Positions 1 through 64,000 of a stretch of DNA of 64,000 nt are shown here, piece by piece. Below the pieces are notes generated by a model. The model searched no databases. It had not been told where the DNA came from and saw nothing but the letters and a program-made list of their open reading frames with translations. How positions within the stretch are numbered: the first letter of the stretch is position 1; each line of letters starts with the position of its first letter. This stretch comes from Candidatus Tepidifontimicrobium thermophilum (lineage in GTDB: Bacteria; Sysuimicrobiota; Sysuimicrobiia; Sysuimicrobiales; Sysuimicrobiaceae), in assembly GCA_031296405.1 (NCBI GenBank), contig JAVKKH010000012.1, positions 1-64,000 on the forward strand, in the 5' to 3' direction. The position numbers and the translations under genes are program-made.

Positions 1-260
1 AAGGTGGCCGCCTTCGCCTCACCCACCCCCGGCAGGGCGCTCAGTTCCTCCACCCGGGCCCGGCTGAGGGCCCGTAGGCCGCCGAACCGCCGCAGCAGGT
101 CGTCGGCCAGGTGGAGGGCCGACCGGGACCGGGTCCCCGCGCGCAGGAGGATCGCCAGCAGCTCCCGATCCTGAAGGTCGTCCGGACCGGCGGCCGCCAA
201 GCGCTCCCGAGGCCGCGCCTCGGGCGGCAGCTCCCGGATGGTGGGGCCGGTGGCGTACAT
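1..260 (-). CDS. radC: RadC (UPF0758) N-terminal part, runs off the window
   Basis: Reading the minus strand from an ATG at 260 gives a protein beginning MYATGPTIRELPPEARPRE, then DDLQDRELLAILLRAGT and a helix-hairpin-helix stretch ending LPGVGEAKAATL. This is the usual N-terminal region of RadC, including the LLAILLR.GT motif. The C-terminal JAB/MPN metal-binding domain lies beyond base 1 and cannot be checked. The family was named for a DNA-repair phenotype that was later questioned, so the cellular role is uncertain. It lies downstream of a DUF4321 gene, with 31 bases between them. Confidence 0.85.
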   Translation of the reverse strand, partial: MYATGPTIRELPPEARPRERLAAAGPDDLQDRELLAILLRAGTRSRSALHLADDLLRRFGGLRALSRARVEELSALPGVGEAKAAT

Positions 261-291
261 CCCATGGAGTGAACGCGCCGGCTCGTGAGTT

Positions 292-552
292 TTACACCCA
301 CCGCCACAGCCACAGGGCGAACACCACCCCCAGGAGCACCGCCAGGTTGAGCCGTACGGTGAAGCCCAGGGTGAAGGTCACAAGACCCAGGTCCAGGTGC
401 AGGGCGGGGTCCAGTCCCGGCTCCACGGACCGGGCGAGGAAAGAAAGCTGCGGGAAGGCGGAGACGGCCTCCGCCAGCACCTGCCCCAGGACGCCGCCCG
501 CCAGCACCACAAACACCAGCGGCACCCAGGAGCGGCGGGTCCGCCGGGTCAC
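292..552 (-). CDS. DUF4321 family membrane protein
   Basis: An 86-residue protein with two hydrophobic segments, near residues 9-24 and 67-84. The second follows the motif LDLGLVTFTLGF, which is characteristic of DUF4321 proteins. These are small proteins of unknown function, common in Gram-positive lineages and often found beside radC or maf. The start is GTG at 552, preceded by GGGGAGG about 7 bases upstream. It lies between tatA and radC on the same strand and probably belongs to the same transcript. Confidence 0.8.
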   Translation of the reverse strand: MTRRTRRSWVPLVFVVLAGGVLGQVLAEAVSAFPQLSFLARSVEPGLDPALHLDLGLVTFTLGFTVRLNLAVLLGVVFALWLWRWV

Positions 553-606
553 CCGGGGTCCTCCCCGCTGGCCAGGAAGCTCGACGCCTTCACCCGCCGG
601 CGCGCG

Positions 607-774
607 CTACGTCTTCGCTGCCTCGTCCGAGTCCTCTTCCTTGACCGACTTCCGGAAGTCCCGGATCGCCTTCCCGAGGGAACTCCCGATGCCGGCCAGG
701 CGGGACGGTCCGAAGATCAGGAGCGCGATGACGAGGATGATGACGAGCTCGGTGGTTCCGATCCCGAAGGGCAT
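607..774 (-). CDS. tatA: Sec-independent translocase TatA/TatE
   Basis: A 55-residue protein beginning MPFGIGTTELVIILVIALL. It has one N-terminal membrane helix, the hinge FGPSRLAGIGSSLGKAI and a charged amphipathic tail, the canonical TatA layout. TatA builds the pore that exports folded proteins carrying twin-arginine signals. The Rieske protein of this window (10004-10648) has such a signal (RRTFLK), so a substrate is close by. The ATG at 774 is chosen because GGAGGTGGCGG sits directly in front of it; an in-frame upstream start at 801 has no such site. tatC is not in the window. Confidence 0.92.
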   Translation of the reverse strand: MPFGIGTTELVIILVIALLIFGPSRLAGIGSSLGKAIRDFRKSVKEEDSDEAAKT

Positions 775-791
775 CCGCCACCTCCGGTGGC

Positions 792-800
792 ATTGTACCA
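792..800 (-). promoter_or_regulatory. Extended -10 promoter for tatA
   Basis: On the minus strand the sequence TGGTACAAT gives a TACAAT -10 hexamer (792-797) with the TGn extension (798-800). No clear -35 is visible. The predicted start of transcription is about 10 bases before the ATG at 774. The same nonamer precedes tRNA-Ala at 32791-32799. Confidence 0.5.
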
Positions 801-946
801 ACCCGGCGGCCGGCTGTCCGCCCGGCGTTCCCAGAGGGCGTAAAGCAGCGCCACCCCCAGCAGCACCGCCGCAGCCAGCAGGGCCGGGCCCGAACGCAGC
901 GGCCGGCCGCCTTGCGTGTGGTGCTGCTGCACTAGGTGTCCAAGCC

Positions 947-1357
947 TCAGGGCGACCCTGAGCCGGGCCGCCCGGAGCTCCGCATGGACGCGGTCAGCTC
1001 GCGGATCCACCGGGCGTCCTCCTGGAGCGCCTCCCTCACCCTGGGTAGCTTCGGTCTGCGGAGCCTCCGCCAGCCCCACGCGGCCAACCCCGCGCCCAGC
1101 CCCGCCACCACGCACCAGCTCACCAGCCCCGCCACCCAGGGCGCCACCCACTGCGCCAGCACCAGTGCCAGCACGGTCGGCAGGAAAAGGAGGGCACCCG
1201 CGGCGGCGGCAGCTCCCGCCAGCAGACCCACGCCGCCCCGGACCAAGTCCTGGAAGGCCTCCCTGCCCTCCAGCTGCAGGAGCTCCACGTGGGCCCGGAC
1301 CAGCCGGGCCAGGTCCTCCGCCAGGGCTTCCCAGCCGTCCCGGGTGGCGGGCTCCAC
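947..1357 (-). CDS. Holin-X / phage-holin-III-like membrane protein
   Basis: A 136-residue protein with an amphipathic N-terminus, two long hydrophobic segments (about residues 43-65 and 70-93) and a charged C-terminal tail. It resembles the putative Actinobacterial Holin-X family (PF07332), which is found widely outside phages and whose function is not established. No lytic enzyme or phage gene is nearby, so a phage role is unlikely. Start GTG at 1357 shares one base with the stop codon of the upstream response regulator, implying translational coupling. Confidence 0.65.
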   Translation of the reverse strand: MEPATRDGWEALAEDLARLVRAHVELLQLEGREAFQDLVRGGVGLLAGAAAAAGALLFLPTVLALVLAQWVAPWVAGLVSWCVVAGLGAGLAAWGWRRLRRPKLPRVREALQEDARWIRELTASMRSSGRPGSGSP

Positions 1358-1938
1358 TACAGCACCCCGTGGGCCGTCACGATGGCCCGGGCGATCTCCA
1401 CCAGTTTCTTGTTCTCCTTCTGGCTCTGCACCTGCATGCGGCGGAAGGCCTCGGCTTCGCTGATCCCCAGCCGCTTCATGAGGATCCCCTTGGCCCGCTC
1501 GATGACCTTCCGCGCCTCGAGGGCCTCCCGCAGGTCCGCCACCTCCTTCTGCAGGAGCCGGAACTCCTCGAACCGCGCCCGCGCCAGGAGGATGGTGGGG
1601 AGCAGGTCCTCCTCGCTCACGGGCTTGACCAGGTAGGCGAACACCCCGGCCTCCGTGGCCCGCTCCACCAGCTCCGGCTCGCTGTACGCGGTGAGCAGGA
1701 TCACGGGGATGGGCCCGCGGGCGGTGATCTCCCGCGCCGCGGCGATCCCGTCCAGCTCCGGCATCTTGATGTCGAGGATGGCCAGGTCGGGGTGGTGGCG
1801 CTCGGCCAGCTCCACCGCCTCGCGGCCGTTGGTGGCCTCCGCCACCACTTCGAAGCCCAACGCCCGCAGCTGGGTCCTCAGGGTCATGACCCGGATGGCC
1901 TCGTCGTCCGCGATGAGGATGCGCAGACGGTCCTTCAC
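1357..1938 (-). CDS. Response regulator with ANTAR RNA-binding output
   Basis: Residues 1-120 form a receiver domain with acidic D11/D12, phosphoacceptor D56 (LDIKMP), T83 and K105 (LVKP). Residues about 130-187 form an ANTAR domain (KVIERAKGILMKRLGISEAEA). ANTAR regulators act as antiterminators: when phosphorylated they stabilise paired hairpins in leader RNAs. The gene starts with GTG at 1938 and overlaps the kinase stop by 4 bases, so kinase and regulator form a cognate pair. Its targets are unknown; it directly follows the polyprenyl-synthase and respiratory cluster in transcription direction. Confidence 0.92.
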   Translation of the reverse strand: MKDRLRILIADDEAIRVMTLRTQLRALGFEVVAEATNGREAVELAERHHPDLAILDIKMPELDGIAAAREITARGPIPVILLTAYSEPELVERATEAGVFAYLVKPVSEEDLLPTILLARARFEEFRLLQKEVADLREALEARKVIERAKGILMKRLGISEAEAFRRMQVQSQKENKKLVEIARAIVTAHGVL

Positions 1939-3137
1939 GCCGTCACCTCCCCGACCGCCGGCCCCACTTCCTCCCCGGCCTCGGGCACCTGGAAATGCAC
2001 CTCCGCCACCGCCCCGCCCTCCGAGCGAAGGGAGAAGGTGCCCCGCAGGTCACGGCTCACCAGGTCCCGGACGATACGCAGGCCCAGGTGTCCGTGCCGC
2101 TCCACGGAGAAATCCGGCGGCAGGCCCACCCCGTCGTCCCGGACCCTCACCCACACCTCCTGGCCCACCTGCCCGAGGTGCACTACCACCCGCCCGCGCC
2201 CGTCCGGGAAGGCGTGCTCCAGCGCGTTGTGGATCAGCTCGCTTAGCACCAGGGCCAGGGCTGTGGCCTGTTTGCTCGGCAGCCACACCTCCGGACCCTG
2301 GATCTCCACGCGCACCGCACGGCCCGCTCGGACCAGGTCCCGCCCGATGATCTCCCCGATGCGCTCCGCCAGCCGGCGTACCTCCACCGCCTCGATGCGG
2401 TCCGCGGACAGCATCTGGTGCACCGCGGCGATGCTCTTCACCCGGCCGATGCTGTCCAGGAGGCTCTTGCGGGCAGCTCCCCCTGCTTCGAGGGCTTCCA
2501 GGTACAGGAGGTCGGCGAGGGTCTGCAGGTTGTTCTTGATCCGGTGGTGCATCTCCCGCAGCAGGGTCCGCAGCTTCTCGTTGCTCTCCTCCAGGTCCCG
2601 CTGCTTCTCCCGGATCACCCGGTCCCGGGCCTCCAGGTAGGCCTGGCCGATGGCCAGCATCTGCAGGTCGATGGCCTCGTGGACCCGCTCCGTGGCCAGC
2701 ATCACGTCAGGGGGGAATGCCACCCACAGCCGCCGGCTCAGCATCACCTGCACTTGGGCGGACAGGCTGCTGCGCAGCAGGCTCAGAGCCTGCAGGATCT
2801 CCTCCAGGCTGAACCCCAGTTCCAGCTGCTCGGAGGCCACCCGGTGCGCGTGCTCGAAGACCCGGTCGCGGGCCTCCAGCCGCTCCACCTCGCCCCGGGC
2901 CCGCATCACCTGGACCAGCAAGTCCACCGTCTGCTTCCCCCAGCGGTCAGACAGATCCGGGTGTTCGGCGTACCGGGCCACGCGGCGCTGCAGGGAGGCC
3001 CGCCACCGCCTGACCACCACCTCCCGGTACGCCTCCAGGTGACGCGAGGTGGTGGCCACGGCGAACGACACCATGGCCTCCCGCACCCTCCCCAGGGGCG
3101 TCCGCAGGCTGTCCAGCCAGTGCCGCACCGCCTCCAC
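1935..3137 (-). CDS. Sensor histidine kinase (HisKA_2 type) with RsbRD-like N-terminus
   Basis: The C-terminal half carries the H-box MHHRIKNNLQ typical of HisKA_2 (PF07568) kinases, then an HATPase domain with N-box SELIHNALEHAF and G-boxes DDGVGLP and GHLGLRIV. The N-terminal half is all-helical, has no membrane segment and resembles the RsbRD N-terminal domain (PF14361), suggesting a cytoplasmic sensor. The signal is unknown. It is paired with the ANTAR regulator downstream (GTGA overlap). The start is uncertain: GTG at 3137 falls after the upstream stop at 3211; a longer reading from 3260 would overlap that gene and begin with low-complexity sequence. Confidence 0.85.
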   Translation of the reverse strand: MEAVRHWLDSLRTPLGRVREAMVSFAVATTSRHLEAYREVVVRRWRASLQRRVARYAEHPDLSDRWGKQTVDLLVQVMRARGEVERLEARDRVFEHAHRVASEQLELGFSLEEILQALSLLRSSLSAQVQVMLSRRLWVAFPPDVMLATERVHEAIDLQMLAIGQAYLEARDRVIREKQRDLEESNEKLRTLLREMHHRIKNNLQTLADLLYLEALEAGGAARKSLLDSIGRVKSIAAVHQMLSADRIEAVEVRRLAERIGEIIGRDLVRAGRAVRVEIQGPEVWLPSKQATALALVLSELIHNALEHAFPDGRGRVVVHLGQVGQEVWVRVRDDGVGLPPDFSVERHGHLGLRIVRDLVSRDLRGTFSLRSEGGAVAEVHFQVPEAGEEVGPAVGEVTA

Positions 3138-3210
3138 CGAGAGGCAGTGTACCCGAGCTGCGCGGCCGCCACCAGGCGACCGCCCGGGTGGGTCACGCCT
3201 CCAATGGGGC

Positions 3211-4188
3211 CTAGTGGCGGCGGGAGACCACGAACTCCGTGAGGGCCGCCAAGCTGTCACGCTCCGGCCCTCCCGGAAGTGTCTCCAGGATGCGGAGCGC
3301 CCGCTGGGCGTGCTGCCGGGCCACCTCCAGGGCGTAGGCGAAGGACCCGGATGTCTCCAGGGCGTGCCGGAGCGGGGCCAGCTCGCCTGCCCGGATCCAC
3401 TTCTCCAGCCGCCGGCGCCCCTGCTCGTCCGCGTGGCGGAGCGCGTGGATCAAGGGCAGGGTGACCTTCCCTCCCCGGACGTCGCTGCCAATCGGCTTGC
3501 CTAGGACTTCCGGGTCGCTGGTGAGATCCAGGGTGTCGTCGGTGATCTGGAAGGCCACGCCCCAGTGCAGCCCGAAGGTGCCCAGCCGCTCCGCCAGATC
3601 CCCGTCCCCTCCCCCCACCAGCGCCCCTCCCGCGCACGCGGAGGACACCAGCTGGGCGGTCTTGCCTTCCACGATGGCAAAGTACACCGACTCGTCCGTG
3701 TGCGGGGTGTTGCCGTACTTGACCTGGAGCAGCTCCGCCTGGCTCATGCGCACGGTGGCGAAGGCCACCCGGCTCGCCACGTCGTCCCGCCCGACTCGGG
3801 AGAGCAGGTGGAAGGCCTTGCTGAACAGGTAGTCACCCAGCAACACCGCCACGTGGTTGCCCCACCGGGCGTTGGGCGTCGCCTGACCGCGCCGGCGGTC
3901 GGCCTCGTCGATCACGTCGTCGTGGATGAGGCTGGCCACGTGGATGAGCTCCACCGCCGCAGCCACCAGGTCACGGTGCGCCCCTCCCCCTCCTGCCAGG
4001 CGCGCGCACAGGAACGCCAGGGCCGGCCGCACCATCTTGCCGCGGGTATGCAGCACATGCGACACCAGCTCCATGAGGAAGGGGTCGTGGGCCGCCAGTT
4101 CCTGGCGCAGCAGGTCCTGCAGCCGCTCCAGGTCCTCGCGAACCGGGGCGTAGGCGGAGGCCAGGGCGTCTGCCGCGGCCTGCGTCAT
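3211..4188 (-). CDS. All-trans polyprenyl (heptaprenyl/octaprenyl-type) diphosphate synthase
   Basis: A 325-residue class I trans-prenyltransferase with the first aspartate-rich motif DDVIDEADRRR, the second motif DDTLD and the GNHVAVLLGDYL region. It adds isopentenyl units to an allylic diphosphate to make the isoprenoid tail of menaquinone or a related quinone; chain length cannot be read from sequence. The ATG at 4188 overlaps the stop of the upstream cytochrome c gene by 4 bases. It therefore appears to be the last gene of the respiratory cluster, consistent with supplying its quinone. Confidence 0.92.
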   Translation of the reverse strand: MTQAAADALASAYAPVREDLERLQDLLRQELAAHDPFLMELVSHVLHTRGKMVRPALAFLCARLAGGGGAHRDLVAAAVELIHVASLIHDDVIDEADRRRGQATPNARWGNHVAVLLGDYLFSKAFHLLSRVGRDDVASRVAFATVRMSQAELLQVKYGNTPHTDESVYFAIVEGKTAQLVSSACAGGALVGGGDGDLAERLGTFGLHWGVAFQITDDTLDLTSDPEVLGKPIGSDVRGGKVTLPLIHALRHADEQGRRRLEKWIRAGELAPLRHALETSGSFAYALEVARQHAQRALRILETLPGGPERDSLAALTEFVVSRRH

Positions 4189-4730
4189 GGCTGGCGGCCC
4201 AGCCGCCGGACGTACTCCACCAGGGCCCAGATCTGGTCGTCCGGTAGCTGGCCGAAGGCCGGCATCCCGCTGCGGCGGGGAGTGTTGCCCAGGCCGTTCT
4301 TGATCACCCAGTGGGTAGCGCCCACCGGCATCCGTTCCTGAAAGGCCCGGAAGTGGAAGTTGAGGGGTTTCGGGTTCAGGGCCGCGCCCGCGGGGCCGTC
4401 CCCGCGTCCCTCGGGTCCGTGGCACACCGCGCACAGGGTGTCGTACTGGGCCTTCGCCTGGGCCAGCATGGCGTCCGTCACCGGACGCGGGGGCTGGTCG
4501 TCCCTGGCGTCCTCCGGGACCACCGCCAGGATGCCCATCACGTGCTCGGAGCCGTCCGGCGCCGCGGCGGTGCCTGCAGAAACACCCTCCACGTTCCGCG
4601 CCACCGGCCTGATTTCCGGCTGCACCAGCCCGCCCGCCACGAACAGGTACGCCAGGGCCCACAAAGGCAGCAGCACGTACAGCGCCAGCAGCCAGCGGGA
4701 AGGCCTCGCGGTGGTCGTTTCGTTTCCCAT
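4185..4730 (-). CDS. Membrane-anchored monoheme cytochrome c
   Basis: A 181-residue protein with one N-terminal hydrophobic segment (about residues 13-32) and no obvious cleavage site, so probably an anchored c-type cytochrome facing outward. One heme site (CAVCHG) and a probable axial methionine in SGMPAF fit a class I cytochrome c fold. The start ATG at 4730 is preceded by AGGAGG. It follows the CcoO-like gene by 8 bases and may be the electron acceptor of the complex encoded upstream, taking a CcoP-like role with a single heme. Confidence 0.88.
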   Translation of the reverse strand: MGNETTTARPSRWLLALYVLLPLWALAYLFVAGGLVQPEIRPVARNVEGVSAGTAAAPDGSEHVMGILAVVPEDARDDQPPRPVTDAMLAQAKAQYDTLCAVCHGPEGRGDGPAGAALNPKPLNFHFRAFQERMPVGATHWVIKNGLGNTPRRSGMPAFGQLPDDQIWALVEYVRRLGRQP

Positions 4731-4738
4731 GTCGCCTC

Positions 4739-5197
4739 CTACCGCAGCGCCAGCAGGTACGCCACCAGGTCAGCCAGCTCCGCGTCCGAGAGGTACCGGT
4801 ACGAGGGCATGCCCCCCGTGCCCGACAGCAGCGCCGTCCGCAATTCCTGTCCCGAGGTACGCGCCCCTACCCTTGACAGGTCCGGCCCTAGGCGCAGCCG
4901 ACCCAGCAGCACGGGGTCCTGACCGGAGTACTGCTCCGCAGTTGAAGCCTGCCCCACGTCACCCGGCGCGCGCACCACGCCGAACCGGGCCTCCACCCCT
5001 CGCACCTGCTGGGTGTGGCAGACCACACACCCCTCCCTCACGTACACCCACCGCCCCCGCGCCGCCTGGGCTGACAGGGGCGCCGCCCGCGCGGTCCGGA
5101 CCGCAGGATCTAGGGCGGGCAGGAGGGCGGTCACCACAAACCCGCACACCACCGCGGCCACCACCAGCCGCCCTACAGCTCCCACGGCATCCCTCAC
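4739..5197 (-). CDS. CcoO/FixO-like monoheme cytochrome c
   Basis: A 152-residue protein with an N-terminal membrane helix and the heme site REGCVVCHTQQVRG. It then has segments aligning with CcoO of cbb3 oxidases (ASTAEQYSGQDPVLLG, LGPDLSRVG, GGMPSYRYL); the methionine in the last is the likely axial ligand. CcoO normally passes electrons to the binuclear centre of CcoN. Here the neighbouring CcoN-like protein lacks all metal ligands, so its role must differ. The start is GTG at 5197 with GGAGGTGG about 4 bases upstream. The protein is shorter than typical CcoO (about 200 residues). Confidence 0.85.
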   Translation of the reverse strand: MRDAVGAVGRLVVAAVVCGFVVTALLPALDPAVRTARAAPLSAQAARGRWVYVREGCVVCHTQQVRGVEARFGVVRAPGDVGQASTAEQYSGQDPVLLGRLRLGPDLSRVGARTSGQELRTALLSGTGGMPSYRYLSDAELADLVAYLLALR

Positions 5198-5232
5198 CGC
5201 ACCACCTCCAGGACCCACCGCCTGGCGCACTC

Positions 5233-6627
5233 CTAAGACCCCGCCACCGGCAGGAGCTCCTGCTCCGCTGCGGGAACCGGTTCCCCGGAGTCTGAGGTCA
5301 AGAACAGGTTCCACGCGAACACCGCCTGGCCGACCCACACCAGCAGAGCCGCGGCCCAGGCCACGGCCAGCAGGGGCCGGCTGGCCTGTACCGCGTGAGC
5401 GAAGGGCACCGTGCCCGTGGCCCAAGCCGCACCCTGGCTCAGACCCGCCAGCAGCAGCGCGGGCGCAGAGAGCGCCCACGCCACCACCACCAGCCACAGA
5501 TGCCGCCAGGCCAGGGCCCGGCTCGCTAGCGAGCGTCCCAGCACGTGTGGCGTCAGCAGGTACGCACACCCCACGGCCACCGCGGCACAGCCGCCCAGCA
5601 CCAGAACCCGCACCCCCTCTCCCCACAGGGAGAGGTGCACCACGCGGCTGGGACCCACGAGGGACGCCAGCGCGCTCAAAGACACGCCGGAGGTCAGCGC
5701 CAGCCAGCCCGCCAGCACGAAGACCACACCGGGGTGGTCCCCGAGGGACTGCCAGTGCCCTTCCAGCGACCGCGCGGCACCCACGAGCAGCGTCGCCACC
5801 GGCAACACCAGCAGCCCCTGCGCCACAGCGCCCACGGTCTGCACCCAGAACGGCACCGGACCCCACACGAACTCCGCGGGCCCAGCGAGAGCCCCGAAAC
5901 TGACCAGGCCGAACAGGGCGGCGAAGCCCACTCCCTCCGAAAGCCCGCGCCGGCCGGTCAGGGCCGACAGGACGTACAGGCAGACCCCACCGGCCAGCGG
6001 GACCCCCCATAGCCAGACCAGGCCTGCCCGCAGGAACGCCTGGCTCAGAGCGTCCAGGATCCCGTGGTAGGGGTTGTCGAAGGGCCAGAACAAGCCCTTC
6101 CCCAGTACTAGGACCAGAGGCAGCCCGGTGAAGCCCGCGAACACCAGGGCCAGCGCGGGGTCCCTACGGGGAGATCGGACGAGCGTGTTGCGAACCACCC
6201 ACAACAGAAGCAGCGCGCCCGCTAGCCGGAGCAGGTCCACCGGCCAGGGAGCCTCACCGAGCGGTCGGCCTCGGGTCCAGCCCGTGGAGATCCACCACCA
6301 GCTGAGCACCTGCGCCACAGTCCACAGCCACAGGCTCAGGTTCGCGAGGGGCTCGCTCCACAGCCCCTCCCGGTCGCCCTGTCCCACCACCCGCAGCGCC
6401 GCGCCCACCAGGAGGTGGGACAGGAAACCGAACACCCACAGGTCCTGTCCGGTGGCCACCACCCGCCCGTGGGACACCCAGGGGACGTCCGCGAGGACCT
6501 GCGGCCAGGCCCGCTGCGCGGCGGCCAGCGCCTCGTAGGCCAGCGCCAGGATCCCCCACAGCGCGCCCGCGTACAGGAACCGCCGGACGGAGCTCCATCG
6601 CTCGTCGGTGAACATCCACGCCAGCAT
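5233..6627 (-). CDS. CcoN-like cbb3 oxidase subunit I homologue lacking all heme/CuB histidines
   Basis: A 464-residue polytopic protein of about 12 helices. It aligns from end to end with CcoN: WGILALAYEALAAAQRAWP, WPVDLLR, AGPAEFVWGPVPFWVQTVG and SQGAAWATG have direct CcoN counterparts. The catalytic ligands are gone. The low-spin heme histidine of RPLHTN is G60. The CuB histidine of WYGHN is A201. The CuB pair AGPHH is A251-E252. The heme ligand pair HVH is G338-V-R340. The frame is intact and followed by a CcoO-like gene, so it appears selected as a protein but cannot be an oxygen reductase. It may be a structural or quinone-binding subunit. The alignment was made by eye from memory of CcoN. 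Confidence 0.8.
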   Translation of the reverse strand: MLAWMFTDERWSSVRRFLYAGALWGILALAYEALAAAQRAWPQVLADVPWVSHGRVVATGQDLWVFGFLSHLLVGAALRVVGQGDREGLWSEPLANLSLWLWTVAQVLSWWWISTGWTRGRPLGEAPWPVDLLRLAGALLLLWVVRNTLVRSPRRDPALALVFAGFTGLPLVLVLGKGLFWPFDNPYHGILDALSQAFLRAGLVWLWGVPLAGGVCLYVLSALTGRRGLSEGVGFAALFGLVSFGALAGPAEFVWGPVPFWVQTVGAVAQGLLVLPVATLLVGAARSLEGHWQSLGDHPGVVFVLAGWLALTSGVSLSALASLVGPSRVVHLSLWGEGVRVLVLGGCAAVAVGCAYLLTPHVLGRSLASRALAWRHLWLVVVAWALSAPALLLAGLSQGAAWATGTVPFAHAVQASRPLLAVAWAAALLVWVGQAVFAWNLFLTSDSGEPVPAAEQELLPVAGS

Positions 6628-6642
6628 CCCGTGTCCCTTCCG

Positions 6643-6759
6643 CTACGCCTCCGCCACCAGACCGAAGGCCGCCACGAACAGCAACAGGGCAAAGAACACC
6701 AGGTAGAACAGGGCGTACCACAGGTACGTCTTCCACCGTTTCGGGCCAAACCGCGTCAC
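6643..6759 (-). CDS. Small single-helix membrane protein (38 aa) of the respiratory cluster
   Basis: A short gene reading VTRFGPKRWKTYLWYALFYL and continuing with a strongly hydrophobic stretch to LVAEA. Start GTG at 6759 overlaps the stop of the FlpD-like gene by 4 bases, and GGAGGGAAGCG precedes it, so translation is well supported. It has one transmembrane helix with a positively charged N-terminus. It sits directly before the CcoN-like gene. In position and shape it recalls the tiny accessory subunits of heme-copper oxidases (CcoQ/CcoH-like), but no homology is claimed. Confidence 0.7.
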   Translation of the reverse strand: MTRFGPKRWKTYLWYALFYLVFFALLLFVAAFGLVAEA

Positions 6760-7187
6760 CGCTTCCCTCCGGATCCGCGCACCCGGTCCACGAACTCCGC
6801 CACCGCGCGCAGGAAGTCCTCCCGCTCGTGCAGGCCGAAGGCAAAGAACGCGACCCGCTCAGGGTCCACCTTCTGCCGGCTCAAACGCTTCCGCAGCTGG
6901 TCGATGCGATCCTCCATGATCCAGTTGCCTTCCCGGTTGAGGCAGTCCCCCATGGGGCAACCGCACACGAAGGCGCCCGCGGCGCCGCTGCGCAGCGCCA
7001 GCTCCAACCACCCGGGCTTGACGAACCCTGAGCAGGGGACCCGGATCACCGTGACATGCGGCATGCCTACCAGGGTGTCGTCGGCGCTCAGGAGCCCCTC
7101 GCTGCGTACCGCCCAGTCGCACAGGAACCCCACGACCCGGGGGGCTGCCTCCTCCGCCTGCGGGGTCCGATCCGGTACCGTCGCCAT
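6756..7187 (-). CDS. FlpD/MvhD-type iron-sulfur protein (hydrogenase delta-subunit family)
   Basis: A 143-residue cytoplasmic protein of the FlpD family (PF02662): VVGFLCDW, RVPCSGFV, FVCGCPMGDC and the following EGNW. Five cysteines are conserved (C23, C52, C75, C77, C82). The second cysteine of the usual CNWC motif is replaced by alanine. In methanogens the family links F420-non-reducing hydrogenase to heterodisulfide reductase through a [2Fe-2S] cluster. Here no hydrogenase or HdrA is nearby; it lies between a ferredoxin-fused cytochrome b and the CcoN-like gene, so it probably connects the membrane complex to a soluble redox partner. Confidence 0.85.
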   Translation of the reverse strand: MATVPDRTPQAEEAAPRVVGFLCDWAVRSEGLLSADDTLVGMPHVTVIRVPCSGFVKPGWLELALRSGAAGAFVCGCPMGDCLNREGNWIMEDRIDQLRKRLSRQKVDPERVAFFAFGLHEREDFLRAVAEFVDRVRGSGGKR

Positions 7188-7197
7188 GGCTCTCGCC

Positions 7198-8373
7198 TCA
7201 GGAACCCACCGGGGCCGCGGCGCGTGCGCCCCGCTGGATGCGCTGCTGTACGTCTTTGTCCAGCATCCTCGGCAACTCCAGGGCCTCGAAGGGGCAGGCG
7301 CCGATACAGATCCCGCACTCCACGCACCGGGAGTCCACCACCACTGCCAGCAGCTTCCGGTTGGCCGCAGCCCGGCTCTTCCCCGGGTACGGGCTCGGCA
7401 CCATGTAGATGGCGTTGTACGGGCAGTCGTAGTAGCACAGCTCGCAGCCCGTGCAGTTCTCCTCCACCACCACCGCCTGGCCCAAGGCCCGGACGCCCCG
7501 CTGCTCCGGAGTCTCCCGCAGGGTGTAGGGGACCACCATGCCGTATGCCACCAGGGCCACCACCAGGGCCAGGGCCCAACCGGGCGCCAGCCAGCGGGCC
7601 AGCACGTACGGCCACAGGAAGAACCAGTCCACCGCGAACCCCTCCGGCGAGGCGCCCGGCTGCGCCGGCCGTCCGCTCGTGGCGGGCAAGGCGGAAGCGA
7701 GGATGAACAGCAGGCCCAGGCTGAACAGCACCCACACGGAGGGGGGCCAGATCTTGGGGTGGCGGAGGCGCACGTAGTGCCACCACAGGAGTACGTACAG
7801 GGTCATGGCGGGCCCCACGTGGAGGAACAGGAACCGCGGCAGGGTGGTGTCGCTCACCCCGGGGCCCCCCAGGAATACCCGGGCGAGCCGGTCTCCCACC
7901 AGGGGGACGGACCTCAGGGCCTGTACCGTGAGGCTCGTCAGCAGCTGCGACCGCTCGTCCCACACCAACAGGTAGCCGGTGAAGCCCGCGAAGCCCGACA
8001 CCACCAGCAGGAACATCCCCGACAGCCACTGGCTGTCCCGGGCCTCCCGGTAGCGGTCCGTGAACCAGTTCCGGAACAGGTGCAGGAGGATGGCCACCAG
8101 GTACGCGTCCGCGGCGTAGCGGTGGATCCCGCGGAACACGACCCCGTAGGGCACGTCGCGGGTGAGGAACTCCACCGAGGCGTAGGCGCCCTCCAGGCTC
8201 GGCTCGTAGTACAGGAAGATGAGGATCCCCGACACCACCAGGATGGTGAGGAACAGGTTCGACAGCCCCCCGGTGTAGTACAGGGGGTTGAAGTCCTGCG
8301 GCAGGACGCGGTTGATCCAGGTGTCCAACCGCAGGGTGGCACTCTGCAGGCTCAGCAACAACCGCCGGTACAC
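7198..8373 (-). CDS. Cytochrome b (#2) fused to a C-terminal 2[4Fe-4S] ferredoxin domain
   Basis: A 391-residue protein. Residues about 30-290 form a Rieske-type cytochrome b with both heme pairs complete: H84/H98 in helix B and H185/H199 in helix D, each 14 apart. The Qo motif (PEWY in relatives) reads VDWF. Residues 307-317 (CTGCELCYYDC) and 350-360 (CVECGICIGAC) are two classical CxxCxxCxxxC sites for [4Fe-4S] clusters on the cytoplasmic side. It can thus carry electrons from the quinone site to clusters near the FlpD protein encoded 10 bases downstream. The start is GTG at 8373, one base after the upstream stop. Confidence 0.9.
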   Translation of the reverse strand: MYRRLLLSLQSATLRLDTWINRVLPQDFNPLYYTGGLSNLFLTILVVSGILIFLYYEPSLEGAYASVEFLTRDVPYGVVFRGIHRYAADAYLVAILLHLFRNWFTDRYREARDSQWLSGMFLLVVSGFAGFTGYLLVWDERSQLLTSLTVQALRSVPLVGDRLARVFLGGPGVSDTTLPRFLFLHVGPAMTLYVLLWWHYVRLRHPKIWPPSVWVLFSLGLLFILASALPATSGRPAQPGASPEGFAVDWFFLWPYVLARWLAPGWALALVVALVAYGMVVPYTLRETPEQRGVRALGQAVVVEENCTGCELCYYDCPYNAIYMVPSPYPGKSRAAANRKLLAVVVDSRCVECGICIGACPFEALELPRMLDKDVQQRIQRGARAAAPVGS

Positions 8374-8374
8374 C

Positions 8375-8578
8375 CTAGTCCTCCGCGGTGAGGTGCGCCT
8401 TGCGGAACAGCACCACGATGACGGCGTACAGCACCAGCAGCACGCCCACGGCTCCCGAGGCCACCAGGCGCCGGTCGAACCACTCCCCGTACACCATCAG
8501 GCCGACGCACGCCAGGGCCAGTACCGCCAGAAAGCCCGCCACCGCCAGGTACCAGCCGCCGCGCTCTGGCTCCCTCAC
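8375..8578 (-). CDS. Small two-helix membrane protein (67 aa), unknown
   Basis: A 67-residue protein with two transmembrane segments separated by YGEWFDRR and a short basic-acidic C-terminus. The GTG start at 8578 overlaps the upstream stop by 4 bases, with GGGAGGTGG in front. No family is recognised. Its position between the two cytochrome b genes suggests a small subunit of the same complex. In b6f-type complexes the C-terminal helices of cytochrome b can be encoded separately, but both cytochrome b proteins here appear complete. Confidence 0.7.
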   Translation of the reverse strand: MREPERGGWYLAVAGFLAVLALACVGLMVYGEWFDRRLVASGAVGVLLVLYAVIVVLFRKAHLTAED

Positions 8579-8838
8579 GGCCACCTCCCGCCTCGCTGGA
8601 AAGCCAGCCAGCGCTCGTACACCGCGACCCGTCGACGCACCCGGCCCGCCCGGCGGTCCGCGGCGTACAGCAGGTAGCCCGCCCACGCGGCCGAGACCAC
8701 CAGCACCGCCAGCCACCCGGCCGCCACAAGCCACCGCTCCGGCTGGGGCTGTACCCACGCCAGGCGCGCCGCCTGCCAGGTGCCGTGCAGGCCTGCTACC
8801 GCCAGGCCGAAAGCCATCCCGAACCGGACCGCCTCCAC
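8575..8838 (-). CDS. Small two-helix membrane protein (87 aa), unknown
   Basis: An 87-residue protein with two hydrophobic segments (about residues 7-25 and 37-58), then a basic tail rich in arginine (AADRRAGRVRRRVAVYERW) that should lie in the cytoplasm. Start GTG at 8838 lies 4 bases after the stop of cytochrome b #1. No known family is recognised. The basic cytoplasmic tail could contact the soluble iron-sulfur proteins; that is inference from position only. Confidence 0.65.
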   Translation of the reverse strand: MEAVRFGMAFGLAVAGLHGTWQAARLAWVQPQPERWLVAAGWLAVLVVSAAWAGYLLYAADRRAGRVRRRVAVYERWLAFQRGGRWP

Positions 8839-8842
8839 CGCC

Positions 8843-9991
8843 TCACCCCACCGTCGCCCGGGCCGGCGCGGCCCGCGGCGCCGGGGCCGGCGCGGCGGCC
8901 TCTGCGAGCTTCCTCCGCCGGCGGTAACGGAACTCCAACACCAGGCCCAGACCCAGGGTGGCGGCGGTGACCAGCAGGACCACGTGCGGGTCCCTCCCGA
9001 TCACGGCGATGTTGAACATGATGAGAGCGGTGAACACCAGGAAGTAGGTCAGGGCCATAATTCCCACCACGGTGAAGAAGGGGCGCTCGGACGGCCTGCG
9101 GCCCTTGCTGCGGTCGAGGAACGGCACCAGCATCCCGTACGCGATCAGCAGACCCGGCCCCAGCCCGGCCCACAGGGGCGGGGTGTACTTCACGTACTGG
9201 TACAGCGCCAGGAAGTACCAGTCGGAAAGGATCGGGAGCGGCGTCCGGTTGGGGTCGGCCCGCCGGCCCATCTCCGCGGGGAACACGTAGCTGGTGACCA
9301 CCAGCATGAGGGCCAGGATCACCAAAGCGGTGGGGGACAACACGAACCGGCGCCGCCGGGTGAAGTAGAAGTAGATCTCCGCCGCCACCAGCAGCAGGGC
9401 CGAGATGCCGAAGTGGATGGCGTAGAAGCGCGTGAGAGTCCCCTGCCCTTCCGCGGGCCCACCCAGGAAGGCGAAGGCGATGGCGCTGCCGAACCGCGTC
9501 TGCCCGATGAGGGGCAGCTCATCCAGGTACACCGCCACCGTGAGGACTACCTTCGCCGCCCAGAAGGCCCGCTGGTTCCAGATCAGCAGGTACCCCGTGA
9601 GGCCGGAGATCATGGCCAGCACCAGGGAGCCGAACAGGATCATCCACGACAGCTCGTTGGGCCGCTTGTACTCGCCCAGGAAGTACATCCGGTAGATGCG
9701 CAGGGTGATGGCGAGGATCAGCATGTCCGCGCCGTACTTGTGCACCCCGCGGATCAGCCAGCCCAAGGGGACCTCGTGCTGGATGCGGAGGATGGAGTTG
9801 TAGGCGCCGTGGGTGGTGGGCTCGTACCAGATCATGAGCAGGATCCCGCTCACCACCACCGCGATCCACGCGAAGTACACGATCTGACCGAGGAGGTAGA
9901 GGGGGTTGTCCTGGCGGTCGACCTGGGTCTCGTCGAAAAGGTCCAGCTTCTCCTTGCGCTCCCGGAACCACTCCCGCAACCGGTCCCACAT
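8843..9991 (-). CDS. Cytochrome b (#1) of a Rieske/cytochrome b complex, bH heme ligands missing
   Basis: A 382-residue protein that co-linearly matches cytochrome b: GWLIRGVHKYGADM, SGLTGYLLIWNQRAFWA, TLTRFYAIHF, and a Qo motif reading LSDWYFLALY. The low-potential (bL) ligands H84 and H193 are present. Their bH partners 14 residues on are R98 and Y207; position 208 is phenylalanine, so the b6-type 15-residue spacing does not rescue it. It would therefore bind only one b heme. It has extra C-terminal helices and an Ala/Pro/Arg-rich tail. It follows the Rieske gene by 12 bases, so it is the more likely direct Rieske partner. Confidence 0.9.
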   Translation of the reverse strand: MWDRLREWFRERKEKLDLFDETQVDRQDNPLYLLGQIVYFAWIAVVVSGILLMIWYEPTTHGAYNSILRIQHEVPLGWLIRGVHKYGADMLILAITLRIYRMYFLGEYKRPNELSWMILFGSLVLAMISGLTGYLLIWNQRAFWAAKVVLTVAVYLDELPLIGQTRFGSAIAFAFLGGPAEGQGTLTRFYAIHFGISALLLVAAEIYFYFTRRRRFVLSPTALVILALMLVVTSYVFPAEMGRRADPNRTPLPILSDWYFLALYQYVKYTPPLWAGLGPGLLIAYGMLVPFLDRSKGRRPSERPFFTVVGIMALTYFLVFTALIMFNIAVIGRDPHVVLLVTAATLGLGLVLEFRYRRRRKLAEAAAPAPAPRAAPARATVG

Positions 9992-10003
9992 CGCTCCGGC
10001 TCC

Positions 10004-10648
10004 CTAGGCGATCCCGCCGGGCTCGGCGCCCGTCACCACGATGACCCCGTCGCGGATCTCGTAGGTGAAGTAGCGGGGGGGCCGGGGCGCGGGTCCCGAC
10101 AGCACCCGGCCGGGCACCTCCCGGTCCGCGGGGTCGTAGATGGACAGGTGGCAGGGGCAGGCCATGAGGCCGTGGCGACGTTCCTCCGGCGGCACGTACC
10201 CGCCGTAGCCCGCCGTGACCTCCCGCCAGTTCGGCACGTAGTTGAAGATGCAGCCCAGGTGCGGGCAGATGCGGGAGAACACCACGATGTCCGTGGGCTC
10301 CTTCCCGGCCTTGTAGCCGGGGAAGCTCAACTTCCACGGCAGCTTGATGGCCACCCCGGGGACCGTGGCCGCCTTGGCCAGCTCCGGCGTGTACTGCGGG
10401 TACTTCTGGGTGAACACGAAGAACTTGCTGGACCAGGGCTCGCGCAGCTCCTCCAGGGTGGCGATGGGGAGCGGCTCCCCCTTCGGGAGGTCCCCCTCCG
10501 CGAGGTCCGGGGGCACCTTCCCCTGGGGAACCCCCAGCCCCGGCTCCAGGTTCGGCTTCAGGTAGCGCAGCACCGGCGCCAGGAAGGCGCCGAGACCCCC
10601 CAGCACCGGCACCGCACTCAGCGCCTTGAGGAACGTCCGACGGTTCAC
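10004..10648 (-). CDS. Rieske [2Fe-2S] protein with Tat signal
   Basis: A 214-residue Rieske protein. The N-terminus MNRRTFLKAL followed by a hydrophobic helix is a twin-arginine signal that probably stays as a membrane anchor. The cluster ligands are C128/H130 and C164/H167; C133 and C166 can form the usual disulfide (CPHLGC and CPCHLS). It oxidises quinol at the Qo site of cytochrome b and passes one electron to a cytochrome c. The GTG start at 10648 sits downstream of the diheme cytochrome gene. TatA, needed for export, is encoded at 607-774. Confidence 0.95.
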   Translation of the reverse strand: MNRRTFLKALSAVPVLGGLGAFLAPVLRYLKPNLEPGLGVPQGKVPPDLAEGDLPKGEPLPIATLEELREPWSSKFFVFTQKYPQYTPELAKAATVPGVAIKLPWKLSFPGYKAGKEPTDIVVFSRICPHLGCIFNYVPNWREVTAGYGGYVPPEERRHGLMACPCHLSIYDPADREVPGRVLSGPAPRPPRYFTYEIRDGVIVVTGAEPGGIA

Positions 10649-10676
10649 AGCCCCGCCTCCGTTGCCGCACCCGCAG

Positions 10677-11579
10677 CTAGCGCAGGTCCTGCGGCGGCGT
10701 GTACACGAACGTCCACAGGTACTCTACCACGCTCCAGATCTGGTCCGCCGAGAGCTTGCCCGCGTAGGCGGGCATGAGCTCCAGCCCGCGCCGCTGCACT
10801 CCCTCCGCGATCTTCTGGTACAGCTCCGTGGGCTTCCGGTAGGCCATCCAGTCCCGGTCCGTGAAGATCCCCGGCCCCACACCCCGCGCCCACGTCCACA
10901 CCTGCTCGCGGATCCGGGCGGCCTCGGGACCGTTCCCGTCGCCCGCCACCCCGTGGCAGCTGGCGCACAGCTGGTTGTAGATCCGCCTTCCCTGTGCCAG
11001 CCGGTCCCGGCTCGTGGTCCGGCTCCACTCCCAGAACAGCACGTCCCAGATCTGTTCGTCCGTAAGGCGCGGATCACCCCCATCCACGGCACCGTAGGCG
11101 GGATGCTGGAAGCCGGGCATGGCAGTGTGGGGCCGGCCCCGGGCGATAGTCTCGAACAGGGCGAACGGCGCGTTCAACCGCATCTGGTCCAGGTTGTTGA
11201 AGCGGGCGGGCCGACTCGGCAGCGGCTCGGTCTTGGGGTGGATGCGGAACAGGCTCAAGAAGTCCGTGTACGGGTTTTTCTCCGGAGCGGTCAGCTGCTC
11301 CGCCATGGGGCCGTCCCCACGGCCCTCGGGCCCGTGGCACACCGCGCAGCGCGCCTCGTAGATCTTGCGGCCCTCGTCCGCGCTGGGCTTGCGGGGCATG
11401 AAGTTCATGCGCACCACGAACCCTTCCAGGGGCTGGTAGGCCTCCCTGGCGGGGGTGCTCACCCCGACGTACGGCTGGCAGCCCGCGAGGCCGAGAATCG
11501 CCGCCACCAGCAGCAACAACCCGCCGGCCCCCCCGCGGGGCCGCCGGCCGCACAGGGGTCCGGCTTGCCGTCGGTGCAA
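10677..11579 (-). CDS. Diheme cytochrome c lipoprotein
   Basis: A 300-residue protein with a lipoprotein signal ending in the lipobox LAGC, then two class I heme sites, CAVCHGPEGRGDGP and CASCHGVAGDGNGP. Candidate axial methionines lie in TAMPGF and ELMPAYAG. It is the first gene of the respiratory cluster and probably accepts electrons from the Rieske protein outside the membrane. The start is TTG at 11579 because GGGAGGCAGG lies immediately upstream and the signal peptide begins properly there; in-frame sequence further upstream has no fitting start. Confidence 0.9.
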   Translation of the reverse strand: MHRRQAGPLCGRRPRGGAGGLLLLVAAILGLAGCQPYVGVSTPAREAYQPLEGFVVRMNFMPRKPSADEGRKIYEARCAVCHGPEGRGDGPMAEQLTAPEKNPYTDFLSLFRIHPKTEPLPSRPARFNNLDQMRLNAPFALFETIARGRPHTAMPGFQHPAYGAVDGGDPRLTDEQIWDVLFWEWSRTTSRDRLAQGRRIYNQLCASCHGVAGDGNGPEAARIREQVWTWARGVGPGIFTDRDWMAYRKPTELYQKIAEGVQRRGLELMPAYAGKLSADQIWSVVEYLWTFVYTPPQDLR

Positions 11580-11660
11580 CCTGCCTCCCGAATCAAAAAT
11601 GAGCTGGCGTGTCTTTTTGACTTCCGATGCCCGGACTCCTCTTCGGCCTGCACACGCAAA

Positions 11661-11682
11661 GAGGGAGCCTCTCGGCCCCCTC
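11661..11682 (-). terminator. Hairpin between ccmE and the respiratory operon (terminator or leader attenuator)
   Basis: Minus-strand GAGGGGGCC-GAGA-GGCTCCCTC folds into a stem of about 9 pairs with one mismatch and is followed by TTTGCG. It could terminate the ccm operon ending at 11770. It also lies downstream of a candidate promoter at 11701-11730, so it may act within the leader of the respiratory operon. Confidence 0.4.
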
Positions 11683-11700
11683 CGTGAAGGTCCGGCCACG

Positions 11701-11730
11701 ATTTTCCGTGCCCCGATCCGAGCCCGTCAA
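11701..11730 (-). promoter_or_regulatory. Candidate promoter of the respiratory cluster
   Basis: On the minus strand, -35 TTGACG (11725-11730), an 18-base spacer and -10 GAAAAT (11701-11706). This would give a leader of about 115 bases before the TTG start at 11579, containing the hairpin at 11661-11682. Confidence 0.45.
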
Positions 11731-11769
11731 GCGCTTCCGGTCCGTGGACGCCGGGCCAGCCGCGCTGGC

Positions 11770-12180
11770 TCAGGGCGCGTTCCGCTCCGCGGGTGGCAAC
11801 GGAGAGCGGGGTGGAGTGTACTCCTCCGAGTGCTTCACCACCACGCTGCGGGCCTCCAGGGTTCCGTCCGGCCCCAGCCGGCCTTCCACCACCGCGCCCT
11901 GCCCTTCCACCAGCAGCCCCTCCACGCTGCCCGCAAACCGCACCGGCAGCCGGGCCTGCCCGTCGGACAGCACGAAGCGCAGCGCACCGCCCTCTCGCCG
12001 GAGGGAGCCGGGTACTACCTGTCCGCCGACCCGCACCGGCCGTCGGGGGTCCAGGGTCCTGGACTGCAGCTCCGTGGGCGTCACGTAGTACACCACCGCC
12101 TCCCGGAGCCCGCCGGCCACCACGTAGCCCAGGGAACCCACCACCAGCAACACCGCGGCAGCAAGCCGTAGGCGCTTCAC
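11770..12180 (-). CDS. ccmE: Cytochrome c-type biogenesis heme chaperone CcmE
   Basis: A 136-residue protein with one N-terminal membrane helix and an OB-fold domain. The conserved heme-binding motif reads VVKHSEEYTPP: the histidine binds heme covalently and the tyrosine lies four residues on. CcmE takes heme from CcmABCD and hands it to CcmF. The start is GTG at 12180, overlapping the ccmD stop by 4 bases. CcmF, CcmG and CcmH are not in the window. Confidence 0.93.
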   Translation of the reverse strand: MKRLRLAAAVLLVVGSLGYVVAGGLREAVVYYVTPTELQSRTLDPRRPVRVGGQVVPGSLRREGGALRFVLSDGQARLPVRFAGSVEGLLVEGQGAVVEGRLGPDGTLEARSVVVKHSEEYTPPRSPLPPAERNAP

Positions 12181-12305
12181 GTCTCCCCCTCTCCCAGCCT
12201 GGCCCTGGACACCTGCCGCAAGCGGCGCCACAGGCGCCAGGCGTAAACGCCCACCAGCAGGGCGGCGCAGCCGTACGCGGTTAGTACCCACGCCCAGGGG
12301 CTCAA
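12177..12305 (-). CDS. ccmD: CcmD-like heme exporter subunit
   Basis: A 42-residue protein reading LSPWAWVLTAYGCAALL, then an aromatic/basic stretch (YAWRLWRRLRQ). It has one membrane helix followed by a charged cytoplasmic tail, the typical CcmD layout including the AYG motif. CcmD helps release holo-CcmE from CcmABC. The TTG start at 12305 overlaps the ccmC stop by 4 bases and is preceded by GGAGGGGG. Size and position between ccmC and ccmE support the call. Confidence 0.8.
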   Translation of the reverse strand: MSPWAWVLTAYGCAALLVGVYAWRLWRRLRQVSRARLGEGET

Positions 12306-12940
12306 CGTTCCCCCTCCAGACTCGCGAGGCGCGCCCGTTCGGCCAGCAGCACACTCAGCAGGGCCAGGTAGGCCACGGCGTTCACCGCCAGCGGCAGGAG
12401 GAACTCCGGCGCCAACTTCACACCCTGCAGGCTGATGGACGGGCCCTGGTGCAGGGTCCGGAACCACACCACCGAGTAGTGGACCACCGGCACGTCCAGG
12501 AAGGCCAGCACCGCCACCGCCGCGGACAGCCTCCGGCCCCGCTCGGGGTCGTCCGCGAGATCTCGGACCAGCAGGCAGCCCACGTACAGCAGGAACAGCA
12601 CCGCGGTGGTGACCAGCCGGGCGTCCCACGCCCACCACACGCCCCACACGGGCTTTCCCCAGAGCATCCCGGTGAGGAGGGTCAGCCCGGAGAACAGGGC
12701 CGCTAGCTCCGCGCCCGCGCGCCCGACGAAGTCCCACCGCCGGTCGCGCCGCCACAGGTACAGGGCACCAGCCCCGAAGGCCACCGCGGCGGCCCCGTAG
12801 GCGCTTACCGCCGCAGGGACGTGCACGTACATGATCCGTACGTACTCGCCCTGGTAGGCGTCCGGGGGGGAGCCCCACAGGGCCAGGAACAGGCCCACGC
12901 TCAACAGCGCCGCAGTCCCTCCCACCGCGAACGCCCGCAA
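12302..12940 (-). CDS. ccmC: Heme transporter subunit CcmC
   Basis: A 212-residue protein with six membrane segments and the tryptophan-rich WWD motif WGVWWAWDARL. Flanking histidines lie in YVHVPA and PVVHYSVVWFRTLHQ, as in CcmC. It loads heme onto CcmE at the outer face of the membrane. The TTG start at 12940 is inferred from GGAGGGG five bases upstream; no ATG or GTG fits without overlapping ccmB. It is two bases downstream of the ccmB stop. Confidence 0.92.
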   Translation of the reverse strand: MRAFAVGGTAALLSVGLFLALWGSPPDAYQGEYVRIMYVHVPAAVSAYGAAAVAFGAGALYLWRRDRRWDFVGRAGAELAALFSGLTLLTGMLWGKPVWGVWWAWDARLVTTAVLFLLYVGCLLVRDLADDPERGRRLSAAVAVLAFLDVPVVHYSVVWFRTLHQGPSISLQGVKLAPEFLLPLAVNAVAYLALLSVLLAERARLASLEGER

Positions 12941-12942
12941 GC

Positions 12943-13596
12943 CTACCCCTCCACCACCAGCTCGAACAGGACGGGGCCCACCAGCAAAAACAGGAGGTCG
13001 AACACCACCAGCACGCCCCACCACGGGCCCGCAGGCGCTCCGGAGGCCGCGGTCTCGGAAAGCCGCACTCCCGCCAGCAACACGGGAACCGTGGCGGGCA
13101 GGAACAGAAGGGGCATCAGCAACGGTCCTGCCCGCACGTGGGCCACCAGCGCGGCCAGCAACGTGCCCGCCGCGCCGAGCCCCGCTGTAGCCAACAGGGC
13201 CGCCAGGATCAGCACGCCCGCCCCGCGGGTTGGAGCGTCAAACAGGAGAACCTGCGCGCACCACAGTCCCGCAGCCAGGACCAGCAGCACCACGCACAGA
13301 GCCAGCCACCTTCCCCAGAACAGGTCCTCGCGGCTGCCGGGGTACAGCAGCAGCACCTCCCGGGTCCCCTCCTCTCCTTCCCGGTCCGCACCGCGTCCTG
13401 CCGCCAGCACTGCCGCCAGGAGGACGGACACCCACAGCGCCGACGGTGCGGCTTCCCCCCCACCTCCGGACACCAGCCCTAGCACCAGCAGGACTGCGAA
13501 GCCGAAGCTGCCCGCGGGGAGCACCGCGTCGCGCCCGCGCCACTCCAGGAGAAGGTCCTTGCGGGCCACGGCCGCCACCCGCCGCCATGCCTTCAT
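12943..13596 (-). CDS. ccmB: Heme exporter permease CcmB
   Basis: A 217-residue, six-helix protein beginning MKAWRRVAAVARKDLLLEWRGRD, the usual CcmB start, with EGTREVLLLYPGSREDLFWGR near the first cytoplasmic loop. Together with CcmA and CcmC it forms the ABC module that drives release of holo-CcmE. The ATG start at 13596 overlaps the ccmA stop by 4 bases. Confidence 0.9.
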   Translation of the reverse strand: MKAWRRVAAVARKDLLLEWRGRDAVLPAGSFGFAVLLVLGLVSGGGGEAAPSALWVSVLLAAVLAAGRGADREGEEGTREVLLLYPGSREDLFWGRWLALCVVLLVLAAGLWCAQVLLFDAPTRGAGVLILAALLATAGLGAAGTLLAALVAHVRAGPLLMPLLFLPATVPVLLAGVRLSETAASGAPAGPWWGVLVVFDLLFLLVGPVLFELVVEG

Positions 13597-14273
13597 CCCC
13601 GGCTCACTGCTCCTGCGAGCCCCGCGGTTCCCGAGCTCAGCAGCGTGCCCGACTCCAGTTCTGCCACCGCGTCGCACACGGCCCGGGCGCGGTGCCGGTC
13701 GTGGGTGGCCAGGACCACCGCGCCTTTCTGCTTCTTGATCCCCGTCACCAGCTCGCCCACCAGCCGGGTCCCCTCCTCGTCCAGACCCACGAAGGGCTCG
13801 TCCAAGAGCAGGACCCGGGGCTCTTGCAAACGGACCCGCGCCAGGGCGAGCCGCCGCCGCATGCCGAGGCTGTAAGTGCGTACCAGCCTGTGGGCCACCT
13901 GCTCCAGCCCGGCCCACCCCAGCAGCTCCGCAACCTGCCGCCGGGGCCGGCCACACAGGTCCGCGGCCAGGCACAGGTTCTCGAACCCGGTGAGGCCCGC
14001 GTACACGCCTGGGGACGTCCCCAGGAAAGCGCACAGTTCCCGCACCCGGTGACCCTCCGAGACCACGTCGTAGCCGCACACCCACGCGCGGCCCTCCGTA
14101 GGGCGCAAGGCCGTGGCCAGCACCCGAAGCAGGGTGGTCTTGCCGGACCCGTTGGGGCCCAACAGCAGCAGACACGTGCCCTCCCCGACCCGGAGTCCCA
14201 CGCCCCGCAGGGCCACCACGGCCCCGAACCGCCGGCCCAGGGCGTCCGTCACCACGGGGTCTAGCGGCCGCAC
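13593..14273 (-). CDS. ccmA: Heme exporter ATP-binding protein CcmA
   Basis: A 226-residue ABC ATPase with Walker A GPNGSGKTT, a signature region reading YSLGMRRRLALAR, Walker B VLLLDEPFVGLD and H-loop ATHD. CcmA powers heme handling by CcmBCDE. Order ccmA-B-C-D-E in one strand with overlaps identifies it among ABC proteins. The start at 14273 overlaps the upstream bshC-like gene by 13 bases. Confidence 0.9.
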   Translation of the reverse strand: MRPLDPVVTDALGRRFGAVVALRGVGLRVGEGTCLLLLGPNGSGKTTLLRVLATALRPTEGRAWVCGYDVVSEGHRVRELCAFLGTSPGVYAGLTGFENLCLAADLCGRPRRQVAELLGWAGLEQVAHRLVRTYSLGMRRRLALARVRLQEPRVLLLDEPFVGLDEEGTRLVGELVTGIKKQKGAVVLATHDRHRARAVCDAVAELESGTLLSSGTAGLAGAVSRG

Positions 14274-15805
14274 CGAACTCCCTCCTGCGCCCGCAACGGC
14301 GCGCAGACCTCCTCGGGGTCGAACAGGAAGAAGGGGTAGCCTCGGTCCGCGGCGACCTCGTGTTCCTGCACCTCCCGCCGCAACGCCTCCAGCTCCGCCT
14401 CCACTTCAGCGATCCGGTCCTGCACGTGGGCCCGCAAAGCCTCGTTGATGGCCCGGATGCGCCGGGCGAGCTCCCGGCGGGCGGACCGGGTCAGGTCCGC
14501 GGCCTCCAGAGCCCGGATGCAGCGCCACTTTTCCTCCACCAGGGGACGCGCCTGGGCGGGGTCGGCCAGGTGGCGGTCCGGGTTGTGCTGCAGGTCCAGC
14601 CACAGACGCTGCGCAGCCCCGTACGCCTCCCGGGGATCTGCGTGTCGCGCCAGCGGGAGATGGAAGGTGGCCGTGAGGACCGCGAAGGGCGGCGGTGTGA
14701 CTCCGAAGAACTCCTCTAGGACCCGGTCGGTGACGCGGTCGTAGCGCGCGCCTCCCACGCCGTGCACGAACAGATCCGCCACCAGAAGCCGCAGGAACAG
14801 GGTGAGGGTGAGGGCCCTGGGGCGCAGGCCCTCCAGCCCACGGTCCGTGAGCTCGCCTACGGGCCTGCCCTCGCAGAACACCACGGGAGGAGCTCCGGGC
14901 CGCACGAATACCGGCCGCCGCTTCCCCTCCCGCACCAGCCAGAAGGGCAACTCCACCCAGTCGCCTTCCCGCCGTAGGTTGGGGAACGGCTGCGCCGGGG
15001 AGCGCAGGCCCTGCTGCCGGCGGTACTCGTCCAGGGCCGCGTTGTGGCAGGCGCGAAAACGCTCCGCATCCTGGGCGATCCAGGCGGCGAACTGGCCGAA
15101 GGCCTGCGTCTCCGACAGCTCGGATACGGTCACCTCCCAGTAGCGGACCTGCCGGTGCTTCGTCTCCAACCGTCTGCGCAGGCCGGCCCCGAAATCGCCC
15201 AGGTGCCGCGCGCGGGAGAGGCTTTCCAGGCCCGCCTGCTCTGCCCGGGAGACCCGCTCCAGGAGCTCCGGGAGACCGAGGGTCCCGAGGTCGTCCCGTA
15301 GCTGTGCGCAGAAAGCCCGCCAGCGGGCCTCCTCGGGTACCGGGGCTGCCTCGAAGGGAACACCGTCGCCGCACTCCACGAGGGTCCGCTGCACCCCCTG
15401 CAGCGTCCCGTCCCGCCTCGGGACTCGGGCACCCCAGGACTGGCACTCGTCGGAGTCCACCACCACGTGCAGCCCGGTCGCCCCCTGGCCCGCGCAGATG
15501 TCCACGGCCCACGTCTTGATCCAGATCCCCGGGTGATACAGGCCGGGCTGGTGGCCGGTGGCGACCCACGGACCGTGGGAGGCCTCAGGGGGCGCGAAGC
15601 CCCAGCGGCCCAGCAGGGCCTGGGCCCGTCCCACGAGCTCGGACCGGGCCTGCGCCCGCAGAGCGCTCAGGGGCCGGCCGAAGACGCTTGCTGCGTCCAG
15701 CCGCCGGGCGGTGGCTTCCGCCAGCTCCAGCCAACGGCTGAACTCAGGCGTGCAGAGGACCTCGCCGTGGCGCGTGGGGATGGACAGCTCGGTCACGTCG
15801 GTCAC
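14261..15805 (-). CDS. BshC-like bacillithiol biosynthesis protein (putative cysteine-adding enzyme)
   Basis: A 514-residue protein. The N-terminal Rossmann-like region has VATGHQPGLYHPGIWIKTW, close to the TGHQPG/TGQQPG motif of BshC. LHVVVDSDECQSWG sits where BshC has its DEDH-type motif. A long C-terminal coiled coil (about residues 440-495, Arg/Glu-rich) is also a BshC feature. BshC joins cysteine to glucosaminyl-malate in bacillithiol synthesis. The neighbouring deacetylase supports this; similarity is distant, so the exact thiol product is uncertain. GTG start at 15805, with GTGA overlap. Confidence 0.6.
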   Translation of the reverse strand: MTDVTELSIPTRHGEVLCTPEFSRWLELAEATARRLDAASVFGRPLSALRAQARSELVGRAQALLGRWGFAPPEASHGPWVATGHQPGLYHPGIWIKTWAVDICAGQGATGLHVVVDSDECQSWGARVPRRDGTLQGVQRTLVECGDGVPFEAAPVPEEARWRAFCAQLRDDLGTLGLPELLERVSRAEQAGLESLSRARHLGDFGAGLRRRLETKHRQVRYWEVTVSELSETQAFGQFAAWIAQDAERFRACHNAALDEYRRQQGLRSPAQPFPNLRREGDWVELPFWLVREGKRRPVFVRPGAPPVVFCEGRPVGELTDRGLEGLRPRALTLTLFLRLLVADLFVHGVGGARYDRVTDRVLEEFFGVTPPPFAVLTATFHLPLARHADPREAYGAAQRLWLDLQHNPDRHLADPAQARPLVEEKWRCIRALEAADLTRSARRELARRIRAINEALRAHVQDRIAEVEAELEALRREVQEHEVAADRGYPFFLFDPEEVCAPLRAQEGVRCGR

Positions 15806-16482
15806 ACTAACCCCTCCAGGTTCCGCACCCCGAGCTCCTCCCGCAGGAGGAAGGGCTCCCCGTACGAGACGCCCACCAGGGAACCGAAGTAGCGGGCGGC
15901 ATCCCGCACCGCCTCCAGGACCCAGGAGTTGCCCCGCTCAACTCCGAACTGGCTCTCGTACGCGCGCAGGCTCTCCATCTTGCGCTCCAGCGTCTCGCTC
16001 ACGTCGAACACGAAGGACGGCCGCCGCACCATGCGGTAGTGGGTGGAGAAGAAGTGCACGACCCGGCGCGGGTAGTGGGGCTCCCCCGGGATGTCCGTGT
16101 GGGTCAGCTTGGCGTAGAACCGCGCCGCCTCACACAGGGTGGCGGCCTGGACGTGGTCGGGGTGGGCGTCCTCCCAGTACGGCACGAACAGCCACTCGGG
16201 CCGCACCGCCCGGATCACCGCAGCCACCTTCTTGCGCGCCTCCACCCCGTCCAGCAGGAAACGGTTGGGCAGGTCCAGGATCTGGCGCTCCACGCCGAGA
16301 ATCCGCGCCGCCCGTTCCGCCTCCCGCCGCCGCCGCTCCGGCGTGCCCACCGGGGTGGGCTCGCCATCGGTGAGGTCGCACACCACCACCCGCCAGCCCT
16401 GCGCCACCAGCGCGGCCATGGTACCACCCATGGCGATCTCCGCGTCGTCGGGGTGAGGGGCCAGGACCAGGACCGTCTTCAC
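15802..16482 (-). CDS. PIG-L/LmbE family deacetylase, BshB1-like
   Basis: A 226-residue zinc deacetylase with the PHPDD motif (LVLAPHPDDAEIAMGG), a second metal motif HPDH (WEDAHPDHVQA) and DLTDGEPTPVGTPERR, which is closely BshB1-like. BshB1 removes the acetyl group from GlcNAc-malate to give glucosaminyl-malate, the substrate of BshC. The BshC-like gene follows with a 4-base overlap. No bshA (malate glycosyltransferase) is in the window. Start GTG at 16482. Confidence 0.85.
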   Translation of the reverse strand: MKTVLVLAPHPDDAEIAMGGTMAALVAQGWRVVVCDLTDGEPTPVGTPERRRREAERAARILGVERQILDLPNRFLLDGVEARKKVAAVIRAVRPEWLFVPYWEDAHPDHVQAATLCEAARFYAKLTHTDIPGEPHYPRRVVHFFSTHYRMVRRPSFVFDVSETLERKMESLRAYESQFGVERGNSWVLEAVRDAARYFGSLVGVSYGEPFLLREELGVRNLEGLV

Positions 16483-17222
16483 CGCGCGCCCGCCTCCCCG
16501 CTGGAGGCCGGCTGCTGCAGCCACCGAGCCGCCTCCCGCTCCAGCACCTGCAGGTAGTAACGCAGCCGGACCTCCGGGTCGTCCAGACCGCCCCAGAACC
16601 GGCGGTGGGGGTTCTTGTAGATGCGACCGATGGGGATCTCCCGGACCCGCAGCCCCCACCGGGCAGCCTGCACCCACACCTGCAGGGGCATGCCGTAGGA
16701 GGGCTCGTCCAGCTGCATCCGCCGCAGGGCGTCGGCCCGATACGCTTTGAACCCGCAGAAGGCGTCCGTGAGCCGGTAGCCCGTGAGCGCGTTCACCCGC
16801 TCGGTGACCTCCCGGTTGATCCGCAGCCGATCCGGGGGCGGCTCCTGGCCCCGAGACGAACCGGGGAGGTACCGGCTGCCGGACACGATGTCCGCGTCCT
16901 CCAAAGCACTCAGCAGGTCCGGGATCAGGTACGGCTCGTGCTGGGCGTCGCAGTCCATGGTGACCACTGCGTCGTAGCCGTGGTCGAGGGCGTAGCGGAA
17001 GCCGTCGATGAGGGAGGCGCCGTAGCCGCGATTCTCCGGGTGGCGGATCACCCGAACCTCCGGGAAGCGGGCCAGGATCTCCGCGGAGCCGTCCGTGGAG
17101 CCGTCGTCCACCACCAAGACGTCCGTCCCGGGTGGCGCGTAGTGCAGCACCGCCTCCAGGACCTCCTGGAGGGTCGCCTCCTCGTTGTACAGGGGCATCA
17201 CCACCAGGACACGCCCGCTCAT
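16479..17222 (-). CDS. Family 2 glycosyltransferase, dolichyl/polyprenyl-phosphate mannose synthase-like
   Basis: A 247-residue GT-A enzyme: MPLYNEE, VLVVDDGSTDGS, NRGYGASL, the metal-binding VTMDCDAQHEP (DxD type) and SGSRY. There are no membrane helices, so it resembles Dpm1-type enzymes that load a sugar on polyprenyl phosphate, or a soluble GT2. It is not BshA, which is a GT4 protein. Starts with ATG at 17222 inside the heme/thiol operon; the acceptor is unknown. Confidence 0.8.
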   Translation of the reverse strand: MSGRVLVVMPLYNEEATLQEVLEAVLHYAPPGTDVLVVDDGSTDGSAEILARFPEVRVIRHPENRGYGASLIDGFRYALDHGYDAVVTMDCDAQHEPYLIPDLLSALEDADIVSGSRYLPGSSRGQEPPPDRLRINREVTERVNALTGYRLTDAFCGFKAYRADALRRMQLDEPSYGMPLQVWVQAARWGLRVREIPIGRIYKNPHRRFWGGLDDPEVRLRYYLQVLEREAARWLQQPASSGEAGAR

Positions 17223-18499
17223 ACGGCCTCCTGGAACGCCCCCCGGGCCGCCTGGAGGATCCGGTCCACCTCCTGCTCGCCGTGGGCGGCGGACAGAAAC
17301 CAGGCCTCGAAGGGCGAGGGCGGCAGGTACACCCCTCGGGACAGCATACCGTGGAAGAACCGGGCGAATCGCGCCACGTCAGAGTTGCGGGCCGTGGCGT
17401 AGTCCACCACCCGCTGCGGCGTGAAGAACACCGTCAGCATGGAGCCCACTCGGTTCACCCACACCTCCACGCCCGCCTGCCGGGCCGCGTCCTGTAACCC
17501 CTCCTCGAGCACGTGGCCCCAGTGCTCCAGCCGCGCGTAGACCGCTCCATCTTCCAGCACCCCCAAGGTGGCGAGCCCCGCCCGCACCGCGACGGGGTTT
17601 CCCGAGAGGGTGCCCGCCTGGTAGACGGGGCCCTCGGGCGCCACCAGCCGCATGAGGTCGGCCCGGCCGCCGTAGGCGGCCAAGGGGAAGCCGCCGCCGA
17701 TGACCTTCCCAAGGCACGTGAGGTCTGCCCGTACCCCGAACACCTCCTGGGCCGCGCCGTACCGCAACCGGAAGCCCGTGATGACCTCGTCGAACACCAG
17801 CAGCGCGCCGTAACGGGCCGTGAGCTCCCGCAACCCCTCTAGGAAGCCCGGCTCGGGGGGAACGGTGCCCATGTTGCCCGCCACGGGCTCCACCAACACC
17901 GCCGCGATCTCGTGCCCGCGCCGCTCGAAAAAAGCCCGCGCCGCGTCCAAGTCGTTGTACGGAAGGGAAACGGTGGCCTGCACCGCCGAGGGCGGCACCC
18001 CCGCGCTGTCGGGCAGGTCGAAGGTGGCCACCCCCGAACCCGCGCGCACCAGCAGGGCGTCCGCGTGGCCGTGGTAGCCGCCATCGAACTTCACCACCCC
18101 CTCGCGGCCCGTGGCAGCCCGAGCCACCCGCAGGGCGCTCATGACCGCCTCGGTGCCCGAGTTCACCAACCGGACCGCCTCCACCGACGGCACCGCTGCG
18201 CACAGCCGCTCGCAGAACTCCACCTCCCACGGTGTGGGCGCGCCGAAGCTGCTCCCGTCGGCCACCGCCTGCTGCGCTGCCCGCACCACCGCCGGGTGCG
18301 CGTGGCCCAGGATCAGCGCCCCCCAGGAGTTCACGCAGTCCACGTAGCGCCGTCCGTCTGCGTCCTCCACGTACGCGCCGTTGCCCCGCACGAGGAAGGG
18401 CGGATTTCCCCCCACCGCGCGGAACGCCCGGACCGGGCTGCTGACCCCCCCGGGCATCACGCGCCGGGCCCGCCGGAACAGTTCCTCCGAAGCCGTCAC
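17219..18499 (-). CDS. hemL: Glutamate-1-semialdehyde 2,1-aminomutase
   Basis: A 426-residue PLP enzyme converting glutamate-1-semialdehyde to 5-aminolevulinate, the second step of the C5 pathway. Seen motifs: MPGGVSSPVRAF near the start, NSGTEAVMSALRVAR, FDGGYHGHADA, LVFDEVITGFRL and the PLP lysine in LGKVIGGGFPL. Length is normal for the family. GTG start at 18499 overlaps the hemB stop by 4 bases. Confidence 0.96.
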   Translation of the reverse strand: MTASEELFRRARRVMPGGVSSPVRAFRAVGGNPPFLVRGNGAYVEDADGRRYVDCVNSWGALILGHAHPAVVRAAQQAVADGSSFGAPTPWEVEFCERLCAAVPSVEAVRLVNSGTEAVMSALRVARAATGREGVVKFDGGYHGHADALLVRAGSGVATFDLPDSAGVPPSAVQATVSLPYNDLDAARAFFERRGHEIAAVLVEPVAGNMGTVPPEPGFLEGLRELTARYGALLVFDEVITGFRLRYGAAQEVFGVRADLTCLGKVIGGGFPLAAYGGRADLMRLVAPEGPVYQAGTLSGNPVAVRAGLATLGVLEDGAVYARLEHWGHVLEEGLQDAARQAGVEVWVNRVGSMLTVFFTPQRVVDYATARNSDVARFARFFHGMLSRGVYLPPSPFEAWFLSAAHGEQEVDRILQAARGAFQEAV

Positions 18500-19476
18500 C
18501 GCAGCAGCCGTGCAGCGTCCTTCGCGAAGTACGTGAGGATCCAGTCCGCGCCCGCGCGGCGGATGGCCAGCAGGACCTCCATCATGGCCGACTCCAGGTC
18601 CAGCCAGCCCCGCTGCGCCGCCGCGTGCAGCATGGCGTACTCCCCGCTGACACAGTACGCGGCCACGGGGACCTCCCAGCGCTCCCGCACCGCCCGCACC
18701 ACGTCCAGGTACGGGAGGGCGGGCTTGACCATCACCGCGTCCGCACCCTCCGCCACCTCCTCCTCCACCCGGCGCAGGGCGGCCCGCAGGTTCGCCGGCG
18801 CCAGCTGGTAGGCCCGTCGATGGCCGAACCGCGGGGCAGATTCCGCGGCGTCCCGGAACGGCCCGTAGAAGGTGGAGGCGAACTTGGCCGCGTAGCTCAG
18901 GATCGCCACCTGCGGGAAGCCCGCCCCGTCCAGGGCGCGCCGGATGGCGGCCACCTGCCCGTCCATGACCCCGCTGGGCGCGATCACGTCCGCCCCCGCC
19001 CGCGCCTGGCTGGCGGCGATGCGGCCGTACAGTTCCAGCGTACGGTCGTTGTCCACCGTCTCCGGCCCCTCGGCCAGCACCCCGCAGTGGCCGTGGTCGG
19101 TGTACTCACACAGGCACAGGTCGGCCATCAACGCCACCCGGTCTCCGAACTCCGACCGGAGGGTCCGCAGGGCACGCTGAACGACGCCCTGCTCGTCCCA
19201 CGCCCCGCTGCCCACCGCGTCCTTGTGGGCGGGGATCCCGAACAGGATCACCGCACCCACGCCCAGCTCCACCAGCTCCCCCACCTCCTTCACCAGGCTG
19301 GGGAGGGTGTGCTGCACCTGACCCGGGAGCGAAGGGATGGGGAGCGGTTCCGGAATCCCCTCCTTCACGAACAGGGGCGCGATCAGGTGACGGGGCGAAA
19401 GCTCCACCTCCTGGGAAATCCTCCGCAGCGCCTCCGTGCGCCGCAGGCGTCTGCTGCGGAACGCGGGAAAGCTCAT
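18496..19476 (-). CDS. hemB: Delta-aminolevulinic acid dehydratase (porphobilinogen synthase)
   Basis: A 326-residue enzyme joining two 5-aminolevulinates to porphobilinogen. The Schiff-base lysines are in LSYAAKFASTFYGPFRDA and ADAVMVKPALPYLD. The cysteine-rich LCLCEYTDHGHCG indicates the zinc-dependent form. ATG at 19476 overlaps the hemD stop by 4 bases. Confidence 0.96.
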   Translation of the reverse strand: MSFPAFRSRRLRRTEALRRISQEVELSPRHLIAPLFVKEGIPEPLPIPSLPGQVQHTLPSLVKEVGELVELGVGAVILFGIPAHKDAVGSGAWDEQGVVQRALRTLRSEFGDRVALMADLCLCEYTDHGHCGVLAEGPETVDNDRTLELYGRIAASQARAGADVIAPSGVMDGQVAAIRRALDGAGFPQVAILSYAAKFASTFYGPFRDAAESAPRFGHRRAYQLAPANLRAALRRVEEEVAEGADAVMVKPALPYLDVVRAVRERWEVPVAAYCVSGEYAMLHAAAQRGWLDLESAMMEVLLAIRRAGADWILTYFAKDAARLLR

Positions 19477-20264
19477 TGGGACCCCTCCCCTCCTGCCACG
19501 AGGACGCGGACCACCGCCTCCACCAACCCCTCCTGGGTGTAGGTGTGCGCGATCCCCACCACCTGCAGTCCTGCCCGACCTGCCGCGGACGCAGTCACTG
19601 GTCCGATACACACCACGGGCACCGACCGCAGCAGGTCCAGGCCACCGCACAGCCGTACCGCCGCGCTGACCGCGGAGGGGCTGGCGAACGCGGCTAGGTC
19701 CACACCCCGCCGGAGCACCTGTTGCAGCCGCTCGGCTTCATTGTACGCGGGCTCCGTGCGGTAGGCGGCCACCACCTCCACCCGGGCTCCCAGGCCGCGG
19801 AGGCCTTCGGGGAGGACGTCCCGGGCCTCCTGGGCGCGCACCACCAGCACCCGCGCCCCGCGGACTCCCTGCTGGCGGAAGGAGTCCACCAGGGACTCCG
19901 CCACGTAACGGGCCGGCTGCAGGTGCACAGGCCAGCCCAGCTGCCGTGCCGCCTGTGCGGTCGCCGGCCCGATGCACGCCACGCGCAGGCCTGCAGGCCA
20001 ACGGGCGTCACCTCGGCCTGTCCACTGCGCGAGCGCCCGCACCCCGTTGCGGCTGGTGAACACCACCCAGTCGTAGGCATGCAGGGTGGCGGCCGCCTGC
20101 CGGAGGGGCTGGGGGTCCTGCGGCGGGAGCACGCGGATGACGGGCACCGCGTGCACGGTGGCCCCCAGGGCTTCCAACGCGGCCCTGAGGCCTTCCGCCT
20201 GCTCCGCCGGCCGCGTGACCAGCACCGTGCGGCCCTCCAGAGGCCGGGCGGGCTCCCTATTCAC
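19473..20264 (-). CDS. hemD: Uroporphyrinogen-III synthase
   Basis: A 263-residue two-domain protein: EGRTVLVTRPAEQAEGLRAALEALGA starts domain 1, DWVVFTSRNGVRAL and ACIGPATAQAAR follow, and domain 2 has LAAFASPSAVSAAV and VVCIGPVTASAAGRAG. This is the usual HemD pattern, which closes and inverts ring D of hydroxymethylbilane. Start GTG at 20264, GTGA overlap with the hemC stop. Confidence 0.92.
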   Translation of the reverse strand: MNREPARPLEGRTVLVTRPAEQAEGLRAALEALGATVHAVPVIRVLPPQDPQPLRQAAATLHAYDWVVFTSRNGVRALAQWTGRGDARWPAGLRVACIGPATAQAARQLGWPVHLQPARYVAESLVDSFRQQGVRGARVLVVRAQEARDVLPEGLRGLGARVEVVAAYRTEPAYNEAERLQQVLRRGVDLAAFASPSAVSAAVRLCGGLDLLRSVPVVCIGPVTASAAGRAGLQVVGIAHTYTQEGLVEAVVRVLVAGGEGSQ

Positions 20265-21163
20265 GGCCCGCCTCCCATCAAGGACAGAAACGGCCGTACC
20301 TCCTCCGCGACCTCGTGTCCCAGGCGCTCCGGATCGTCCGGCCGCCCCTCGCGCCGCGCGGACACCTGGCGGCTTCCGTCCTCCGACAGCACCCGCACCT
20401 GCAAACACAGCCGGTCGCCCTCCACGGTGGCCAGAGCCCCCACGGGGAGCGTGCAGCCGCCTCCCAGGGCCCTCAGGAAAGCCCGCTCGGCGCGGACCGC
20501 GGCGCGGGTGGGCGGGTGGTCGATCTGGCGTGTCAGTTCCACCAGCGGGGCGTCGGACTCCCGCACCTGCACGGCCAGCGCCCCCTGCGCGGGAGCCGGC
20601 AACATCACCTCCGGGTCCAGGTACTGCCGGATCCGGTCCTCCCACCCGCCGCGCACCAGCCCTGCCGCCGCCAGCACCGCGGCTTCCACTTCTCCCGCGT
20701 CCACCTTACGCAAGCGGGTGTCCACGTTCCCGCGCAGGGGTACGACCTCCAGGTCCCGGCGGTACGCCAGGAGCTGCGCCCTCCGACGCGGGCTGCTGGT
20801 GCCGACCCGAGCTCCTCGGGGCAGGGCGTCCAGAGTCGGCCACCGGCCGACCAGGGCATCCCTCGCATCCTCCCGCGGTGGGGTCGCGGCCACCACCAAT
20901 CCACCCGGGGTCTCCGTGGGGAGATCCTTCAGGCTGTGCACCACCAGATCCACGGTGCCCTCCAGCAGGGCCCGCTCCAGTTCGCGGGTGAACCAGCCGA
21001 CGCCGCCCAGCTCCGCGATGGGCCGGGAAGAACGATCGCCCGCGGTACGCACGGGCACCACGTGGAATTGCAGTCGGGGGTCTGCGCGCCGCAGCAGCTG
21101 CAACACCCAGTCGGTCTGACGCCGGCTGAGGGAGCTGGCCCGGGTGCCGACTCGCAGGGTCAA
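20261..21163 (-). CDS. hemC: Hydroxymethylbilane synthase (porphobilinogen deaminase)
   Basis: A 300-residue enzyme that joins four porphobilinogens. Motifs: RVGTRASSLSRRQTDWV, VHSLKDLPTE, GTSSPRRRAQL, RGNVDTRLRKVD, APAQGALAVQ, and C in LGGGCTLPVGA that carries the dipyrromethane cofactor. The start is TTG at 21163, overlapping the hemA stop by 4 bases (TTGA); it has no strong Shine-Dalgarno and probably relies on coupling. Confidence 0.95.
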   Translation of the reverse strand: MTLRVGTRASSLSRRQTDWVLQLLRRADPRLQFHVVPVRTAGDRSSRPIAELGGVGWFTRELERALLEGTVDLVVHSLKDLPTETPGGLVVAATPPREDARDALVGRWPTLDALPRGARVGTSSPRRRAQLLAYRRDLEVVPLRGNVDTRLRKVDAGEVEAAVLAAAGLVRGGWEDRIRQYLDPEVMLPAPAQGALAVQVRESDAPLVELTRQIDHPPTRAAVRAERAFLRALGGGCTLPVGALATVEGDRLCLQVRVLSEDGSRQVSARREGRPDDPERLGHEVAEEVRPFLSLMGGGP

Positions 21164-22458
21164 CGGCCGGCTTTGGACTCTCCCGCAGCCTGAGGCCCGT
21201 CCACCTCGAAGCCCAGCAGGGTGCGGGCGGCTTCCACGTACACCGAGTCCTCGCGCCGCGCGATCTCCTTCAGACGGACGATGGGACCGTGCAGCAGTCG
21301 GTTGACCACCGACTGCAGCAGCCCTCGCACCGCCTCCCGCTCTTCTTCCGTCAGCCCGCGGAGGCGGGGCAGGGCCCTGCGCCATTCTTCCTCCGCGACC
21401 GCCTCCGCGCGGGCGCGCAGGGCGGTGATGAGGGGGACCACCTTCAGGGAGCGGAGCCAGGCGGCGAACCGGTCCAATTCCTCCGCCACGATCCCCTCTG
21501 CGTGTGCGATCTCCGCCTGCCGTGCCTGCCGCGCGGCCTCGCTGACCGCCCGCAGGTCGTCCACGTTCAACAGGCGCACCCCCGGCAGCTGACCTACCGC
21601 AGGGTGCACGTCCCGGGGCACCGCGATGTCCACGATGAGCAGCGGTTCCCGCCGGCCCTGCACCGCCTGCGCCACCAGCTCCGGCTCCACCACCGGGTGC
21701 GGGGCCGCGGTGGAGGTCACCAGGATGTCCGCCCGCGCCAGGGAACTGCCCAGCTCGTCGAACCGCACCGCCATCCCGCCCAGCCGCTCCGCCAGCGGGC
21801 GGGCGTGTTCCAGGGTGCGGTTGCACACCACTACGGCCCCGCAGCCTGCCTCCAGCAAGTGCCGGACCGTGAGCTCCGCCATCTCCCCGGCGCCCAGGAC
21901 CAGGACGCGCCGGCCGGCGAGCCCGCCCAACAGCCGACGGGCCAGCTCCACCGCGGCCTCCGGGACGGACAGCGAGCCGCGCTCGATCCCGGTGCGCTGC
22001 CGGACCCGGCGGCCCGCGGCGATGGCGTGGCGGAACAGGGCGTCCAGCAGCGGGCCGGTGGCACGGGCACCGCGGGCTGCGCCGAAGGCCTCCCGCACCT
22101 GGCCGAGGATTTGGACCTCACCCACCATCATGGAGTCCAACCCCGCGGCCACTCGGAACAGGTGCCGGACCGCCTCGAGCCCCCACAGGGCGTACACGTA
22201 GGGCTCCATCTCCCGGGGTGCAAGCCCGTGGTAGTCGCACCAGAAGTCCAAGACCGCGCGGGTCCCCACGGAGGCGTCCTCGGCCACCACGTAGGCCTCC
22301 GTGCGGTTGCAGGTGGACAGAATGACCGCCTCGTGGAGGCCCTCCCGCGCCCGAAGGAGGGCGGAGGCCGTCCCCAGACGACTCTCCAGGAACGCCACCC
22401 GCTCCCGAACCTCCACCGGCGCGGTCCGGTGACTGGTACCGACGCAGAGGATGTTCAT
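21160..22458 (-). CDS. hemA: Glutamyl-tRNA reductase
   Basis: A 432-residue enzyme making glutamate-1-semialdehyde from glutamyl-tRNA, the committed step of the C5 route. It opens MNILCVGTSHRTAPVEVRE and has the catalytic cysteine in LSTCNRTEAYV. The NADPH domain reads VLVLGAGEMAE, and a C-terminal dimerisation helix follows. ATG at 22458 is chosen because it begins the conserved core and lies about 10 bases after the promoter's expected start; no clear Shine-Dalgarno is seen. First gene of the 13-gene hem-bsh-ccm operon. Confidence 0.95.
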   Translation of the reverse strand: MNILCVGTSHRTAPVEVRERVAFLESRLGTASALLRAREGLHEAVILSTCNRTEAYVVAEDASVGTRAVLDFWCDYHGLAPREMEPYVYALWGLEAVRHLFRVAAGLDSMMVGEVQILGQVREAFGAARGARATGPLLDALFRHAIAAGRRVRQRTGIERGSLSVPEAAVELARRLLGGLAGRRVLVLGAGEMAELTVRHLLEAGCGAVVVCNRTLEHARPLAERLGGMAVRFDELGSSLARADILVTSTAAPHPVVEPELVAQAVQGRREPLLIVDIAVPRDVHPAVGQLPGVRLLNVDDLRAVSEAARQARQAEIAHAEGIVAEELDRFAAWLRSLKVVPLITALRARAEAVAEEEWRRALPRLRGLTEEEREAVRGLLQSVVNRLLHGPIVRLKEIARREDSVYVEAARTLLGFEVDGPQAAGESKAGR

Positions 22459-22474
22459 GGCAATTTCTGGGTCG

Positions 22475-22503
22475 AGAATAGCCCCCGGGCCGGGGGGCGT
22501 CAA
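22475..22503 (-). promoter_or_regulatory. Sigma70-type promoter of the hemA operon
   Basis: Minus strand: -35 TTGACG (22498-22503), spacer of exactly 17 bases, -10 TATTCT (22475-22480). The spacer is nearly palindromic and contains the 13-mer CCCCGGGCCGGGG (plus-strand reading), also present in the hpt-operon promoter. The leader before the hemA ATG would be only about 10 bases. Confidence 0.75.
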
Positions 22504-22516
22504 ACGGCCGGGCTGC

Positions 22517-23209
22517 CTACAGGAACCGGACCCCGTTGATCTGCAGCTTGAAGGCGCAGCCCAGGTGCTCCGCCGCCCGACGGCACATGACCATGCGGGA
22601 CAGGAAGATCTCGAAGTACTCCATCACCGGCGCCTTCTCCGTATTGATGGTCAGCTCTAGGGTGATCTCCCTGGCCCGCTCGTCCACCCGCAGGAAGGAG
22701 TGCTCCACCGCGTAGTTCACCCGGTCGTGGATGTCGAAGGTGGCGGGGTCAGGGTTGCGGACCCGGCTGCGGTGCACGTCCGACTTGTCCGCCAGGATCA
22801 CCGCGGCCCCAACCGGGCTCACGGGCTGCCCGTGGGACTCCTCGTGGTTGCCGATGGCGCTCATCACCACCGCCCGCTCCGTGGGGTCCATCCCCAGCCG
22901 CTGCAGGATGGCCCCGGCCAGCAAGGCGCCCGTGTGCTCATGGTTCAGCCGGCTGACGAGGTTGCCGATGTCGTGCAGGTACCCGGCGATGGCTGCCAGC
23001 TCGCACTCCCGCTCGGGGTAGCCCAAGCGGCGAAGGATGTTGTAGGCGATGCGGCTGGTGAGGGACGCGTGCCGCACCCCGTGCTCCGTGTAGCCCAGAA
23101 CCCCCAGGGACTCGTTGGCCCGCTCCACGTACGCGGCCACCTCCGGGTCGTGCCGGACCACCTCCACCGTCACCCGGGTGGGGACCAGGGCAGGGGTCGG
23201 CTCAGGCAT
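22517..23209 (-). CDS. HD-domain phosphohydrolase
   Basis: A 230-residue protein with HD-superfamily metal motifs: EHGVRHASL, AGYLHDIGN (the HD pair), NHEHTG and ADKSDVHRSRV. Such proteins hydrolyse phosphate esters or nucleotides; the substrate is not predictable. An extra C-terminal region with LELTINTEKAPVMEY follows the catalytic core. The ATG at 23209 overlaps the glutamate dehydrogenase stop by 8 bases, so the two are cotranscribed. Confidence 0.8.
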   Translation of the reverse strand: MPEPTPALVPTRVTVEVVRHDPEVAAYVERANESLGVLGYTEHGVRHASLTSRIAYNILRRLGYPERECELAAIAGYLHDIGNLVSRLNHEHTGALLAGAILQRLGMDPTERAVVMSAIGNHEESHGQPVSPVGAAVILADKSDVHRSRVRNPDPATFDIHDRVNYAVEHSFLRVDERAREITLELTINTEKAPVMEYFEIFLSRMVMCRRAAEHLGCAFKLQINGVRFL

Positions 23210-24467
23210 AAAGCCCCCGCAGGCGGCGGGCCTCCACGATGCGCTGGACGCCCAGGCAGTACGCGCCCGTGCGCAGGTCTACCCCCAGCTGGGTCGACAG
23301 CTCCATCACGTCCCGGAAGGCCTGCCGCATCTTGTCCTCCAGCCGGGTGCGCACCTGGTCCTCCCGCCAGAAGTAGCCATACCGGTCCTGTACCCACTCG
23401 AAGTAGCTGACCACCACCCCGCCCGCGTTGGCCAGGATGTCGGGCACCACAAACACCCCCCGCCGCCGGAGGATCTCGTCGGCCTGCAGCGTGGTAGGGG
23501 CGTTCGCACCCTCCACCACCACCCGGGCGCGGATGGCGTGGGCGTTGCTCCGCGTGATCTGGTTCTCGATGGCCGCGGGCACCAGCAACTCGCACTCCAG
23601 CTCCAGCAGCTCCGAATTGGTGAGGGTGCGCGCCCCAGGGTAGCCCACGACGCTCCCCGTCCGATCCCGGTGCTCCCGCACCAGCCGCGGGACCAACCCT
23701 TCGGGGTGGTAGACGCCGCCGTGCACGTCGCTGACCGCCACCACCCGGGCCCCGGCTTCGTGCAGCAGACGGGCGGTGTTCCAGCCCACGTTGCCGAACC
23801 CCTGCACCACCACCCGGGCTCCTTCCAGGGGCATCCCCAGGTGCGCGAACGCCTCCCGAGCCACCACCAGGATCCCCCGTCCCGTGGCCTCCTCCCGGCC
23901 CCGGGAGCCGCCCAGGGGGACAGGTTTGCCCGTCACGGTGCCCGGCTCCAGGTAGCCCCGCTTCATGGAGATGGTGTCCATCACCCACGCCATCACCTGG
24001 GCGTTGGTACCCACGTCCGGCGCGGGGATGTCCTTGTCGGGTCCGATGATGTCGAAGATCTCCGCGGTGTAGCGTCGCGTGATGCGCTCCAGCTCCCGGT
24101 GCGACAGCCGCGTGGGGTCACACGCGACCCCGCCCTTGCCTCCCCCGAAGGGGATGTCCACCACCGCGCACTTAATGGACATGTACGCGGCCAAGGCCTT
24201 CATCTCGTCCAGGTTCACGTTGGGGTGGTAGCGCAGCCCGCCCTTGCACGGCCCCCGGGCGGTGTCGTACTGGACCCGGTAGCCCGTGAACACCTCCACT
24301 CGCCCGTCGTCCATCTCCACCGGCAGGGAGACGATGACGCACCGCCGCGGGTGCTTCAACGGCCTGCTGGTGGACTCGTCGTAGCCCAGGATGGCCGAGG
24401 CCCGGTCGATCCACCGGCAGACGGCCTCAAACGGGTTCTCCTGCTCCGCCTCCAGCACCACCGACAT
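23202..24467 (-). CDS. gdhA: Glutamate dehydrogenase (Glu/Leu/Phe/Val dehydrogenase family)
   Basis: A 421-residue enzyme interconverting glutamate and 2-oxoglutarate with ammonia. It contains GPCKGGLRYHPNVNLDEMKA, the catalytic-lysine loop VDIPFGGGKGGV, DIPAPDVGTNAQVMAW, and the Rossmann motif VQGFGNVGWNTA. Cofactor specificity is not clear by eye. ATG start at 24467. It lies in an operon after yajC and before the HD-domain gene. Confidence 0.94.
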   Translation of the reverse strand: MSVVLEAEQENPFEAVCRWIDRASAILGYDESTSRPLKHPRRCVIVSLPVEMDDGRVEVFTGYRVQYDTARGPCKGGLRYHPNVNLDEMKALAAYMSIKCAVVDIPFGGGKGGVACDPTRLSHRELERITRRYTAEIFDIIGPDKDIPAPDVGTNAQVMAWVMDTISMKRGYLEPGTVTGKPVPLGGSRGREEATGRGILVVAREAFAHLGMPLEGARVVVQGFGNVGWNTARLLHEAGARVVAVSDVHGGVYHPEGLVPRLVREHRDRTGSVVGYPGARTLTNSELLELECELLVPAAIENQITRSNAHAIRARVVVEGANAPTTLQADEILRRRGVFVVPDILANAGGVVVSYFEWVQDRYGYFWREDQVRTRLEDKMRQAFRDVMELSTQLGVDLRTGAYCLGVQRIVEARRLRGLYA

Positions 24468-24489
24468 CCCGCCACCCCCACAGCAGCGC

Positions 24490-24834
24490 CTAGCCCGACT
24501 TCGCCTTCGCCTCGCGTTCCTTGCCCTCCGCCTCCGGCCGCCGGCCCCGCACGGACGCCACGGCGGCGCGGTCCGCCCGCACGCGGACGTTGGGGGCCAG
24601 TTCCAGGGTCAGGACGTCGTCCTGCACGTCCGTGATGGTGGCGTGCAGCCCGCCCACGGTAACCACCCGGTCGCCCTTGCGCAGCTTGCTCAGCATCTCC
24701 TTCCGCCGCTTCTGCTGCTGTTGCTGGGGCCGGATCAGCAGGACGTAGAACATCACCAGCAGCAATGCCCACACGATCAGGGTGGGCAGGAGGCTGGTCT
24801 GCCCCTGCGCCCCCTGCGCCTGCAGGAAGATCAT
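24490..24834 (-). CDS. yajC: Preprotein translocase subunit YajC
   Basis: A 114-residue protein with one membrane helix followed by LLIRPQQQQQKRRKEML and KGDRVVTVGGLHATITDV, the YajC signature. It associates with SecDF and the SecYEG translocon. ATG at 24834 has GGGGAGG upstream. secD and secF are not adjacent here. Confidence 0.95.
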   Translation of the reverse strand: MIFLQAQGAQGQTSLLPTLIVWALLLVMFYVLLIRPQQQQQKRRKEMLSKLRKGDRVVTVGGLHATITDVQDDVLTLELAPNVRVRADRAAVASVRGRRPEAEGKEREAKAKSG

Positions 24835-24946
24835 CGCGCCTCCCCTACCTGTGTCATCGGCCTCTCGCCCTCCTTCTTCCACCCCGCGGGGCCGTTCTCC
24901 TGGAAGGTTGCCGGGCGCCGCCACCCCTACCCCCGAGGCCGGCTGC

Positions 24947-24955
24947 AGTATAGCA
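24947..24955 (-). promoter_or_regulatory. Extended -10 promoter toward yajC
   Basis: Minus strand TGCTATACT: TGn extension (24953-24955) and -10 TATACT (24947-24952). No -35 is evident. It would give a leader of about 105 bases before yajC. Confidence 0.45.
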
Positions 24956-24991
24956 CGGGCCGTTGTGGTCGCGGTCCGCGTGGTACATGCC

Positions 24992-24997
24992 TATAAT
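24992..24997 (+). promoter_or_regulatory. -10 element (TATAAT) for the plus-strand orphan gene
   Basis: A perfect TATAAT lies 33 bases before the GTG at 25031. No good -35 is found 16-18 bases upstream. It is back-to-back with the yajC -10 element. Confidence 0.5.
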
Positions 24998-25030
24998 GCG
25001 TTCAGGACAGACCGTACGCGGGAGGACGTG

Positions 25031-25543
25031 GTGGCGGAGGAACGGCCCCGCAGGACAGTCGCGCACGACCCCCAGAAGGAGGCCGAGCGCAAGCGCCTCA
25101 TCGAAGAAGCCAAGGCGCGCTGGGCGGCCCGGAAGGCGGAAGGCGGGGCGCCAGTGGCCCCTGCGGCCGCGCGGCCGCAGGAGGCTAGGCCAGCCGCCCA
25201 GGCTCCCAGTGTCCCCGTGCCCGTGGCGAGCCACAACCCCGGCGGCAGCCCCATCAGCCCGCCCGCCAACCCCAACCTGGTGGCCGTGGGGACCGTCAAC
25301 CAGGCCGTGGAGATCCAGGCAGACCCTGCAGAGGAGGCGAACCTCCGCAAGCTCCTGGGAGGGCTGGGGGCCTACCCCAACCCCCTGAGGCGCGGCGCCT
25401 GGCAGGTGGACTACCGGTACTGGCAGGAGGCCAAGCGGCGCCTGGAAGCGGCAGGCTACAAGGTGGAGGGCCGCGACTACATGGGCCGGCCTCTGGACGA
25501 GTGGGAGCCGCTCACCCGGGGTTGGGTCCGGGTGGAACTTTAG
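25031..25543 (+). CDS. Hypothetical protein, Ala/Pro-rich linker and conserved-looking C-terminus
   Basis: A 170-residue protein of no recognised family. The N-terminal third is highly charged and helical (RKRLIEEAKARWAARKAEG). A long Ala/Pro-rich linker follows. The C-terminal 80 residues look folded, with EEANLRKLLGGLGAYPNP, QVDYRYWQEAKRRLEAAGYK and GRDYMGRPLDEWEP. No signal peptide or membrane helix. GTG at 25031 is preferred over GTG at 25028 because GGGAGG is then 5 bases away. It is the lone plus-strand gene in a long minus-strand stretch and has its own TATAAT. Confidence 0.7.
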   Translation: MAEERPRRTVAHDPQKEAERKRLIEEAKARWAARKAEGGAPVAPAAARPQEARPAAQAPSVPVPVASHNPGGSPISPPANPNLVAVGTVNQAVEIQADPAEEANLRKLLGGLGAYPNPLRRGAWQVDYRYWQEAKRRLEAAGYKVEGRDYMGRPLDEWEPLTRGWVRVEL

Positions 25544-25565
25544 ACGCCCGTTTCCCCGAAGCCGG

Positions 25566-26711
25566 TCACCGTGCGGCAACCTGCACGCCCGTGTAGTAGT
25601 ACTGCAGGATGCGGGCGAAGTCCCAGCCTCGCATTGCCATCCCTCGCGCGCCCCACTGCGACAGCCCCACTCCGTGGCCCCACCCACGGCCTTCGAAGGT
25701 GGCTAGCCCGCCCTCGACCCTCACGGTGAACAGGGTACTGCGGAGGACGTCTGGCCCCAGCAGCGCCCGCAGCCGGTGACCGGCAAGCTCCCACGTCCCC
25801 TCCGCGCCCCCGAAGCGCACGCGCAGGGCCCGTCCCGACTCGCTGACCTCCGCCACCTCCACCCAGCTGAGCCCGCGGGCCGGAAGCCCCGCCATCCGCA
25901 GGACCTCCTCCAGGCGCGAAAGCGGCACCGACAGTGTCCAGCGCTCGTACGGCGAACCCGCGACGTAGGGGTCCTCGACGCCCCGTAGGTACGGGTACGC
26001 CCTCCCCCACACGTTCTCGCTGGATTCCGTCCTGCCCCCGGAGTCCGCGTGATACACAGCCAGGATGGGCTGGCCGCCGTACGCCAGGACCAGGCTGCGG
26101 GTGGCGTCCACCGCGGCGGTGGTCCGCGGGTCTTCGAAGGTCACCCCTCCGTACACCTGGGAGTCGGTGGTGTCCCGCACGTCGTAGCCCTCCCGGGCGA
26201 ACCGCCCCAGGCTCGCCAGGGCCAGGGTCCTGGCCGCCACCGCCTGCGCCTTCACGGCCTCCGCGGGCCACGCGGGGTTGATCTCCATCTTGAGGACGCC
26301 GTACAGGTACGACTCCAGGTCCAGCTCGTTCACCACCGTCATCCCGACGGCGTCCCGCCGCAGCTCCACCACACCCCGGTAAGCCCGCAGCTTGTCCTCC
26401 ACCCGCACGGGCCGGTCGCCTTCCGCGGAGACCCGCACCACAGGCCCGTAACGGGCCACCCCGGGCACCTCGATCCCCCCCGGCGCCGCGCGGAACGCCC
26501 ACGCGCCCAGGGACAGCTGGTCCTGCCGGTCACTCTGGACGTCCAGGACCCGCAGGGGCGCATCCGCGCTCAGCACCACCTCCGGGCGGCCCACCAGCAG
26601 GCCCACCCGCACCAGCTGGACCCGCTGGGCGGCCACCGGCCCCGCAGGAGTCCCCAGGACCGCCGCCGCGGCTAGCCCGGCCAGGAACAGCCTTACCGCC
26701 TCGCCCACCAC
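25566..26711 (-). CDS. SpoIID/LytB domain protein (putative secreted lytic transglycosylase)
   Basis: A 381-residue protein with a signal peptide and the SpoIID core: ELDLESYLYGVLKMEINPAWP, EAVKAQAVAARTLAL, TDSQVYGG and GRGWGHGVGLSQWGARGMA. SpoIID of endospore formers degrades stalk-free glycan strands in engulfment; homologues exist in non-sporulating bacteria, and no other sporulation gene is seen here. The start is a GTG near 26711 (or 26708) overlapping the DUF2905 stop. It is convergent with the plus-strand orphan. Confidence 0.88.
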   Translation of the reverse strand: MVGEAVRLFLAGLAAAAVLGTPAGPVAAQRVQLVRVGLLVGRPEVVLSADAPLRVLDVQSDRQDQLSLGAWAFRAAPGGIEVPGVARYGPVVRVSAEGDRPVRVEDKLRAYRGVVELRRDAVGMTVVNELDLESYLYGVLKMEINPAWPAEAVKAQAVAARTLALASLGRFAREGYDVRDTTDSQVYGGVTFEDPRTTAAVDATRSLVLAYGGQPILAVYHADSGGRTESSENVWGRAYPYLRGVEDPYVAGSPYERWTLSVPLSRLEEVLRMAGLPARGLSWVEVAEVSESGRALRVRFGGAEGTWELAGHRLRALLGPDVLRSTLFTVRVEGGLATFEGRGWGHGVGLSQWGARGMAMRGWDFARILQYYYTGVQVAAR

Positions 26712-26911
26712 AGGGCGTTCAGGAGCAAGGTCAGGACCACGCTGATCACGATACTGGTCACTACCGGGAAGTAGAAGGTGAACCCGTCCCGCTGGATCAG
26801 GATGTCCCCGGGCAGGCGTGGCAGGGTCACGCGGGGGACCAGCAGGAAAAACAAGCCGACCAGAACCAGGACCACGCCGAACACGACCAGCAGCCGACCC
26901 AGCTCGGTCAT
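26693..26911 (-). CDS. DUF2905 family membrane protein
   Basis: A 72-residue protein with two membrane helices flanking the signature LPRLPGDILIQRDGFTFYFP, which defines DUF2905. Function unknown. The gene is typically found next to ruvB and spoIID in Gram-positive genomes, as here. Confidence 0.88.
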   Translation of the reverse strand: MTELGRLLVVFGVVLVLVGLFFLLVPRVTLPRLPGDILIQRDGFTFYFPVVTSIVISVVLTLLLNALWWARR

Positions 26912-26947
26912 GGTCTCCCTCCCTTCCGGACTGTGCAGCCGCTCGGC

Positions 26948-27976
26948 CTAGAATAGCGTACCCTGCGAGCGCGCGTCGCGGGGAAGCGGAAGACCCAGGT
27001 GCGCGTAGGCTGCGGGCGTGATCCTGCGGCCCGCGGGCGTGCGGGTGAGGAAGCCGATCTTGAGGAGGTAGGGCTCCACCACCTCCACGAGGGTGTCGAC
27101 CTCCTCGTGGAGGGTGGCCGCCAGCGCCTCCACGCCCACAGGCCCTCCGCCGTAGACCTCCGCGATGACCCGCAGCAGCTCGCGGTCGAACGCGTCCAGC
27201 CCGGCTTCGTCCACCCCTTCGAACTCCAACGCTTCCCGGGCCACCTCCTCCGTCACGCGTCCGTCGTACCGCACCTGGGAGTAGTCCCGCACCCGCCGCA
27301 GCAGCCGGTTCGCCACGCGGGGCGTCCCCCTGGATCGCCGGGCGATCTCCCGAGCCCCGCCGTCGGTGATCGGCACGCCCAGGATCCTCGCGGACCGGTG
27401 GACCAGCTGCGTGAGCTCGTCCTCGGAGTAGAAGTCCAGGTGGTAGAAGATCCCGAAGCGCTCCCGCAGCGGCGAGGTGAGCAGGCCCGCGCGGGTGGTG
27501 GCCCCGATGAGGGTGAAAGGCTTGAGGGTGTACCGGAGCGTGCGCGCGTGCACGCCGCGGTCCAGGACGAAGTGCACGCAGAAGTCCTCCATGGCCGGAT
27601 ACAGGAACTCCTCCACGGACCGCGGCAGGCGGTGGATCTCGTCCACGAACAGCACGTCCCCGTACTCGAGGTTGGTCAGGATGCCCATGAGGTCACCCCC
27701 CCGCTCCAGGGCGGGCCCCGAGGTCTGCACCAGGTTCGCGCCCATCTCCGCGGCCACCACGTTGGCCAGGGTGGTCTTCCCCAGTCCGGGCGGCCCGTGC
27801 AGGAGGATGTGGTCCAAAGGCTCTCCCCGGGCCCGCGCCGCCTGGATCGCGATGCGCAGCCCCTCGCGGACCTTGCCCTGCCCGATGCACTCCTCCAGGG
27901 TTCGGGGACGGAGGTGGCGCAAAAATCCCGCCTCCTCCGGGGGGATCTGGGTGCTGGAAAACCGCTCCCGGCTCAT
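26948..27976 (-). CDS. ruvB: Holliday junction branch-migration ATPase RuvB
   Basis: A 342-residue AAA+ motor: [12 protein letters not shown], Walker [12 protein letters not shown], Walker [11 protein letters not shown], sensor 1 GATTRAGLL, and a C-terminal winged helix with [17 protein letters not shown]. It drives branch migration with RuvA. ATG at 27976 overlaps the ruvA stop by 4 bases. Confidence 0.97.
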
Positions 27977-28608
27977 GGCTCCTCCTCACCGCCCGAGCTG
28001 CGGCGCTGGGCCCGGTACACCTCCTGGAACAGCTCCTCCGCACTGGCCACCTGGGGGTTGCGGCGCAGCGCCTCCTCCACCATCCGGCGCGCCTCCGCGG
28101 GCCGGTGGCCCAGCTGCCGCGTCAGGACCTCCAGGACCTCCTCCCGGAAGTCGCCCGCCGGAGCGGGCGTCGGGGCCGGGCCCTCCCGCAGCAGGGCGTA
28201 CTTGGCCACTTTGCCGTGGAGGGCCGCCACCACCTTCTGCGCGGTCCGTTCGCCCAGACCCGGGAGGCGTTTGAGGAAGTTCACGTCCCGGCGCTCGATG
28301 GCATCCGCGATCTCGTACACCGGGCGGGTCATGGCGCGGACCGCCCGCGTGGGCCCCATCCCGTCTACGGTGATGAACCGCTCGAAGAACTCCTGTTCGA
28401 CCCGGCGCAGGAACCCCACCAGCAGGGGCTTGGGGTGGTTGGCGCTCACCTGGTACGAAACGTGCAGTTCCACGGTGTCGCCCTCCTGTGGGTTCCACTG
28501 GTCCGCGAGGTACGCCGGCAGGGCGACCTCGTAGCCCACGCCACCACACTCCACCACAAGGGTGCCCTCTCCCCTCTGCACCACGCGGCCCTTCAGGTAG
28601 GCGATCAC
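27973..28608 (-). CDS. ruvA: Holliday junction DNA-binding protein RuvA
   Basis: A 211-residue protein: [10 protein letters not shown] domain, two helix-hairpin-helix motifs ([15 protein letters not shown] and [16 protein letters not shown]), a flexible Pro/Ala linker and the C-terminal RuvB-binding domain ([21 protein letters not shown]). GTG at 28608 overlaps the ruvC stop by 4 bases. Confidence 0.95.
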
Positions 28609-29102
28609 CTCGCCACCACCGGCGCTCTCAGCGGGAAGCCTGACCGTACCAGCACCGTAGCGGCCAGGGCGAGGGCGTCCGCGGCGTGCGCGTCCAGCTC
28701 GCCCTGCAGCCCCAGGCAGGCCCGCAGGGCAGCCCGCACCTGGGCCTTGGTGGCGCGGCCGTTGCCACAGACGGCCTGCTTGACCTCCGCGGGCGTCAGG
28801 GCGCGTACCGGCGCTCCAAATTCTGCGGCCGCCAGGTACAGGACCCCCCGCACGTGCCCCATGAGGATCGCGGTCCTGGGGTGCTGGGGGTGGCTGAACA
28901 CCTCCTCGAGAACGACCCACCCGGGCCGGGCCTCTCGCAGCACGGCGGTGGCCTCCCGGTACAGGTCGCGCAGTTGACCTGCAAGGTCTGGTGCGCTCGC
29001 CCGCAGGACTCCCACTTCCCGGACCACGAGCCCTGTGCGGCTCCCCGCCAGCACCGCGTAGCCGGTGCTGCGCAACCCGGGGTCTAGCCCGACGACCACC
29101 AT
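28605..29102 (-). CDS. ruvC: Holliday junction resolvase RuvC
   Basis: A 165-residue RNase H-fold nuclease. Acidic catalytic residues are in VVGLDPGLRSTGY, VVLEEVF and the C-terminal DAHAADALALA. ATG at 29102. Upstream on this strand TAGAAT (29115-29120) could be a -10 element giving a very short leader; no Shine-Dalgarno is visible, so initiation may be nearly leaderless. Confidence 0.95.
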   Translation of the reverse strand: MVVVGLDPGLRSTGYAVLAGSRTGLVVREVGVLRASAPDLAGQLRDLYREATAVLREARPGWVVLEEVFSHPQHPRTAILMGHVRGVLYLAAAEFGAPVRALTPAEVKQAVCGNGRATKAQVRAALRACLGLQGELDAHAADALALAATVLVRSGFPLRAPVVAR

Positions 29103-29183
29103 CGTCGAACGAGGATTCTACGACCCCTGCGCGGACGCCTTCTGGCCCCCGGGGACCTGGGCCAGGACCGGAAAGGGCCGTCC

Positions 29184-29930
29184 CTACCCGACCCGCTGCA
29201 GGATCTCGTCGGGGATGTCGAAGTTGGCGTACACCTGCTGGACGTCGTCGAGGTCCTCCAGGGCTTCCAGCAGGCGCAGGACCCGCTCCGCGGTCGGTCC
29301 CGTCAGCGGCACGGTGGTCTTCGGTACCTGTTGCAGTTCCGCGCTGGCCACCGGGATCCCGGCCTTCACAAGGGCGTCCCGCACCCGGACCAGCTCTTCC
29401 GGGGCTGTCAGGACCTCGTAGGTGTCCCCCTCGGTGCGCACGTCCTCCGCGCCCGCCTCCAGGGCCTGGAGCATGAGCTCGTCCTCCGACACCTTGGCCC
29501 GCTCCACCTGGATCACGCCCTTCAGGTCGAACATCCACGCCACCGCCCCGGCTTCCGCTAGGCTGCCCTCGTGCCGGTTGAACACCGCCCGGACCTCCGC
29601 GGCCGTGCGGTTCCGGTTGTCGGTGGCGGCCCGGACCAGGATGGCCACTCCGCCCGGCCCGTAGCCCTCGTAGGTGACCTCCTCGTAGTGCTCACCGCTC
29701 ACCGCACCGGTCCCGCGCGCGATGGCCCGCTGGATGTTCTCGTTGGGCATCCCCGCGTCCCGCGCACGGTCGATGGCGCTGCGCAGCCGCACGTTGGTCT
29801 CGGGGTTCCCGCCGCCCTCCCGCGCAGCCACGATGATCTCGCGGGTCAGCTTGCTGAACAGCCGACCGCGGACCTTGTCCATCTTCTCCTTCTTGATCCG
29901 GATGTTGTGCCACTTAGAGTGTCCCGCCAT
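29184..29930 (-). CDS. YebC/PmpR-type protein
   Basis: A 248-residue protein starting MAGHSKWHNIRIKKEKMDK, the hallmark of the YebC family. Members were described as transcription regulators and more recently as translation factors that relieve ribosome stalling at proline stretches. It precedes ruvC, the classical yebC-ruvC-ruvA-ruvB order. ATG at 29930 with GAGGGG upstream. Confidence 0.95.
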   Translation of the reverse strand: MAGHSKWHNIRIKKEKMDKVRGRLFSKLTREIIVAAREGGGNPETNVRLRSAIDRARDAGMPNENIQRAIARGTGAVSGEHYEEVTYEGYGPGGVAILVRAATDNRNRTAAEVRAVFNRHEGSLAEAGAVAWMFDLKGVIQVERAKVSEDELMLQALEAGAEDVRTEGDTYEVLTAPEELVRVRDALVKAGIPVASAELQQVPKTTVPLTGPTAERVLRLLEALEDLDDVQQVYANFDIPDEILQRVG

Positions 29931-29936
29931 GGCCCC

Positions 29937-32252
29937 TCACCTCTCCTGCACCGTCACGGTGGCGGTGGAAGCGGCCCCGCTCGGGCCCGTGGCCTCTACC
30001 GTGACGCGGTACCGCGCCCCGGAGAACCGCAGGGCCGACTCCACGGTATACCCGAAGGACCCGTCCGGGGCGACGGGGAGCTTTGTGTCTACCACCTTCA
30101 CGGGAGCCGGCCCGCCCTCCAGCACCACCACCAACCTCACCTGAACTCCGGGGACCGCGCGCCCTTCCACCACGAACGGAGAGGTCACCGTGGCTCCGTC
30201 CTGCGGCTGAAGGAGGACCACCGACTGCGGCTGGAGGGTCGCGTCCTCCGGCGGATTCGTGGGACGCACTTCCGGCGGGGGCGAGGGAGCGGGCTCGCTG
30301 CCCCGGAGCACCGCCCTCCAGCCCTGCTGCTGGCAACTTCCGTCCGCCGCGTACTTCACGCACACGGGCACGCGCACGACCCCTTCAGGCATTGGGAAGT
30401 CCGCGGGCGGCCGGCCCGCCAGGGCGCGCTTGACGAACCGCGCCCACAGACGGGCGGGCACCGACCCGCCCACCACCCGGTGGGTGGGGCTGTTGTCGTC
30501 GTTGCCCACCCACACCGCGACCGCCAGCTCCGGCGTGTACCCCACGAACCAGGCGTTGCGGTAGTCGTCGGTGGTACCCGTCTTGCCCGCCGCGGGCCTT
30601 CCCACGTCCGCGGCCCGCCCGGTGCCGCGCAGGATGACCCCGCGCAGCAGGTCGGTCATCAAGTACGCCACGTCCGGCCGCAGAGCCATCCGCCGGTGGG
30701 GCTGGACCTCCTCCAGGACCCGGCCTCTGGAGTCCAGGACGCGGGTGATGGCCACGGGCTCCGCGTACACCCCCCCCGCGGCCAGGGTGGCGAAGGCCGA
30801 GGCCATCTCCAGGGGCGTCACCTCGGACGTGCCCAGCGCCAGCGACAGGTTCGGCTGCAGGGGACTGCGGATCCCCATCCGCCGCGCAGTGTCGATGACC
30901 GCCTGCGGCCCTAGCTCCACCAGCATCCGGACCGCGGGGATGTTTCGGGAGTGCTCCAGGGCCACCCGTAGTGGGATCGGGCCCCAGTACGTGCCGTCGT
31001 AGTTCTTGGGTCGCCAGTAGCCCCACCCCGCGATGCGGTACTCCACCGGCGCGTCCAGGACGACCCGGTCGGGTGAAACCCCGTGTTCCAGCGCCGCCAC
31101 GTAGATGAAGGGTTTGAAGGCGGATCCCGGCTGACGCCGGGCCTGCCACGCCCGGTTGAACTGAGATCGCTGGAAGTCCACCCCCCCGACCATGGCCAGG
31201 ATCCGACCGGTTCGGGGCTCCACCGCCACCAGGGCTCCCTGGGTGACCCGCAGACCTGCCCGGCGCGCCTCCTCGACTCCCCGGCTGACCACCTCCTGCG
31301 CGATGGCCTGCAGCCGCGGGTCGAGGGTCGTGTACACCCGCAGCCCGCCACTGTACACCGCGTCCTCGCCGTACCGCTCCACCAGGTACGGGAGCAAGTA
31401 CGAAACGAAGTACGGCGCCCGCACTCCCACCAGGCCCAGGTTCCTCGGACCCGGGCTGACCTGCAGGCGGGCTTTCTTGGCAGCCTCCGCTTGGTCCGGG
31501 CGCAGGAACCCCAGCTCCACCATGCGGTCCAGCACCACCTCCTGGCGCCGCTTGGCGGCCGGGAAGTTGTCGAAGGGCGAATACCGCGAGGGAGCCTGGA
31601 TGACTCCCGCCAGAAGGGCCGCTTCCGGGAGGGTGAGTTCCCGCGCGCTCTTTCCGAAGAACAGGCGGGAGGCCATCTCCACACCGTAGGCGCCGTTCCC
31701 GAAGTAGACCTGGTTGAGGTAGCGCTCGAGGATCTCCTCCTTGGTCAGCCGGCGCTCGATCTCCACCGCCAGGAGGATCTCCTGCAACTTGCGGTCCAAG
31801 GTCCTCCGGGGCGTCAGGAAGAGGTTGCGGGCCAGCTGCTGCGTGATGGTGCTCCCGCCCTCCACCACGGACTGCCGGGTGAAGTTGCGCCACGCGGCGC
31901 GGAGGATGCCGCGCACGTCCACCCCCCGGTGCTGGTAGAACCGCTCGTCCTCGATGGCGATCACCGCCTGCTGGAGCACCGCCGGGATCTCAGCGAGCCT
32001 CACGTACGCCCGGTTCTCCCGGTACAGGCTGGCCACGAGCTCCCCGTTGGCCGCGTAGATACGGGTGGCCTGGCTGGGGGGTCGGTACAGGGCCACCAAG
32101 TCCGGGAGGTTGGCACGCAGGGAGCTCAGCAGGACTGCCAAAGTCACCGCGCCCAGGGACGCCAGCGCGGCCAGAACCACAAGCCCGCGGACCGCCCAGC
32201 CGGCCCAGGCCGACCGCCCCCTGAACCCCCGGTGACCCCGCCGGTGCCTCAC
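29937..32252 (-). CDS. Class A penicillin-binding protein (PBP1A type)
   Basis: A 771-residue bifunctional peptidoglycan synthase. It has a short basic cytoplasmic tail, one membrane anchor, and a GT51 glycosyltransferase with IAIEDERFYQHRGVD and GGSTITQQLARNL. The transpeptidase has SxxK in PGSAFKPF, SxN in SRN and KTG in GKTGTT. After a Cys-containing linker, the C-terminal 90 residues form an immunoglobulin-like domain (VTSPFVVEGRAVPG), as in Gmad2/Big domains. GTG at 32252 overlaps the bcp stop by 4 bases. Confidence 0.95.
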   Translation of the reverse strand: MRHRRGHRGFRGRSAWAGWAVRGLVVLAALASLGAVTLAVLLSSLRANLPDLVALYRPPSQATRIYAANGELVASLYRENRAYVRLAEIPAVLQQAVIAIEDERFYQHRGVDVRGILRAAWRNFTRQSVVEGGSTITQQLARNLFLTPRRTLDRKLQEILLAVEIERRLTKEEILERYLNQVYFGNGAYGVEMASRLFFGKSARELTLPEAALLAGVIQAPSRYSPFDNFPAAKRRQEVVLDRMVELGFLRPDQAEAAKKARLQVSPGPRNLGLVGVRAPYFVSYLLPYLVERYGEDAVYSGGLRVYTTLDPRLQAIAQEVVSRGVEEARRAGLRVTQGALVAVEPRTGRILAMVGGVDFQRSQFNRAWQARRQPGSAFKPFIYVAALEHGVSPDRVVLDAPVEYRIAGWGYWRPKNYDGTYWGPIPLRVALEHSRNIPAVRMLVELGPQAVIDTARRMGIRSPLQPNLSLALGTSEVTPLEMASAFATLAAGGVYAEPVAITRVLDSRGRVLEEVQPHRRMALRPDVAYLMTDLLRGVILRGTGRAADVGRPAAGKTGTTDDYRNAWFVGYTPELAVAVWVGNDDNSPTHRVVGGSVPARLWARFVKRALAGRPPADFPMPEGVVRVPVCVKYAADGSCQQQGWRAVLRGSEPAPSPPPEVRPTNPPEDATLQPQSVVLLQPQDGATVTSPFVVEGRAVPGVQVRLVVVLEGGPAPVKVVDTKLPVAPDGSFGYTVESALRFSGARYRVTVEATGPSGAASTATVTVQER

Positions 32253-32725
32253 GGCTTCCCCCTCGCGCCCGCCCTGAGGGCAGCCAGGACCTCGTCCCCG
32301 TGGCCGTCCGGCTTCACGCGCCGCCACACGCGCTCCACCCTTCCGTCGGGACCGATCAGGAACGTGGTGCGGGCCACCCCCCACCGCTTCCGGCCGTACA
32401 GGGTCTTCTCCTCCCACGCCCCATAGGCCTGGGCCACCTTGCCCTCAGGGTCCGACAGCAACGGGAAGGGCAGGCGGTAGCGCTCGCGGAACCGCGCGTG
32501 GGACTGCGGGCTGTCTGGGCTCACACCCAGCACCACCGCCCCCGCCCGCTGGAGTCTAGCGTGCACGTCCCGGAAGGAGCACGCCTCCCGGGTACAGCCC
32601 GGGGTGCCATCCCTGGGGTAGAAGTACAGGACTACCCGCCGGCCCTGAAAGTCCCGCAGCCGCACCCGCTGGCCCTGGTGGTCCAGCAACTCAAAATCCG
32701 GCGCCGGGGCGCCCGGTTCCACCAC
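32249..32725 (-). CDS. bcp: Bcp-type thioredoxin-dependent peroxiredoxin
   Basis: A 158-residue peroxiredoxin with YPRDGTPGCTREACSF: the first cysteine is peroxidatic and the second, five residues on, is the resolving cysteine of the atypical 2-Cys Bcp type. It reduces hydroperoxides in the cytoplasm. GTG start at 32725. A TATCAT at 32753-32758 on the minus strand could be its -10 element, divergent from the tRNA promoter. Confidence 0.93.
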   Translation of the reverse strand: MVEPGAPAPDFELLDHQGQRVRLRDFQGRRVVLYFYPRDGTPGCTREACSFRDVHARLQRAGAVVLGVSPDSPQSHARFRERYRLPFPLLSDPEGKVAQAYGAWEEKTLYGRKRWGVARTTFLIGPDGRVERVWRRVKPDGHGDEVLAALRAGARGKP

Positions 32726-32790
32726 CTGCAGCCACCTCCACTTCCGGCTTCCATGATACGCCCTGGACGCGCCGCACCGGACGCGGCTTG

Positions 32791-32799
32791 TGGTACAAT
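32791..32799 (+). promoter_or_regulatory. Extended -10 promoter of tRNA-Ala
   Basis: TGGTACAAT: TGn extension (32791-32793) and -10 TACAAT (32794-32799), 12 bases before the tRNA. No clear -35. Confidence 0.55.
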
Positions 32800-32810
32800 C
32801 CTGGACGCGT

Positions 32811-32856
<46 letters not shown>

Positions 32857-32886
<30 letters not shown>

Positions 32887-32980
32887 AAGATCTCCGAAGC
32901 CCCAACGCACCCGGGCCCGTTTCGGTCCCTAAGTCAGAAAACCGCCGACCTCCGGCCGGGGCCCCCGGCAAGTCGGCCCC
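32857..32980 (+). repeat. Direct repeat copy 1: tRNA-Ala 3' half plus 94 bases downstream
   Basis: 124 bases beginning in the tRNA T arm (TCGGCGGTTCGAA) and running past CCA. It recurs at 33028-33151 with a single difference (G at 32913, A at 33084). The offset between copies is 171 bases, with 47 unique bases between them. Confidence 0.95.
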
Positions 32981-33027
32981 AATACCTCCCGCCCCGCAAC
33001 CACGTCCTCCGACTTGCCGGGGTGGCC

Positions 33028-33151
33028 TCGGCGGTTCGAATCCGCTCGTCTCCACCAAAGATCTCCGAAGCCCCAACGCACCCAGGCCCGTTTCGGTCCC
33101 TAAGTCAGAAAACCGCCGACCTCCGGCCGGGGCCCCCGGCAAGTCGGCCCC
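33028..33151 (+). repeat. Direct repeat copy 2, contains an orphan tRNA 3' half
   Basis: Second copy of the 124-base repeat (123 of 124 identical). It includes the T arm, the 3' acceptor strand and CCA, but no 5' half, so it is not a functional tRNA. This is the pattern left by site-specific integration into a tRNA gene or by a tandem slippage duplication; no integrase gene lies nearby. Confidence 0.95.
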
Positions 33152-33304
33152 TCAGCGCCCGTGGAGCCTGCGGGAGTGCCCAGACGACTCCCCCGGGGGA
33201 GGGCCAGCGGGCGGGCCTGCGCGCCCGTGGTGAAGCTGCACCCGAGCCACCACGGGTACGCCGTGCCGGTGCGGCCGCCGGTCTGCTGTATGTCGGGAAG
33301 GGGG
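33152..33304. other. Non-coding stretch with two palindromes
   Basis: No gene is seen here; with the repeats it completes about 420 bases without a gene after the tRNA. It holds a perfect 14-base palindrome CTCCCCCGGGGGAG (33188-33201). It also holds a 9-base inverted repeat CCCGTGGTG/CACCACGGG (33224-33232 and 33248-33256). Neither is followed by a T-run, so terminator function is doubtful. Confidence 0.5.
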
Positions 33305-33714
33305 CTACCGGCCTTCCGCGGCGAGGCGCAGCAGCTCCGCCACGCCCCTTGCGGCATTCTTCCGCTGGGCGAGGTCGCGGCTTCGGATCCCCTTCACCGC
33401 GAGCTCGTCCGCGGCTTCCACCACCAACGTCCAGCTCATGCCCTCTCGGTCATTCCGCAGGTCCGTGAGGATCCCTTGCCCCTGACCGTCGCACACGTGG
33501 CCCCAGGCCCGGTTGAAGTTGCGTCCCTGAGGGCCCTCGATACAGTTGAGGGCGTGCCCGAGGTGTTGCTCCACGTAGCCCATGGTGTCCCCGCCAGCGG
33601 CAAACCCTGCATGGGTGGCCGCCGTCCGCGCCTGAACCTTCCAGGCCGGTCCGCGGCTCCTGCGGGCTGCTGCTGATGGTAGTAAGCGTGTCCTGCGGTC
33701 GCGAGGCCCACCAC
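33305..33714 (-). pseudogene. Conserved-looking exported hypothetical protein, apparent frameshift
   Basis: From about 33655 down to the TAG at 33305 one frame reads a plausible folded protein: TAATHAGFAAGGDTMGYVEQ, then HLGHALNCIEGPQGRNFNRA, WGHVCDGQGQG and a C-terminal helical region. Its natural N-terminus, a hydrophobic signal-like stretch (VVGLATAGHAYYHQQQ, from GTG at 33714), is in a different frame. Joining them needs a -1 shift, as from a one-base deletion, near 33655. It could be a pseudogene or a sequence error. Two cysteines and several histidines are conserved-looking but there is no CxxCH. Function unknown; the downstream cupredoxin-side context is periplasmic redox. Confidence 0.45.
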
Positions 33715-33869
33715 GAGGACAACGACCGCGATCCACTGCGTCTCCGCACCTCCCGTCGAGCGCCTCGAGCTCCATCCTGGAGGGGTGGTTCACACCTCTG
33801 TCACGGGCTTAGTACCGCGGTCGCCGCGATCCCTCCCTTACTCCCCCGCCTGTCCCGCCCGTCAGAAGC

Positions 33870-34286
33870 TCACGGCGGCCGGACCACAAACGCGCCGGTC
33901 ATGCCCTGAGCCGCGTGCTGGCCCACGCTGCAGATGAAGCCGACCTGCCCCGCGGCCACCCGGGGAACGGTGAACTCCACCTCCGCCCGCTTGCCCACAT
34001 CCACGAACACGAACCGGCGGCCGTCCGCGGTGGTGCCCTGCCGGAACTCACCCCGCACCACCAGCTCCGTGTGGTTGAACAGCTCCGAGGCGATGTTGTG
34101 GGGGCGCTGGGTGTCCTCGTTCACCAGCTCCAGCACCACCCGCTCCCCCTGTCGGAGCTGGATCAGGCTGGGCTCGAACTTGAACGAGGTCAGGGAAACG
34201 CGGATCACCCGCGGTGCGGGGCCCGCGGTCACCCCCGCAGTTACCCACCCCATCACCAACAGGGCCAACAGCATCGTCCGGACCAC
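33870..34286 (-). CDS. Exported plastocyanin/azurin-like cupredoxin
   Basis: A 138-residue protein with a signal peptide (MLLALLVMGWVTAGVTAGPA) and a cupredoxin fold. Type 1 copper ligands are visible: a histidine in QRPHNIAS, then CSVGQHAAQGM with cysteine, histidine and methionine in C-X4-H-X4-M spacing. It is a likely periplasmic one-electron carrier that could serve the cytochromes of this window. The start chosen is GTG at 34286 with GGAGG upstream; longer in-frame starts at 34334 and 34364 would add a non-signal extension. Confidence 0.85.
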   Translation of the reverse strand: MVRTMLLALLVMGWVTAGVTAGPAPRVIRVSLTSFKFEPSLIQLRQGERVVLELVNEDTQRPHNIASELFNHTELVVRGEFRQGTTADGRRFVFVDVGKRAEVEFTVPRVAAGQVGFICSVGQHAAQGMTGAFVVRPP

Positions 34287-34388
34287 GGTCGCCGTCCTCC
34301 TCTCCCTGGCGTGCACCGCACGGTGCGGACCCATGGAACCGGAAACCTGTAACGTCCGCTTCACGCCGGGAAACCCGCGGACCGGTGT

Positions 34389-35099
<711 letters not shown>

Positions 35100-35105
35100 G
35101 GTCTT

Positions 35106-35891
35106 TTATCCGAGGGCTTCCGCCTTGACCTTCCGGGTGCCCAGGTACGCCTCGATGACCCGCGGGTCGTTCTGCACCTGCTCGGGTGTGCCCTCGGAGA
35201 TCTTTTCCCCGTAGTCCAGCACCGTCACCCGGTCCGAGATGGTCATCACCACCCGCATGTGGTGCTCGATGAGCAGAATGGTGATCCCCAGCTCGTCCCG
35301 CAAGCGCCGGATGAACTGGATCATCTCCGCGGTCTCCGCGGGGTTCATGCCTGCGGTGGGCTCGTCCAGCAGCAGGAGCTTGGGCCGGGTGGCTAACGCC
35401 CGGGCCAGCTCCAGCTTTCGCTGCTCCCCGTACGGCAGGTTGCGGGCCAGCAGATCCCCCCGGCCGGCGAGCCCCACGAATTCCAACAGCCGCCGGGCCT
35501 CCGCGTGGGCCCACCGTTCCTCCCGACGCACCGCGGGGCTGGCCAGCACCGCGCCCACCCAGGTGGACCGCAGGTGCATGTGCAGCCCTACCAGCACGTT
35601 CTCCAGGGCCGTCATGTTGGCGAAGAGGCGGATGTTCTGGTAGGTACGGGCGACCCCGAGGTGCGCGATCTCGTCCGGCCGCAGGCCGTCCACCCGTTGG
35701 CCGGCAAACCAGATCTCGCCCTCGTCGGGGCGGTAGAACCCCGTGACGCAGTTGAACAGGGTGGTTTTACCCGCCCCGTTGGGGCCGATGACGCTGTGGA
35801 TGGCCCGCTCCTCCACCTCCAGGTCCAGGGCCCGGATGGCCACCAGCCCGCCGAACCGCTTGGTCATCCGCCGGGTGACCAGGATGGCCAC
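35106..35891 (-). CDS. livG: Branched-chain amino acid ABC transporter ATPase LivG
   Basis: A 261-residue ATPase: TKRFGGLVAIRALDLEVEE, Walker A GPNGAGKTTLFN, ARTYQNIRLFANMTALENV, signature region YGEQRKLELARAL, Walker B LLLDEPTAGMNP, and the C-terminal extension typical of LivG. The chosen GTG at 35891 lies just after the livM stop at 35893; GGAGGGGGG is about 12 bases upstream. Confidence 0.92.
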   Translation of the reverse strand: MAILVTRRMTKRFGGLVAIRALDLEVEERAIHSVIGPNGAGKTTLFNCVTGFYRPDEGEIWFAGQRVDGLRPDEIAHLGVARTYQNIRLFANMTALENVLVGLHMHLRSTWVGAVLASPAVRREERWAHAEARRLLEFVGLAGRGDLLARNLPYGEQRKLELARALATRPKLLLLDEPTAGMNPAETAEMIQFIRRLRDELGITILLIEHHMRVVMTISDRVTVLDYGEKISEGTPEQVQNDPRVIEAYLGTRKVKAEALG

Positions 35892-35892
35892 G

Positions 35893-37554
35893 CTAGGCGC
35901 CCCCCTCCGTGGCCGCACCCACGGGCGTCCGGGCCAGTCCCGCCGGTTCCTCCTCCGCCGCGTGCAGCTCCCGCCGCTGGGCCGCCGCGGGCAACAGCCC
36001 CTCGGGCCGCAGCAGCATCATGGCCACCAGGACAGCTCCGTAAACCAGGAACCGGAACTCGCCGAACTCCCGCAGCAACTCCGGAAGCCCGATGAGCACC
36101 GCGGAACCCACGATCACCCCGGGGATGCTGCCCATCCCGCCCACGATGATGAGGGCCAGTACCTGGATGGAGATCAGCAGCTGGAAGCTGTGGGGGAACA
36201 CCGAGCCGACCATCACCGCGAAGATGGCCCCTCCCACGCCCGCGAAGGCCGCGCCCAGGCCGTACGCCAGGAGTTTGACGCTCACCAGGTTGATCCCCAG
36301 CGCCTCCGCCACGTCCTCGTCCTCCCGGATGGCCATCCAGGCCCGGCCCAGCCGGGAGTCCTGCAGCCGCCACGCCACGTAGGCCACCACCGCGGACGCC
36401 ACCACCGTCAGGTAGTACAGGTGCTGCGGTCCGGAAAATTCGAAGCCCGCCAGCACCGGTTTCGGGATCGCCAGGACCCCCTGGGATCCGCCGAACCAAG
36501 GCCGCAGGGCGTCGGACAGGACCAGCAGCCGCACGATCTCCCCGAACCCCAGGGTAGCGATGGCCAGGTAGTCCCCGCGGATCCCCAGTACCGGGATCCC
36601 CAGGATCACGCCCGCGATCAGGGAGACCAGCACCGCAACGGGGACTGCCGCCCAGAAGGACCAGTGGGCGATCCCGTGATCGCCCACCGAGGTCAGAAGC
36701 CCCACGGTGTAGGCACCGATGGCGAAAAACGCCACGAACCCCAGGTCCAGCAGACCCGCCAGCCCTACCTCCAGGTTAAGCCCCAGTCCCATGAGGGTGT
36801 ACAGGCCCACGATCACCAGCACCTGCGCCACAAACGGGCCGCCGGCGATCGGGAGGGCCGCCAGCAACAGGACGCCCACGAAGCTCCACAGCACCCGCTG
36901 GGCCTTCGGGGGAAGGGCAACCCTGCCCGCCCGACCCCAAGACGCCTGCCGCAGAGCCGCGAGGGCCGCAGAGAACGCGAATGTGGCCGCGATCCCCTGG
37001 GCGGTCGGTCCCCCGCCTGCCACGAACAGCCAGTCCCGGACCGGCGCGAGGGGTTCGGGCTGCAGGACCAGCAGCACGAGCTCTTGGAACAGCGCGAGGC
37101 TGAGCGCGGCCGCGGCCCCCACCAGAATCGGCCGGACTACCCGTGCAGGCGTGCACGCGCCCGCACCACCCACGAGGCCCACCCCTGCGCCAACGGCCAC
37201 GGCGGCTGCCCAGGCCACCCGCGCCGGTTGGCCCCCAGAAAGTAGCTGGAACAGGGCCGGCGAGGCGTTGACGAACATGGTCCGCAGGTCCACCAGCGAC
37301 CGCAGCCACACCAGCAGGCCCACGCAGAACCCCACCGTCGCCCCCGCCAGCAGCCCGGCCCACAGCCGGCCTACAAGGCTTGCCGAAAAGCGGCGGGCCG
37401 CGGTCCAGCCGCTGGCCAGCAGGACCGCCAGGAGGAGCACCTGGCCCGCGGACAGAACCCCGTCCACCACCCACCGGCCGTGCAGGGCCTCCACCAGGCC
37501 CACCAGGCTCACGAACCACGCTACCGCGCCGAACACCAGCCCCACACGCCACAC
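35893..37554 (-). CDS. livM: LivM-type permease with an extra N-terminal membrane region
   Basis: A 553-residue permease. Residues from about 225 on match LivM (GLYTLMGLGLNLEVGLAGLL, IRGDYLAIATLGFGEIVRLL, RAWMAIREDEDVAEALGIN). The first 220 residues add about six hydrophobic segments not present in ordinary LivM (about 300-350 residues). They may have arisen by fusion of another membrane protein. It follows livH by two bases, so the long frame is tightly embedded. Confidence 0.88.
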   Translation of the reverse strand: MWRVGLVFGAVAWFVSLVGLVEALHGRWVVDGVLSAGQVLLLAVLLASGWTAARRFSASLVGRLWAGLLAGATVGFCVGLLVWLRSLVDLRTMFVNASPALFQLLSGGQPARVAWAAAVAVGAGVGLVGGAGACTPARVVRPILVGAAAALSLALFQELVLLVLQPEPLAPVRDWLFVAGGGPTAQGIAATFAFSAALAALRQASWGRAGRVALPPKAQRVLWSFVGVLLLAALPIAGGPFVAQVLVIVGLYTLMGLGLNLEVGLAGLLDLGFVAFFAIGAYTVGLLTSVGDHGIAHWSFWAAVPVAVLVSLIAGVILGIPVLGIRGDYLAIATLGFGEIVRLLVLSDALRPWFGGSQGVLAIPKPVLAGFEFSGPQHLYYLTVVASAVVAYVAWRLQDSRLGRAWMAIREDEDVAEALGINLVSVKLLAYGLGAAFAGVGGAIFAVMVGSVFPHSFQLLISIQVLALIIVGGMGSIPGVIVGSAVLIGLPELLREFGEFRFLVYGAVLVAMMLLRPEGLLPAAAQRRELHAAEEEPAGLARTPVGAATEGGA

Positions 37555-37556
37555 GG

Positions 37557-38633
37557 CTACGCCCTCTTAGCCGCGAGGCGCTCGCCCAGGATCCCCTGGG
37601 GCCGGAAGATGAGCACCATGACCAGCATGGTGAAGGCGATCACGTCCTTCAGCTGGTAGGGCGCCACGATCCCCAACCCGTCCAGGAACAGGGCGGGCCC
37701 CACCGACTCCACCACGCCCAGGAAGAGGCCGCCCAGCATAGCGCCCGGGATGTTCCCGATGCCGCCCAGCACCGCGGAGGTGAAGGCCTTGATCCCTGGC
37801 ACGAACCCCATGAAGAAGTGCACCTGCTTGAACACCAGCGCGTACAGGATCCCTGCTGCCCCCGCTGCGGCTCCCCCGATAGCGAAGGTGAGCACGATGA
37901 TGCGGTCCACGTCGATCCCCATGAGGGCCGCGGCGTCCTTGTCCTCGGACACCGCCCGCATCGCCTTGCCCACCTTGGTCCGCATCACGAACTGGTAGAG
38001 GGCGAACATCAGCACCGCGGCGCTGGCCAGGACCACCGCCTGCGTTCGCAACACGCCAATCCCCAGGATCTGCCACTCGCCCTTGAACAGCTGGAACTCC
38101 GGGTACGCCTTGAACCCCGAGCCGTACAGGCCCCGGAACGCGTACTGGAGGAAGAAGGAAGCGCCGATGGCGGTGATGAGGGGCACCAAGCGCGGAGCCC
38201 GGCGCAGGGGCCGGTAGGCCACCCGCTCCACCAGCACCGCGACCCCCGTGGACACCGCCGCGGCCACGGCCACCAGCAGCAGGAGGCTGAGGATCGGGTG
38301 CCGGTCGAGGAAGCCCGAGGCCGCCAGGGGGGCAGCCACGAAGTACGCGGTGTAGGCCCCGCTCATGAACACCTCTCCGTGGGCGAAGTTGATCATCCGC
38401 AGGATGCCGTACACCATCGTGTAGCCCAGGGCGATGAGGGCGTAGATCCCTCCCTGGGCGAGGCCGAAGACCACGAAGTCCACCCACTGCTCCCCCGTGT
38501 ACCGGCCCAGGCGCAGGGTCCCCACCGTCCCCCACACCACGACCACGATGACCGCGAGCCGGAAGGCCCACAGGAAGGCGTCCACGAAGTTCAGCCGCCT
38601 CGCTACGGGCCGCCGCAACGCGCCCGCCGCCAC
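37557..38633 (-). CDS. livH: Branched-chain amino acid ABC transporter permease LivH
   Basis: A 358-residue permease: GLAQGGIYALIALGYTMVYG, RMINFAHGEVFMSGAY, MRAVSEDKDAAALMGIDVD and KAFTSAVLGGIGNIPGAMLG are the LivH signatures. GTG at 38633 is chosen because GGGAGGTCGGGAAC stands directly before it; upstream sequence in frame overlaps a hairpin. An N-terminal leader of about 50 residues precedes the usual start of LivH. Confidence 0.92.
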   Translation of the reverse strand: MAAGALRRPVARRLNFVDAFLWAFRLAVIVVVVWGTVGTLRLGRYTGEQWVDFVVFGLAQGGIYALIALGYTMVYGILRMINFAHGEVFMSGAYTAYFVAAPLAASGFLDRHPILSLLLLVAVAAAVSTGVAVLVERVAYRPLRRAPRLVPLITAIGASFFLQYAFRGLYGSGFKAYPEFQLFKGEWQILGIGVLRTQAVVLASAAVLMFALYQFVMRTKVGKAMRAVSEDKDAAALMGIDVDRIIVLTFAIGGAAAGAAGILYALVFKQVHFFMGFVPGIKAFTSAVLGGIGNIPGAMLGGLFLGVVESVGPALFLDGLGIVAPYQLKDVIAFTMLVMVLIFRPQGILGERLAAKRA

Positions 38634-38661
38634 GTTCCCGACCTCCCTCCCGAGCAAAGGA

Positions 38662-38696
38662 GAGGGCGGGGGAAGCGCGGACTCCCCCGCCCCCTC
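38662..38696 (-). terminator. GC-rich hairpin between livK and livH (partial terminator)
   Basis: Inverted repeat with arms 38662-38673 and 38683-38696 in the 74-base gap after livK. On the minus strand it is followed by TCCTTTGC, a weak T-tract. Such hairpins after the binding-protein gene often lower downstream expression, keeping binding protein in excess over permease. Confidence 0.55.
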
Positions 38697-38707
38697 GACC
38701 GTGCCGC

Positions 38708-39970
38708 CTACCTCTTCATGGACCAGACCTTCTTGGGATCCACCCCTGGGTTCCACTTCGCGGGGTCCGCGGAGATGGTCTGGTAGACGGCGATCTTCGG
38801 GTCCGCGCAGTCGCCGTACGGGTTGCAGGTGAGGTTACCGGTGATCCCCGGGAAGTTCCGGGTGGCGAACAGCGCGTCCCGTAGGGCCTTGCGGCCGATG
38901 TAGGTGTTGCCCTGCGCGTCCTTCTTCGCCACCTTCTCGATGGCCGCGAAGATCATCATGGCCGCGTCGTAGGCGTGGGCGTGGAAGGCGCTCAAGGGCT
39001 TTTCCCCGTACTTCTTCTGGTGCTTGTCCAAAAACTGCTGGTACTTCGGCCCCAGGGCCTCCACGGACAGGTCCGGGCTGGAGTTGTACACCCCGCGGGC
39101 CGCCTCCCCCGCGGCCTTCCAGAAGTCCGGGGAGAAGGTGCCGTCCGCGCTCATCAGCTTGACGTTCTCCAGTCCCGCCACTTCCTTCGCCTGGCGGGTG
39201 ATGTGCCCGCCCGCGGCGATGAAGATGGGGTAGTAGATGAGCTGCGGCCTGCCGGCGGCGATCCGGGTCAGCACGGGACGCATGTCCGTGTCGGTAGGCG
39301 AGACGGCCTCCTGGGAGGTGATGGTGCCGCCCAGCCGCTTGAACACGTCCGCGAACACGTTCGCCAGCCCCTCCGCGTAGGGGCTACCGTCGTGGATGGT
39401 GGCCGCCCGCCGCACGCCCAACACGTGGTAGACGAACTGCGCGGCGGCCCGCCCCTGCACCAGGTCGTTGTGGGCAGTGCGGAGGTAGCAGGCGTACTCC
39501 GGGCCCCGTTTGGGGTCCGTGAGCCTGGGCGCGGTGTTGGACGGGGAGACCGTCACGATGCCCTGCTTGCACAGGATGGGTGCCCCGGGGACCGCCTCGC
39601 TGGAGCAGCTGCTGCCGATGGCAGCCACGATCTGGCGGTTGGCGGCGAGCTTGGTGGCCGCGGTGGTGCCGCCCTCCGCGTTGCACCCAGTGTCCTCTCC
39701 GATGAGCCGCACGGGGTGGCCGGCCACCGTCTTCTTGTCGTCGATGGCGATTTCGATCCCGCGCCGGCTGTCGACCCCCAGGCTGGCGTCGGGACCAGCC
39801 ACCACCAGCCAGTACGCGATCACGATGGGCTGCCCGCGGGCCACGCGGACCACGCCCCAGTCGTCCGTCACCGGCCCCATCCGGACCGGAGCCGCATAGG
39901 TCACCGCCCAGGACGTGACGGCGACCAGCACCGCCACCAGGACGGCCCAAGTCGCTCTGGCCTTCCTCAT
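38708..39970 (-). CDS. livK: Branched-chain amino acid-type substrate-binding protein
   Basis: A 420-residue periplasmic binding protein with a signal peptide (residues about 1-27) and the type I fold: GPDASLGVDSRRGIEIAIDD, AAIGSSCSSEAVPGAPILC, TVSPSNTAPRLTD, and a C-terminal TGNLTCNPYGDCADPKIAVYQ. Several cysteines can form disulfides. Ligand is not predictable. ATG at 39970 with GGGGGG upstream. It is the first gene of livKHMGF. Confidence 0.92.
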   Translation of the reverse strand: MRKARATWAVLVAVLVAVTSWAVTYAAPVRMGPVTDDWGVVRVARGQPIVIAYWLVVAGPDASLGVDSRRGIEIAIDDKKTVAGHPVRLIGEDTGCNAEGGTTAATKLAANRQIVAAIGSSCSSEAVPGAPILCKQGIVTVSPSNTAPRLTDPKRGPEYACYLRTAHNDLVQGRAAAQFVYHVLGVRRAATIHDGSPYAEGLANVFADVFKRLGGTITSQEAVSPTDTDMRPVLTRIAAGRPQLIYYPIFIAAGGHITRQAKEVAGLENVKLMSADGTFSPDFWKAAGEAARGVYNSSPDLSVEALGPKYQQFLDKHQKKYGEKPLSAFHAHAYDAAMMIFAAIEKVAKKDAQGNTYIGRKALRDALFATRNFPGITGNLTCNPYGDCADPKIAVYQTISADPAKWNPGVDPKKVWSMKR

Positions 39971-40170
39971 CGCATCAGCCCCCCTTGCTGGCAGTTTTTG
40001 TGCACGCGCACGTGAGTGTACGAAGGCTCCGTTGCCCTACGGACCTCACCCCCTTTCGAACGTGCGTTTGCAGCCTGGCAGACCCGACCCAGCAACCTAG
40101 GCTTCGCTAACCTTCGCCCCACTCCTCCCGGCGCCGCCGCGGGGCCCGGTAGCCACCGCATCCCGGAAGA
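39971..40170. other. Intergenic region upstream of livK
   Basis: 200 bases between the divergent deacetylase gene's stop and livK. A TACACT -10-like hexamer is present on the minus strand, but no matching -35. A small hairpin TCCGT/ACGGA follows part-way. No riboswitch or T-box could be recognised. Confidence 0.3.
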
Positions 40171-41358
40171 TCAGCGCGCCAGCTCGCCCACCGGTACGAG
40201 CCGGACCCCCGCGCGTTCCATCTCCGGCACCATCTCCGCCAGCACCTCCGCGGTGTGGGGCCGGTTCGCGTGCCCGATCGCCACGGCGCTGCCGTGGCGT
40301 CGCGCGAGTTCCACCAGCTGCCGGATCTGGGTCCGGACCGCCTCGGGCGAAGGGTCGTTGTCCAGGAACACCATACGCCGGGCCACCCTCACCCCCAGTT
40401 CCTTCGCCACCACCTCCGCGGAACTTTTCGGCGTGGTGCGGGAGTCCACGAAGAACATCCCGTCTTCCCGCAGGGCCCGCAGCACCGCCCTCATCACCCT
40501 CGGATCGGCGGTGGCCTTCGAGCCCATGTGGTTGTTGACCCCCACCGCCCCGGGTACAGCCCGCAGGGCGGACTTTACGGTGCGGACGATGTCCTCCTCC
40601 GCCATGTCCACCCGGACGGCTAGCTCACCCAACTGAGACGCCAGCTCGGGGTCTTCCGGTTCCATAGGCAGGTGCAGGAGGACTTCCAGGCCGGCCTGCC
40701 GGGCCCTGCGGGCCAGTTCCTCCGAGTGCGGGAGCCCCGGCAGGATGGCCAGGGTCAACGGCCGGCCGACTCTCAGGGCGCGGTCAAGCTCGTCCAGCCG
40801 CATCCCCGCGTCGTCCAGTACCACCGCGACCCGGACCTGCGGGGAGCTTTTGTCCTCGGAAGGCCGCAGGTGGACCCGCAACACAGGCAAGACCTTGCCC
40901 TGGTGCTCCAGCCCCACCTCCAGCACTTGCCCACGGCCTTCCGGACGGCTGGCCAGCAGGACTCCGCCTGCGTCCTCGGCGGCCTTCACCAGGGCACCGG
41001 TGGCGGCCTTAACGTTGGCGCCGGCCGGCAGCTGGACCCGGTAACGGGCCCGCCGCCAGACGAGGGAGCCGTCCTGCCTCGCCTCGCTGCCCAGCGCCTC
41101 CCAGCGGGATCCCGCGGGCAGAGCCTCCAAAACCTTCCCCCGCAGGGCTGCGGCCTCTGGCTCCGCGTCCAACCCGGCGGGTGCCGGCGGCGGTGTCGAG
41201 GTCTGCACGCGCGGGGGCGTGGGAAGCTGGGCGGGCCGCTGCGCCGGCGGCCGCGTGCACGCAAAAGCCAGCCCGGCCACCGCACCCGCCACCGCCAACA
41301 GCCACAACCAGGGGCCCGAAGGACGCCTGCGACGGCGTGGCGGCCGGGTTCTCGTCAC
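40171..41358 (-). CDS. Divergent polysaccharide deacetylase family protein (YibQ-like)
   Basis: A 395-residue protein with a basic N-terminus, one membrane anchor, and a Pro-rich linker. The C-terminal domain (from about residue 175) is of the PF04748 type: VAVVLDDAGMRLDEL, LAILPGLPHS, LLHLPMEPEDPE, VGVNNHMGSKATAD, FFVDSRTTPKS and AIGHANRPHT. Family members sit beside envC and ctpA and are thought to act in the cell wall. GTG at 41358, 3 bases after ctpA's stop. Confidence 0.88.
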   Translation of the reverse strand: MTRTRPPRRRRRPSGPWLWLLAVAGAVAGLAFACTRPPAQRPAQLPTPPRVQTSTPPPAPAGLDAEPEAAALRGKVLEALPAGSRWEALGSEARQDGSLVWRRARYRVQLPAGANVKAATGALVKAAEDAGGVLLASRPEGRGQVLEVGLEHQGKVLPVLRVHLRPSEDKSSPQVRVAVVLDDAGMRLDELDRALRVGRPLTLAILPGLPHSEELARRARQAGLEVLLHLPMEPEDPELASQLGELAVRVDMAEEDIVRTVKSALRAVPGAVGVNNHMGSKATADPRVMRAVLRALREDGMFFVDSRTTPKSSAEVVAKELGVRVARRMVFLDNDPSPEAVRTQIRQLVELARRHGSAVAIGHANRPHTAEVLAEMVPEMERAGVRLVPVGELAR

Positions 41359-41361
41359 AGC

Positions 41362-42564
41362 TCACCGGTTCCGGAGGACTTCCACCGCTTTGCGCAGCTG
41401 CTCCAGCCGGATGGCCTCCACCTCGCGGTCGGTCTTCCCCTCCACCCGGTCGCCCGCCAGCACGTCCGGCTGGATCCCCTTGCGGTGGATGTCCCGGCGC
41501 TTGGGGGTGAGGTACTTGGCGGTCGTGATGGTTGCTCCGCGGCCCCCGGGCAGGTCCACCACGGTGGTGATGACCCCCTTCCCGAAGGTCCGCTGGCCCA
41601 CCAGCACCCCGGCCCCGGTGTCCTGCAGAGCGCCCGCCACGATCTCGCTGCACGAGGCGGTGCCCTCGTTCACCAGCACCACCACGGGCTTGCGGTACTT
41701 CTCCCGCGGGGTGGCGTTTACCGTGCGGGTCCGGCCGTCCCGGTCCACCTCGTGCACGATGGGCCCCCTCGGAACGAACCAGTCCGCCACCGCGGTGCAC
41801 TGGTCCACCAGCCCTCCCGGGTTGAAGCGCAGGTCCAGAACAAGCCCGCGGGTGTTGCGGGCCTCGAGACGCCGGAGTTGCGCGGCGAACCGTTCCGCGG
41901 TGTCTTGGTTGAACGCCAGGATGCGCACGTAGGCGGCCTGCGCATCCCGTACCACCCGACGCTCCGCGTCGGTGAGGGCCTCCTCCCCTTGCACGCTCAC
42001 CACCTCGATCCGCGCCCGGGTGATGGAGACCTCGAAGGTACGGTCCCCGCGCTGGATCCGGAGGCGCACCGTGGTGCCCTCCGGCCCCCGGATCCGGGCC
42101 ACCGCCTCCTCGATGGGCATGTCACGAGTGGGGACTCCGTCCACGTGGGTGATGTGGTCGCCGGCCCGCAACCCCGCCTTGGCGGCGGGGGTATCCGGAA
42201 TCGGGGCCACCACCAGGAGCCTGCTGTCCTTCTTCTCGATGAAGATCCCGACTCCGTAGAAGAAGCCCCGGAAGTCCTCGCGGAACCTGCGGTAGCCCTG
42301 CGCGTCGAAAAAGGCGGTGTAGGGGTCGTCGAGGGCCTGCAGCATCCCGCGGGCGGCGCCGTCGTACAGCTTCCGCCAATCCAGGTTGCGCTGGATGTAG
42401 CTGCGCTGCAGGTGGTCTGCCAGGACCTGCAGCATCCGCTGCCCCTCCGTGCGGGCGTCCGCCGCGGAGGCCTGCCGCAGGCCCAGGGCGTACCCCGCGG
42501 AGAACACCACGGACAGCACCACCACGATCGCCAGGCCCGACAGCACCGGGTTGCCACGCTTCAT
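41362..42564 (-). CDS. C-terminal processing peptidase (S41, CtpA)
   Basis: A 400-residue exported serine protease with an N-terminal membrane anchor, a PDZ domain (GVGIFIEKKDSRLLVV, KAGLRAGDHITHVDG) and the S41 catalytic core. The catalytic serine lies in EGTASCSEIVAGALQD and the lysine in RTFGKGVI. It cleaves C-termini of periplasmic or extracellular proteins. Start ATG at 42564; GTG at 42567 directly before it is equally possible. It follows an M23 peptidase, a common CtpA partner. Confidence 0.92.
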   Translation of the reverse strand: MKRGNPVLSGLAIVVVLSVVFSAGYALGLRQASAADARTEGQRMLQVLADHLQRSYIQRNLDWRKLYDGAARGMLQALDDPYTAFFDAQGYRRFREDFRGFFYGVGIFIEKKDSRLLVVAPIPDTPAAKAGLRAGDHITHVDGVPTRDMPIEEAVARIRGPEGTTVRLRIQRGDRTFEVSITRARIEVVSVQGEEALTDAERRVVRDAQAAYVRILAFNQDTAERFAAQLRRLEARNTRGLVLDLRFNPGGLVDQCTAVADWFVPRGPIVHEVDRDGRTRTVNATPREKYRKPVVVLVNEGTASCSEIVAGALQDTGAGVLVGQRTFGKGVITTVVDLPGGRGATITTAKYLTPKRRDIHRKGIQPDVLAGDRVEGKTDREVEAIRLEQLRKAVEVLRNR

Positions 42565-42606
42565 CACCCAGACCCCCTTACAGACGTGGGCGGTGTCCTC
42601 CCCGGC

Positions 42607-43737
42607 TCACCGGAGTGGGTCCACGGGCCGGCCGTTCACCCGGATCTCGAAGTGCAGGTGGGGGCCGGTGCTGTACCCGGTACTCCCCACTCGTCCCACG
42701 AGGTCGCCCTCACCGACCCGCTGTCCCAGGGACACCAGGATGGAGGACAGGTGCCCGTAGAGAGTGGCCACACCGCCACCGTGGTCGACCACGACCAGTT
42801 TACCGTACCCTCCGAACCAGCCCGCGTACACCACCGTCCCTCCCCCGGCTGCCCGCACTGGGGTCCCCCACGGCGCGGCGATGTCCACCCCGTGGTGTGG
42901 GCGGACGATCCCGAACAGGGGGTGCCGACGCAGCCCGAAACCGGAGGTGATGGCGCCCCGCGCGGGCCACGCCAGCCCGAACCCCAGGCGCCACCGCGGG
43001 CCGGACCCGGTTCCCCCGACGGGCGCCAGCCGCTGGAGTAGCGCCTCCAGCCTCCGGGAGTCCTCCTCCAGCTCTTCCACCAACTGTTCGTACGCCGCCC
43101 GCTCTTTCTGGACCCGGGCCAGCAGAGCGCGCTTGCGGGCTTCCTCCTCGGCCACGAGCCTCCGCCGCTCCGCGACGTCCGTCCGGACCTGCTCTACCTC
43201 CGCCCGCTCCCGCGCCAGCTGGTCCCGCAGCGCCTCCCAGCGCCGCCGCTCCTCTTCTGTCTGGCGCACCAGCTCGGCGTCTTGGCGCACCAGGCGGCCG
43301 AGGAAGTCGAGCCGCGTGAGGAAGGTGGGGAAGTCCGCGGAGGCCAGCAGGACGTCCACGTAGCCCGCGCGCCCCCGGCGGTGGATGGCCCGCAGCCGCT
43401 CCTCCAGACGGCTCTGGAGGCTGTCCAACCGTTTGCGGGAGGCGGCCTCCCGGACCCGGCTGAGCGACTCCCGGGCCCGCACCGTGCGCAGCCGGCCCTC
43501 GAGCGCCCGCAGCTCGTGCTCCAGCTGCTCCCGCGTCTGCTCGATGCGCTGCAGCTCGCCGAGGACGCTCCGTTCGTACCTGCGGGCCTGCCTCAGCTCC
43601 TGCCGCGTCCGCTGGAGCTGCTGGCGTACCCGCTCCAGCTCCCTGCGGCGGTCCTGGTACGGGCCCGCGTGCGCACCCCCGGAAGGCAGCAGCACCGCGG
43701 CCGCGAGCAGGAGGAGGGGGACGACGCGGAGGTTCAC
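42607..43737 (-). CDS. EnvC-like murein hydrolase activator (coiled coil + M23)
   Basis: A 376-residue secreted protein: signal peptide, a long Arg/Glu-rich coiled coil (about residues 25-230), then an M23/LytM domain. The domain has GFGLRRHPLFGIVRPHHGVD (zinc H and D) and GPHLHFEIRVNGRPVDP (HxH). With all zinc ligands apparently present it may be an active endopeptidase and not only an amidase activator. GTG at 43737 overlaps the ftsX stop by 4 bases, matching the known FtsEX-EnvC/PcsB functional unit. Confidence 0.9.
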   Translation of the reverse strand: MNLRVVPLLLLAAAVLLPSGGAHAGPYQDRRRELERVRQQLQRTRQELRQARRYERSVLGELQRIEQTREQLEHELRALEGRLRTVRARESLSRVREAASRKRLDSLQSRLEERLRAIHRRGRAGYVDVLLASADFPTFLTRLDFLGRLVRQDAELVRQTEEERRRWEALRDQLARERAEVEQVRTDVAERRRLVAEEEARKRALLARVQKERAAYEQLVEELEEDSRRLEALLQRLAPVGGTGSGPRWRLGFGLAWPARGAITSGFGLRRHPLFGIVRPHHGVDIAAPWGTPVRAAGGGTVVYAGWFGGYGKLVVVDHGGGVATLYGHLSSILVSLGQRVGEGDLVGRVGSTGYSTGPHLHFEIRVNGRPVDPLR

Positions 43738-44699
43738 CGGGCGAGAAAGCGTCTCACGGACACCGCGGCACCCAACAGCCCGACCGCGGTGCCGACGGCC
43801 AGCAGGCTCGCCACCAGGGGCAGGACGACCTGGGAGGCCGGTAGCACGGGGAGGAAAGGCCACGCCTGCTGTAGGCGCGCCACGGCCCACGGGTAGAAAA
43901 CCGTCCACAGCACGGACGCGCACACCGCGGCCACCAGCCCCTGTAACAGCCCCTCCACCAGGAAGGGCCAGCGTACGAACCAGCTGGTGGCGCCCACCAG
44001 CCGCATGATCTCCACCTCCTGCTGCCTGGCCAGCACCGTCAGCCGCAGGGCGTTGGTGCTGACCACCACCGACACGGCCCCCAGGACCCCCGTAGCCGCC
44101 GCGCCCGCACCCCGGACCAAGCGGGTCAGACCCACTAGGCGGTCCGTGGCGTCCTCCCCGTAGGTCACCTCCACGACCCCCGGCACGGACCGCAGGGCCT
44201 CGGCCACCCGGCGGAGGTCCTGGGCCTGCTCGGGCCGCACTTCGAGGGTGTCCGGGAGGGGGTTCTGCCTCACCGCGTCCGCCAGCTCCACCCCGCCCAG
44301 GGCCTCTTCAAGCCTGCGCAGCGCCTCCTCCCGAGGGACGAAGGACACCGTCCGGACGCCGGGGATCCGCTCCGCGGCCCGGCGCGCGCCCTCCCTCTGG
44401 GCCGGCGAAAGACCGCCCCGCAGGTACGCCACCACCACCAGTTGGGCTTCCACCCGCGCCGCTACCGCCTGAAGGTTCCACAGGGTCACCAGGGCCCCGC
44501 CGAAGGCCAGCAGGGCCGCCAGGATGGAGCTCACCGCGGCCACGGACATCAGGCCGTTCCGCCAGAACCCCACCACACCCTCGCGGGTCAGGAACGCCAC
44601 AGAGGAAACTGCGGCCTCAAGACGCGACACCCTCCGCGCCGGCCGCCCGGCCCCGGACACGGCCTTGGGACGTTCACGGAACAGCGCGGGGCTTCGCAT
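43734..44699 (-). CDS. ftsX: Cell division protein FtsX
   Basis: A 321-residue protein with four membrane helices and one large extracytoplasmic loop (about residues 85-185, RVEAQLVVVAYLRGG). The MacB-like C-terminal permease part has VLARQQEVEIMRLVGATSWFV. FtsX passes ATP-driven signals from FtsE to cell-wall hydrolases outside. ATG at 44699 has GGGGGAGGT immediately upstream. It overlaps ftsE by 26 bases. Confidence 0.93.
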   Translation of the reverse strand: MRSPALFRERPKAVSGAGRPARRVSRLEAAVSSVAFLTREGVVGFWRNGLMSVAAVSSILAALLAFGGALVTLWNLQAVAARVEAQLVVVAYLRGGLSPAQREGARRAAERIPGVRTVSFVPREEALRRLEEALGGVELADAVRQNPLPDTLEVRPEQAQDLRRVAEALRSVPGVVEVTYGEDATDRLVGLTRLVRGAGAAATGVLGAVSVVVSTNALRLTVLARQQEVEIMRLVGATSWFVRWPFLVEGLLQGLVAAVCASVLWTVFYPWAVARLQQAWPFLPVLPASQVVLPLVASLLAVGTAVGLLGAAVSVRRFLAR

Positions 44700-45375
44700 A
44701 CCTCCCCCACACCTCGTCCCGGACCACCTGCCCTTCCTGCAGTTCCACCACCCGACGCCGCAGGATGTCCACCACGGTCTTGTTGTGGGTGGTCATGACC
44801 ACCGTGGTGCCGCGCAGGTTGATCCGCGAAAGCAGCTTCACGATGTCCCAGGAGGTGTCGGGATCCAGGTTTCCGGTGGGCTCGTCGGCCAGCAGGATCC
44901 GGGGCTGGTTCGCCAGGGCACGGGCGATGCTGGCCCGCTGCTGCTCTCCGCCCGAGAGCTGACGGGGGAACGCGTCCGCGCGCTCCCACAGCCCCACCAG
45001 CTCGAGGGCCGCCCGCACGCGGGCGGGGATCCACGCGGGGGGCGTGCCCACCGCCCGAAGGGCGAACGCCACGTTCTCGTACACGGTGCGGTCCGCAAGC
45101 AACTTGAAGTCCTGAAACACCACGCCCAGATGCCGGCGCAGAAGCGGGACTTGAGCTGGTCGCAGCCGGTGCACGTCCCACCCGGCCACCCGCACCCGGC
45201 CGCGGGTGGGCAGCTCGTCCCGGTACAGGAGGCGCAGGAGGGTGGACTTGCCCGCACCGGTGGGCCCCACCAGGAACACGAACTCCCCTTCGTCCACGGA
45301 GAGGGAAACGTCACGCAGGGCCACCCGGCCGCCGGGGTAGACCTTGTAGACGCCTTCCAGCTCGATGAGGGGCAC
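44674..45375 (-). CDS. ftsE: Cell division ATP-binding protein FtsE
   Basis: A 233-residue ATPase: Walker A GPTGAGKSTLLRLLY, VVFQDFKLLADRTVYENVAF, signature LSGGEQQRASIARALANQP, Walker B ILLADEPTGNLDPDTS and TTHNK. The FQDF.LL.D..VYENV segment is typical of FtsE. Start GTG at 45375 with GGAG upstream. First gene of ftsE-ftsX-M23-ctpA-deacetylase. Confidence 0.95.
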   Translation of the reverse strand: MPLIELEGVYKVYPGGRVALRDVSLSVDEGEFVFLVGPTGAGKSTLLRLLYRDELPTRGRVRVAGWDVHRLRPAQVPLLRRHLGVVFQDFKLLADRTVYENVAFALRAVGTPPAWIPARVRAALELVGLWERADAFPRQLSGGEQQRASIARALANQPRILLADEPTGNLDPDTSWDIVKLLSRINLRGTTVVMTTHNKTVVDILRRRVVELQEGQVVRDEVWGRYAKPRAVP

Positions 45376-45454
45376 GGCCCGTTGCTCCGTCGACCGCTGC
45401 GTCGTCTGCCGCCAACCCGGCCCACAAGCCCGGGTTCTTCGGCCTGTGTTCGGC

Positions 45455-46246
45455 CTAGTAGGTCGGGAATCCTCCCCGGAGGAGGCGGTCCAGATCCCAC
45501 GCTCCGAGGGCGGACACGAGCGCCGGGGAAGTCAGGTCCATCTGCAGAGGGGTCACCGACACGAAACCGTGACTGAGGGCGTGGCTATCGGTCCCCGGTT
45601 CTGCTCCCTCCGGTGAGGTCCGCTCCCCCGCGATCCAGTAGTACGGCCGGCCGCGGGGGTCGGTGCGCCGCTCCAGCCGGGTGCGGTACCGCCGCGCGCT
45701 CTGCCGGGTGACCTGGACTCCGCGGATCTGCCCCACCTCCAGGTTCGGCACGTTCACGTTCAGGAGCGCGTCCGGAGGGAACCCCCGCCGGCACACCTCC
45801 TCGGCCAGCGCGGCCGCGAAGGCGGCCGCCACCTCGTACCGAGGGTCCCGCTCCGCGTCCAGGGACACCGCGATGGCGGGAATGCCCAGGATGGCGGCCT
45901 CCATGGCGCCGGAGACTGTGCCCGAGTAGGTCAGGTCGTGTCCGATGTTGGGACCCAGGTTGATCCCGCACAGGACCACCTCGGGCCTGGCCGGGAGCAG
46001 CCCGTACACGGCCAGGAGCACGCAGTCCGCGGGTGTCCCCGTGGCGGCCCACGCCACGGCACCTGAGCCCGGGATCCTCGCGGGCGACACCCGCAGGGGC
46101 TTGTGGAGGGTGATGGCATGCCCGCTGGCGGACCGGTCGTGGTGGGGGGCCACCACCGTCACCTCCCCCACGCGCTCGCAGGCCCGCACGAGGGCGTGGA
46201 GTCCCTCCGAGTCGATGCCGTCGTCGTTGGTGACCAGGATCCGCAC
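45455..46246 (-). CDS. surE: 5'/3'-nucleotidase SurE
   Basis: A 263-residue metal-dependent phosphatase with the N-terminal ILVTNDDGIDSEGL (two metal-binding aspartates), VVAPHHDRSASGHAITL and GINLGPNIGHDLTYSGTVSGAMEA. It dephosphorylates nucleoside monophosphates and survival-related substrates. GTG start at 46246 with no good Shine-Dalgarno; 33 bases after cutA. Confidence 0.95.
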   Translation of the reverse strand: MRILVTNDDGIDSEGLHALVRACERVGEVTVVAPHHDRSASGHAITLHKPLRVSPARIPGSGAVAWAATGTPADCVLLAVYGLLPARPEVVLCGINLGPNIGHDLTYSGTVSGAMEAAILGIPAIAVSLDAERDPRYEVAAAFAAALAEEVCRRGFPPDALLNVNVPNLEVGQIRGVQVTRQSARRYRTRLERRTDPRGRPYYWIAGERTSPEGAEPGTDSHALSHGFVSVTPLQMDLTSPALVSALGAWDLDRLLRGGFPTY

Positions 46247-46279
46247 GCGTGGAGCAGGCGACCTGATCCCGGCCGGTGG

Positions 46280-46612
46280 TCAGGCCTCCCGCCGGGACTC
46301 GGCCTCCGCCACGGACTCCTCTACCCAAACCCGATAGGCGGCCAGGGCGTCCTCCACGGGCAGGCTCACGACCTCGGGGACCTGGTAGGGGTGCAGGGCG
46401 GCGATGCGGTCCCGCAGAGCAGGGAAGCGCTCGCGGGTGGTCTTGACGACCAGGAGGACCTCGCCTGCCTCCTCCACCGCGCCCTGCCACCGGTACACCG
46501 ACCGCACCCCCGGGACCACGTTCACGCACGCGGCCAAGCGTTCTTCCACCAGGGCCCGGGCGATGCGGTGAGCGTCCTCCGGGTGCGGGGCGGTGACCAA
46601 ACAGACCAGCAT
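46280..46612 (-). CDS. cutA: Divalent-cation tolerance protein CutA
   Basis: A 110-residue trimeric ferredoxin-like fold protein: VEERLAACVNVVPGVRSVYRW, LLVVKTTRERFPALRDRI and LHPYQVPEVVSLPVEDALAAY are CutA1 signatures. It binds copper in vitro; its cellular role is unsettled. ATG at 46612, seven bases after the HEAT-repeat gene. Confidence 0.94.
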   Translation of the reverse strand: MLVCLVTAPHPEDAHRIARALVEERLAACVNVVPGVRSVYRWQGAVEEAGEVLLVVKTTRERFPALRDRIAALHPYQVPEVVSLPVEDALAAYRVWVEESVAEAESRREA

Positions 46613-46619
46613 GCCGGAC

Positions 46620-47810
46620 TCAGTCCTGGTCCCGCCACCAGTCGGGGGAGACGTCGCGCTCGGTCTTGAACACCCGGACCGTGGGCCGGGCGGGTGCTCC
46701 CGCCCGTTCCCGGGCCACCCGGGACCGCAGCTGCTCGTACTCCCGCAGGTCGGTGAGGACCTTGATGGTGTTCCACACCACCTCCTCCACCTGCGGGTTG
46801 GCGCCCTTGAGCAGAGCCAGCAACGGCTCGATGACCGTCTTGTCGTGCAGCTTCCCCAGCAGCCGGATGGCGAGCCGCTGCACCTCCGTGTCCTCGTCCC
46901 TCAGCAGGCCCAGCAGGGTCTCCCTGGCCCGTGCGCCCTCCACCTCGAAGAGGGCGCGTAGGGCGAACTTCCGCACCTTCGGATTGCCGCCTGCCACCGC
47001 GGCCCGCAGGGCCTGCAGGGCCTCCGGCGTGGACGCCAGCTTGCGGAAGGCCGCCGCCACCTCCTTGGGCAGCTGCACGTCCCGGTCTCCGGAAGGGGCC
47101 TCCAGCACCCCCCGCTCCTCCAACCGGGGCAGGGTGTTCACGACCGTCTCCTGCAGCCTGGCGTCCGTCAGGAAGAGGCGGACCAGGGGCTCCACGGCGC
47201 GCTCGTCCCCCAGCCTCCCGAGCAGCGCCACCGCGTACGCCCGCACGTACTGGTTCTCGTCCTCCAGGGCACCCAGCAGGGGCTCCACTGCCCTGCCCTT
47301 GATGTCCTCGATGATCCGCAGCACCTGGTTGTGCACGCGCCGGCGCAGGTTCCGGTCCTTGAAGGTCTCCAGGAGGGGCCGGACCGCGGGTGCGCCGATG
47401 CGCACCAGGGCCTGGCTGGCCGCGTTCTGCAGCGTGCGCTCCCGCCGGCCCAGGACCCGGATGAGTCCGTCCACCGCTCCGGCATCCGCCGCCTGCTGGA
47501 CCTGGGTCACTGCCTCCTGGACCACCTGCTCCGACCGGTCCCCCAAGGCGAAGCGGATCCCCTCGAGGGCCCTCGGGTCCCTCGCGCGCAGCCGACCCAG
47601 GGCGTGGACCGCGCTCTTGCGCACGTACTCGTCCGGGTCGTCCAGGATCCGGCTGAGGGCGTCGATGGCCTCGGCCACCACGGGGGCCGGAGCCTCGGGA
47701 GCGTCCAGCTTGCCCAGGCTGAGGGCCGCGTCGCTGCGGACCGTCGCGTCCGGGCTGCGCAGCCGTTCCGTGGCCTCCTTCACCAGTTGCTGCCAGCTGT
47801 CCTTCGCCAT
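46620..47810 (-). CDS. HEAT-repeat protein
   Basis: A 396-residue protein made almost entirely of HEAT/PBS-lyase-type helical repeats, e.g. AVRPLLETFKDRNLRRRVHN, AVEPLLGALEDENQYVRAYA and VIEPLLALLKGANPQVEEVV. There is no signal peptide or membrane helix, so it is probably a cytoplasmic scaffold. The partner is unknown. ATG at 47810 with GGAG upstream, and a promoter at 47903-47932. It heads an operon with cutA and surE. Confidence 0.85.
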   Translation of the reverse strand: MAKDSWQQLVKEATERLRSPDATVRSDAALSLGKLDAPEAPAPVVAEAIDALSRILDDPDEYVRKSAVHALGRLRARDPRALEGIRFALGDRSEQVVQEAVTQVQQAADAGAVDGLIRVLGRRERTLQNAASQALVRIGAPAVRPLLETFKDRNLRRRVHNQVLRIIEDIKGRAVEPLLGALEDENQYVRAYAVALLGRLGDERAVEPLVRLFLTDARLQETVVNTLPRLEERGVLEAPSGDRDVQLPKEVAAAFRKLASTPEALQALRAAVAGGNPKVRKFALRALFEVEGARARETLLGLLRDEDTEVQRLAIRLLGKLHDKTVIEPLLALLKGANPQVEEVVWNTIKVLTDLREYEQLRSRVARERAGAPARPTVRVFKTERDVSPDWWRDQD

Positions 47811-47902
47811 CGCACAACTCCTTCGGCGCCCGTGACCTGCGGGCGTAACTCCCCTGCCTTTTTGGGCCGAACACGGATCCGCGAGAGGTGGGCGCCTGCG
47901 CT

Positions 47903-47932
47903 ATTCTCCCACGTTCGCCGGCTCCCTGGCAA
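47903..47932 (-). promoter_or_regulatory. Candidate promoter for the HEAT-repeat/cutA/surE operon
   Basis: Minus strand -35 TTGCCA (47927-47932), 18-base spacer, -10 GAGAAT (47903-47908). It is divergent from, and close to, the hpt-operon promoter. Confidence 0.5.
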
Positions 47933-47942
47933 ACCCACCGCG

Positions 47943-47971
47943 TTGCAGCCCCGGGCCGGGGCTCGTATACT
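47943..47971 (+). promoter_or_regulatory. Sigma70-type promoter of the nuclease-like/hpt operon
   Basis: -35 TTGCAG (47943-47948), 17-base spacer, -10 TATACT (47966-47971). The spacer begins with CCCCGGGCCGGGG, the same 13-mer as in the hemA promoter spacer. The leader is about 16 bases. Confidence 0.7.
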
Positions 47972-47993
47972 GGCTTCGAACAGGCGCTCGACC

Positions 47994-48380
47994 ATGGGTG
48001 CGGCATCCTCCCCCCGACGCAAGCGGGCCGCGCGGTTCGCCAACCCCGCGGAAGAGGAGTTCGCCCGGATCCTGGACTTCTACGGGATCCGGTGGGAATA
48101 CGAGCCGCGGTCCTTCGTCCTCAGCTGGGACCGGGCAGGCCGTCCCCGGGAGCGCTTCACTCCGGACTTCTACCTGCCCGACTTCGACCTGTACATCGAG
48201 CTGACGACCCTCAAGCAGGCCCTGGTCACCCGGAAGAACCGCAAGATCCGGAAGCTCCGGCAGCTGTACCCGAACGTGAACCTCCGGGTCTTCTACGGCC
48301 GCGACTTCCGGAACCTCCTGTTGAAGTACGGCCTGCGGCCGCCGGCGGCCTCGGCCGCGCCCCGCTCTGGCGCCTCATGA
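47994..48380 (+). CDS. Small nuclease-like protein (possible PD-(D/E)XK fold)
   Basis: A 128-residue basic protein. EEEFARILDFYGIRWEYEPR, FTPDFYLPDFDLYIELTT and RKIRKLRQLYPNVNLRVFYG follow the pattern of small restriction-endonuclease-like proteins (E...PDFYLP...IEL). The usual catalytic ExK reads ELT, so activity is uncertain; a lysine is two residues further. No family name is claimed. ATG at 47994 has only a weak Shine-Dalgarno. It overlaps hpt by 4 bases (ATGA), indicating an operon. Confidence 0.65.
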   Translation: MGAASSPRRKRAARFANPAEEEFARILDFYGIRWEYEPRSFVLSWDRAGRPRERFTPDFYLPDFDLYIELTTLKQALVTRKNRKIRKLRQLYPNVNLRVFYGRDFRNLLLKYGLRPPAASAAPRSGAS

Positions 48381-48949
48381 GCGCCCTCCGGAGTCTGGAC
48401 GAGGACATCCAGGAGGTGCTGTTCGACGAGGCCGCCCTCCAGCGGCGGGTGCGGGAGCTGGCAGCCGAGCTGGAGCGCGACTATGCGGGGTTGCGGCCTC
48501 TGCTGGTGGGCATGCTGCGGGGTTCCGTGTACTTCCTCTCGGACCTCAGCCGGGCCCTGCGCATCCCCCACGAGATCGACTTCATGGCCATCGCCGCCTA
48601 CGGTACCCGCCACGCGGCCACCGGCGCGGTCCGGCTGCTCAAGGACCTCGACGAGGAGATCACCGACCGTCACGTCGTCCTGGTGGAGGATATCGTGGAC
48701 ACCGGCCTCACCGCCGCCTACCTCACCCGCCTGCTGCGGGCGCGCCGGCCTGCCAGCCTGGTCATCTGTACCCTGCTGGACAAGCGGGTCCGGCGCATCG
48801 CGCCCAACCTGCCCCTGGCGTACGTGGGGTTTGAGGTACCGGACCGGTTCGTGGTGGGCTACGGGCTGGACTACCGCCAGCTGTACCGGAATCTCCCGTA
48901 CATCGGGGTCCTTCGGGACGAACTCCTTAGCCCGGGAGGCCCTCCCTAG
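48377..48949 (+). CDS. hpt: Hypoxanthine phosphoribosyltransferase
   Basis: A 190-residue type I phosphoribosyltransferase. The PRPP-binding motif is VVLVEDIVDTGLTAAYL; VGMLRGSVYFLSDL and VPDRFVVGYGLDY are typical of bacterial Hpt. It salvages hypoxanthine and guanine. ATG at 48377 overlaps the upstream stop. It ends 3 bases from the convergent clpC stop. Confidence 0.94.
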   Translation: MSALRSLDEDIQEVLFDEAALQRRVRELAAELERDYAGLRPLLVGMLRGSVYFLSDLSRALRIPHEIDFMAIAAYGTRHAATGAVRLLKDLDEEITDRHVVLVEDIVDTGLTAAYLTRLLRARRPASLVICTLLDKRVRRIAPNLPLAYVGFEVPDRFVVGYGLDYRQLYRNLPYIGVLRDELLSPGGPP

Positions 48950-48952
48950 GGT

Positions 48953-51418
48953 CTACTCCGTCTGCGCGCCCACGGGCTCCCGCCGCCCTTCGAAGACCAC
49001 CTTGCCGTCCCGCACGTCCGCGACCACGTGGTCCCCCTGGCGGAACCGGCCGCGCAGCAGCTCGTCCGACAGCGGGTCTTCCACCAGGCGCTGGATGGCC
49101 CGCCGCAGGGGCCGGGCGCCGTACTGCGGGTCGAACCCTTCCTGAACCAGCAGCTCCCGGAGGGCGTCGGTGAACTCGATCTCCATCCCCTGGCCCCGCA
49201 GCTCCCGCCGCACCCGCTCCAGGAGGATCCGGACGATGGAGTGCATCTGCTCCTTCGTGAGCGGCCGGAACACGATGATCTCGTCGATGCGGTTCAAGAA
49301 CTCCGGCCGGAAGGTCCGCTTGAGCTCCTCCATCACCAGGTCCCGCATCCGCTCGTAGGCCCGCTGCTGCTCCACCCGCTCATCCGTGGTGGCCCGGAAG
49401 CCCAACACCGGCGCGTCCCGTTCGATCTGCGGGGCGCCCACGTTGCTGGTCATGATGAGGACGGTGTTCTTGAAGTCCACGGTCCGTCCCTGCGCGTCCG
49501 TGAGCCGACCGTCGTCCAGGATCTGCAGCAGGACGTTGAAGACCTCCGGGTGCGCCTTCTCGATCTCGTCCAGCAGGACCACCGAGTACGGCCGGCGGCG
49601 GACCTGCTCCGTGAGCTGACCGCCCTCCTCGTAGCCCACGTACCCGGGCGGCGCGCCCACCAGGCGTGAGACCGTGTGCCGCTCGCTGTACTCCGACATG
49701 TCAATGCGGATCAGGGCGTTCTCGTCCCCGAACAGGAACTCCGCCAGGGCGCGGGCCAGCTCCGTCTTGCCCACGCCCGTGGGCCCCAGGAAGATGAAGG
49801 ACCCGATGGGCCGCTTGGGATCCTTCAGGCCCGCCCGGGCGCGGCGGACCGCCCGGGACACCGCCGCCACCGCCTCCTCCTGGCCCACGATCCGCTCGTG
49901 CAGCTTCTCCTCCATCTTGAGGAGCTTTTCGGTCTCCTCCTGCATGAGCTTGGTCACCGGGATGCCCGTCCAGCTGGAGACGATCTCCGCGATGTCGTCC
50001 TCGGTGACCACGGTGAGGTCCCGGCCCCGCTGGCTGCGGCGGCTGGCCTCCAGCTCCTCCAGCTTCTGCCGCAGGGCCTTCTCCCGATCCCGAAGCTGCG
50101 CGGCTCGCTCGAAGTCCTGGTTCTTGATGGCCTCCTCCTTCTCCCGGCGGGTCTTCTCCACCCGCTCCATGGCCTGCCGGACCTCGCTGGGCAGGAAGGA
50201 GGCCTGCAGCCGGATCCGGCTCGCGGCCTCGTCCATCAGGTCGATGGCCTTGTCGGGGAGGAACCGGTCCGTGATGTACTTCTCCGCCAGGGTGGCCGCG
50301 GCCACGAGGGCGCCGTCGCTGATCCGGACGCCGTGGTGCGCCTCGTACCGCTCCCGCAGGCCCCGGAGGATCTCCACTGTCTGCTCCACCGTGGGCTCCG
50401 CCACCAGGATGGGCGCGAAACGGCGCTCCAGGGCCGCGTCCCGCTCGATGTACTTCCGGAACTCGTCGAGGGTGGTGGCCCCGATGCACTGCAGTTCCCC
50501 GCGGGCGAGGGCGGGCTTGAGGATGTTGCTGGCGTCGATGGCCCCCTCCGCGGCGCCCGCGCCCACCAGGGTGTGCAGCTCGTCCACGAACAGGATGACC
50601 TCGCCCTGGGCCTTGCGGATCTCGTCCATCACCTTCTTCATGCGCTCTTCGAACTCCCCGCGGTACTTGGTGCCGGCCACCAGAGCCGCAAGGTCGAGCT
50701 GCACCACCCGCTTGCCCCGCAGGCTCTCCGGCACGTCCCCCCGGACGATGCGCTGCGCGAGGCCCTCCACGATGGCGGTCTTTCCGACCCCGGGTTCGCC
50801 GATGAGGGCCGGGTTGTTCTTGGTCCTCCGGCTGAGGATCTGGATGACCCGCTCGATCTCCCGCTCCCGCCCGATGACGGGGTCCAGCTTGCCCTCCCGG
50901 GCCATCTTGGTCAGATCCCTGCCGAACTCGTCCAGGGTGGGCGTCTTGCTGGAAGGCCGTGTGTACGTGGACGTCCCCTCCTCCCCGAGCAGGTACACCA
51001 CCTGGGCCCGGACCCGTTCGAGATCCGCTCCCATGGCCTCGAGCACCCGGGCCGCTACCCCTTCGCCCTCCCGGATGAGTCCCAACAGCAGGTGCTCGGT
51101 GCCGATGTAGTTGTGACCGAGCCGCCGCGCCTCGTCCAGCGCGAGCTCCAGCACCTTCTTGGCACGCGGGGTGAAGGTCACCTCCTCGTACGGGGTACGG
51201 TCGCCGCGGCCGATGGCGCTCTCGATCTCCGCCCGGATGCGCTCGGGCGAGATGTGCAGGCTCTCCAGGACCTTGCTGGCCACCCCCTCGCCTTCCCGAA
51301 CGATCCCGAGCAGGATGTGCTCGGTCCCCACCGCGCTGTGATTCAACCGTTTGGCCTCGTCCTGGGCCAGGATGATCACGCGCCGCGCGCGCTCCGTGAA
51401 CCGCTCGAACATCGGCAT
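48953..51418 (-). CDS. clpC: ATP-dependent Clp protease ATPase subunit ClpC
   Basis: An 821-residue AAA+ unfoldase. It has a double Clp-N domain ([20 protein letters not shown]), D1 with Walker [10 protein letters not shown], a UVR-type middle domain ([20 protein letters not shown]), D2 with GPTGVGKTE, and a C-terminal ClpP-docking region. It feeds substrates to ClpP. ATG at 51418 (MPMFERF) is preferred because GGGGGCAGCGG precedes it; the second ATG (51412) is possible. ctsR, mcsA and mcsB, its usual neighbours in Firmicutes, are absent. Confidence 0.95.
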
Positions 51419-51583
51419 CCGCTGCCCCCTACCGCTCTCGCCCTCCAGCTCCGTCCTGCCGACCTTCCTTACACTGGACGGTTTCGCAACCCGGGCCTCC
51501 CTCTCCTTCCTCCCGATCCCGGCGCCCGGGTCCTCCGGCCACCGGTCCAACGCCGCCACCGGCCACGGTCATTCCCGCGCCGC

Positions 51584-51620
51584 CCTCAAACAGAGAACCG
51601 CCGGCGGCCCGGCGGCTCCC
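51584..51620 (-). terminator. Probable terminator after greA
   Basis: Minus-strand hairpin GAGCCGCCGG-GCCG-CCGGCGGTTCTC followed by TGTTTG, 26 bases after the greA stop and upstream of clpC. No clear clpC promoter was found in the remaining 165 bases. Confidence 0.5.
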
Positions 51621-51645
51621 GCGCTGTGCAGAACCGGACCAGGGC

Positions 51646-52116
51646 CTAGGAACCCAGGCCCGTGATCTGCAGCCGCAAGAACCCCGCAGGCACCTGCACC
51701 TCCACCACCTCTCCCGGACGCCGCCCCAGCAGGGCGCGCCCGACCGGAGACTCGTTGGAGATGCGGGCTTGCGAGGGGTCCGCTTCCGCCGAACCCACGA
51801 TCCAGTACTCGTACTCCTCCCCGCTCGCCAGGTCCCGGACCCGGACCCTGGACCCGACGGCCACTTCCCCGGAGGCCCCGTTCCCCTGGATGACCTTGGC
51901 GTTCCGCAGCAGCTGCTCCAGCGCCAGGATCCTGCCCTCCACGAAGGCCTGCTCGTTCTTCGCGTCCTCGTACTCCGAGTTCTCGCTCAGGTCGCCGAAG
52001 GCCTTGGCCTGCTTGATCCGCTCGGCCACTTCCTTGCGCTTGACCGTCTTGAGGTACTCCAGCTCCTCCTCGAGCCGCCTGAGCCCTTCCGGGGTGAGGA
52101 ACGTCTCCTTCTCCAT
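51646..52116 (-). CDS. greA: Transcription elongation factor GreA
   Basis: A 156-residue protein: [20 protein letters not shown] coiled coil, [20 protein letters not shown] with the acidic tip (D and E), and the C-terminal FKBP-like domain ending [18 protein letters not shown]. It rescues backtracked RNA polymerase. ATG at 52116 has GGGAG upstream. Its promoter and an internal leader terminator are visible. Confidence 0.96.
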
Positions 52117-52186
52117 AGCGTCTCCCGGTCGTCCCGGCTTTTCGCCGGTGGACTCCACAGGGGACGTGGGCAAGAAGCGTGCCGCG

Positions 52187-52217
52187 GGAAAAGAAAACAC
52201 CGTGGGCCCGCGCCCAC
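52187..52217 (-). terminator. Intrinsic terminator inside the greA leader (attenuator)
   Basis: Minus-strand stem GTGGGC-GCGG-GCCCAC (52202-52217) followed by a T-rich tract GTGTTTTCTTTT (about 52189-52200). It lies 15 bases after the predicted transcription start and 70 bases before greA. Outer arms ACAGGGGAC/GTCCCCTGT (52221-52229 and 52157-52165) enclose it. Confidence 0.6.
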
Positions 52218-52239
52218 AGCGTCCCCTGTTTCCTCCCGT

Positions 52240-52269
52240 ATTATACGGCGCCGCCTCCGGTTCCTTCAA
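52240..52269 (-). promoter_or_regulatory. Sigma70-type promoter of greA
   Basis: Minus strand -35 TTGAAG (52264-52269), 18-base spacer, perfect -10 TATAAT (52240-52245). The -35 overlaps the end of the upstream acyl-ACP-reductase-like gene. The leader is about 115 bases. Confidence 0.75.
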
Positions 52270-53357
52270 ACCGGGGGCCCCGCCGCGCTCAGTCCCCGGG
52301 CCCGCTTCCGGATCCGCTCCACCTCGTCGTCGCCGATGGCGCGCTCGAACCGCCGGAAGCCTGCCAGCCGGAACCCGTGCTTGCGCGCGATGCGGGCGAT
52401 TTCCTCCACCCGGTCCAGCCGGACGTCTGCCCCCAGGGTGTAGGACTCGTACCGGCCCTCCAGGGCCAACGCCATCGTCTCGGCCATGCACGCCTCGCAG
52501 GTGCCGGGGGGGAAGCCGAAGTCCAGTCCGAAGTCCACGTCCCCCGGGACCTGGATGACCCCGCCGTCCAGCACCAGCACGTCGTCCCGGCGCGCGTACA
52601 CCTCCCGGGACACGTTCCGGGGACGGGCCACGTCGCACACCACCGCGCCCGGCTTCAGGTCCTCCGGCTCCACCAACACCGTCGTGGCGCTGGTGACCGT
52701 CAGCACGATGTCCGCCTCCCGCACGGCCTCCCGAACCCTGTCCGTGGCCTCCACGGAGCAGGCCGATTCCGCCCGGATCTGGTCCGCCAGCTGCTCCAGA
52801 CGTTCCCGCCCACGGGCCACCAGGGTCAGCTGCCCCACCTGGCGAGCCAGCAGCCGGGCGCAGGCCGCCCCGATGGCGCCCGTGGCTCCCACCACCGCAG
52901 CTCGCGCTCGGGACGGGACGATGTCCAGCCGCTGCGCGGCCACCAGGGCACCCTCCACCGCGGTGGCGGCGGTGTACGAGTTGCCCGTGGTCACGGGGAT
53001 GGGCGACCGCGCGGCCACCGTCACCCCGCGGTCGCCCACGATCTTGGTGAAGGCCCCAAGCCCCAGGATGCGGGCTCCCAGCCGGTGAGCGATCTCCGCA
53101 CAGCGTACGAGCCGGCGGTAGACGAACTCCGGGTCCGAGGCCAGCAGGACCCGGGGAGTGAGGGGCAGTCCGATGAACCAGCCCTCCGCCTGCGTCCCCA
53201 CCGCGGAGCGGATCCCGGTGATGTGGGAGACCACCAGGGGCGGCACCCTCCGGAAGGCCGCCTCTACCCACCGCGGTGGCAACGCCCGGGTGAAGGGGTA
53301 TTTGCGGGCGAAGTCCTCCGCCTGGAGCGGGTGGATCACGAAGGCGAAACGCTCCAC
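52266..53357 (-). CDS. Acyl-ACP-reductase-like / COG5322-type NAD(P)-binding oxidoreductase
   Basis: A 363-residue protein resembling cyanobacterial long-chain acyl-ACP reductase: [43 protein letters not shown], the nucleotide motif [16 protein letters not shown], and a C-terminal [13 protein letters not shown] helix. The catalytic cysteine of AAR (in CFAES) appears conserved as CMAET. AAR reduces acyl-ACP to fatty aldehyde. Non-cyanobacterial relatives are usually labelled amino-acid or shikimate dehydrogenase, with no proven function. No aldehyde deformylating oxygenase is nearby. GTG at 53357, 3 bases after the next gene's stop. Confidence 0.7.
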
Positions 53358-53360
53358 CGC

Positions 53361-54338
53361 TTACGCCGTCCTTCCCCCCGCCCCGTCGTGGGCCTGACGG
53401 TCGTACAGGCGGCGCAGCTCCTCCCCGCGCGGGGCGTTCAGCCACTCCACCCGCGGGCGGAAGCCCAGGCGCTGCATCCACTCCACGTACTCCCCGGGCG
53501 CGATGGCCTCCGGAGGCTTGCCCGCGAACGCCACCACCAGCGCCTGAAACACGTTGGTCCCCAGGGACCGCCCGCCGATCTCCGGCGTCACGGTGACCAG
53601 CAGCGCCACGCCGCGCCGCCGGAGCTCCTCCACGTCCTGGCGCGTGAGGGTCTGGCTCAGTACCACCTTGTCCCTTAGGTCGTCGGGCATGTACCGGCGG
53701 ATGAAGTGGAAGTCCCCCGCCACCACCTCGGCCCAGCGGAAGTACCCCCCGTACCGCGGGGTGGTACGCTCCTGTCGGACCCCGGTGGGGTACAGCCACC
53801 CGACCGGCAGCTGGGTGAGGAAGGGAAGCAGCAGGGCAGCCAGGACGCGTACTGCGCGCAACGACCGAAGGGGGAACGGCAGACCCAGCGCGAACAGGAA
53901 GTCACCGTACACCACCTGAGCGCCCGCACGGTCGAAGGCTTCCGCCATCCCGTACCGGTCCACAGAGCTCACCTGCAGCACCCGGCGGCCCCGCAGGGAG
54001 TAGCCCACCACCTCCGGCAGGTAGTGGAGGACCACGTACGGCTCCCACGCCTGCTTGAGCCCGCTTCCGTCCACCACCGGGGTCTGCCGGACCCGGCGCA
54101 CCAGACGCACCGCATCCCGGAGGCAGTAACGCCGGCGGCCCGCCTGCAGGAAGAGGTCCATGCCCCCCAGCCCGATGGCGTCCACCTGCCCGTCCAGGGA
54201 CTCCAGCAGCTGCGCGCACCGGCGCAGGTCGCCGTCCGTCCCCACCCGCTCCAAAAGCACCCGCTCGCCCAGCAGCTCCAGCTCCACGCGGCTGTCCCGC
54301 CGGGACGAGCCCAGGCTCACGCTGACGACCCGTTTCAC
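53361..54338 (-). CDS. Conserved protein often labelled quinate 5-dehydrogenase, function unknown
   Basis: A 325-residue protein: [70 protein letters not shown] and [16 protein letters not shown]. This family occurs in Gram-positive thermophiles beside the COG5322-type gene, as here, and the database name quinate 5-dehydrogenase is not backed by evidence I know of. No Rossmann GxGxxG is evident. Start GTG at 54338 lies six bases after a TGGTACATT promoter element, suggesting leaderless translation. Confidence 0.65.
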
Positions 54339-54344
54339 GACGCC

Positions 54345-54353
54345 AATGTACCA
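54345..54353 (-). promoter_or_regulatory. Extended -10 giving a leaderless transcript
   Basis: Minus strand TGGTACATT (TGn 54351-54353, -10 TACATT 54345-54350). The GTG start codon at 54338 begins six bases after the hexamer, where transcription should start. No Shine-Dalgarno is present. Confidence 0.45.
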
Positions 54354-54388
54354 CGCCGGCGGGCCCCGGCTGCCGACGGGACCGTCGT

Positions 54389-55180
54389 CTACCGGGCCTC
54401 CGCCCGTCGGTTGCGGAGGAACAGGATCCGCAGGCCCTCCAGGGTCAGCAGGGGGTCGTGGTGGTGGATGCACGTGAGCTCCTCCGCCAGCAAGCGGGCC
54501 CACCCGCCGGTAGCGATCACAGTGACGGCTTCGCCCAGCTCCCGCTGGATCCTCCGGACGATCTCCTCCACCTGCCCCACGAACCCGTAGTACACCCCCG
54601 CCTGCATGGCGGCCACGGTGGACCGGCCGATGGCGCTGCGCGGTTTCTCCAGGTCGATGCGGGGCAGCTGCGCGGTGTGCTCCGCGAGAGCGTCCAGGGA
54701 GATCCCGATCCCGGGCGCGATGGCCCCACCCAGGAAGTCCCCCTCCCGGGAGACCGCGGTGAAGGTGGTGGCCGTGCCGAAGTCGCACACCACGCTGGGT
54801 CCGCCGTACTTGGCGAAGGCGGCCACCGCGTTGCAGATGCGGTCCGCGCCCACCTCCCGCGGGTTCTCGTACAGGATCCGCATCCCCGTGCGGATGCCGG
54901 GCCCCACTACCAGCGGCCGCGTCCGGAAGTACCGCTCGCAAAGCCGCTCCATGGTGTCCAGCAGGGGCGGGACCACGCACGACACCGCCACGTCCGTCAC
55001 GTCCCGCAGGCCTAGCCCCGCGTGCTCGAACAGGTGGGCGAACAGGATCCCGTACTCGTCCTCCGTCTTCCTCAGCTCCGTGGACACCCGCCAGTGCACC
55101 CGCGGCTGCGCGTCCCTCTCGGGGTCGGAGTAGACGGCCAGCTTGATCTGGGTGTTGTTCACGTTGACGGCCAGAAGCAC
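54389..55180 (-). CDS. coaX: Type III pantothenate kinase
   Basis: A 263-residue ASKHA-fold kinase: LLAVNVNNTQIKLAVYSD, VSCVVPPL, GADRICNAVAAF, VVCDFGTATTFTAV and IAPGIGISLDAL. It phosphorylates pantothenate in CoA synthesis and is not inhibited by CoA in studied members. The usual first-motif DxGNT reads NVNNT, an aspartate-to-asparagine difference worth noting. GTG at 55180. It follows an ECF S component by 11 bases. Confidence 0.93.
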   Translation of the reverse strand: MLLAVNVNNTQIKLAVYSDPERDAQPRVHWRVSTELRKTEDEYGILFAHLFEHAGLGLRDVTDVAVSCVVPPLLDTMERLCERYFRTRPLVVGPGIRTGMRILYENPREVGADRICNAVAAFAKYGGPSVVCDFGTATTFTAVSREGDFLGGAIAPGIGISLDALAEHTAQLPRIDLEKPRSAIGRSTVAAMQAGVYYGFVGQVEEIVRRIQRELGEAVTVIATGGWARLLAEELTCIHHHDPLLTLEGLRILFLRNRRAEAR

Positions 55181-55191
55181 GATCCAGCCCC

Positions 55192-55980
55192 CTACACCAG
55201 CCGGGCAGACCGCAGAGCCCGGTACACGGGAACGGTGACCACCACCGCCAGCACCGCCTCCGGAAGGCCGTGGGTGGCCCCCACCAGGAACGCCGCGCCG
55301 GGCGGCATCATGTCCGGGAACCGCAGCACGATGAGGCCCAGCACCCCCACGGTGTTGGTCAACGTCCCCACCACCGCCGCCGCGCCCACGGGTGCGTCGT
55401 CCCCCCGCAGCGCCGCGTACGCGGCCAACGCGCTCACCAGCCCCACCACCAGCCCCACCCACGGGGCGGGAGCGGTGGCAGCGGCCACCGCGTGGTACAA
55501 CTCCACCAGCCAGCTCCGCGGGACCCGGCCGGCTCCGAACGCCGCCTCGAACGCCGCCGCGCCGGGGCCGAGGGCGGTGAACACTGCGGCCCCACACGCC
55601 AGCGCCGCCACCAGCTGCGAGGCCCGGCGCGTGAGCGCCCTGAAGGCGTAGGCGCTCAGGACCCCGATGAGCAGCCGCGGGAGGAACGCGATCAGGGGGT
55701 CCTTGAAGAAGGGGAGGGTGGCCCGGGTGAAGCTGAAGAAGCCGAACACCGCTCCCACCAGGGCTCCCGCGAGCGGCCCGCGGGCCAGGCCGGCCAGGAT
55801 GACCGGGATGTGCATGGTGGTGGCCGCGCCCGCGGGCGTGGGAGCGGGGATGAACCCGAGGCCCGGCACGGTGCCCAGCACCGCGCTCACCGCCCCCAGC
55901 GCCCCTACCACGGTCAGATCCCGGGCGCCCAAACGAAAACCTCTCCGCGCCTGCGGAGAGGCAGATGGGATCCTGTTCAT
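55192..55980 (-). CDS. ECF transporter substrate-binding (S) component, pantothenate candidate
   Basis: A 262-residue membrane protein with about six helices; LGTVPGLGFIPAPTPAGAAT, MHIPVILAGLARGPLAGALV and ALVGAVFGFFSF are typical of ECF S components. Its place next to coaX suggests pantothenate or a CoA precursor as ligand; this is inference. The EcfA and EcfT energising subunits are not in the window. ATG at 55980 with GGAGG upstream. Confidence 0.82.
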   Translation of the reverse strand: MNRIPSASPQARRGFRLGARDLTVVGALGAVSAVLGTVPGLGFIPAPTPAGAATTMHIPVILAGLARGPLAGALVGAVFGFFSFTRATLPFFKDPLIAFLPRLLIGVLSAYAFRALTRRASQLVAALACGAAVFTALGPGAAAFEAAFGAGRVPRSWLVELYHAVAAATAPAPWVGLVVGLVSALAAYAALRGDDAPVGAAAVVGTLTNTVGVLGLIVLRFPDMMPPGAAFLVGATHGLPEAVLAVVVTVPVYRALRSARLV

Positions 55981-56099
55981 CCTGCACCTCCGTTCCAGTC
56001 TGGTTTGTCCAGTACCGGACGGACCGAGACGCAGTCGGTTCGCCGGGGTCCGGCTCCTGTCGGATGCCGGCCCGCCAACAGCCTAACTGCCCCGCGGGC

Positions 56100-57086
56100 T
56101 TACCGCAAGCCCGATGCTTCGCCCCCCCCGGTTCCCGCGGAGTCCGCCAGGCCGGGGATGCCGTGCAGGCCCCGGGCCGTGCGCACCGCCCGCCGGATCG
56201 CCTCCGCCACCACCCCCGGGACTGCAGCCGCCACCACGTCGTAGGCTCCCTCCACCTGACCCGTACTGAGGGCGAAGAAGGTGTCGCCATCCAGGGTGGT
56301 GTGGGATGGGGACACGGCCTGGGCGAGCCCGTGGTGGGCCACCCGCGCCAGCCGGTTGCACTCCACTTTGGAAAGCGCCACGTTGGTGGCCACCACCCCG
56401 ATCACCGTGCTCTGCCCCAGCATCCGAGGCGGGACGTAGCCGCTCTGCAGCAACGCTGCCGAGCCTACCAGCTCTCCCGTGGCCGGGTCCCGCGTGCCGG
56501 CCAGCACCGAACCGTCTGGCGCCAGCACGTCGCCCACGGCGTTCACCACCACGAGCGCCGCCACCACCCGACCACCGGGGAGGACCGCGCTCCACGTGCC
56601 CACCCCGCCCTTCATGGCCCCCGCGGGGCCCAGGAGCTTGCCCACGGTGGCACCAGTGCCGGCCCCTACGCTGCCCTCCTCCACGGGACCGCTGGAGGCC
56701 AGCTGGCAGGCGGCGTAGCCCATAGCGGCGTCCGGCCGCACGTCGGGGCGGCCCAGCCACAGGTCGAAGATCACCGCCGCGGGCACGATGGGGACCTTCG
56801 CCACCACCACGTCGTAGCCCGCTCCCCGCTCCTCCAGGTACCGCATCACGCCGTCCGCGGCTGCCAGGCCGAAGGCACTGCCGCCCGTCAGGAGGACGCC
56901 GTGTACCTGGTGGACCCGGTTCAACGGGTGCAACAGGTCCGTCTCGCGGGTCCCCGGAGCGCTGCCCCGAACCTCCACGCCCGCAGTGGCCCCGGCCTCG
57001 CACAGGACCACGGTGCAGCCCGTAGCGGCCTCGCGGTGGGTGGCGTGGCCGACTGCCACTCCTTCCACGTCAGTGATGCCCGACAT
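56100..57086 (-). CDS. P1 (DmpA/S58) family peptidase
   Basis: A 328-residue Ntn-type peptidase: GVAVGHATHREAATGCTVVL, LLTGGSAFGLAAADGVMRYL, GAGTGATVGKLLG and VIGVVATNVALSKVE. In this family self-cleavage before a Ser/Thr in the last region creates the N-terminal nucleophile. The family includes L-aminopeptidase/D-esterases and beta-aminopeptidases; substrate here is unknown. ATG at 57086, 14 bases after birA. Confidence 0.88.
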   Translation of the reverse strand: MSGITDVEGVAVGHATHREAATGCTVVLCEAGATAGVEVRGSAPGTRETDLLHPLNRVHQVHGVLLTGGSAFGLAAADGVMRYLEERGAGYDVVVAKVPIVPAAVIFDLWLGRPDVRPDAAMGYAACQLASSGPVEEGSVGAGTGATVGKLLGPAGAMKGGVGTWSAVLPGGRVVAALVVVNAVGDVLAPDGSVLAGTRDPATGELVGSAALLQSGYVPPRMLGQSTVIGVVATNVALSKVECNRLARVAHHGLAQAVSPSHTTLDGDTFFALSTGQVEGAYDVVAAAVPGVVAEAIRRAVRTARGLHGIPGLADSAGTGGGEASGLR

Positions 57087-57100
57087 CGTCTTCCCTCCCT

Positions 57101-57865
57101 TCAGCCCACCTCCCCTGCCACGATCCGCTTGCGCCGGCCGTCCGGAAGCCGCAGGACCAGCGCGCCGTCCTCGTCCACATCCTCCGCCACGCCCTCGTAG
57201 ACCCCCGACGGCAGGTACACGCGGACGCGCCGGCCCAGGGTGGTGGACCTACGGCGCCACCAGTCCAGGAGGGTAGCCCAGTCACCGCCGCGGAACAGCT
57301 CGTAGGCGATCTCCAGTTCAGACAGCAGAGCCTGAAGTAGCGCGGCGCGGTCCACCGGCCCTCGGACGGTCTCCTGCAGGGACGTGGCTCCCTCTGGCAG
57401 CTGGTCTGCAGCCACGGCCACGTTGATCCCCACCCCTACCACCACCCACCGCACCTCAGGCCCGGACTCCACGAGGATGCCGCCCACCTTCCTGCCCTCC
57501 ACCACCAGGTCGTTGGGCCACCGCAGGCCCAAGGAGAGCCCGCAGGCGCGCTCCGCGGCGCGGCTGCACGCTACCCCTACCGCCAGCGCGAGGCGCGGCA
57601 GCTCGTGCGGCGCCGCCAGCGGGCGGAGCACCACCGAAAGCCACAGGCCGCCCGGCGGGGAGACCCAGCGCCTTCCGAGCCTTCCCCGGCCCTCCGTCTG
57701 GGTGCGGGCCAGCACCACCGTCCCCTCCGGGGCCCCCTGCTCCGCGAGGCTGCGGGCCACGTCGTTGGTGGACGTCACCTGCTCGAACCAATGGACACGG
57801 CGGCCCACGTAGCGCGTGCCGAGGTTGCGCTGCACGTGCTCCAGCTCCACCGGCCCTTCCCTCAC
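57101..57865 (-). CDS. birA: Biotin-[acetyl-CoA-carboxylase] ligase, no DNA-binding domain
   Basis: A 254-residue ligase: FEQVTSTNDVARSLAEQGAP, RTQTEGRGRLGRRWVSPPGG (biotinyl-AMP loop), LRWPNDLVVEGRKVGGILVE, VVGVGINV, and a C-terminal SH3-like domain. It lacks the N-terminal helix-turn-helix, so it acts as an enzyme only and not as a repressor. GTG at 57865 overlaps the folK stop by 4 bases. Confidence 0.94.
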   Translation of the reverse strand: MREGPVELEHVQRNLGTRYVGRRVHWFEQVTSTNDVARSLAEQGAPEGTVVLARTQTEGRGRLGRRWVSPPGGLWLSVVLRPLAAPHELPRLALAVGVACSRAAERACGLSLGLRWPNDLVVEGRKVGGILVESGPEVRWVVVGVGINVAVAADQLPEGATSLQETVRGPVDRAALLQALLSELEIAYELFRGGDWATLLDWWRRRSTTLGRRVRVYLPSGVYEGVAEDVDEDGALVLRLPDGRRKRIVAGEVG

Positions 57866-58347
57866 CGCCGCTGGACCCGCTGATCCGCCACCGCGGGCAA
57901 CAGGGCAACCACCGGGGTCCCGTCAGGCAGCACCAGGTCCGGCGCGATCTCGCACAGCGGCACGAGGACGAACGCGCGCTCCCGCATGCGGGGGTGCGGC
58001 ACGATGAGCTCTGGGGTCCGGACCACCCGCTGGCCGTACAGGACCAGGTCCACGTCCACCGTTCGCGGCCCCCAGCGGACCTCGCGCACCCTGCCCAAAG
58101 CCGCCTCGACCCGCTGCGCGCACCGCAGCAGCCCGAGCGGGTCCAGGGCGGTGCGGACTTCCACCACGAGGTTCAGGAACGGCGGCTGTTCCGTGAAGCC
58201 GACGGGTTCGGTCTCATACCAGGAGGACTGGCGCACCAACCGCACGCCCTCCGCGTCCAACAGGCGAAGGGCCGCGAGCAGGTTAGCCTCCCGCTCCCCC
58301 AGGTTGGACCCCAGTGAGAGGAACACCCGCTCTTCCACGCGCCTCAC
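57862..58347 (-). CDS. folK: 6-hydroxymethyl-7,8-dihydropterin pyrophosphokinase
   Basis: A 161-residue folate enzyme: FLSLGSNLGEREANL, SSWYETEPVGFTEQPPFLNL, RWGPRTVDVDLVLYG and VPHPRMRERAFVLVPL. It transfers pyrophosphate from ATP to the pterin. GTG at 58347 overlaps the folB stop by 4 bases. Confidence 0.96.
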   Translation of the reverse strand: MRRVEERVFLSLGSNLGEREANLLAALRLLDAEGVRLVRQSSWYETEPVGFTEQPPFLNLVVEVRTALDPLGLLRCAQRVEAALGRVREVRWGPRTVDVDLVLYGQRVVRTPELIVPHPRMRERAFVLVPLCEIAPDLVLPDGTPVVALLPAVADQRVQRR

Positions 58348-58727
58348 ACCGCGGACGGGCCCACCCGAGGACGCCGCCGCCGCTTTACCCGCACCGCCGC
58401 GAATCCCACCGGCCCTCCCAGCTCCACGTGGGGCTTGCGGACCTCCACGCAGACGGCCTCCACCCGGTCCAGCTCCAGGAGCCGGTGCGCCACTTCCTCC
58501 GCCACCGCCTCCAGCAGCGCCTTGGGCGGCCCCAGCAGCACCGCCTGGACCCGCCGGTAGATCTCCCGGTAGTCCAGGGTGTCCGCGAGGTCGTCACTGT
58601 GGCCGGCAGGGTGCAGGTCGCACTCCACCTCTGCGTCCACGAAGAACACCTGGCCCCGCTGCCGCTCCTCGGGGAGAACCCCGTGGTAGCCGTAAAAAGC
58701 CATGTCCTTCAGCACGATGCGATCCAC
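58344..58727 (-). CDS. folB: Dihydroneopterin aldolase
   Basis: A 127-residue enzyme: IVLKDMAFYGYHGVLPEERQ, VDAEVECDL, DTLDYREIYRRV, EVAHRLLE and VEVRKPHVEL. It cleaves dihydroneopterin to the folK substrate. GTG at 58727 is chosen because GGGAGGCGGCG precedes it; GTG at 58745 is an alternative adding six residues. Confidence 0.93.
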   Translation of the reverse strand: MDRIVLKDMAFYGYHGVLPEERQRGQVFFVDAEVECDLHPAGHSDDLADTLDYREIYRRVQAVLLGPPKALLEAVAEEVAHRLLELDRVEAVCVEVRKPHVELGGPVGFAAVRVKRRRRPRVGPSAV

Positions 58728-58760
58728 CGCCGCCTCCCGGGCCACACGGGAGATTGCGCG

Positions 58761-59630
58761 CTAGCGATCCGGTGCCCAGCCCCGCACCACCGCGTCTGCC
58801 ACCCGCACCACCCGCGCCATGGCCCGCACGTCGTGCACCCGCACCACGTCCACGCCGCACGCCACCGCCAGGGCGACCACCGCCGCAGTGCCCTCCACGC
58901 GTTCCGCGGGCGGCAGCCCGCCCAGGATCACACCGATGGTGCTCTTCCGGGACGGCCCCAGGAGCACCGGGCAGCCCAGCTCCCGGAAGGCCCTCAGGTT
59001 CCTCACCAGCTCCAGGTTGTGCTCCGGGCGCTTGCCGAACCCGAAGCCGGGGTCCACGAGGATGCGGTCGCGGGGGATCCCGTGCCGTTCCGCCCACTCC
59101 ACCCGCTCCGCCAAGAAGTCGCGCACCTCCGCCACCACGTCCTCGTACCGCGGGTCCCGCTGCATGTCCTGGGGCGTGCCCTTCATGTGCATCAACACCA
59201 CGCCGCAGCCCGAGTCCGCTACGACCCGGACCATGTCCGGGTCGTGCCGGAGGGCGCTGATGTCGTTCACCATGTCCGCGCCCGCCCGCAGGGCCTGGCG
59301 TGCCACCTCCGCCTTGGTGGTGTCCACGGAGATGGGGACGTCCACCACCCGCCGCAGCGCCTCCACCGCCGGCACCACCCGCCGCAGCTCCTCCTCCAAG
59401 GGCACGGGCGCGGCACCGGGCCGGCTGGACTCCCCGCCCACGTCCAGCAGGTCCGCGCCGTCCTCCACCATCCGCCGGCCCACCTGCACCACCCTCTCCA
59501 GCCACCCCGGCCCGGTGAGCAACCCGTCGCCGCTGAAGGAGTCCGGGGTCACGTTGACGACGCCCATCACCAGGGTCCGGTGCCCGAACCGCAGGGCACG
59601 GCGGCCGCAGCGCAGCTGCTGTGCGGTCAC
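58761..59630 (-). CDS. folP: Dihydropteroate synthase
   Basis: A 289-residue TIM barrel: VMGVVNVTPDSFSGDG, GADLLDVGGESSRPGA, PISVDTTKAEVARQAL, VNDISAL, VLMHMKGTPQDMQ, DPGFGFGK and LLGPSRKSTIG. It joins p-aminobenzoate to the pterin and is the sulfonamide target. GTG at 59630 overlaps the upstream stop by 4 bases. Confidence 0.96.
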   Translation of the reverse strand: MTAQQLRCGRRALRFGHRTLVMGVVNVTPDSFSGDGLLTGPGWLERVVQVGRRMVEDGADLLDVGGESSRPGAAPVPLEEELRRVVPAVEALRRVVDVPISVDTTKAEVARQALRAGADMVNDISALRHDPDMVRVVADSGCGVVLMHMKGTPQDMQRDPRYEDVVAEVRDFLAERVEWAERHGIPRDRILVDPGFGFGKRPEHNLELVRNLRAFRELGCPVLLGPSRKSTIGVILGGLPPAERVEGTAAVVALAVACGVDVVRVHDVRAMARVVRVADAVVRGWAPDR

Positions 59631-60532
59631 TCCACCAGCCTCGCTTCCAGTACGCGGAGGACGTCCAGGTTGGCCGAGCGCAGGGCCCACGCCGCCACCT
59701 GGGCCAAGGCCTCCGCGGGCACCAGCCCCACGAACTCCGTGGAGGCGACCTCCACGCCGAGCCGCGCGGCCTCCCGGCAGACCGCCTCGTACAGCACGTG
59801 CAGCGGTGTGGTGCGGTAGTCCAGGACGTTCACGGAGACCTGTACCCCGCCCTGAGGCAGCGCCCACCCGGCCGCCTGGATCCCCGGCAGCCCTCCCGAG
59901 GATTGGCGGACCCGCCGCGCCACCGTCCGGGCGACCTGCACGTCCTCGGTGGCCAGGGTGAAGTTCCACGCGATCAGCAACCCCCGCGCGCCGGTGGCCG
60001 TAGCGCCCGCGGTGGGGTGCAGCGCGGGCTCGCCCACGTCCGGGTGCCGGTCGGGCTCCGTGATGGTGGACTGCAGGCCCTCGAATCCCCCGCGCCGGAT
60101 GTTCGGCAACCACCGGCGCTCCGGACGGACGGCGGAATGCGCGTAGAAGTACACGGGAACACGGTGACGCTCCCACAAGGCCCTCGCGAAGGCGCGGCTC
60201 AGCTCTACGCAGTCCTCCAGGGTCACGCCCCGCAGGGGGACGAAGGGCACCACGTCCACCGCGCCGATCCGCGGGTGCAGCCCCTGGTGGCTGCGCAGGT
60301 CGATCCGCCGGACGGCCACCGCGGCCAGCGCCAGGGCCGCGTCCAGCACCGGCTGGGGCGGCCCCACGAAGGTGAACACGGACCGGTGGTGGGCCCCGTC
60401 CCACGAGTAGTCCAGCAGCCGCACGTGCGGAGTCGACCGCACCGCCTCGGCCAGCTCCTCGATCACCTCCAAACGCCGCCCCTCGCTGACGTTCGGAACG
60501 CACTCCACCAGCGGCCTGCCCACCACCGTCAC
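59627..60532 (-). CDS. Glutamate formimidoyltransferase
   Basis: A 301-residue protein: VECVPNVSEGRRLEVIEELA, HHRSVFTFVGPP, HPRIGAVDVVPFVPL, RPERRWLPNIRRGGFEGLQ and HPTAGATATGARGLLIAWN. It transfers a formimino group from formiminoglutamate to tetrahydrofolate, in histidine breakdown or, more broadly, folate one-carbon supply. No cyclodeaminase domain is fused. Its place ahead of folP fits a folate operon. GTG at 60532. Confidence 0.92.
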   Translation of the reverse strand: MTVVGRPLVECVPNVSEGRRLEVIEELAEAVRSTPHVRLLDYSWDGAHHRSVFTFVGPPQPVLDAALALAAVAVRRIDLRSHQGLHPRIGAVDVVPFVPLRGVTLEDCVELSRAFARALWERHRVPVYFYAHSAVRPERRWLPNIRRGGFEGLQSTITEPDRHPDVGEPALHPTAGATATGARGLLIAWNFTLATEDVQVARTVARRVRQSSGGLPGIQAAGWALPQGGVQVSVNVLDYRTTPLHVLYEAVCREAARLGVEVASTEFVGLVPAEALAQVAAWALRSANLDVLRVLEARLVE

Positions 60533-60543
60533 CCCGCCGCGTG

Positions 60544-60550
60544 TATCATA
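60544..60550. promoter_or_regulatory. Shared -10 element between divergent formimidoyltransferase and kptA genes
   Basis: TATCATA reads TATCAT on the plus strand (60544-60549, toward kptA) and TATGAT on the minus strand (60545-60550, toward the folate operon). Each is one mismatch from TATAAT. No -35 is clear on either side. Confidence 0.4.
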
Positions 60551-60567
60551 CGCTGGGAAAGGAGGCC

Positions 60568-61179
60568 ATGGCCGCCGTCGACCGACCCCGTGCCGAGCGC
60601 CTGAGCCGGCTGCTGTCCCTGATCCTCCGGCACAAGCCGGAGGAGTTCGGGATTTCCCTGGACCCGCACGGCTGGGCCCCGGTGGAAGCGCTCCTGGAGG
60701 CGGTCCGGCGCCAGCGGGGCTGGGAGGACGCCACCCCGGCGGACCTGGAAGCGGTGGTGCAGCTGCCGGGGCGCCGCCGGTTCGAGCTGCGGGACGGGCG
60801 CATACGGGCCCTGTACGGACACAGCGTCCCGGTGCAGCCCGAGGGCGCGCCGCAACGTCCGCCCGAGTGGCTGTACCACGGCACCGCCCCCGAGCGGGTG
60901 GCCGTCATCCTGTCGGAGGGCCTGCGGCCCGGTACGCGCCGCTTCGTGCACCTCTCCCTCACCCCCCTGCAAGCCAGGGAGGTGGGGCTGCGGCACAGCC
61001 CCCGACCGGTGGTCCTGACGGTCCTGGCCCGCCGCGCCCACGAGGCCGGGGTGGCTTTCTACCGCGCCAGCGGGGACGTGTACCTCGTTGATGCGGTCCC
61101 TCCGCAGTTCCTCCTCCCGCCGGAAGGCCGCCCCATCGAACCCGTCACTCCCGAACCGGTGAGAAGTGTACCACCGTGA
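60568..61179 (+). CDS. kptA: RNA 2'-phosphotransferase (KptA/Tpt1)
   Basis: A 203-residue enzyme: RLSRLLSLILRHKPEEFGIS, DPHGWAPVEALLEAVR, WLYHGTAPERVAVILSEGLR, FVHLSLTPLQAREVGLRH and VAFYRASGDVYLVDAVP. The RHKP arginine and histidine and the later arginines match the Tpt1 active site. It removes an RNA 2'-phosphate using NAD+, releasing nicotinamide and ADP-ribose cyclic phosphate. ATG at 60568 with a perfect AAAGGAGG. Its last 35 bases overlap the convergent ASCH gene. Confidence 0.93.
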   Translation: MAAVDRPRAERLSRLLSLILRHKPEEFGISLDPHGWAPVEALLEAVRRQRGWEDATPADLEAVVQLPGRRRFELRDGRIRALYGHSVPVQPEGAPQRPPEWLYHGTAPERVAVILSEGLRPGTRRFVHLSLTPLQAREVGLRHSPRPVVLTVLARRAHEAGVAFYRASGDVYLVDAVPPQFLLPPEGRPIEPVTPEPVRSVPP

Positions 61180-61492
61180 CCCAGTCCTCCAGGGTCACGG
61201 GCCGTCCGTAGATGGACGACAGGAACTCCAGCAGGTCCTCGTGACGCCGCAGCTCCGGGTGGTCCCGCTCGATCTCCCGCGGGGTGAGGTCTTTCACCTG
61301 TTTGTACTCCGTTCGGTCGATGACCGCGCAGAAGATCTTCTGCCGCTCTCCGAACCGGCGGCCTACGGTGACCCACACGATCTGCCCCTCGCGGTACTTG
61401 TCCCGTTTGTCGCCCAGGCGGATGGTGGCGGTCTTGCGCCCCTGCCGGAGCTGTTCTGCGAACACGCTGGAGTAGAAGTTCAGCGCGTACAC
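61145..61492 (-). CDS. ASCH-domain protein
   Basis: A 115-residue beta-barrel protein of the ASCH superfamily: ALNFYSSVFAEQLRQGRKTA, TIRLGDKRDKYREGQIVWVT, FCAVIDRTEYKQVKDLTPRE and DLLEFLSSIYGRPVTLED. ASCH domains are predicted RNA-binding modules, and some members act on modified nucleosides. GTG at 61492 with GAGGAGGGGG upstream. It overlaps the RNA-repair gene kptA tail to tail. Confidence 0.82.
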   Translation of the reverse strand: MYALNFYSSVFAEQLRQGRKTATIRLGDKRDKYREGQIVWVTVGRRFGERQKIFCAVIDRTEYKQVKDLTPREIERDHPELRRHEDLLEFLSSIYGRPVTLEDWVTVVHFSPVRE

Positions 61493-61502
61493 ATCCCCCT
61501 CC

Positions 61503-61967
61503 TCACGGCCGAGCGAGGGTGACCGTGGCGGTGCGGTCCCCCCTCCGTTTGGAGCCCCGGGCCACCTCCTTACCCTGCAGGGTGTAGCGGATGGACACCT
61601 GTTCCAGGCCGCCCAGGGCCGGGGTCGTGATCTGTGCCGGGGGGCTGAAGAGCCGGTCCGCGGCCACGTCGGTGGCGTCGCGGAAGAACTGCGGCCACTC
61701 CGCTCGGACCTGGGGCAGGGCCCGGACCCCGTCCATGGCCACCTCCAGCTCCGCCACGCCGCCGTGCAGGCGCACCGACCGCACGGTGCCCTCACCCACG
61801 AAGCTCTCGGTGAGGTTGCGGATCACCGCCTCCGCGCTGGGGGGACGCCGGGCCGCCTCGTACCGGGCCTGCAGCACGCCCAGGACGACGGCCAGCACGG
61901 CCACCACGCTCACGTACACCAGTACCGGCCGTCGCAGGTCTTCCTTCAGGTTGCGCTTCGCCAACAC
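61503..61967 (-). CDS. Hypothetical membrane-anchored protein
   Basis: A 154-residue protein with a basic N-terminus (KRNLKEDLRRP), one membrane helix and an extracytoplasmic domain: SAEAVIRNLTESFVGEGTVR, RLHGGVAELEVAMDGVRAL, GLEQVSIRYTLQGKEVARG. The domain has a GerMN-like feel but no firm match. Start GTG at 61967 or TTG at 61964; the second has better spacing to GGGGGG. It is followed by the ASCH gene 10 bases later. Confidence 0.65.
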   Translation of the reverse strand: MLAKRNLKEDLRRPVLVYVSVVAVLAVVLGVLQARYEAARRPPSAEAVIRNLTESFVGEGTVRSVRLHGGVAELEVAMDGVRALPQVRAEWPQFFRDATDVAADRLFSPPAQITTPALGGLEQVSIRYTLQGKEVARGSKRRGDRTATVTLARP

Positions 61968-61999
61968 TTCCCCCCGCCACGGCGTCGGATTCGGACCGA

Positions 62000-62007
62000 A
62001 GTATACT
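62000..62007. promoter_or_regulatory. Palindromic -10 (AGTATACT) between divergent genes
   Basis: The perfect palindrome AGTATACT gives TATACT on the plus strand (62002-62007, toward pncA) and TATACT on the minus strand (62000-62005, toward the hypothetical gene). No good -35 is seen for either direction. Confidence 0.45.
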
Positions 62008-62061
62008 ATAGGCGCGAGCTCTAGGCGCGAGGCGTGGCAGACGGGAGGGAGGTGGTGCGCG

Positions 62062-62637
62062 GTGGAACGCGCCGCCCTCATCGTGGTGGATCTCCAGAAC
62101 GACTTCTGCCCGGGCGGGGCGCTGGCGGTGCCGGAGGGAGACCGGATCGTGCCCCTGGTGAACGCCCTGGCCCAGGCGTTTGCGCGCGCGGGCCGTCCTG
62201 TGGTGGCCACGCAGGACTGGCACCCGCAGGACCACGTGTCCTTCCGGGACCGCGGAGGCCCTTGGCCGCCTCACTGCGTCCAAGGCACACCGGGAGCGGA
62301 TCTGCACCCGCAGCTGCGGCGGGAGCCCATCACCCACATCGTCCGGAAGGCGTACCGGCCCGACCAGGAGGCGTACTCCGGGTTCCAGGGGACGGGCCTG
62401 GCGGACCTGCTGCGGGGCCTCGGGGTCGAGGAGGTGTACGTGTGTGGGCTCGCGACCGACTACTGCGTGCACGCCACGGCCCTGGACGCGGCCCGCGCGG
62501 GGTTCCGCACCGCGGTGGTGGAGGACGCGGCGAGGCCCGTGTACCCCGAGCAGGTGCCCGAGCGGCGCAAGGAGTGGGAGCAGGCGGGCGTCCGGGTGGT
62601 CAAGGGCGAGGAAGTGCTGGCCGCTTCCCCCGCCTGA
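62062..62637 (+). CDS. pncA: Nicotinamidase / isochorismatase-family hydrolase
   Basis: A 191-residue hydrolase: ALIVVDLQNDFCPGGALAVP (catalytic aspartate), TQDWHPQDHVSF (metal-binding D and two H), THIVRKAYRPDQEAYSGF (lysine) and VCGLATDYCVHATALDA (nucleophilic cysteine). This full set fits nicotinamidase, converting nicotinamide to nicotinate for NAD+ recycling. GTG at 62062 follows a GGGAGGGAGG tract. It may recycle nicotinamide released by KptA. Confidence 0.92.
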   Translation: MERAALIVVDLQNDFCPGGALAVPEGDRIVPLVNALAQAFARAGRPVVATQDWHPQDHVSFRDRGGPWPPHCVQGTPGADLHPQLRREPITHIVRKAYRPDQEAYSGFQGTGLADLLRGLGVEEVYVCGLATDYCVHATALDAARAGFRTAVVEDAARPVYPEQVPERRKEWEQAGVRVVKGEEVLAASPA

Positions 62638-62642
62638 GCAGG

Positions 62643-62656
62643 CCCGCCCGGGCGGG
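62643..62656. terminator. GC palindrome between convergent pncA and ftsH
   Basis: CCCGCCCGGGCGGG, a perfect 14-base palindrome six bases after the pncA stop. There is no T-run on either strand, so terminator function is uncertain. Confidence 0.3.
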
Positions 62657-62695
62657 GGCGCCCACCCAAGCTCGGCGGCTGCGGATCCCGTGAAC

Positions 62696-64000
62696 TTAAC
62701 TGGCCTCCGGCTTGGGGCGCAGGGAGGGGACCACGGGCGGAGCGGGGACGGTCCGCGGTGGAGCCTGCACCTCCAGGGCGCCCGGCGTGGGCGAGTCCGC
62801 GTCGAGGGGCTGGCCGGCCAGCAGCCGCTCGAGTTCCTCCGCGTCCAGGGACTCCTTCTCCAGCAGTGCCCGGGCGATCACCTCGAGCTTGTCTCGGTTC
62901 GCCTCCAGGATCTGCCGGGCCCGGCCGTAGCACTCGTCGATGATCCGCCGGACCTCCTTGTCGATCTCGTACGCGACCTCCTCGCTGTAGTTCCGGCTCT
63001 CCACCAGGTCCCTTCCTAGGAACACGGGCCCGTGCCGCTTGCCTAAGGACATGGGTCCCAGCTTCTCCGACATCCCGAAGTCGGTGACCATCTTGCGCGC
63101 CATGTCCGTGGCCTGCTCGAAGTCGTTCTCCGCGCCCGTGGTGACCTCCCCGAACACGATCTCCTCCGCCACCCGGCCGCCCATGGCCACGGTGATCTCG
63201 TCCAGCAGCTCGGCCCGGGTCCGGGTGTACCGGTCCTCGGGGGGCATCCCCATCACGTAGCCCAGCGCCATGCCCCGCGAAACGATGGTCACCTTGTGGG
63301 GCGGGTCCGCGTGGGGCAGGAGCTTCCGCAGCAGGGCGTGTCCGGCTTCGTGGAACGCCACCAGCTCCCGCTCCCGCTGCGACAGGACCCGGCTGCGGCG
63401 CTGGGGTCCCGCGATGACCCGCTCGATGGCCTCGTCGAACTCCGCCATGGTGATGCGGCGCTTGTTCCGGCGCGCGGCCAGCAGGGCCGCCTCGTTCACG
63501 AGGTTCGCCAGGTCAGCGCCCGAGAACCCCGGGGTCCGCTTGGCCAGCACGTCCACGTTCACGTCCTCCGCCAGCGGCTTGCCCCGCAGGTGCACCTCCA
63601 GGATGGCCCTGCGGCCCTTGGTGTCGGGGTTGTCCACCACGATGCGCCGGTCGAACCGGCCCGGGCGCAAAAGCGCCGGGTCCAGGATGTCGGGGCGGTT
63701 GGTGGCGGCGATCACGATGATGCCGGCGTTGGGATCGAACCCGTCCATCTCCACCAGGAGCTGGTTCAGGGTCTGCTCCCGCTCGTCGTGGCCCCCACCC
63801 AGCCCCGCGCCCCGCTGGCGACCCACCGCGTCGATCTCGTCGATGAACACCAGGCAGGGCGCGTTCTTCTTCGCCTGGTCGAAGAGGTCCCGCACCCGCG
63901 AGGCCCCCACCCCGACGAACATCTCCACGAACTCGGAGCCGGAGATGGAGAAGAAGGGCACCCCGGCCTCCCCGGCCACGGCCTTGGCCAGCAGCGTCTT
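62696..64000 (-). CDS. ftsH: ATP-dependent zinc metalloprotease FtsH, N-terminus beyond the window
   Basis: About 434 residues from the end of Walker A ([15 protein letters not shown]) to the C-terminus. Seen: Walker [14 protein letters not shown], second region of homology [12 protein letters not shown], zinc motif [10 protein letters not shown] and third ligand in [12 protein letters not shown]. FtsH degrades membrane and short-lived cytoplasmic proteins. The C-terminal tail is Pro-rich and disordered. The N-terminal membrane region lies past base 64000. Confidence 0.96.

Follow-up and report, generated by a model that had tools for sequence, protein, structure and literature searches.

The gene cluster described here encodes a relative of respiratory complex III with two different cytochromes b, one of which (b1) lacks both histidine ligands of heme bH, while the other (b2) keeps all four heme ligands and has gained a predicted iron-sulfur outlet to the cytoplasm. 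We hypothesize that the bacterium may use one quinol electron for respiration and push the other uphill to make strong reductant. The cluster was found in a 64,000-nucleotide stretch (the window) of contig JAVKKH010000012.1 (assembly GCA_031296405.1, Candidatus Tepidifontimicrobium thermophilum), a member of Sysuimicrobiales (Ca. Sysuimicrobiota). It is composed of twelve co-directional genes (11579 to 3211, minus strand), packed with overlaps or gaps of at most about 30 bases:

10677 to 11579, minus strand: diheme cytochrome c, probable lipoprotein (two CxxCH motifs, lipobox-like LAGC), likely acceptor from the Rieske protein; conserved at this place across the order
10004 to 10648, minus strand: Rieske [2Fe-2S] protein, CPHLGC...CPCHLSIYD
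8843 to 9991, minus strand: cytochrome b1
8575 to 8838, minus strand: small membrane protein smA, core subunit without conserved His, found in 41 aligned rows from several phyla
8375 to 8578, minus strand: small membrane protein smB, seen in Sysuimicrobiota only; other phyla have an unrelated-looking gene at this place
7198 to 8373, minus strand: cytochrome b2, with ligands for two [4Fe-4S] clusters
6756 to 7187, minus strand: FlpD-like [2Fe-2S] protein, the only FlpD in this genome
6643 to 6759, minus strand: 38-residue single-helix membrane peptide, core subunit found also where ccoN is absent
5233 to 6627, minus strand: CcoN-like protein
4739 to 5230, minus strand: CcoO-like monoheme cytochrome c (CVVCHTQQ), with the start chosen at 5230 from the end of ccoN
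4185 to 4730, minus strand: membrane-anchored monoheme cytochrome c
3211 to 4188, minus strand: polyprenyl diphosphate synthase (quinone side chain), named from sequence motifs; a homologous gene follows the core in nearly all loci of the order

The observation made in the sequence-only reading, namely this set of tightly packed genes with two cytochromes b, FlpD and a dead CcoN, was confirmed. Pfam profiles identified Cytochrom_C and Cytochrome_CBB3 in the diheme cytochrome c, Cytochrome_B (two genes), Fer4, FlpD (1.6e-25, over the cut-off), COX1 (9e-25) in the CcoN-like protein, FixO (3e-14) in the CcoO-like protein and Cytochrome_CBB3 in the last cytochrome c. The Rieske domain fell just under its cut-off (17.9 against 20.3 bits), but both Cys/His pairs are present. 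The arrangement is not due to chance, as the core recurs across the order and in other phyla; a lack of co-occurrence in related genomes had been named beforehand as a finding that would refute the reading, and the gene set does co-occur.

In b1, both heme bL ligands (H84 and H193) are kept, whereas the heme bH ligands are replaced: helix B has Arg (R98 in the window; Lys in two sequences), and helix D has Y207 in the window, with an invariant Glu (E205). This pattern holds in all 58 sequences read, from Sysuimicrobiota, Obscuribacterales/Melainabacteria, Deinococcales and Acidobacteria MAGs; one row of the table (L020), which is b2, was left out. An alternative axial ligand for a bH heme was sought among other conserved histidines of b1 and of the small subunits, and none was found. 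The Qo motif of b1 is an invariant SDWYFL, compared with P[ED]WY in ordinary cytochromes b, and alignment to b6 and bc1 sequences shows a b6f-like cd1 region. The assignment of b1 is further supported by a structural model (m6bde4817a22a, pLDDT 78) and a Foldseek match to bc1 cytochrome b. Eight ordinary cytochromes b from the same order keep all four histidines and P[ED]WY.

Cytochrome b2 keeps four histidines (H84, H98, H185 and H199) and eight cysteines for two [4Fe-4S] clusters (C307-C317 and C350-C360), and these residues are conserved in an alignment of 45 sequences. In contrast, its cd1 and ef motifs are degenerate in alignment to cytochrome b6, and the Qo motif reads VDWF or worse. Its identity rests on Pfam, the invariant residues, a structural model (mef27734af926, pLDDT 88) and Foldseek comparison. 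In-frame TGA/TAG codons were flagged in some b2 matches; in the four checked, these are the natural stop codons near the C-terminus. In phylogenetic analysis b1 and b2 each form one clade with full support, and they are inherited together (distance correlation 0.97). Within the order, every genome with an intact b1 locus carries b2 beside it, apart from contig breaks, and the one genus without them also lacks every heme-copper oxidase.

Rieske ligand motifs (CPHLGC...CPCH, with one CAHLGC variant) are present in all 26 loci with the full set. All 33 Rieske hits carry CPCH[LF]S[IV][YF]D, with Ser in 33 of 33, Tyr in 31 and Phe in two, whereas ordinary Rieske proteins of the order have Gly. Ser and Tyr raise the redox potential (PMC12954380), and a high potential is thus predicted from residues alone. 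The FlpD-like protein is of the same family as MvhD of the Mvh hydrogenase-heterodisulfide reductase complex (PDB 5odc chain D, E = 8e-17) and keeps four shared cysteines, but a fifth Cys of MvhD is absent. Neither a hydrogenase gene nor HdrA was found in the operon or in the inspected homologous clusters. A search for the FlpD partner with the CCG domain (PF02754) was uninformative, the family being too general.

Considering these patterns, we propose an asymmetric Rieske/cytochrome b complex built on a b1/b2 heterodimer, a reading that we rate as about as likely as not. In this view, quinol is oxidized at the Qo site of b1, and the first electron goes to the Rieske cluster, the diheme cytochrome c and on to terminal oxidases. 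The second would go to heme bL of b1; since b1 would have no heme bH, its only exit would be across the dimer to heme bL of b2, then heme bH of b2, the two [4Fe-4S] clusters and the [2Fe-2S] cluster of FlpD on the cytoplasmic side, where it would reduce a soluble carrier (ferredoxin, or NAD(P)+ through a flavoprotein). A high-potential Rieske protein with a menaquinone pool would pay for this uphill step, so that the complex would make low-potential reductant from menaquinol and O2; the window's genome has MenD and no MqnA. The gene set, the ligand losses and gains, their conservation and their co-inheritance are demonstrated by sequence, whereas the heterodimer, the cofactor content, the redox potentials, the direction of flow and the partner of FlpD are inferred, and the dimer rests on sequence rather than on any structure, spectrum or multimer prediction. 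Transfer from bL to bL is catalytically relevant in bc1 engineered with the equivalent bH His removed on one side and Qo blocked on the other (PMC4330944), and a NuoF-like NADH-binding protein sits beside b2-FlpD fusions in Nitrospinota and Nitrospirota. However, b2-FlpD fusions exist without Rieske or b1 in many lineages, so b2 can work alone and might do so here, and b2 may still have an n-side quinone site. In addition, no Hdr, hydrogenase or flavoprotein gene lies in the operon, and the genome has a complex I and a NAD-type formate dehydrogenase (identified from gene order and sequence) that could supply NADH, so a need for this output is not established.

The interpretation offered in the sequence-only reading, a single membrane complex that splits quinol electrons between cytochromes c and, through hemes b, iron-sulfur clusters and FlpD, was thus partly supported. 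The splitting idea is our leading explanation, but a single complex of all twelve products is not supported, because most of the order has the core without CcoN, CcoO and the last cytochrome c, which are therefore an optional module. The features we consider decisive had not been seen in that reading: the loss of both bH ligands in b1, the degenerate Qo motifs of b2, the high-potential residues of the Rieske protein and the intact CcoN of other phyla. FlpD had been linked there to hydrogenase/Hdr electron flow, yet it has no such gene beside it here.

Of the alternatives, each of which we consider unlikely, two separate enzymes encoded by one operon fare best: b1, Rieske and cytochrome c would form a quinol:cytochrome c reductase with a single b heme, and b2-FlpD an independent cytoplasmic donor:quinone (or quinone:acceptor) oxidoreductase. 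This is supported by b2-FlpD fusions that stand alone, without b1 or Rieske, beside heme-copper oxidase genes in Proteobacteria, Opitutales, Nitrospinota, Rokubacteria and others. However, a b1 without heme bH and without b2 would have no outlet for the second quinol electron, b1 was never found without b2 except at contig breaks, and strict adjacency and a shared history extend across phyla. Somewhat less likely, the same heterodimer could run in the opposite direction, with low-potential electrons entering at FlpD, passing the [4Fe-4S] clusters and b2 hemes, and joining an electron from cytochrome c at b1 to reduce quinone (confurcation), or simply feeding the oxidase side. The cofactor chain is reversible in principle, NuoF-like proteins adjoin b2-FlpD as described above, and nearly all homologous settings inspected are next to oxidases; on the other hand, the order has aerobic respiration (PMC11604079), so cytochrome c is drained by oxidases, which favors quinol oxidation, and the high-potential Rieske type suits the forward direction. 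Equally doubtful is an ordinary Q-cycle complex III in which b1 does Qo chemistry, b2 reduces quinone at its n side and the Fe-S/FlpD part is an accessory or regulatory tap, since, although this seems to be the only Rieske/cytochrome b complex in the window's genome and goes with oxidases as a complex III should, all eight Fe-S cysteines and four FlpD cysteines are conserved over several phyla, which does not fit a mere accessory, and ordinary complexes with four His occur beside it in other genera of the order, so the odd one is not needed for a plain Q cycle.

Compared with cytochrome bc1 and b6f complexes, the system shares the Rieske protein, the cytochrome b fold, a c-type cytochrome and the conserved bL ligands in both cytochromes b, but it has two paralogous cytochromes b instead of two copies of one, no bH ligands in b1, an Fe-S domain and degenerate Qo in b2, and a FlpD subunit. 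The anammox Rieske/cytochrome b complexes (Kuste4569-4574 and Kustd1480-1485; PMC12954380) are likewise proposed to use quinol bifurcation to send one electron to a cytoplasmic low-potential acceptor through Fe-S clusters, and their Rieske protein has Ser (and Tyr) and high potential. There, one b6-type cytochrome b as homodimer is combined with subunit IV and a flavoprotein NAD(P) module, whereas here the Fe-S domain is fused to b2 within a b1/b2 pair with FlpD, and no NAD(P)/FAD oxidoreductase gene was found in the window operon or in the inspected clusters of other phyla. In the engineered cross-inactivated bc1 (B-B / BS-B fusions with H212N and G158W; PMC4330944), one half lacks the bH ligand and the other has an impaired Qo, so electrons must cross from bL to bL; that laboratory construct retains a Q cycle, while the present system is natural, with both bH ligands gone in b1 and a predicted Fe-S outlet on b2.

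More tentatively, and somewhat less likely than not, this may be an obligately asymmetric heterodimer, present in several bacterial phyla, that abandons the Q cycle and uses bifurcation across the dimer to reduce ferredoxin or NAD(P)+. If our reading is right, it is a natural version of an asymmetry that until now was engineered to prove electron transfer between the two halves of complex III, and it would show that quinol splitting can be used to make low-potential reductant instead of, or besides, a proton gradient. This would answer how quinone-reducing aerobes and sulfide oxidizers could obtain ferredoxin or NAD(P)H, and would give a second, independent case for the mechanism proposed in anammox bacteria. 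It also re-reads the complex III/IV fusion reported for non-photosynthetic relatives of Cyanobacteria.

That published III/IV combination of Melainabacteria/Obscuribacter (PMC6349859, citing Soo et al.) appears to be the same operon with an intact C-family oxidase. The published text reports b6f-like genes next to a C-type oxidase, and we found no mention of two cytochromes b, bH loss or FlpD, nor any other account of the b1/b2 asymmetry or FlpD outlet. The gene set ccoN-ccoO-cytochrome c-Rieske-b1-smA-b2-flpD is shared, but in the window the ccoN/ccoO part lies downstream instead of upstream. The window CcoN keeps none of the six heme/CuB ligands (six His) that are kept in the Obscuribacterales, Deinococcales and Acidobacteria homologs shown in the alignment, which rules out an active oxidase. 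In our model, CcoN in the window's family would be a heme-free leftover of an ancestral III/IV supercomplex, kept as scaffold; dN/dS of 0.12-0.22 against near relatives shows that the gene is still kept as a protein, under relaxed constraint.

The window (71% GC) belongs to a 2.44 Mb genome whose order stands alone in its phylum among the genomes compared. The named relatives recovered by protein search were MAGs labelled 'Armatimonadetes', 'Bacillota' and 'Terrabacteria group bacterium ANGP1', and NCBI taxonomy places ANGP1 in Candidatus Sysuimicrobiota, Sysuimicrobiales. The gene content described in the sequence-only reading was confirmed, as all twelve genes are present:
11579 down to 3211: diheme cytochrome c, Rieske protein, cytochrome b1, small membrane proteins smA and smB, cytochrome b2, FlpD, 38-aa peptide, CcoN-like protein, CcoO-like protein, cytochrome c and polyprenyl synthase, in this order.
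1360-3137, minus strand: a histidine kinase and a response-regulator-like gene, directly downstream of the polyprenyl synthase.
A CcmE-like gene, recognized, like the histidine kinase, by sequence, lies upstream of the cluster.

The two cytochromes b differ in a telling way. Both align over their four-helix part to cytochrome b6 and bc1 cytochrome b, and the structural models of both match bc1 cytochrome b in Foldseek. In b1, helix B carries the bL ligand H84 but has R98 in place of the bH ligand, whereas helix D carries the bL ligand H193 but no His 14 or 15 residues further on. Among 58 b1 rows, in which some genomes are represented twice, 56 have Arg and two have Lys at position 98, and all have Glu at position 205. 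In the alignment of 29 b1 sequences, H84 and H193 are the only invariant His residues, and E205 is likewise invariant; the natural reading, which remains an inference, is that a buried Arg-Glu pair takes the place of haem bH. In contrast, all four His of b2 and the eight Cys of two [4Fe-4S] clusters are invariant in 45 sequences. Cytochrome b1 keeps a coherent Qo signature (LSDWYFL, together with a b6f-like cd1 stretch), while both regions are degenerate in b2. As a control, eight ordinary cytochromes b from genomes of the same order were examined and found to keep four His and P[ED]WY.

Within the order, the core from the diheme cytochrome c to FlpD and the 38-aa peptide, usually followed by the polyprenyl synthase, is conserved, whereas the CcoN–CcoO–cytochrome c module is found only in the window's family and two further families. 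Genomes carry b1 and b2 side by side, save for contig breaks; the one genus lacking both (g7 of family f5, represented by genomes G010, G023, G029 and G032) also lacks every heme-copper oxidase. At least one of its members (locus L130) keeps an ordinary small Rieske/cytochrome b pair, and the losses suggest an apparent switch to anaerobic life. Outside the phylum, the same gene set, with ccoN and ccoO located upstream, was detected in Obscuribacterales/Melainabacteria, two Deinococcales MAGs, Acidobacteria (Holophagaceae) and a MAG recorded as Symbiobacterium thermophilum (locus L040), a label that looks doubtful. In the homologues aligned from these groups CcoN keeps all six ligands, except in the Symbiobacterium-labelled MAG, where they are partly lost, as in one other Sysuimicrobiota family, representing an intermediate stage of decay; in the window they are wholly lost. 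The dead CcoN is nevertheless still under purifying selection, with dN/dS of 0.12-0.22 to near relatives and about 0.5 to distant ones, against 0.05-0.06 and 0.13-0.17, respectively, for b1. Besides the dead CcoN, the window's genome (G000) has three other heme-copper oxidase loci, on contigs C1, C33 and C37, which are likely the real terminal oxidases or NO reductases. In the phylogeny, b1, b2 and the ordinary cytochromes b each form one fully supported group, although some long branches make finer placement unsure. The b1 and b2 distances correlate at 0.97 over 26 loci, which shows common inheritance but not by itself contact.

A complex III/IV combination in Melainabacteria is already published (PMC6349859), and the Obscuribacter genome paper mentions only a cbb3 oxidase. 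Literature searches for Rieske proteins with FlpD or with MvhD, and for a second or heterodimeric cytochrome b, returned nothing on the asymmetry described here, although they did not extend to subscription papers such as Soo et al. 2017. By its parts the system is a Rieske/cytochrome b complex, yet it differs from the canonical family in that it fails the four-histidine test.

All 33 Rieske hits of this system carry CPCH[LF]S[IV][YF]D, whereas ordinary Rieske proteins of the order have Gly at the Ser position. A study of anammox bacteria reports that the Ser and Tyr raise the redox potential, with +303 and +335 mV measured for two Rieske proteins, and argues that in combination with menaquinone this allows a very low-potential b branch (PMC12954380). 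The window's genome has MenD and no MqnA, hence probably menaquinone. The published account of the phylum lists aerobic respiration in all lineages, sulphide:quinone oxidoreductase in 109 genomes and autotrophy in several families, so that extra low-potential reductant would be useful; it mentions no Rieske protein or cytochrome b (PMC11604079).

With no haem bH, the only way out of haem bL in b1 would be into a partner. In bc1, the bL-bL step is known to be catalytically relevant from constructs in which the helix-D bH ligand was removed in one half and Qo was blocked in the other (PMC4330944), and the natural pair has the same pattern. We therefore propose that quinol is oxidized at b1, with the first electron passing to the Rieske protein and cytochromes c and the second passing through bL of b1, bL of b2, bH of b2, two [4Fe-4S] clusters and FlpD. 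The sequences themselves, the ligand losses and retentions, their conservation and the co-inheritance of the two cytochromes rest directly on the analysis, whereas the dimer, the cofactor content, the potentials, the direction of electron flow and the acceptor are inferred.

Cytochrome b2 also occurs separately. In Proteobacteria, Opitutales, Nitrospinota, Rokubacteria and others it is fused to FlpD, without Rieske or b1, and mostly lies next to a heme-copper oxidase subunit I. Such cytochrome b–2x[4Fe-4S]–FlpD fusions beside the oxidase subunit were seen in some 30 loci of Proteobacteria, Opitutales, Nitrospinota and Rokubacteria (within the series L072-L109; for example, 9812-13755 of locus L090 and 6231-12064 of locus L074), with tandem copies in the cultured Thioalkalivibrio denitrificans ALJD and in Nitrospinota. 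In two Nitrospinota loci and one Nitrospirota locus, a NuoF-like FMN/NADH-binding protein adjoins the fusion:
Locus L074, 8360-9703: NuoF-like protein.
Locus L077, 2-802: NuoF-like protein.
Locus L108, 1-1221: NuoF-like protein.
The b2-FlpD part thus looks like an electron module between membrane haems and a cytoplasmic carrier, which, by inference, may be NAD(H), and the adjoining NuoF-like proteins could provide a direct NAD(H) link for reverse electron transport in nitrite oxidisers.

Follow-up and report, generated by a model that had tools for sequence, protein, structure and literature searches.

How can a Rieske/cytochrome b complex move electrons when one of its cytochromes b lacks the ligands for haem bH and the other carries a ferredoxin domain? 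The question is raised by an operon in the 64,000-nucleotide stretch of DNA analysed here (the window), in which all of the genes described below are on the minus strand. The first two encode a dihaem cytochrome c (10677..11699; PF00034, 3.8e-22, in two stretches) and a Rieske protein with a TAT-like signal (10004..10648; TIGR01416, 2.4e-09, under the curated cut-off). The two cytochromes b follow, both at the positions given in the first-pass annotation of this DNA: cytochrome b #1 (cb1; 8843..9991, 382 amino acids) and cytochrome b #2 (cb2; 7198..8373, 391 amino acids), the latter with a fused C-terminal 2[4Fe-4S] ferredoxin domain (Cys 307–360; 7294..7455). The gene between them encodes a small membrane protein (8375..8758) with no Pfam or NCBIfam match and weak homologues in some relatives. 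Downstream lies a gene for an FlpD (MvhD-type) [2Fe-2S] protein (6756..7187; PF02662, 1.6e-25).

Both cytochromes b scored above the Pfam Cytochrome_B cut-off and belong to this family by sequence and fold. cb1 matched PF00033 (2.6e-29) and PF00032 (1.4e-07), and cb2 matched PF00033 (8.2e-31) and Fer4 (3.6e-11). Structural comparison of an AlphaFold2 model of cb1 (pLDDT 79.9) gave cytochrome b chains as matches, with 8smr_D at Z 24.7, rmsd 3.4 and 316 aligned positions. The cb2 model (pLDDT 75.4), in which the ferredoxin part is weak, matched 8smr_D at Z 22.7, rmsd 2.8 and 257 aligned positions. No further cytochrome b above the PF13631 cut-off was found in the window genome. A profile search of 386 genomes produced 148 matches at 1e-20; outside the order of the window, the sole true cb1 orthologue was in genome G151 (4e-134), and the match ranking directly after it (1.7e-54) was a protein with four histidines. 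The 79 named cb1 loci belong to CSP1-3/Sysuimicrobiota and Vampirovibrionia, and the gene order Rieske–cb1–cb2 with 2[4Fe-4S]–FlpD was retained wherever contigs extend. A Rieske gene lies upstream of cb1 in 78/79 loci and cb2 lies downstream in 72/79, the remaining seven stopping at a contig edge; the FlpD gene was found in 68/72 loci, with the four absences at contig edges. The pairing of cb1 with a ferredoxin-bearing partner, part of the reading in the first-pass annotation, is constant. Ordinary bc complexes are symmetric homodimers; here two unlike b genes stand in 1:1 order.

We next turn to the haem ligands. The residues at the ligand positions are H84, R98, H193 and Y207 in cb1 (codons 9740..9742, 9698..9700, 9413..9415 and 9371..9373) and H84, H98, H185 and H199 in cb2 (codons 8122..8124, 8080..8082, 7819..7821 and 7777..7779), in each case alternating between bL and bH; Y207 occupies the position of Rhodobacter capsulatus H212 when aligned to 1zrt_C. 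HMMER aligned cb1 with cytochrome b6 such that H84 and H193 each pair with the first histidine of their helix (B and D, respectively), and R98 takes the place of the bH histidine in helix B. We also aligned 90 rows jointly: 26 cb1, 31 cb2 and 33 ordinary cytochromes b, the last being a non-random set made of the top matches to the cb1 profile. For this alignment and the tree, 31 of the 79 named loci were chosen and rows were kept only if their best phmmer stretch spans helices A–D; seven cb1 rows (L061, L063, L066, L067, L077, L102 and L107), the cb2 of L037 and the ordinary L168 were excluded, and L049 has no cb2. Group-wise counts (79 cb1 loci; 72 cb2 loci or pairs) include the excluded cb1 and cb2 rows. 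The four ligand columns coincided across all three groups. The quartet was HHHH in 31/31 cb2 and 33/33 ordinary cytochromes b, and in the 26 cb1 rows it was HRHY (17), HRHF (5), HRHL (2), HRHM (1) or HKHY (1), so that every cb1 row lacks both bH ligands, whereas cb2 has all four histidines. The first-pass annotation had assigned four haem histidines to cb2 and only the bL pair to cb1, with R98 and Y207 at the bH sites, and the alignment bears this out. The conservation in orthologues that it had named as a check also held: position 98 is R in 71 and K in 8 of the 79 named loci, and position 207 is Y in 64, F in 9, L in 4 and M in 1, with one gap; neither is ever histidine. The bH ligands of cb2 were present wherever the sequence of a named locus covers that region.

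Could these replacements be artefacts? No histidine occurs at position 98 or 207 in any of 108 fetched cb1 sequences (one ends before 207), which combine overlapping named and unnamed sets, the 79 named loci being the better count. cb1 is also under purifying selection, with dN/dS of 0.014/0.232 against L033, 0.019/0.404 against L034 and 0.044/0.481 against L050. Together, the 108 sequences and this selection rule out a sequencing error or a pseudogene. A misplaced alignment is likewise ruled out, as no further histidine is within reach in either helix B or helix D of cb1. The spacing of the helix D ligands is 14 or 15 depending on the subfamily, and cb1 has no histidine at either step; position 208 is F in 72, I in 3, Y in 2 and V in 1 of the 79 loci, with one gap. 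By descent cb1 is a cytochrome b, but not one of the canonical dihaem kind. Two further features of the pocket were considered. The helix-C glycine near bH is kept in 22/79 cb1 and is alanine in 36/79; its loss is only partial, and we dropped it as proof of an empty bH pocket. Residue 205 is glutamate in 26/26 cb1, with no glutamate among the residues listed for 31/31 cb2 and 29/33 ordinary rows. We do not claim a salt bridge between R98 and E205 that would fill the bH pocket, as E205 lies two residues before 207, where helix geometry would turn it away from the haem.

The Qo site shows the opposite pattern. The sequence TPLPILSDWYF was found in 77/79 cb1 loci (the other two are cut or do not match), in agreement with the earlier view that the Qo region of cb1 is well conserved; within it, SDWY (residues 256–259; 9215..9226) is the counterpart of the PEWY motif, and PEWY or PEWF was present in 9/10 ordinary full-length loci scanned. 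In the cd1 helix, the position of R. capsulatus G158 is A145 in cb1 (9557..9559) and the bulky L145 in cb2 (7939..7941). This position is alanine in 26/26 cb1 rows and in the cb1 of all 72 paired loci, A (32) or G (1) in ordinary cytochromes b, and L (22), I (7) or V (2) in cb2. At the R. capsulatus 157 position, tryptophan was found in 0/31 cb2, against 26/26 cb1 and 25/33 ordinary rows (the others being seven F and one E). R193 is present in 17/31 cb2, against 25/26 cb1 and 33/33 ordinary rows. As judged from these residues, cb2 has lost the Qo-site cd1 signature while keeping its haem ligands. The ef loop of cb2 is partly kept (DW[FLY][FY] in 46/70, another D.F-type motif in 19, none in 5), and this remnant may still permit some Qo activity. 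We checked 72 cb1/cb2 pairs, three of which have gaps; the changes at the H212 position in cb1 and at the G158 position in cb2 occur together in all 69 complete pairs. The asymmetry described by the first-pass annotation was a loss of bH ligands in cb1 alone. That loss stands, but the degeneration of the Qo side of cb2 had been overlooked; the asymmetry is therefore reciprocal, and the case for a bL-to-bL route is more compelling.

We propose that cb1 and cb2 are two halves of one dimer between which the work is divided, one apparently keeping the site of electron entry and the other the exit route, in distantly related bacteria. It is, in our view, probable that the Rieske/cytochrome b complex is an asymmetric heterodimer in which bL–bL transfer is obligatory. 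Quinol would be oxidized at the Qo site of cb1. The Rieske protein would take one electron and hand it on to cytochrome c and an oxidase. The other would go from bL(cb1) to bL(cb2) and bH(cb2), there being no alternative way out of cb1. From bH(cb2), electrons would reach the ferredoxin clusters, the FlpD cluster and a cytoplasmic acceptor; that they leave through this arm is plausible, if a shade short of probable. With one bH and one Qo deleted, all low-potential electrons would be channelled to a single port on the N side, which would amount to quinol-based electron bifurcation with its outlet in the cytoplasm. More tentatively still, we suggest that nature has here cross-inactivated a heterodimeric bc complex, leaving bL-to-bL transfer as the sole low-potential route, and that quinol oxidation pulled by respiration pushes electrons via the built-in ferredoxin and FlpD into the cytoplasm. 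Low-potential reductant would then be made by quinone-based electron bifurcation.

The closest likeness is to an engineered enzyme. As described in the available text of PMC4330944, the two halves of cross-inactivated Rhodobacter bc1 carry one substitution each, G158W or H212N, leaving bL to bL as the sole route; it was made as B-B and BS-B fusions, and transfer between the bL haems was on the millisecond scale. The cb1/cb2 pair likewise combines a bulky residue at the 158 position in one half with a non-ligand at the 212 position in the other. It differs in being natural and encoded by separate genes, in using L/I/V and Y/F/L/M plus R/K at the second bH ligand position, and in having a ferredoxin/FlpD arm. 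Against cross-inactivation, L/I/V at the 158 position in cb2 is milder than G158W. Whether electrons cross between the bL haems of bc dimers in life has been disputed (by Hong et al., according to PMC4330944), the evidence coming from engineered mutants. Here the sequences of a conserved natural family leave no other evident route, if both proteins pair. If our reading is true, it offers a natural enzyme for testing inter-monomer transfer and shows how a Q-cycle enzyme can come to supply the cytoplasm with reductant, including in non-photosynthetic relatives of Cyanobacteria.

It is unlikely, but conceivable, that the same asymmetric dimer uses the arm as an inlet, with low-potential electrons from the cytoplasm entering bH(cb2), joining the electron from Qo(cb1) and reducing quinone at a single Qi. 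An inlet of this kind has been proposed for cyclic flow into b6f, where haem ci is the usual partner. The haem ci cysteine was found in 0/26 cb1 and 0/31 cb2, compared with 18/33 ordinary cytochromes b, and an inlet does not require the loss of Qo in cb2. A single bH with an arm is nevertheless compatible with either direction, and, according to the available part of PMC6349859, ferredoxin could be used by the partial complex I of Melainabacteria.

Somewhat less likely again is an ordinary Q-cycle in an asymmetric dimer, with one Qo (cb1), one putative Qi (cb2) and the ferredoxin and FlpD acting only as redox sensors or holders of other proteins. Every part for one Qo and one bH is present, but the cluster ligands are conserved across lineages beyond the needs of a scaffold: two CX2CX2CX3C motifs were found in the cb2 ferredoxin in 68/72 loci (one has a single motif and three have none, truncated rows included), and the four FlpD cysteines (23, 52, 77 and 82) are conserved in 69 rows, with one X at C52. 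We consider it more doubtful than either of these that each of cb1 and cb2 dimerizes with itself, or that cb1 with the Rieske protein is a bL-only quinol oxidase and cb2 an independent ferredoxin:quinone enzyme. Each of the two has a cytochrome b fold and their joint dimer is our proposal; the single Rieske gene in the operon, the invariant adjacency, the complementary changes in every complete pair and the want of an evident exit for the second electron in a cb1 homodimer all argue against separation. The cofactor residues of the Rieske protein are retained, the CxHxxC and CxCH ligands of a [2Fe-2S] cluster being present in 80/80 rows. Tyrosine and lysine are able to bind haem iron, but that cb1 still holds haem bH through Tyr207 (64/79 loci) or Lys98 (8/79) is very improbable, as 14/79 loci have F, L or M at 207 and 71/79 have Arg at 98, and therefore no alternative ligand is conserved.

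The proposed asymmetric dimer with an outward arm also differs from the natural systems nearest to it. Cytochrome b6 is the best PDB sequence relative of both cb1 and cb2, and cb1 additionally matches subunit IV over its C-terminal part. Unlike the split of b6f, however, the b6 and subunit IV parts are joined in a single cb1 reading frame, and compared with b6f and b6c, cb1 lacks bH ligands and both proteins lack the haem ci cysteine. In our tree cb1 grouped with cb2 (100/97), with a warning of long branches; when either was omitted, the remaining one moved to different places, and their origin by one duplication is not settled. The available text of PMC12954380 describes anammox Rieske/cytochrome b complexes of Kuenenia stuttgartiensis with a putative NAD(P) oxidoreductase. 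There too, iron-sulphur proteins lie on the N side and one quinol electron is proposed to reach a cytoplasmic acceptor. The anammox enzyme was modelled as a homodimer that contains bP, bN and cN haems together with a flavin NAD(P) oxidoreductase. The present operon, by contrast, has two unlike cytochromes b and no haem ci cysteine, with ferredoxin fused to cb2 and FlpD in place of the flavoprotein. The portion of PMC6349859 available to us describes, in the same organism group as some of our loci, Melainabacteria in which petB and petC adjoin a C-type oxidase, termed a CIII/CIV combination or fusion; a second cytochrome b, absent ligands, a ferredoxin domain and FlpD all go unmentioned in that portion. 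We set aside the 'heterodimeric cytochrome b' of PMC6606698 as a precedent, as its available text concerns cytochrome bd. In the literature searched we did not find the cb1/cb2 pair described; prior notice is possible in papers such as Soo et al. (2017, Science), ten Brink et al. (2013) and Kao and Hunte (2014).

The operon FlpD protein is a member of the FlpD/MvhD family (89.9 bits against a PF02662 cut-off of 22.3, plus the four cluster cysteines), and shares this domain and its four conserved cysteines with MvhD/FlpD of methyl-viologen hydrogenase and HdrA. In contrast to those systems, the operon has no hydrogenase or Hdr gene, and FlpD adjoins a cytochrome b. A scan of nine operon proteins found no flavoprotein, no NAD(P) oxidoreductase of the anammox type and no other FlpD partner. 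An HdrA-like gene at G000:C8, which sits with DsrE, Hdr and Etf genes away from the operon, was considered and is not a clear partner. We note that NuoF-like genes are present in the window genome.

The first-pass annotation had described two cytochromes b, #1 (cb1) and #2 (cb2), with the bH ligands missing in #1 alone; their location was borne out (cb1 at 8843–9991 and cb2 at 7198–8373, both on the minus strand), as was this asymmetry. HMMER matched cb1 to cytochrome b6 of known structure (best value, 4.5e-34): H84 aligns with the first histidine of helix B, H193 with that of helix D, and the bH histidine of helix B has R98 as its counterpart. We jointly aligned 26 cb1, 31 cb2 and 33 ordinary cytochromes b. 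The four ligand columns read HRHY, HRHF, HRHL, HRHM or HKHY in cb1, and HHHH in 31/31 cb2 and 33/33 ordinary sequences. R98 and Y207 were also followed through the orthologues: across 79 named loci, position 98 is Arg (71) or Lys (8), position 207 is Tyr (64), Phe (9), Leu (4) or Met (1) with one gap, and no histidine was found at position 208. cb2 retains H98 in 71 of 72 loci, and H185 and H199 each in 70, the remainder being gaps. Loss of the bH ligands from cb1 is practically certain. AlphaFold2 models of both proteins matched cytochrome b chains (pLDDT of 79.9 for cb1 and 75.4 for cb2, the latter weak in its ferredoxin part).

Qo signatures are retained in cb1 (the GYLLIWNQRAFWA stretch), and TPLPILSDWYF, with SDWY where PEWY is usual, occurs in 77 of the 79 named loci, in agreement with the conserved Qo region reported for #1. 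For residue numbering we placed Rhodobacter capsulatus cytochrome b (1zrt_C) on the joint alignment. The W157 column holds Trp in 26/26 cb1, 0/31 cb2 and 25/33 ordinary sequences; the G158 column (position 145 in both proteins) holds Ala in 26/26 cb1, Leu (22), Ile (7) or Val (2) in cb2 and Ala (32) or Gly (1) in ordinary sequences; and the H212 column holds Tyr (18), Phe (5), Leu (2) or Met (1) in cb1 and His in all others. Locus by locus, all 69 pairs with complete data combine a cb1 with Ala145 and no bH ligand with a cb2 that has both bH ligands and Leu, Ile or Val at 145. These residues argue strongly for a degenerate cd1 part of Qo in cb2; the ef loop still reads DW[FLY][FY] in 46/70 cb2 rows, which counts against total Qo loss.

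An engineered fused bc1 dimer has been described in which G158W inactivates Qo in one half and H212N the bH branch in the other; by that description the Qo and bH that still work are connected through the bL–bL bridge alone, and millisecond-scale transfer was observed (PMC4330944). The natural pair is changed at the same two positions, likewise divided between halves. Should the two proteins share a dimer, an electron at bL of cb1 would have no evident exit except bL of cb2, and we consider a heterodimer with obligatory bL–bL transfer rather probable. Electrons would pass from bL(cb1) to bL(cb2) and bH(cb2) and, on the N side by the usual topology, to the fused ferredoxin domain and then the MvhD-type [2Fe-2S] protein FlpD. 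Cluster cysteines are kept in both (two CX2CX2CX3C motifs in 68/72 loci; four Cys in 69 FlpD rows). Electrons may instead flow inwards through this arm, or the pair may run a plain Q-cycle. Outflow to the cytoplasm through ferredoxin and FlpD is tentatively the likeliest direction, because loss of one bH and one Qo would collect all low-potential electrons at a single port. A comparable proposal is described for anammox Rieske/b complexes, in which one electron of the quinol goes to NAD(P) (PMC12954380).

The run of genes holds, in order, a dihaem cytochrome c (10677–11699), Rieske (10004–10648), cb1, a small membrane protein (8375–8758) for which no family match was found, cb2 with its C-terminal 2[4Fe-4S] domain and FlpD (6756–7187), all on the minus strand; next come a CcoN-like protein and two cytochromes c, the first of them CcoO-like. 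Vampirovibrio has two small proteins at the place of the small membrane protein. No further cytochrome b above the PF13631 cut-off was found in the genome (2.4 Mb, 38 contigs). cb2 lies downstream of cb1 in 72/79 named loci (the other seven stop at a contig edge), Rieske upstream in 78/79 (the single miss begins at one), and FlpD is present in 68 of the 72 loci with cb2 (four stop at an edge). CcoN and CcoO usually precede the run in Vampirovibrionia. In most Sysuimicrobiota loci a gene that reads as polyprenyl diphosphate synthase-like (3257–4203, minus strand, in the window) follows the operon, perhaps for quinone side chains.

A cb1 search at E 1e-3 gave matches in 49/61 genomes, ordinary cytochromes b included; the scan of named genomes retained at least 79 loci, 80 of the 94 relatives found being kept. 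These come from CSP1-3, 'Armatimonadetes' and ANGP1 records, the phylum called Sysuimicrobiota in PMC11604079, and from Melainabacteria/Vampirovibrionia; a small number of records bear other names. The window probably belongs to Sysuimicrobiota, judging by the named loci closest to it, L033 and L034 (97% identity), and by L049, a record named CSP1-3. Profile searching of 386 genomes brought in a further lineage, genome G151, which has this operon and lacks the same ligands; only four genomes represent its phylum in that set. Obscuribacterales-type loci, L068, L071 and L110 among them, have cb1 frames of ~600–670 codons against 382 in the window, through a C-terminal extension. In the tree, cb1 (100/99) and cb2 (100/100) are each set off by a branch of their own and group together against ordinary cytochromes b (100/97). 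Origin from one duplication is no more than plausible, since the tree came with a long-branch warning and omitting either family shifts the other. That distant lineages carry the operon would be consistent with transfer; PMC8235220 describes the complex III and IV genes of Melainabacteria as closest to non-cyanobacterial ones.

The CcoN-like subunit beside the operon (5233–6627, minus strand) has lost all six haem/copper histidines, as have those of L033, L034, L036 and L050; the other 51 rows of a 56-row alignment keep six. It is perhaps a dead oxidase retained as partner or scaffold. Three more haem-copper oxidase-type genes lie elsewhere in this genome, G000 (C33:66208–67602, C1:86980–88296 and C37:87014–88327), so the reduction of oxygen or NO does not have to rely on the ligand-less subunit. 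Contig G000:C8 (in L184, ~5000–15800) carries a cluster of DsrE, HdrC-, HdrB- and HdrA-like, Etf and HdrD-like proteins, which we take to resemble sulphur-oxidation Hdr systems.
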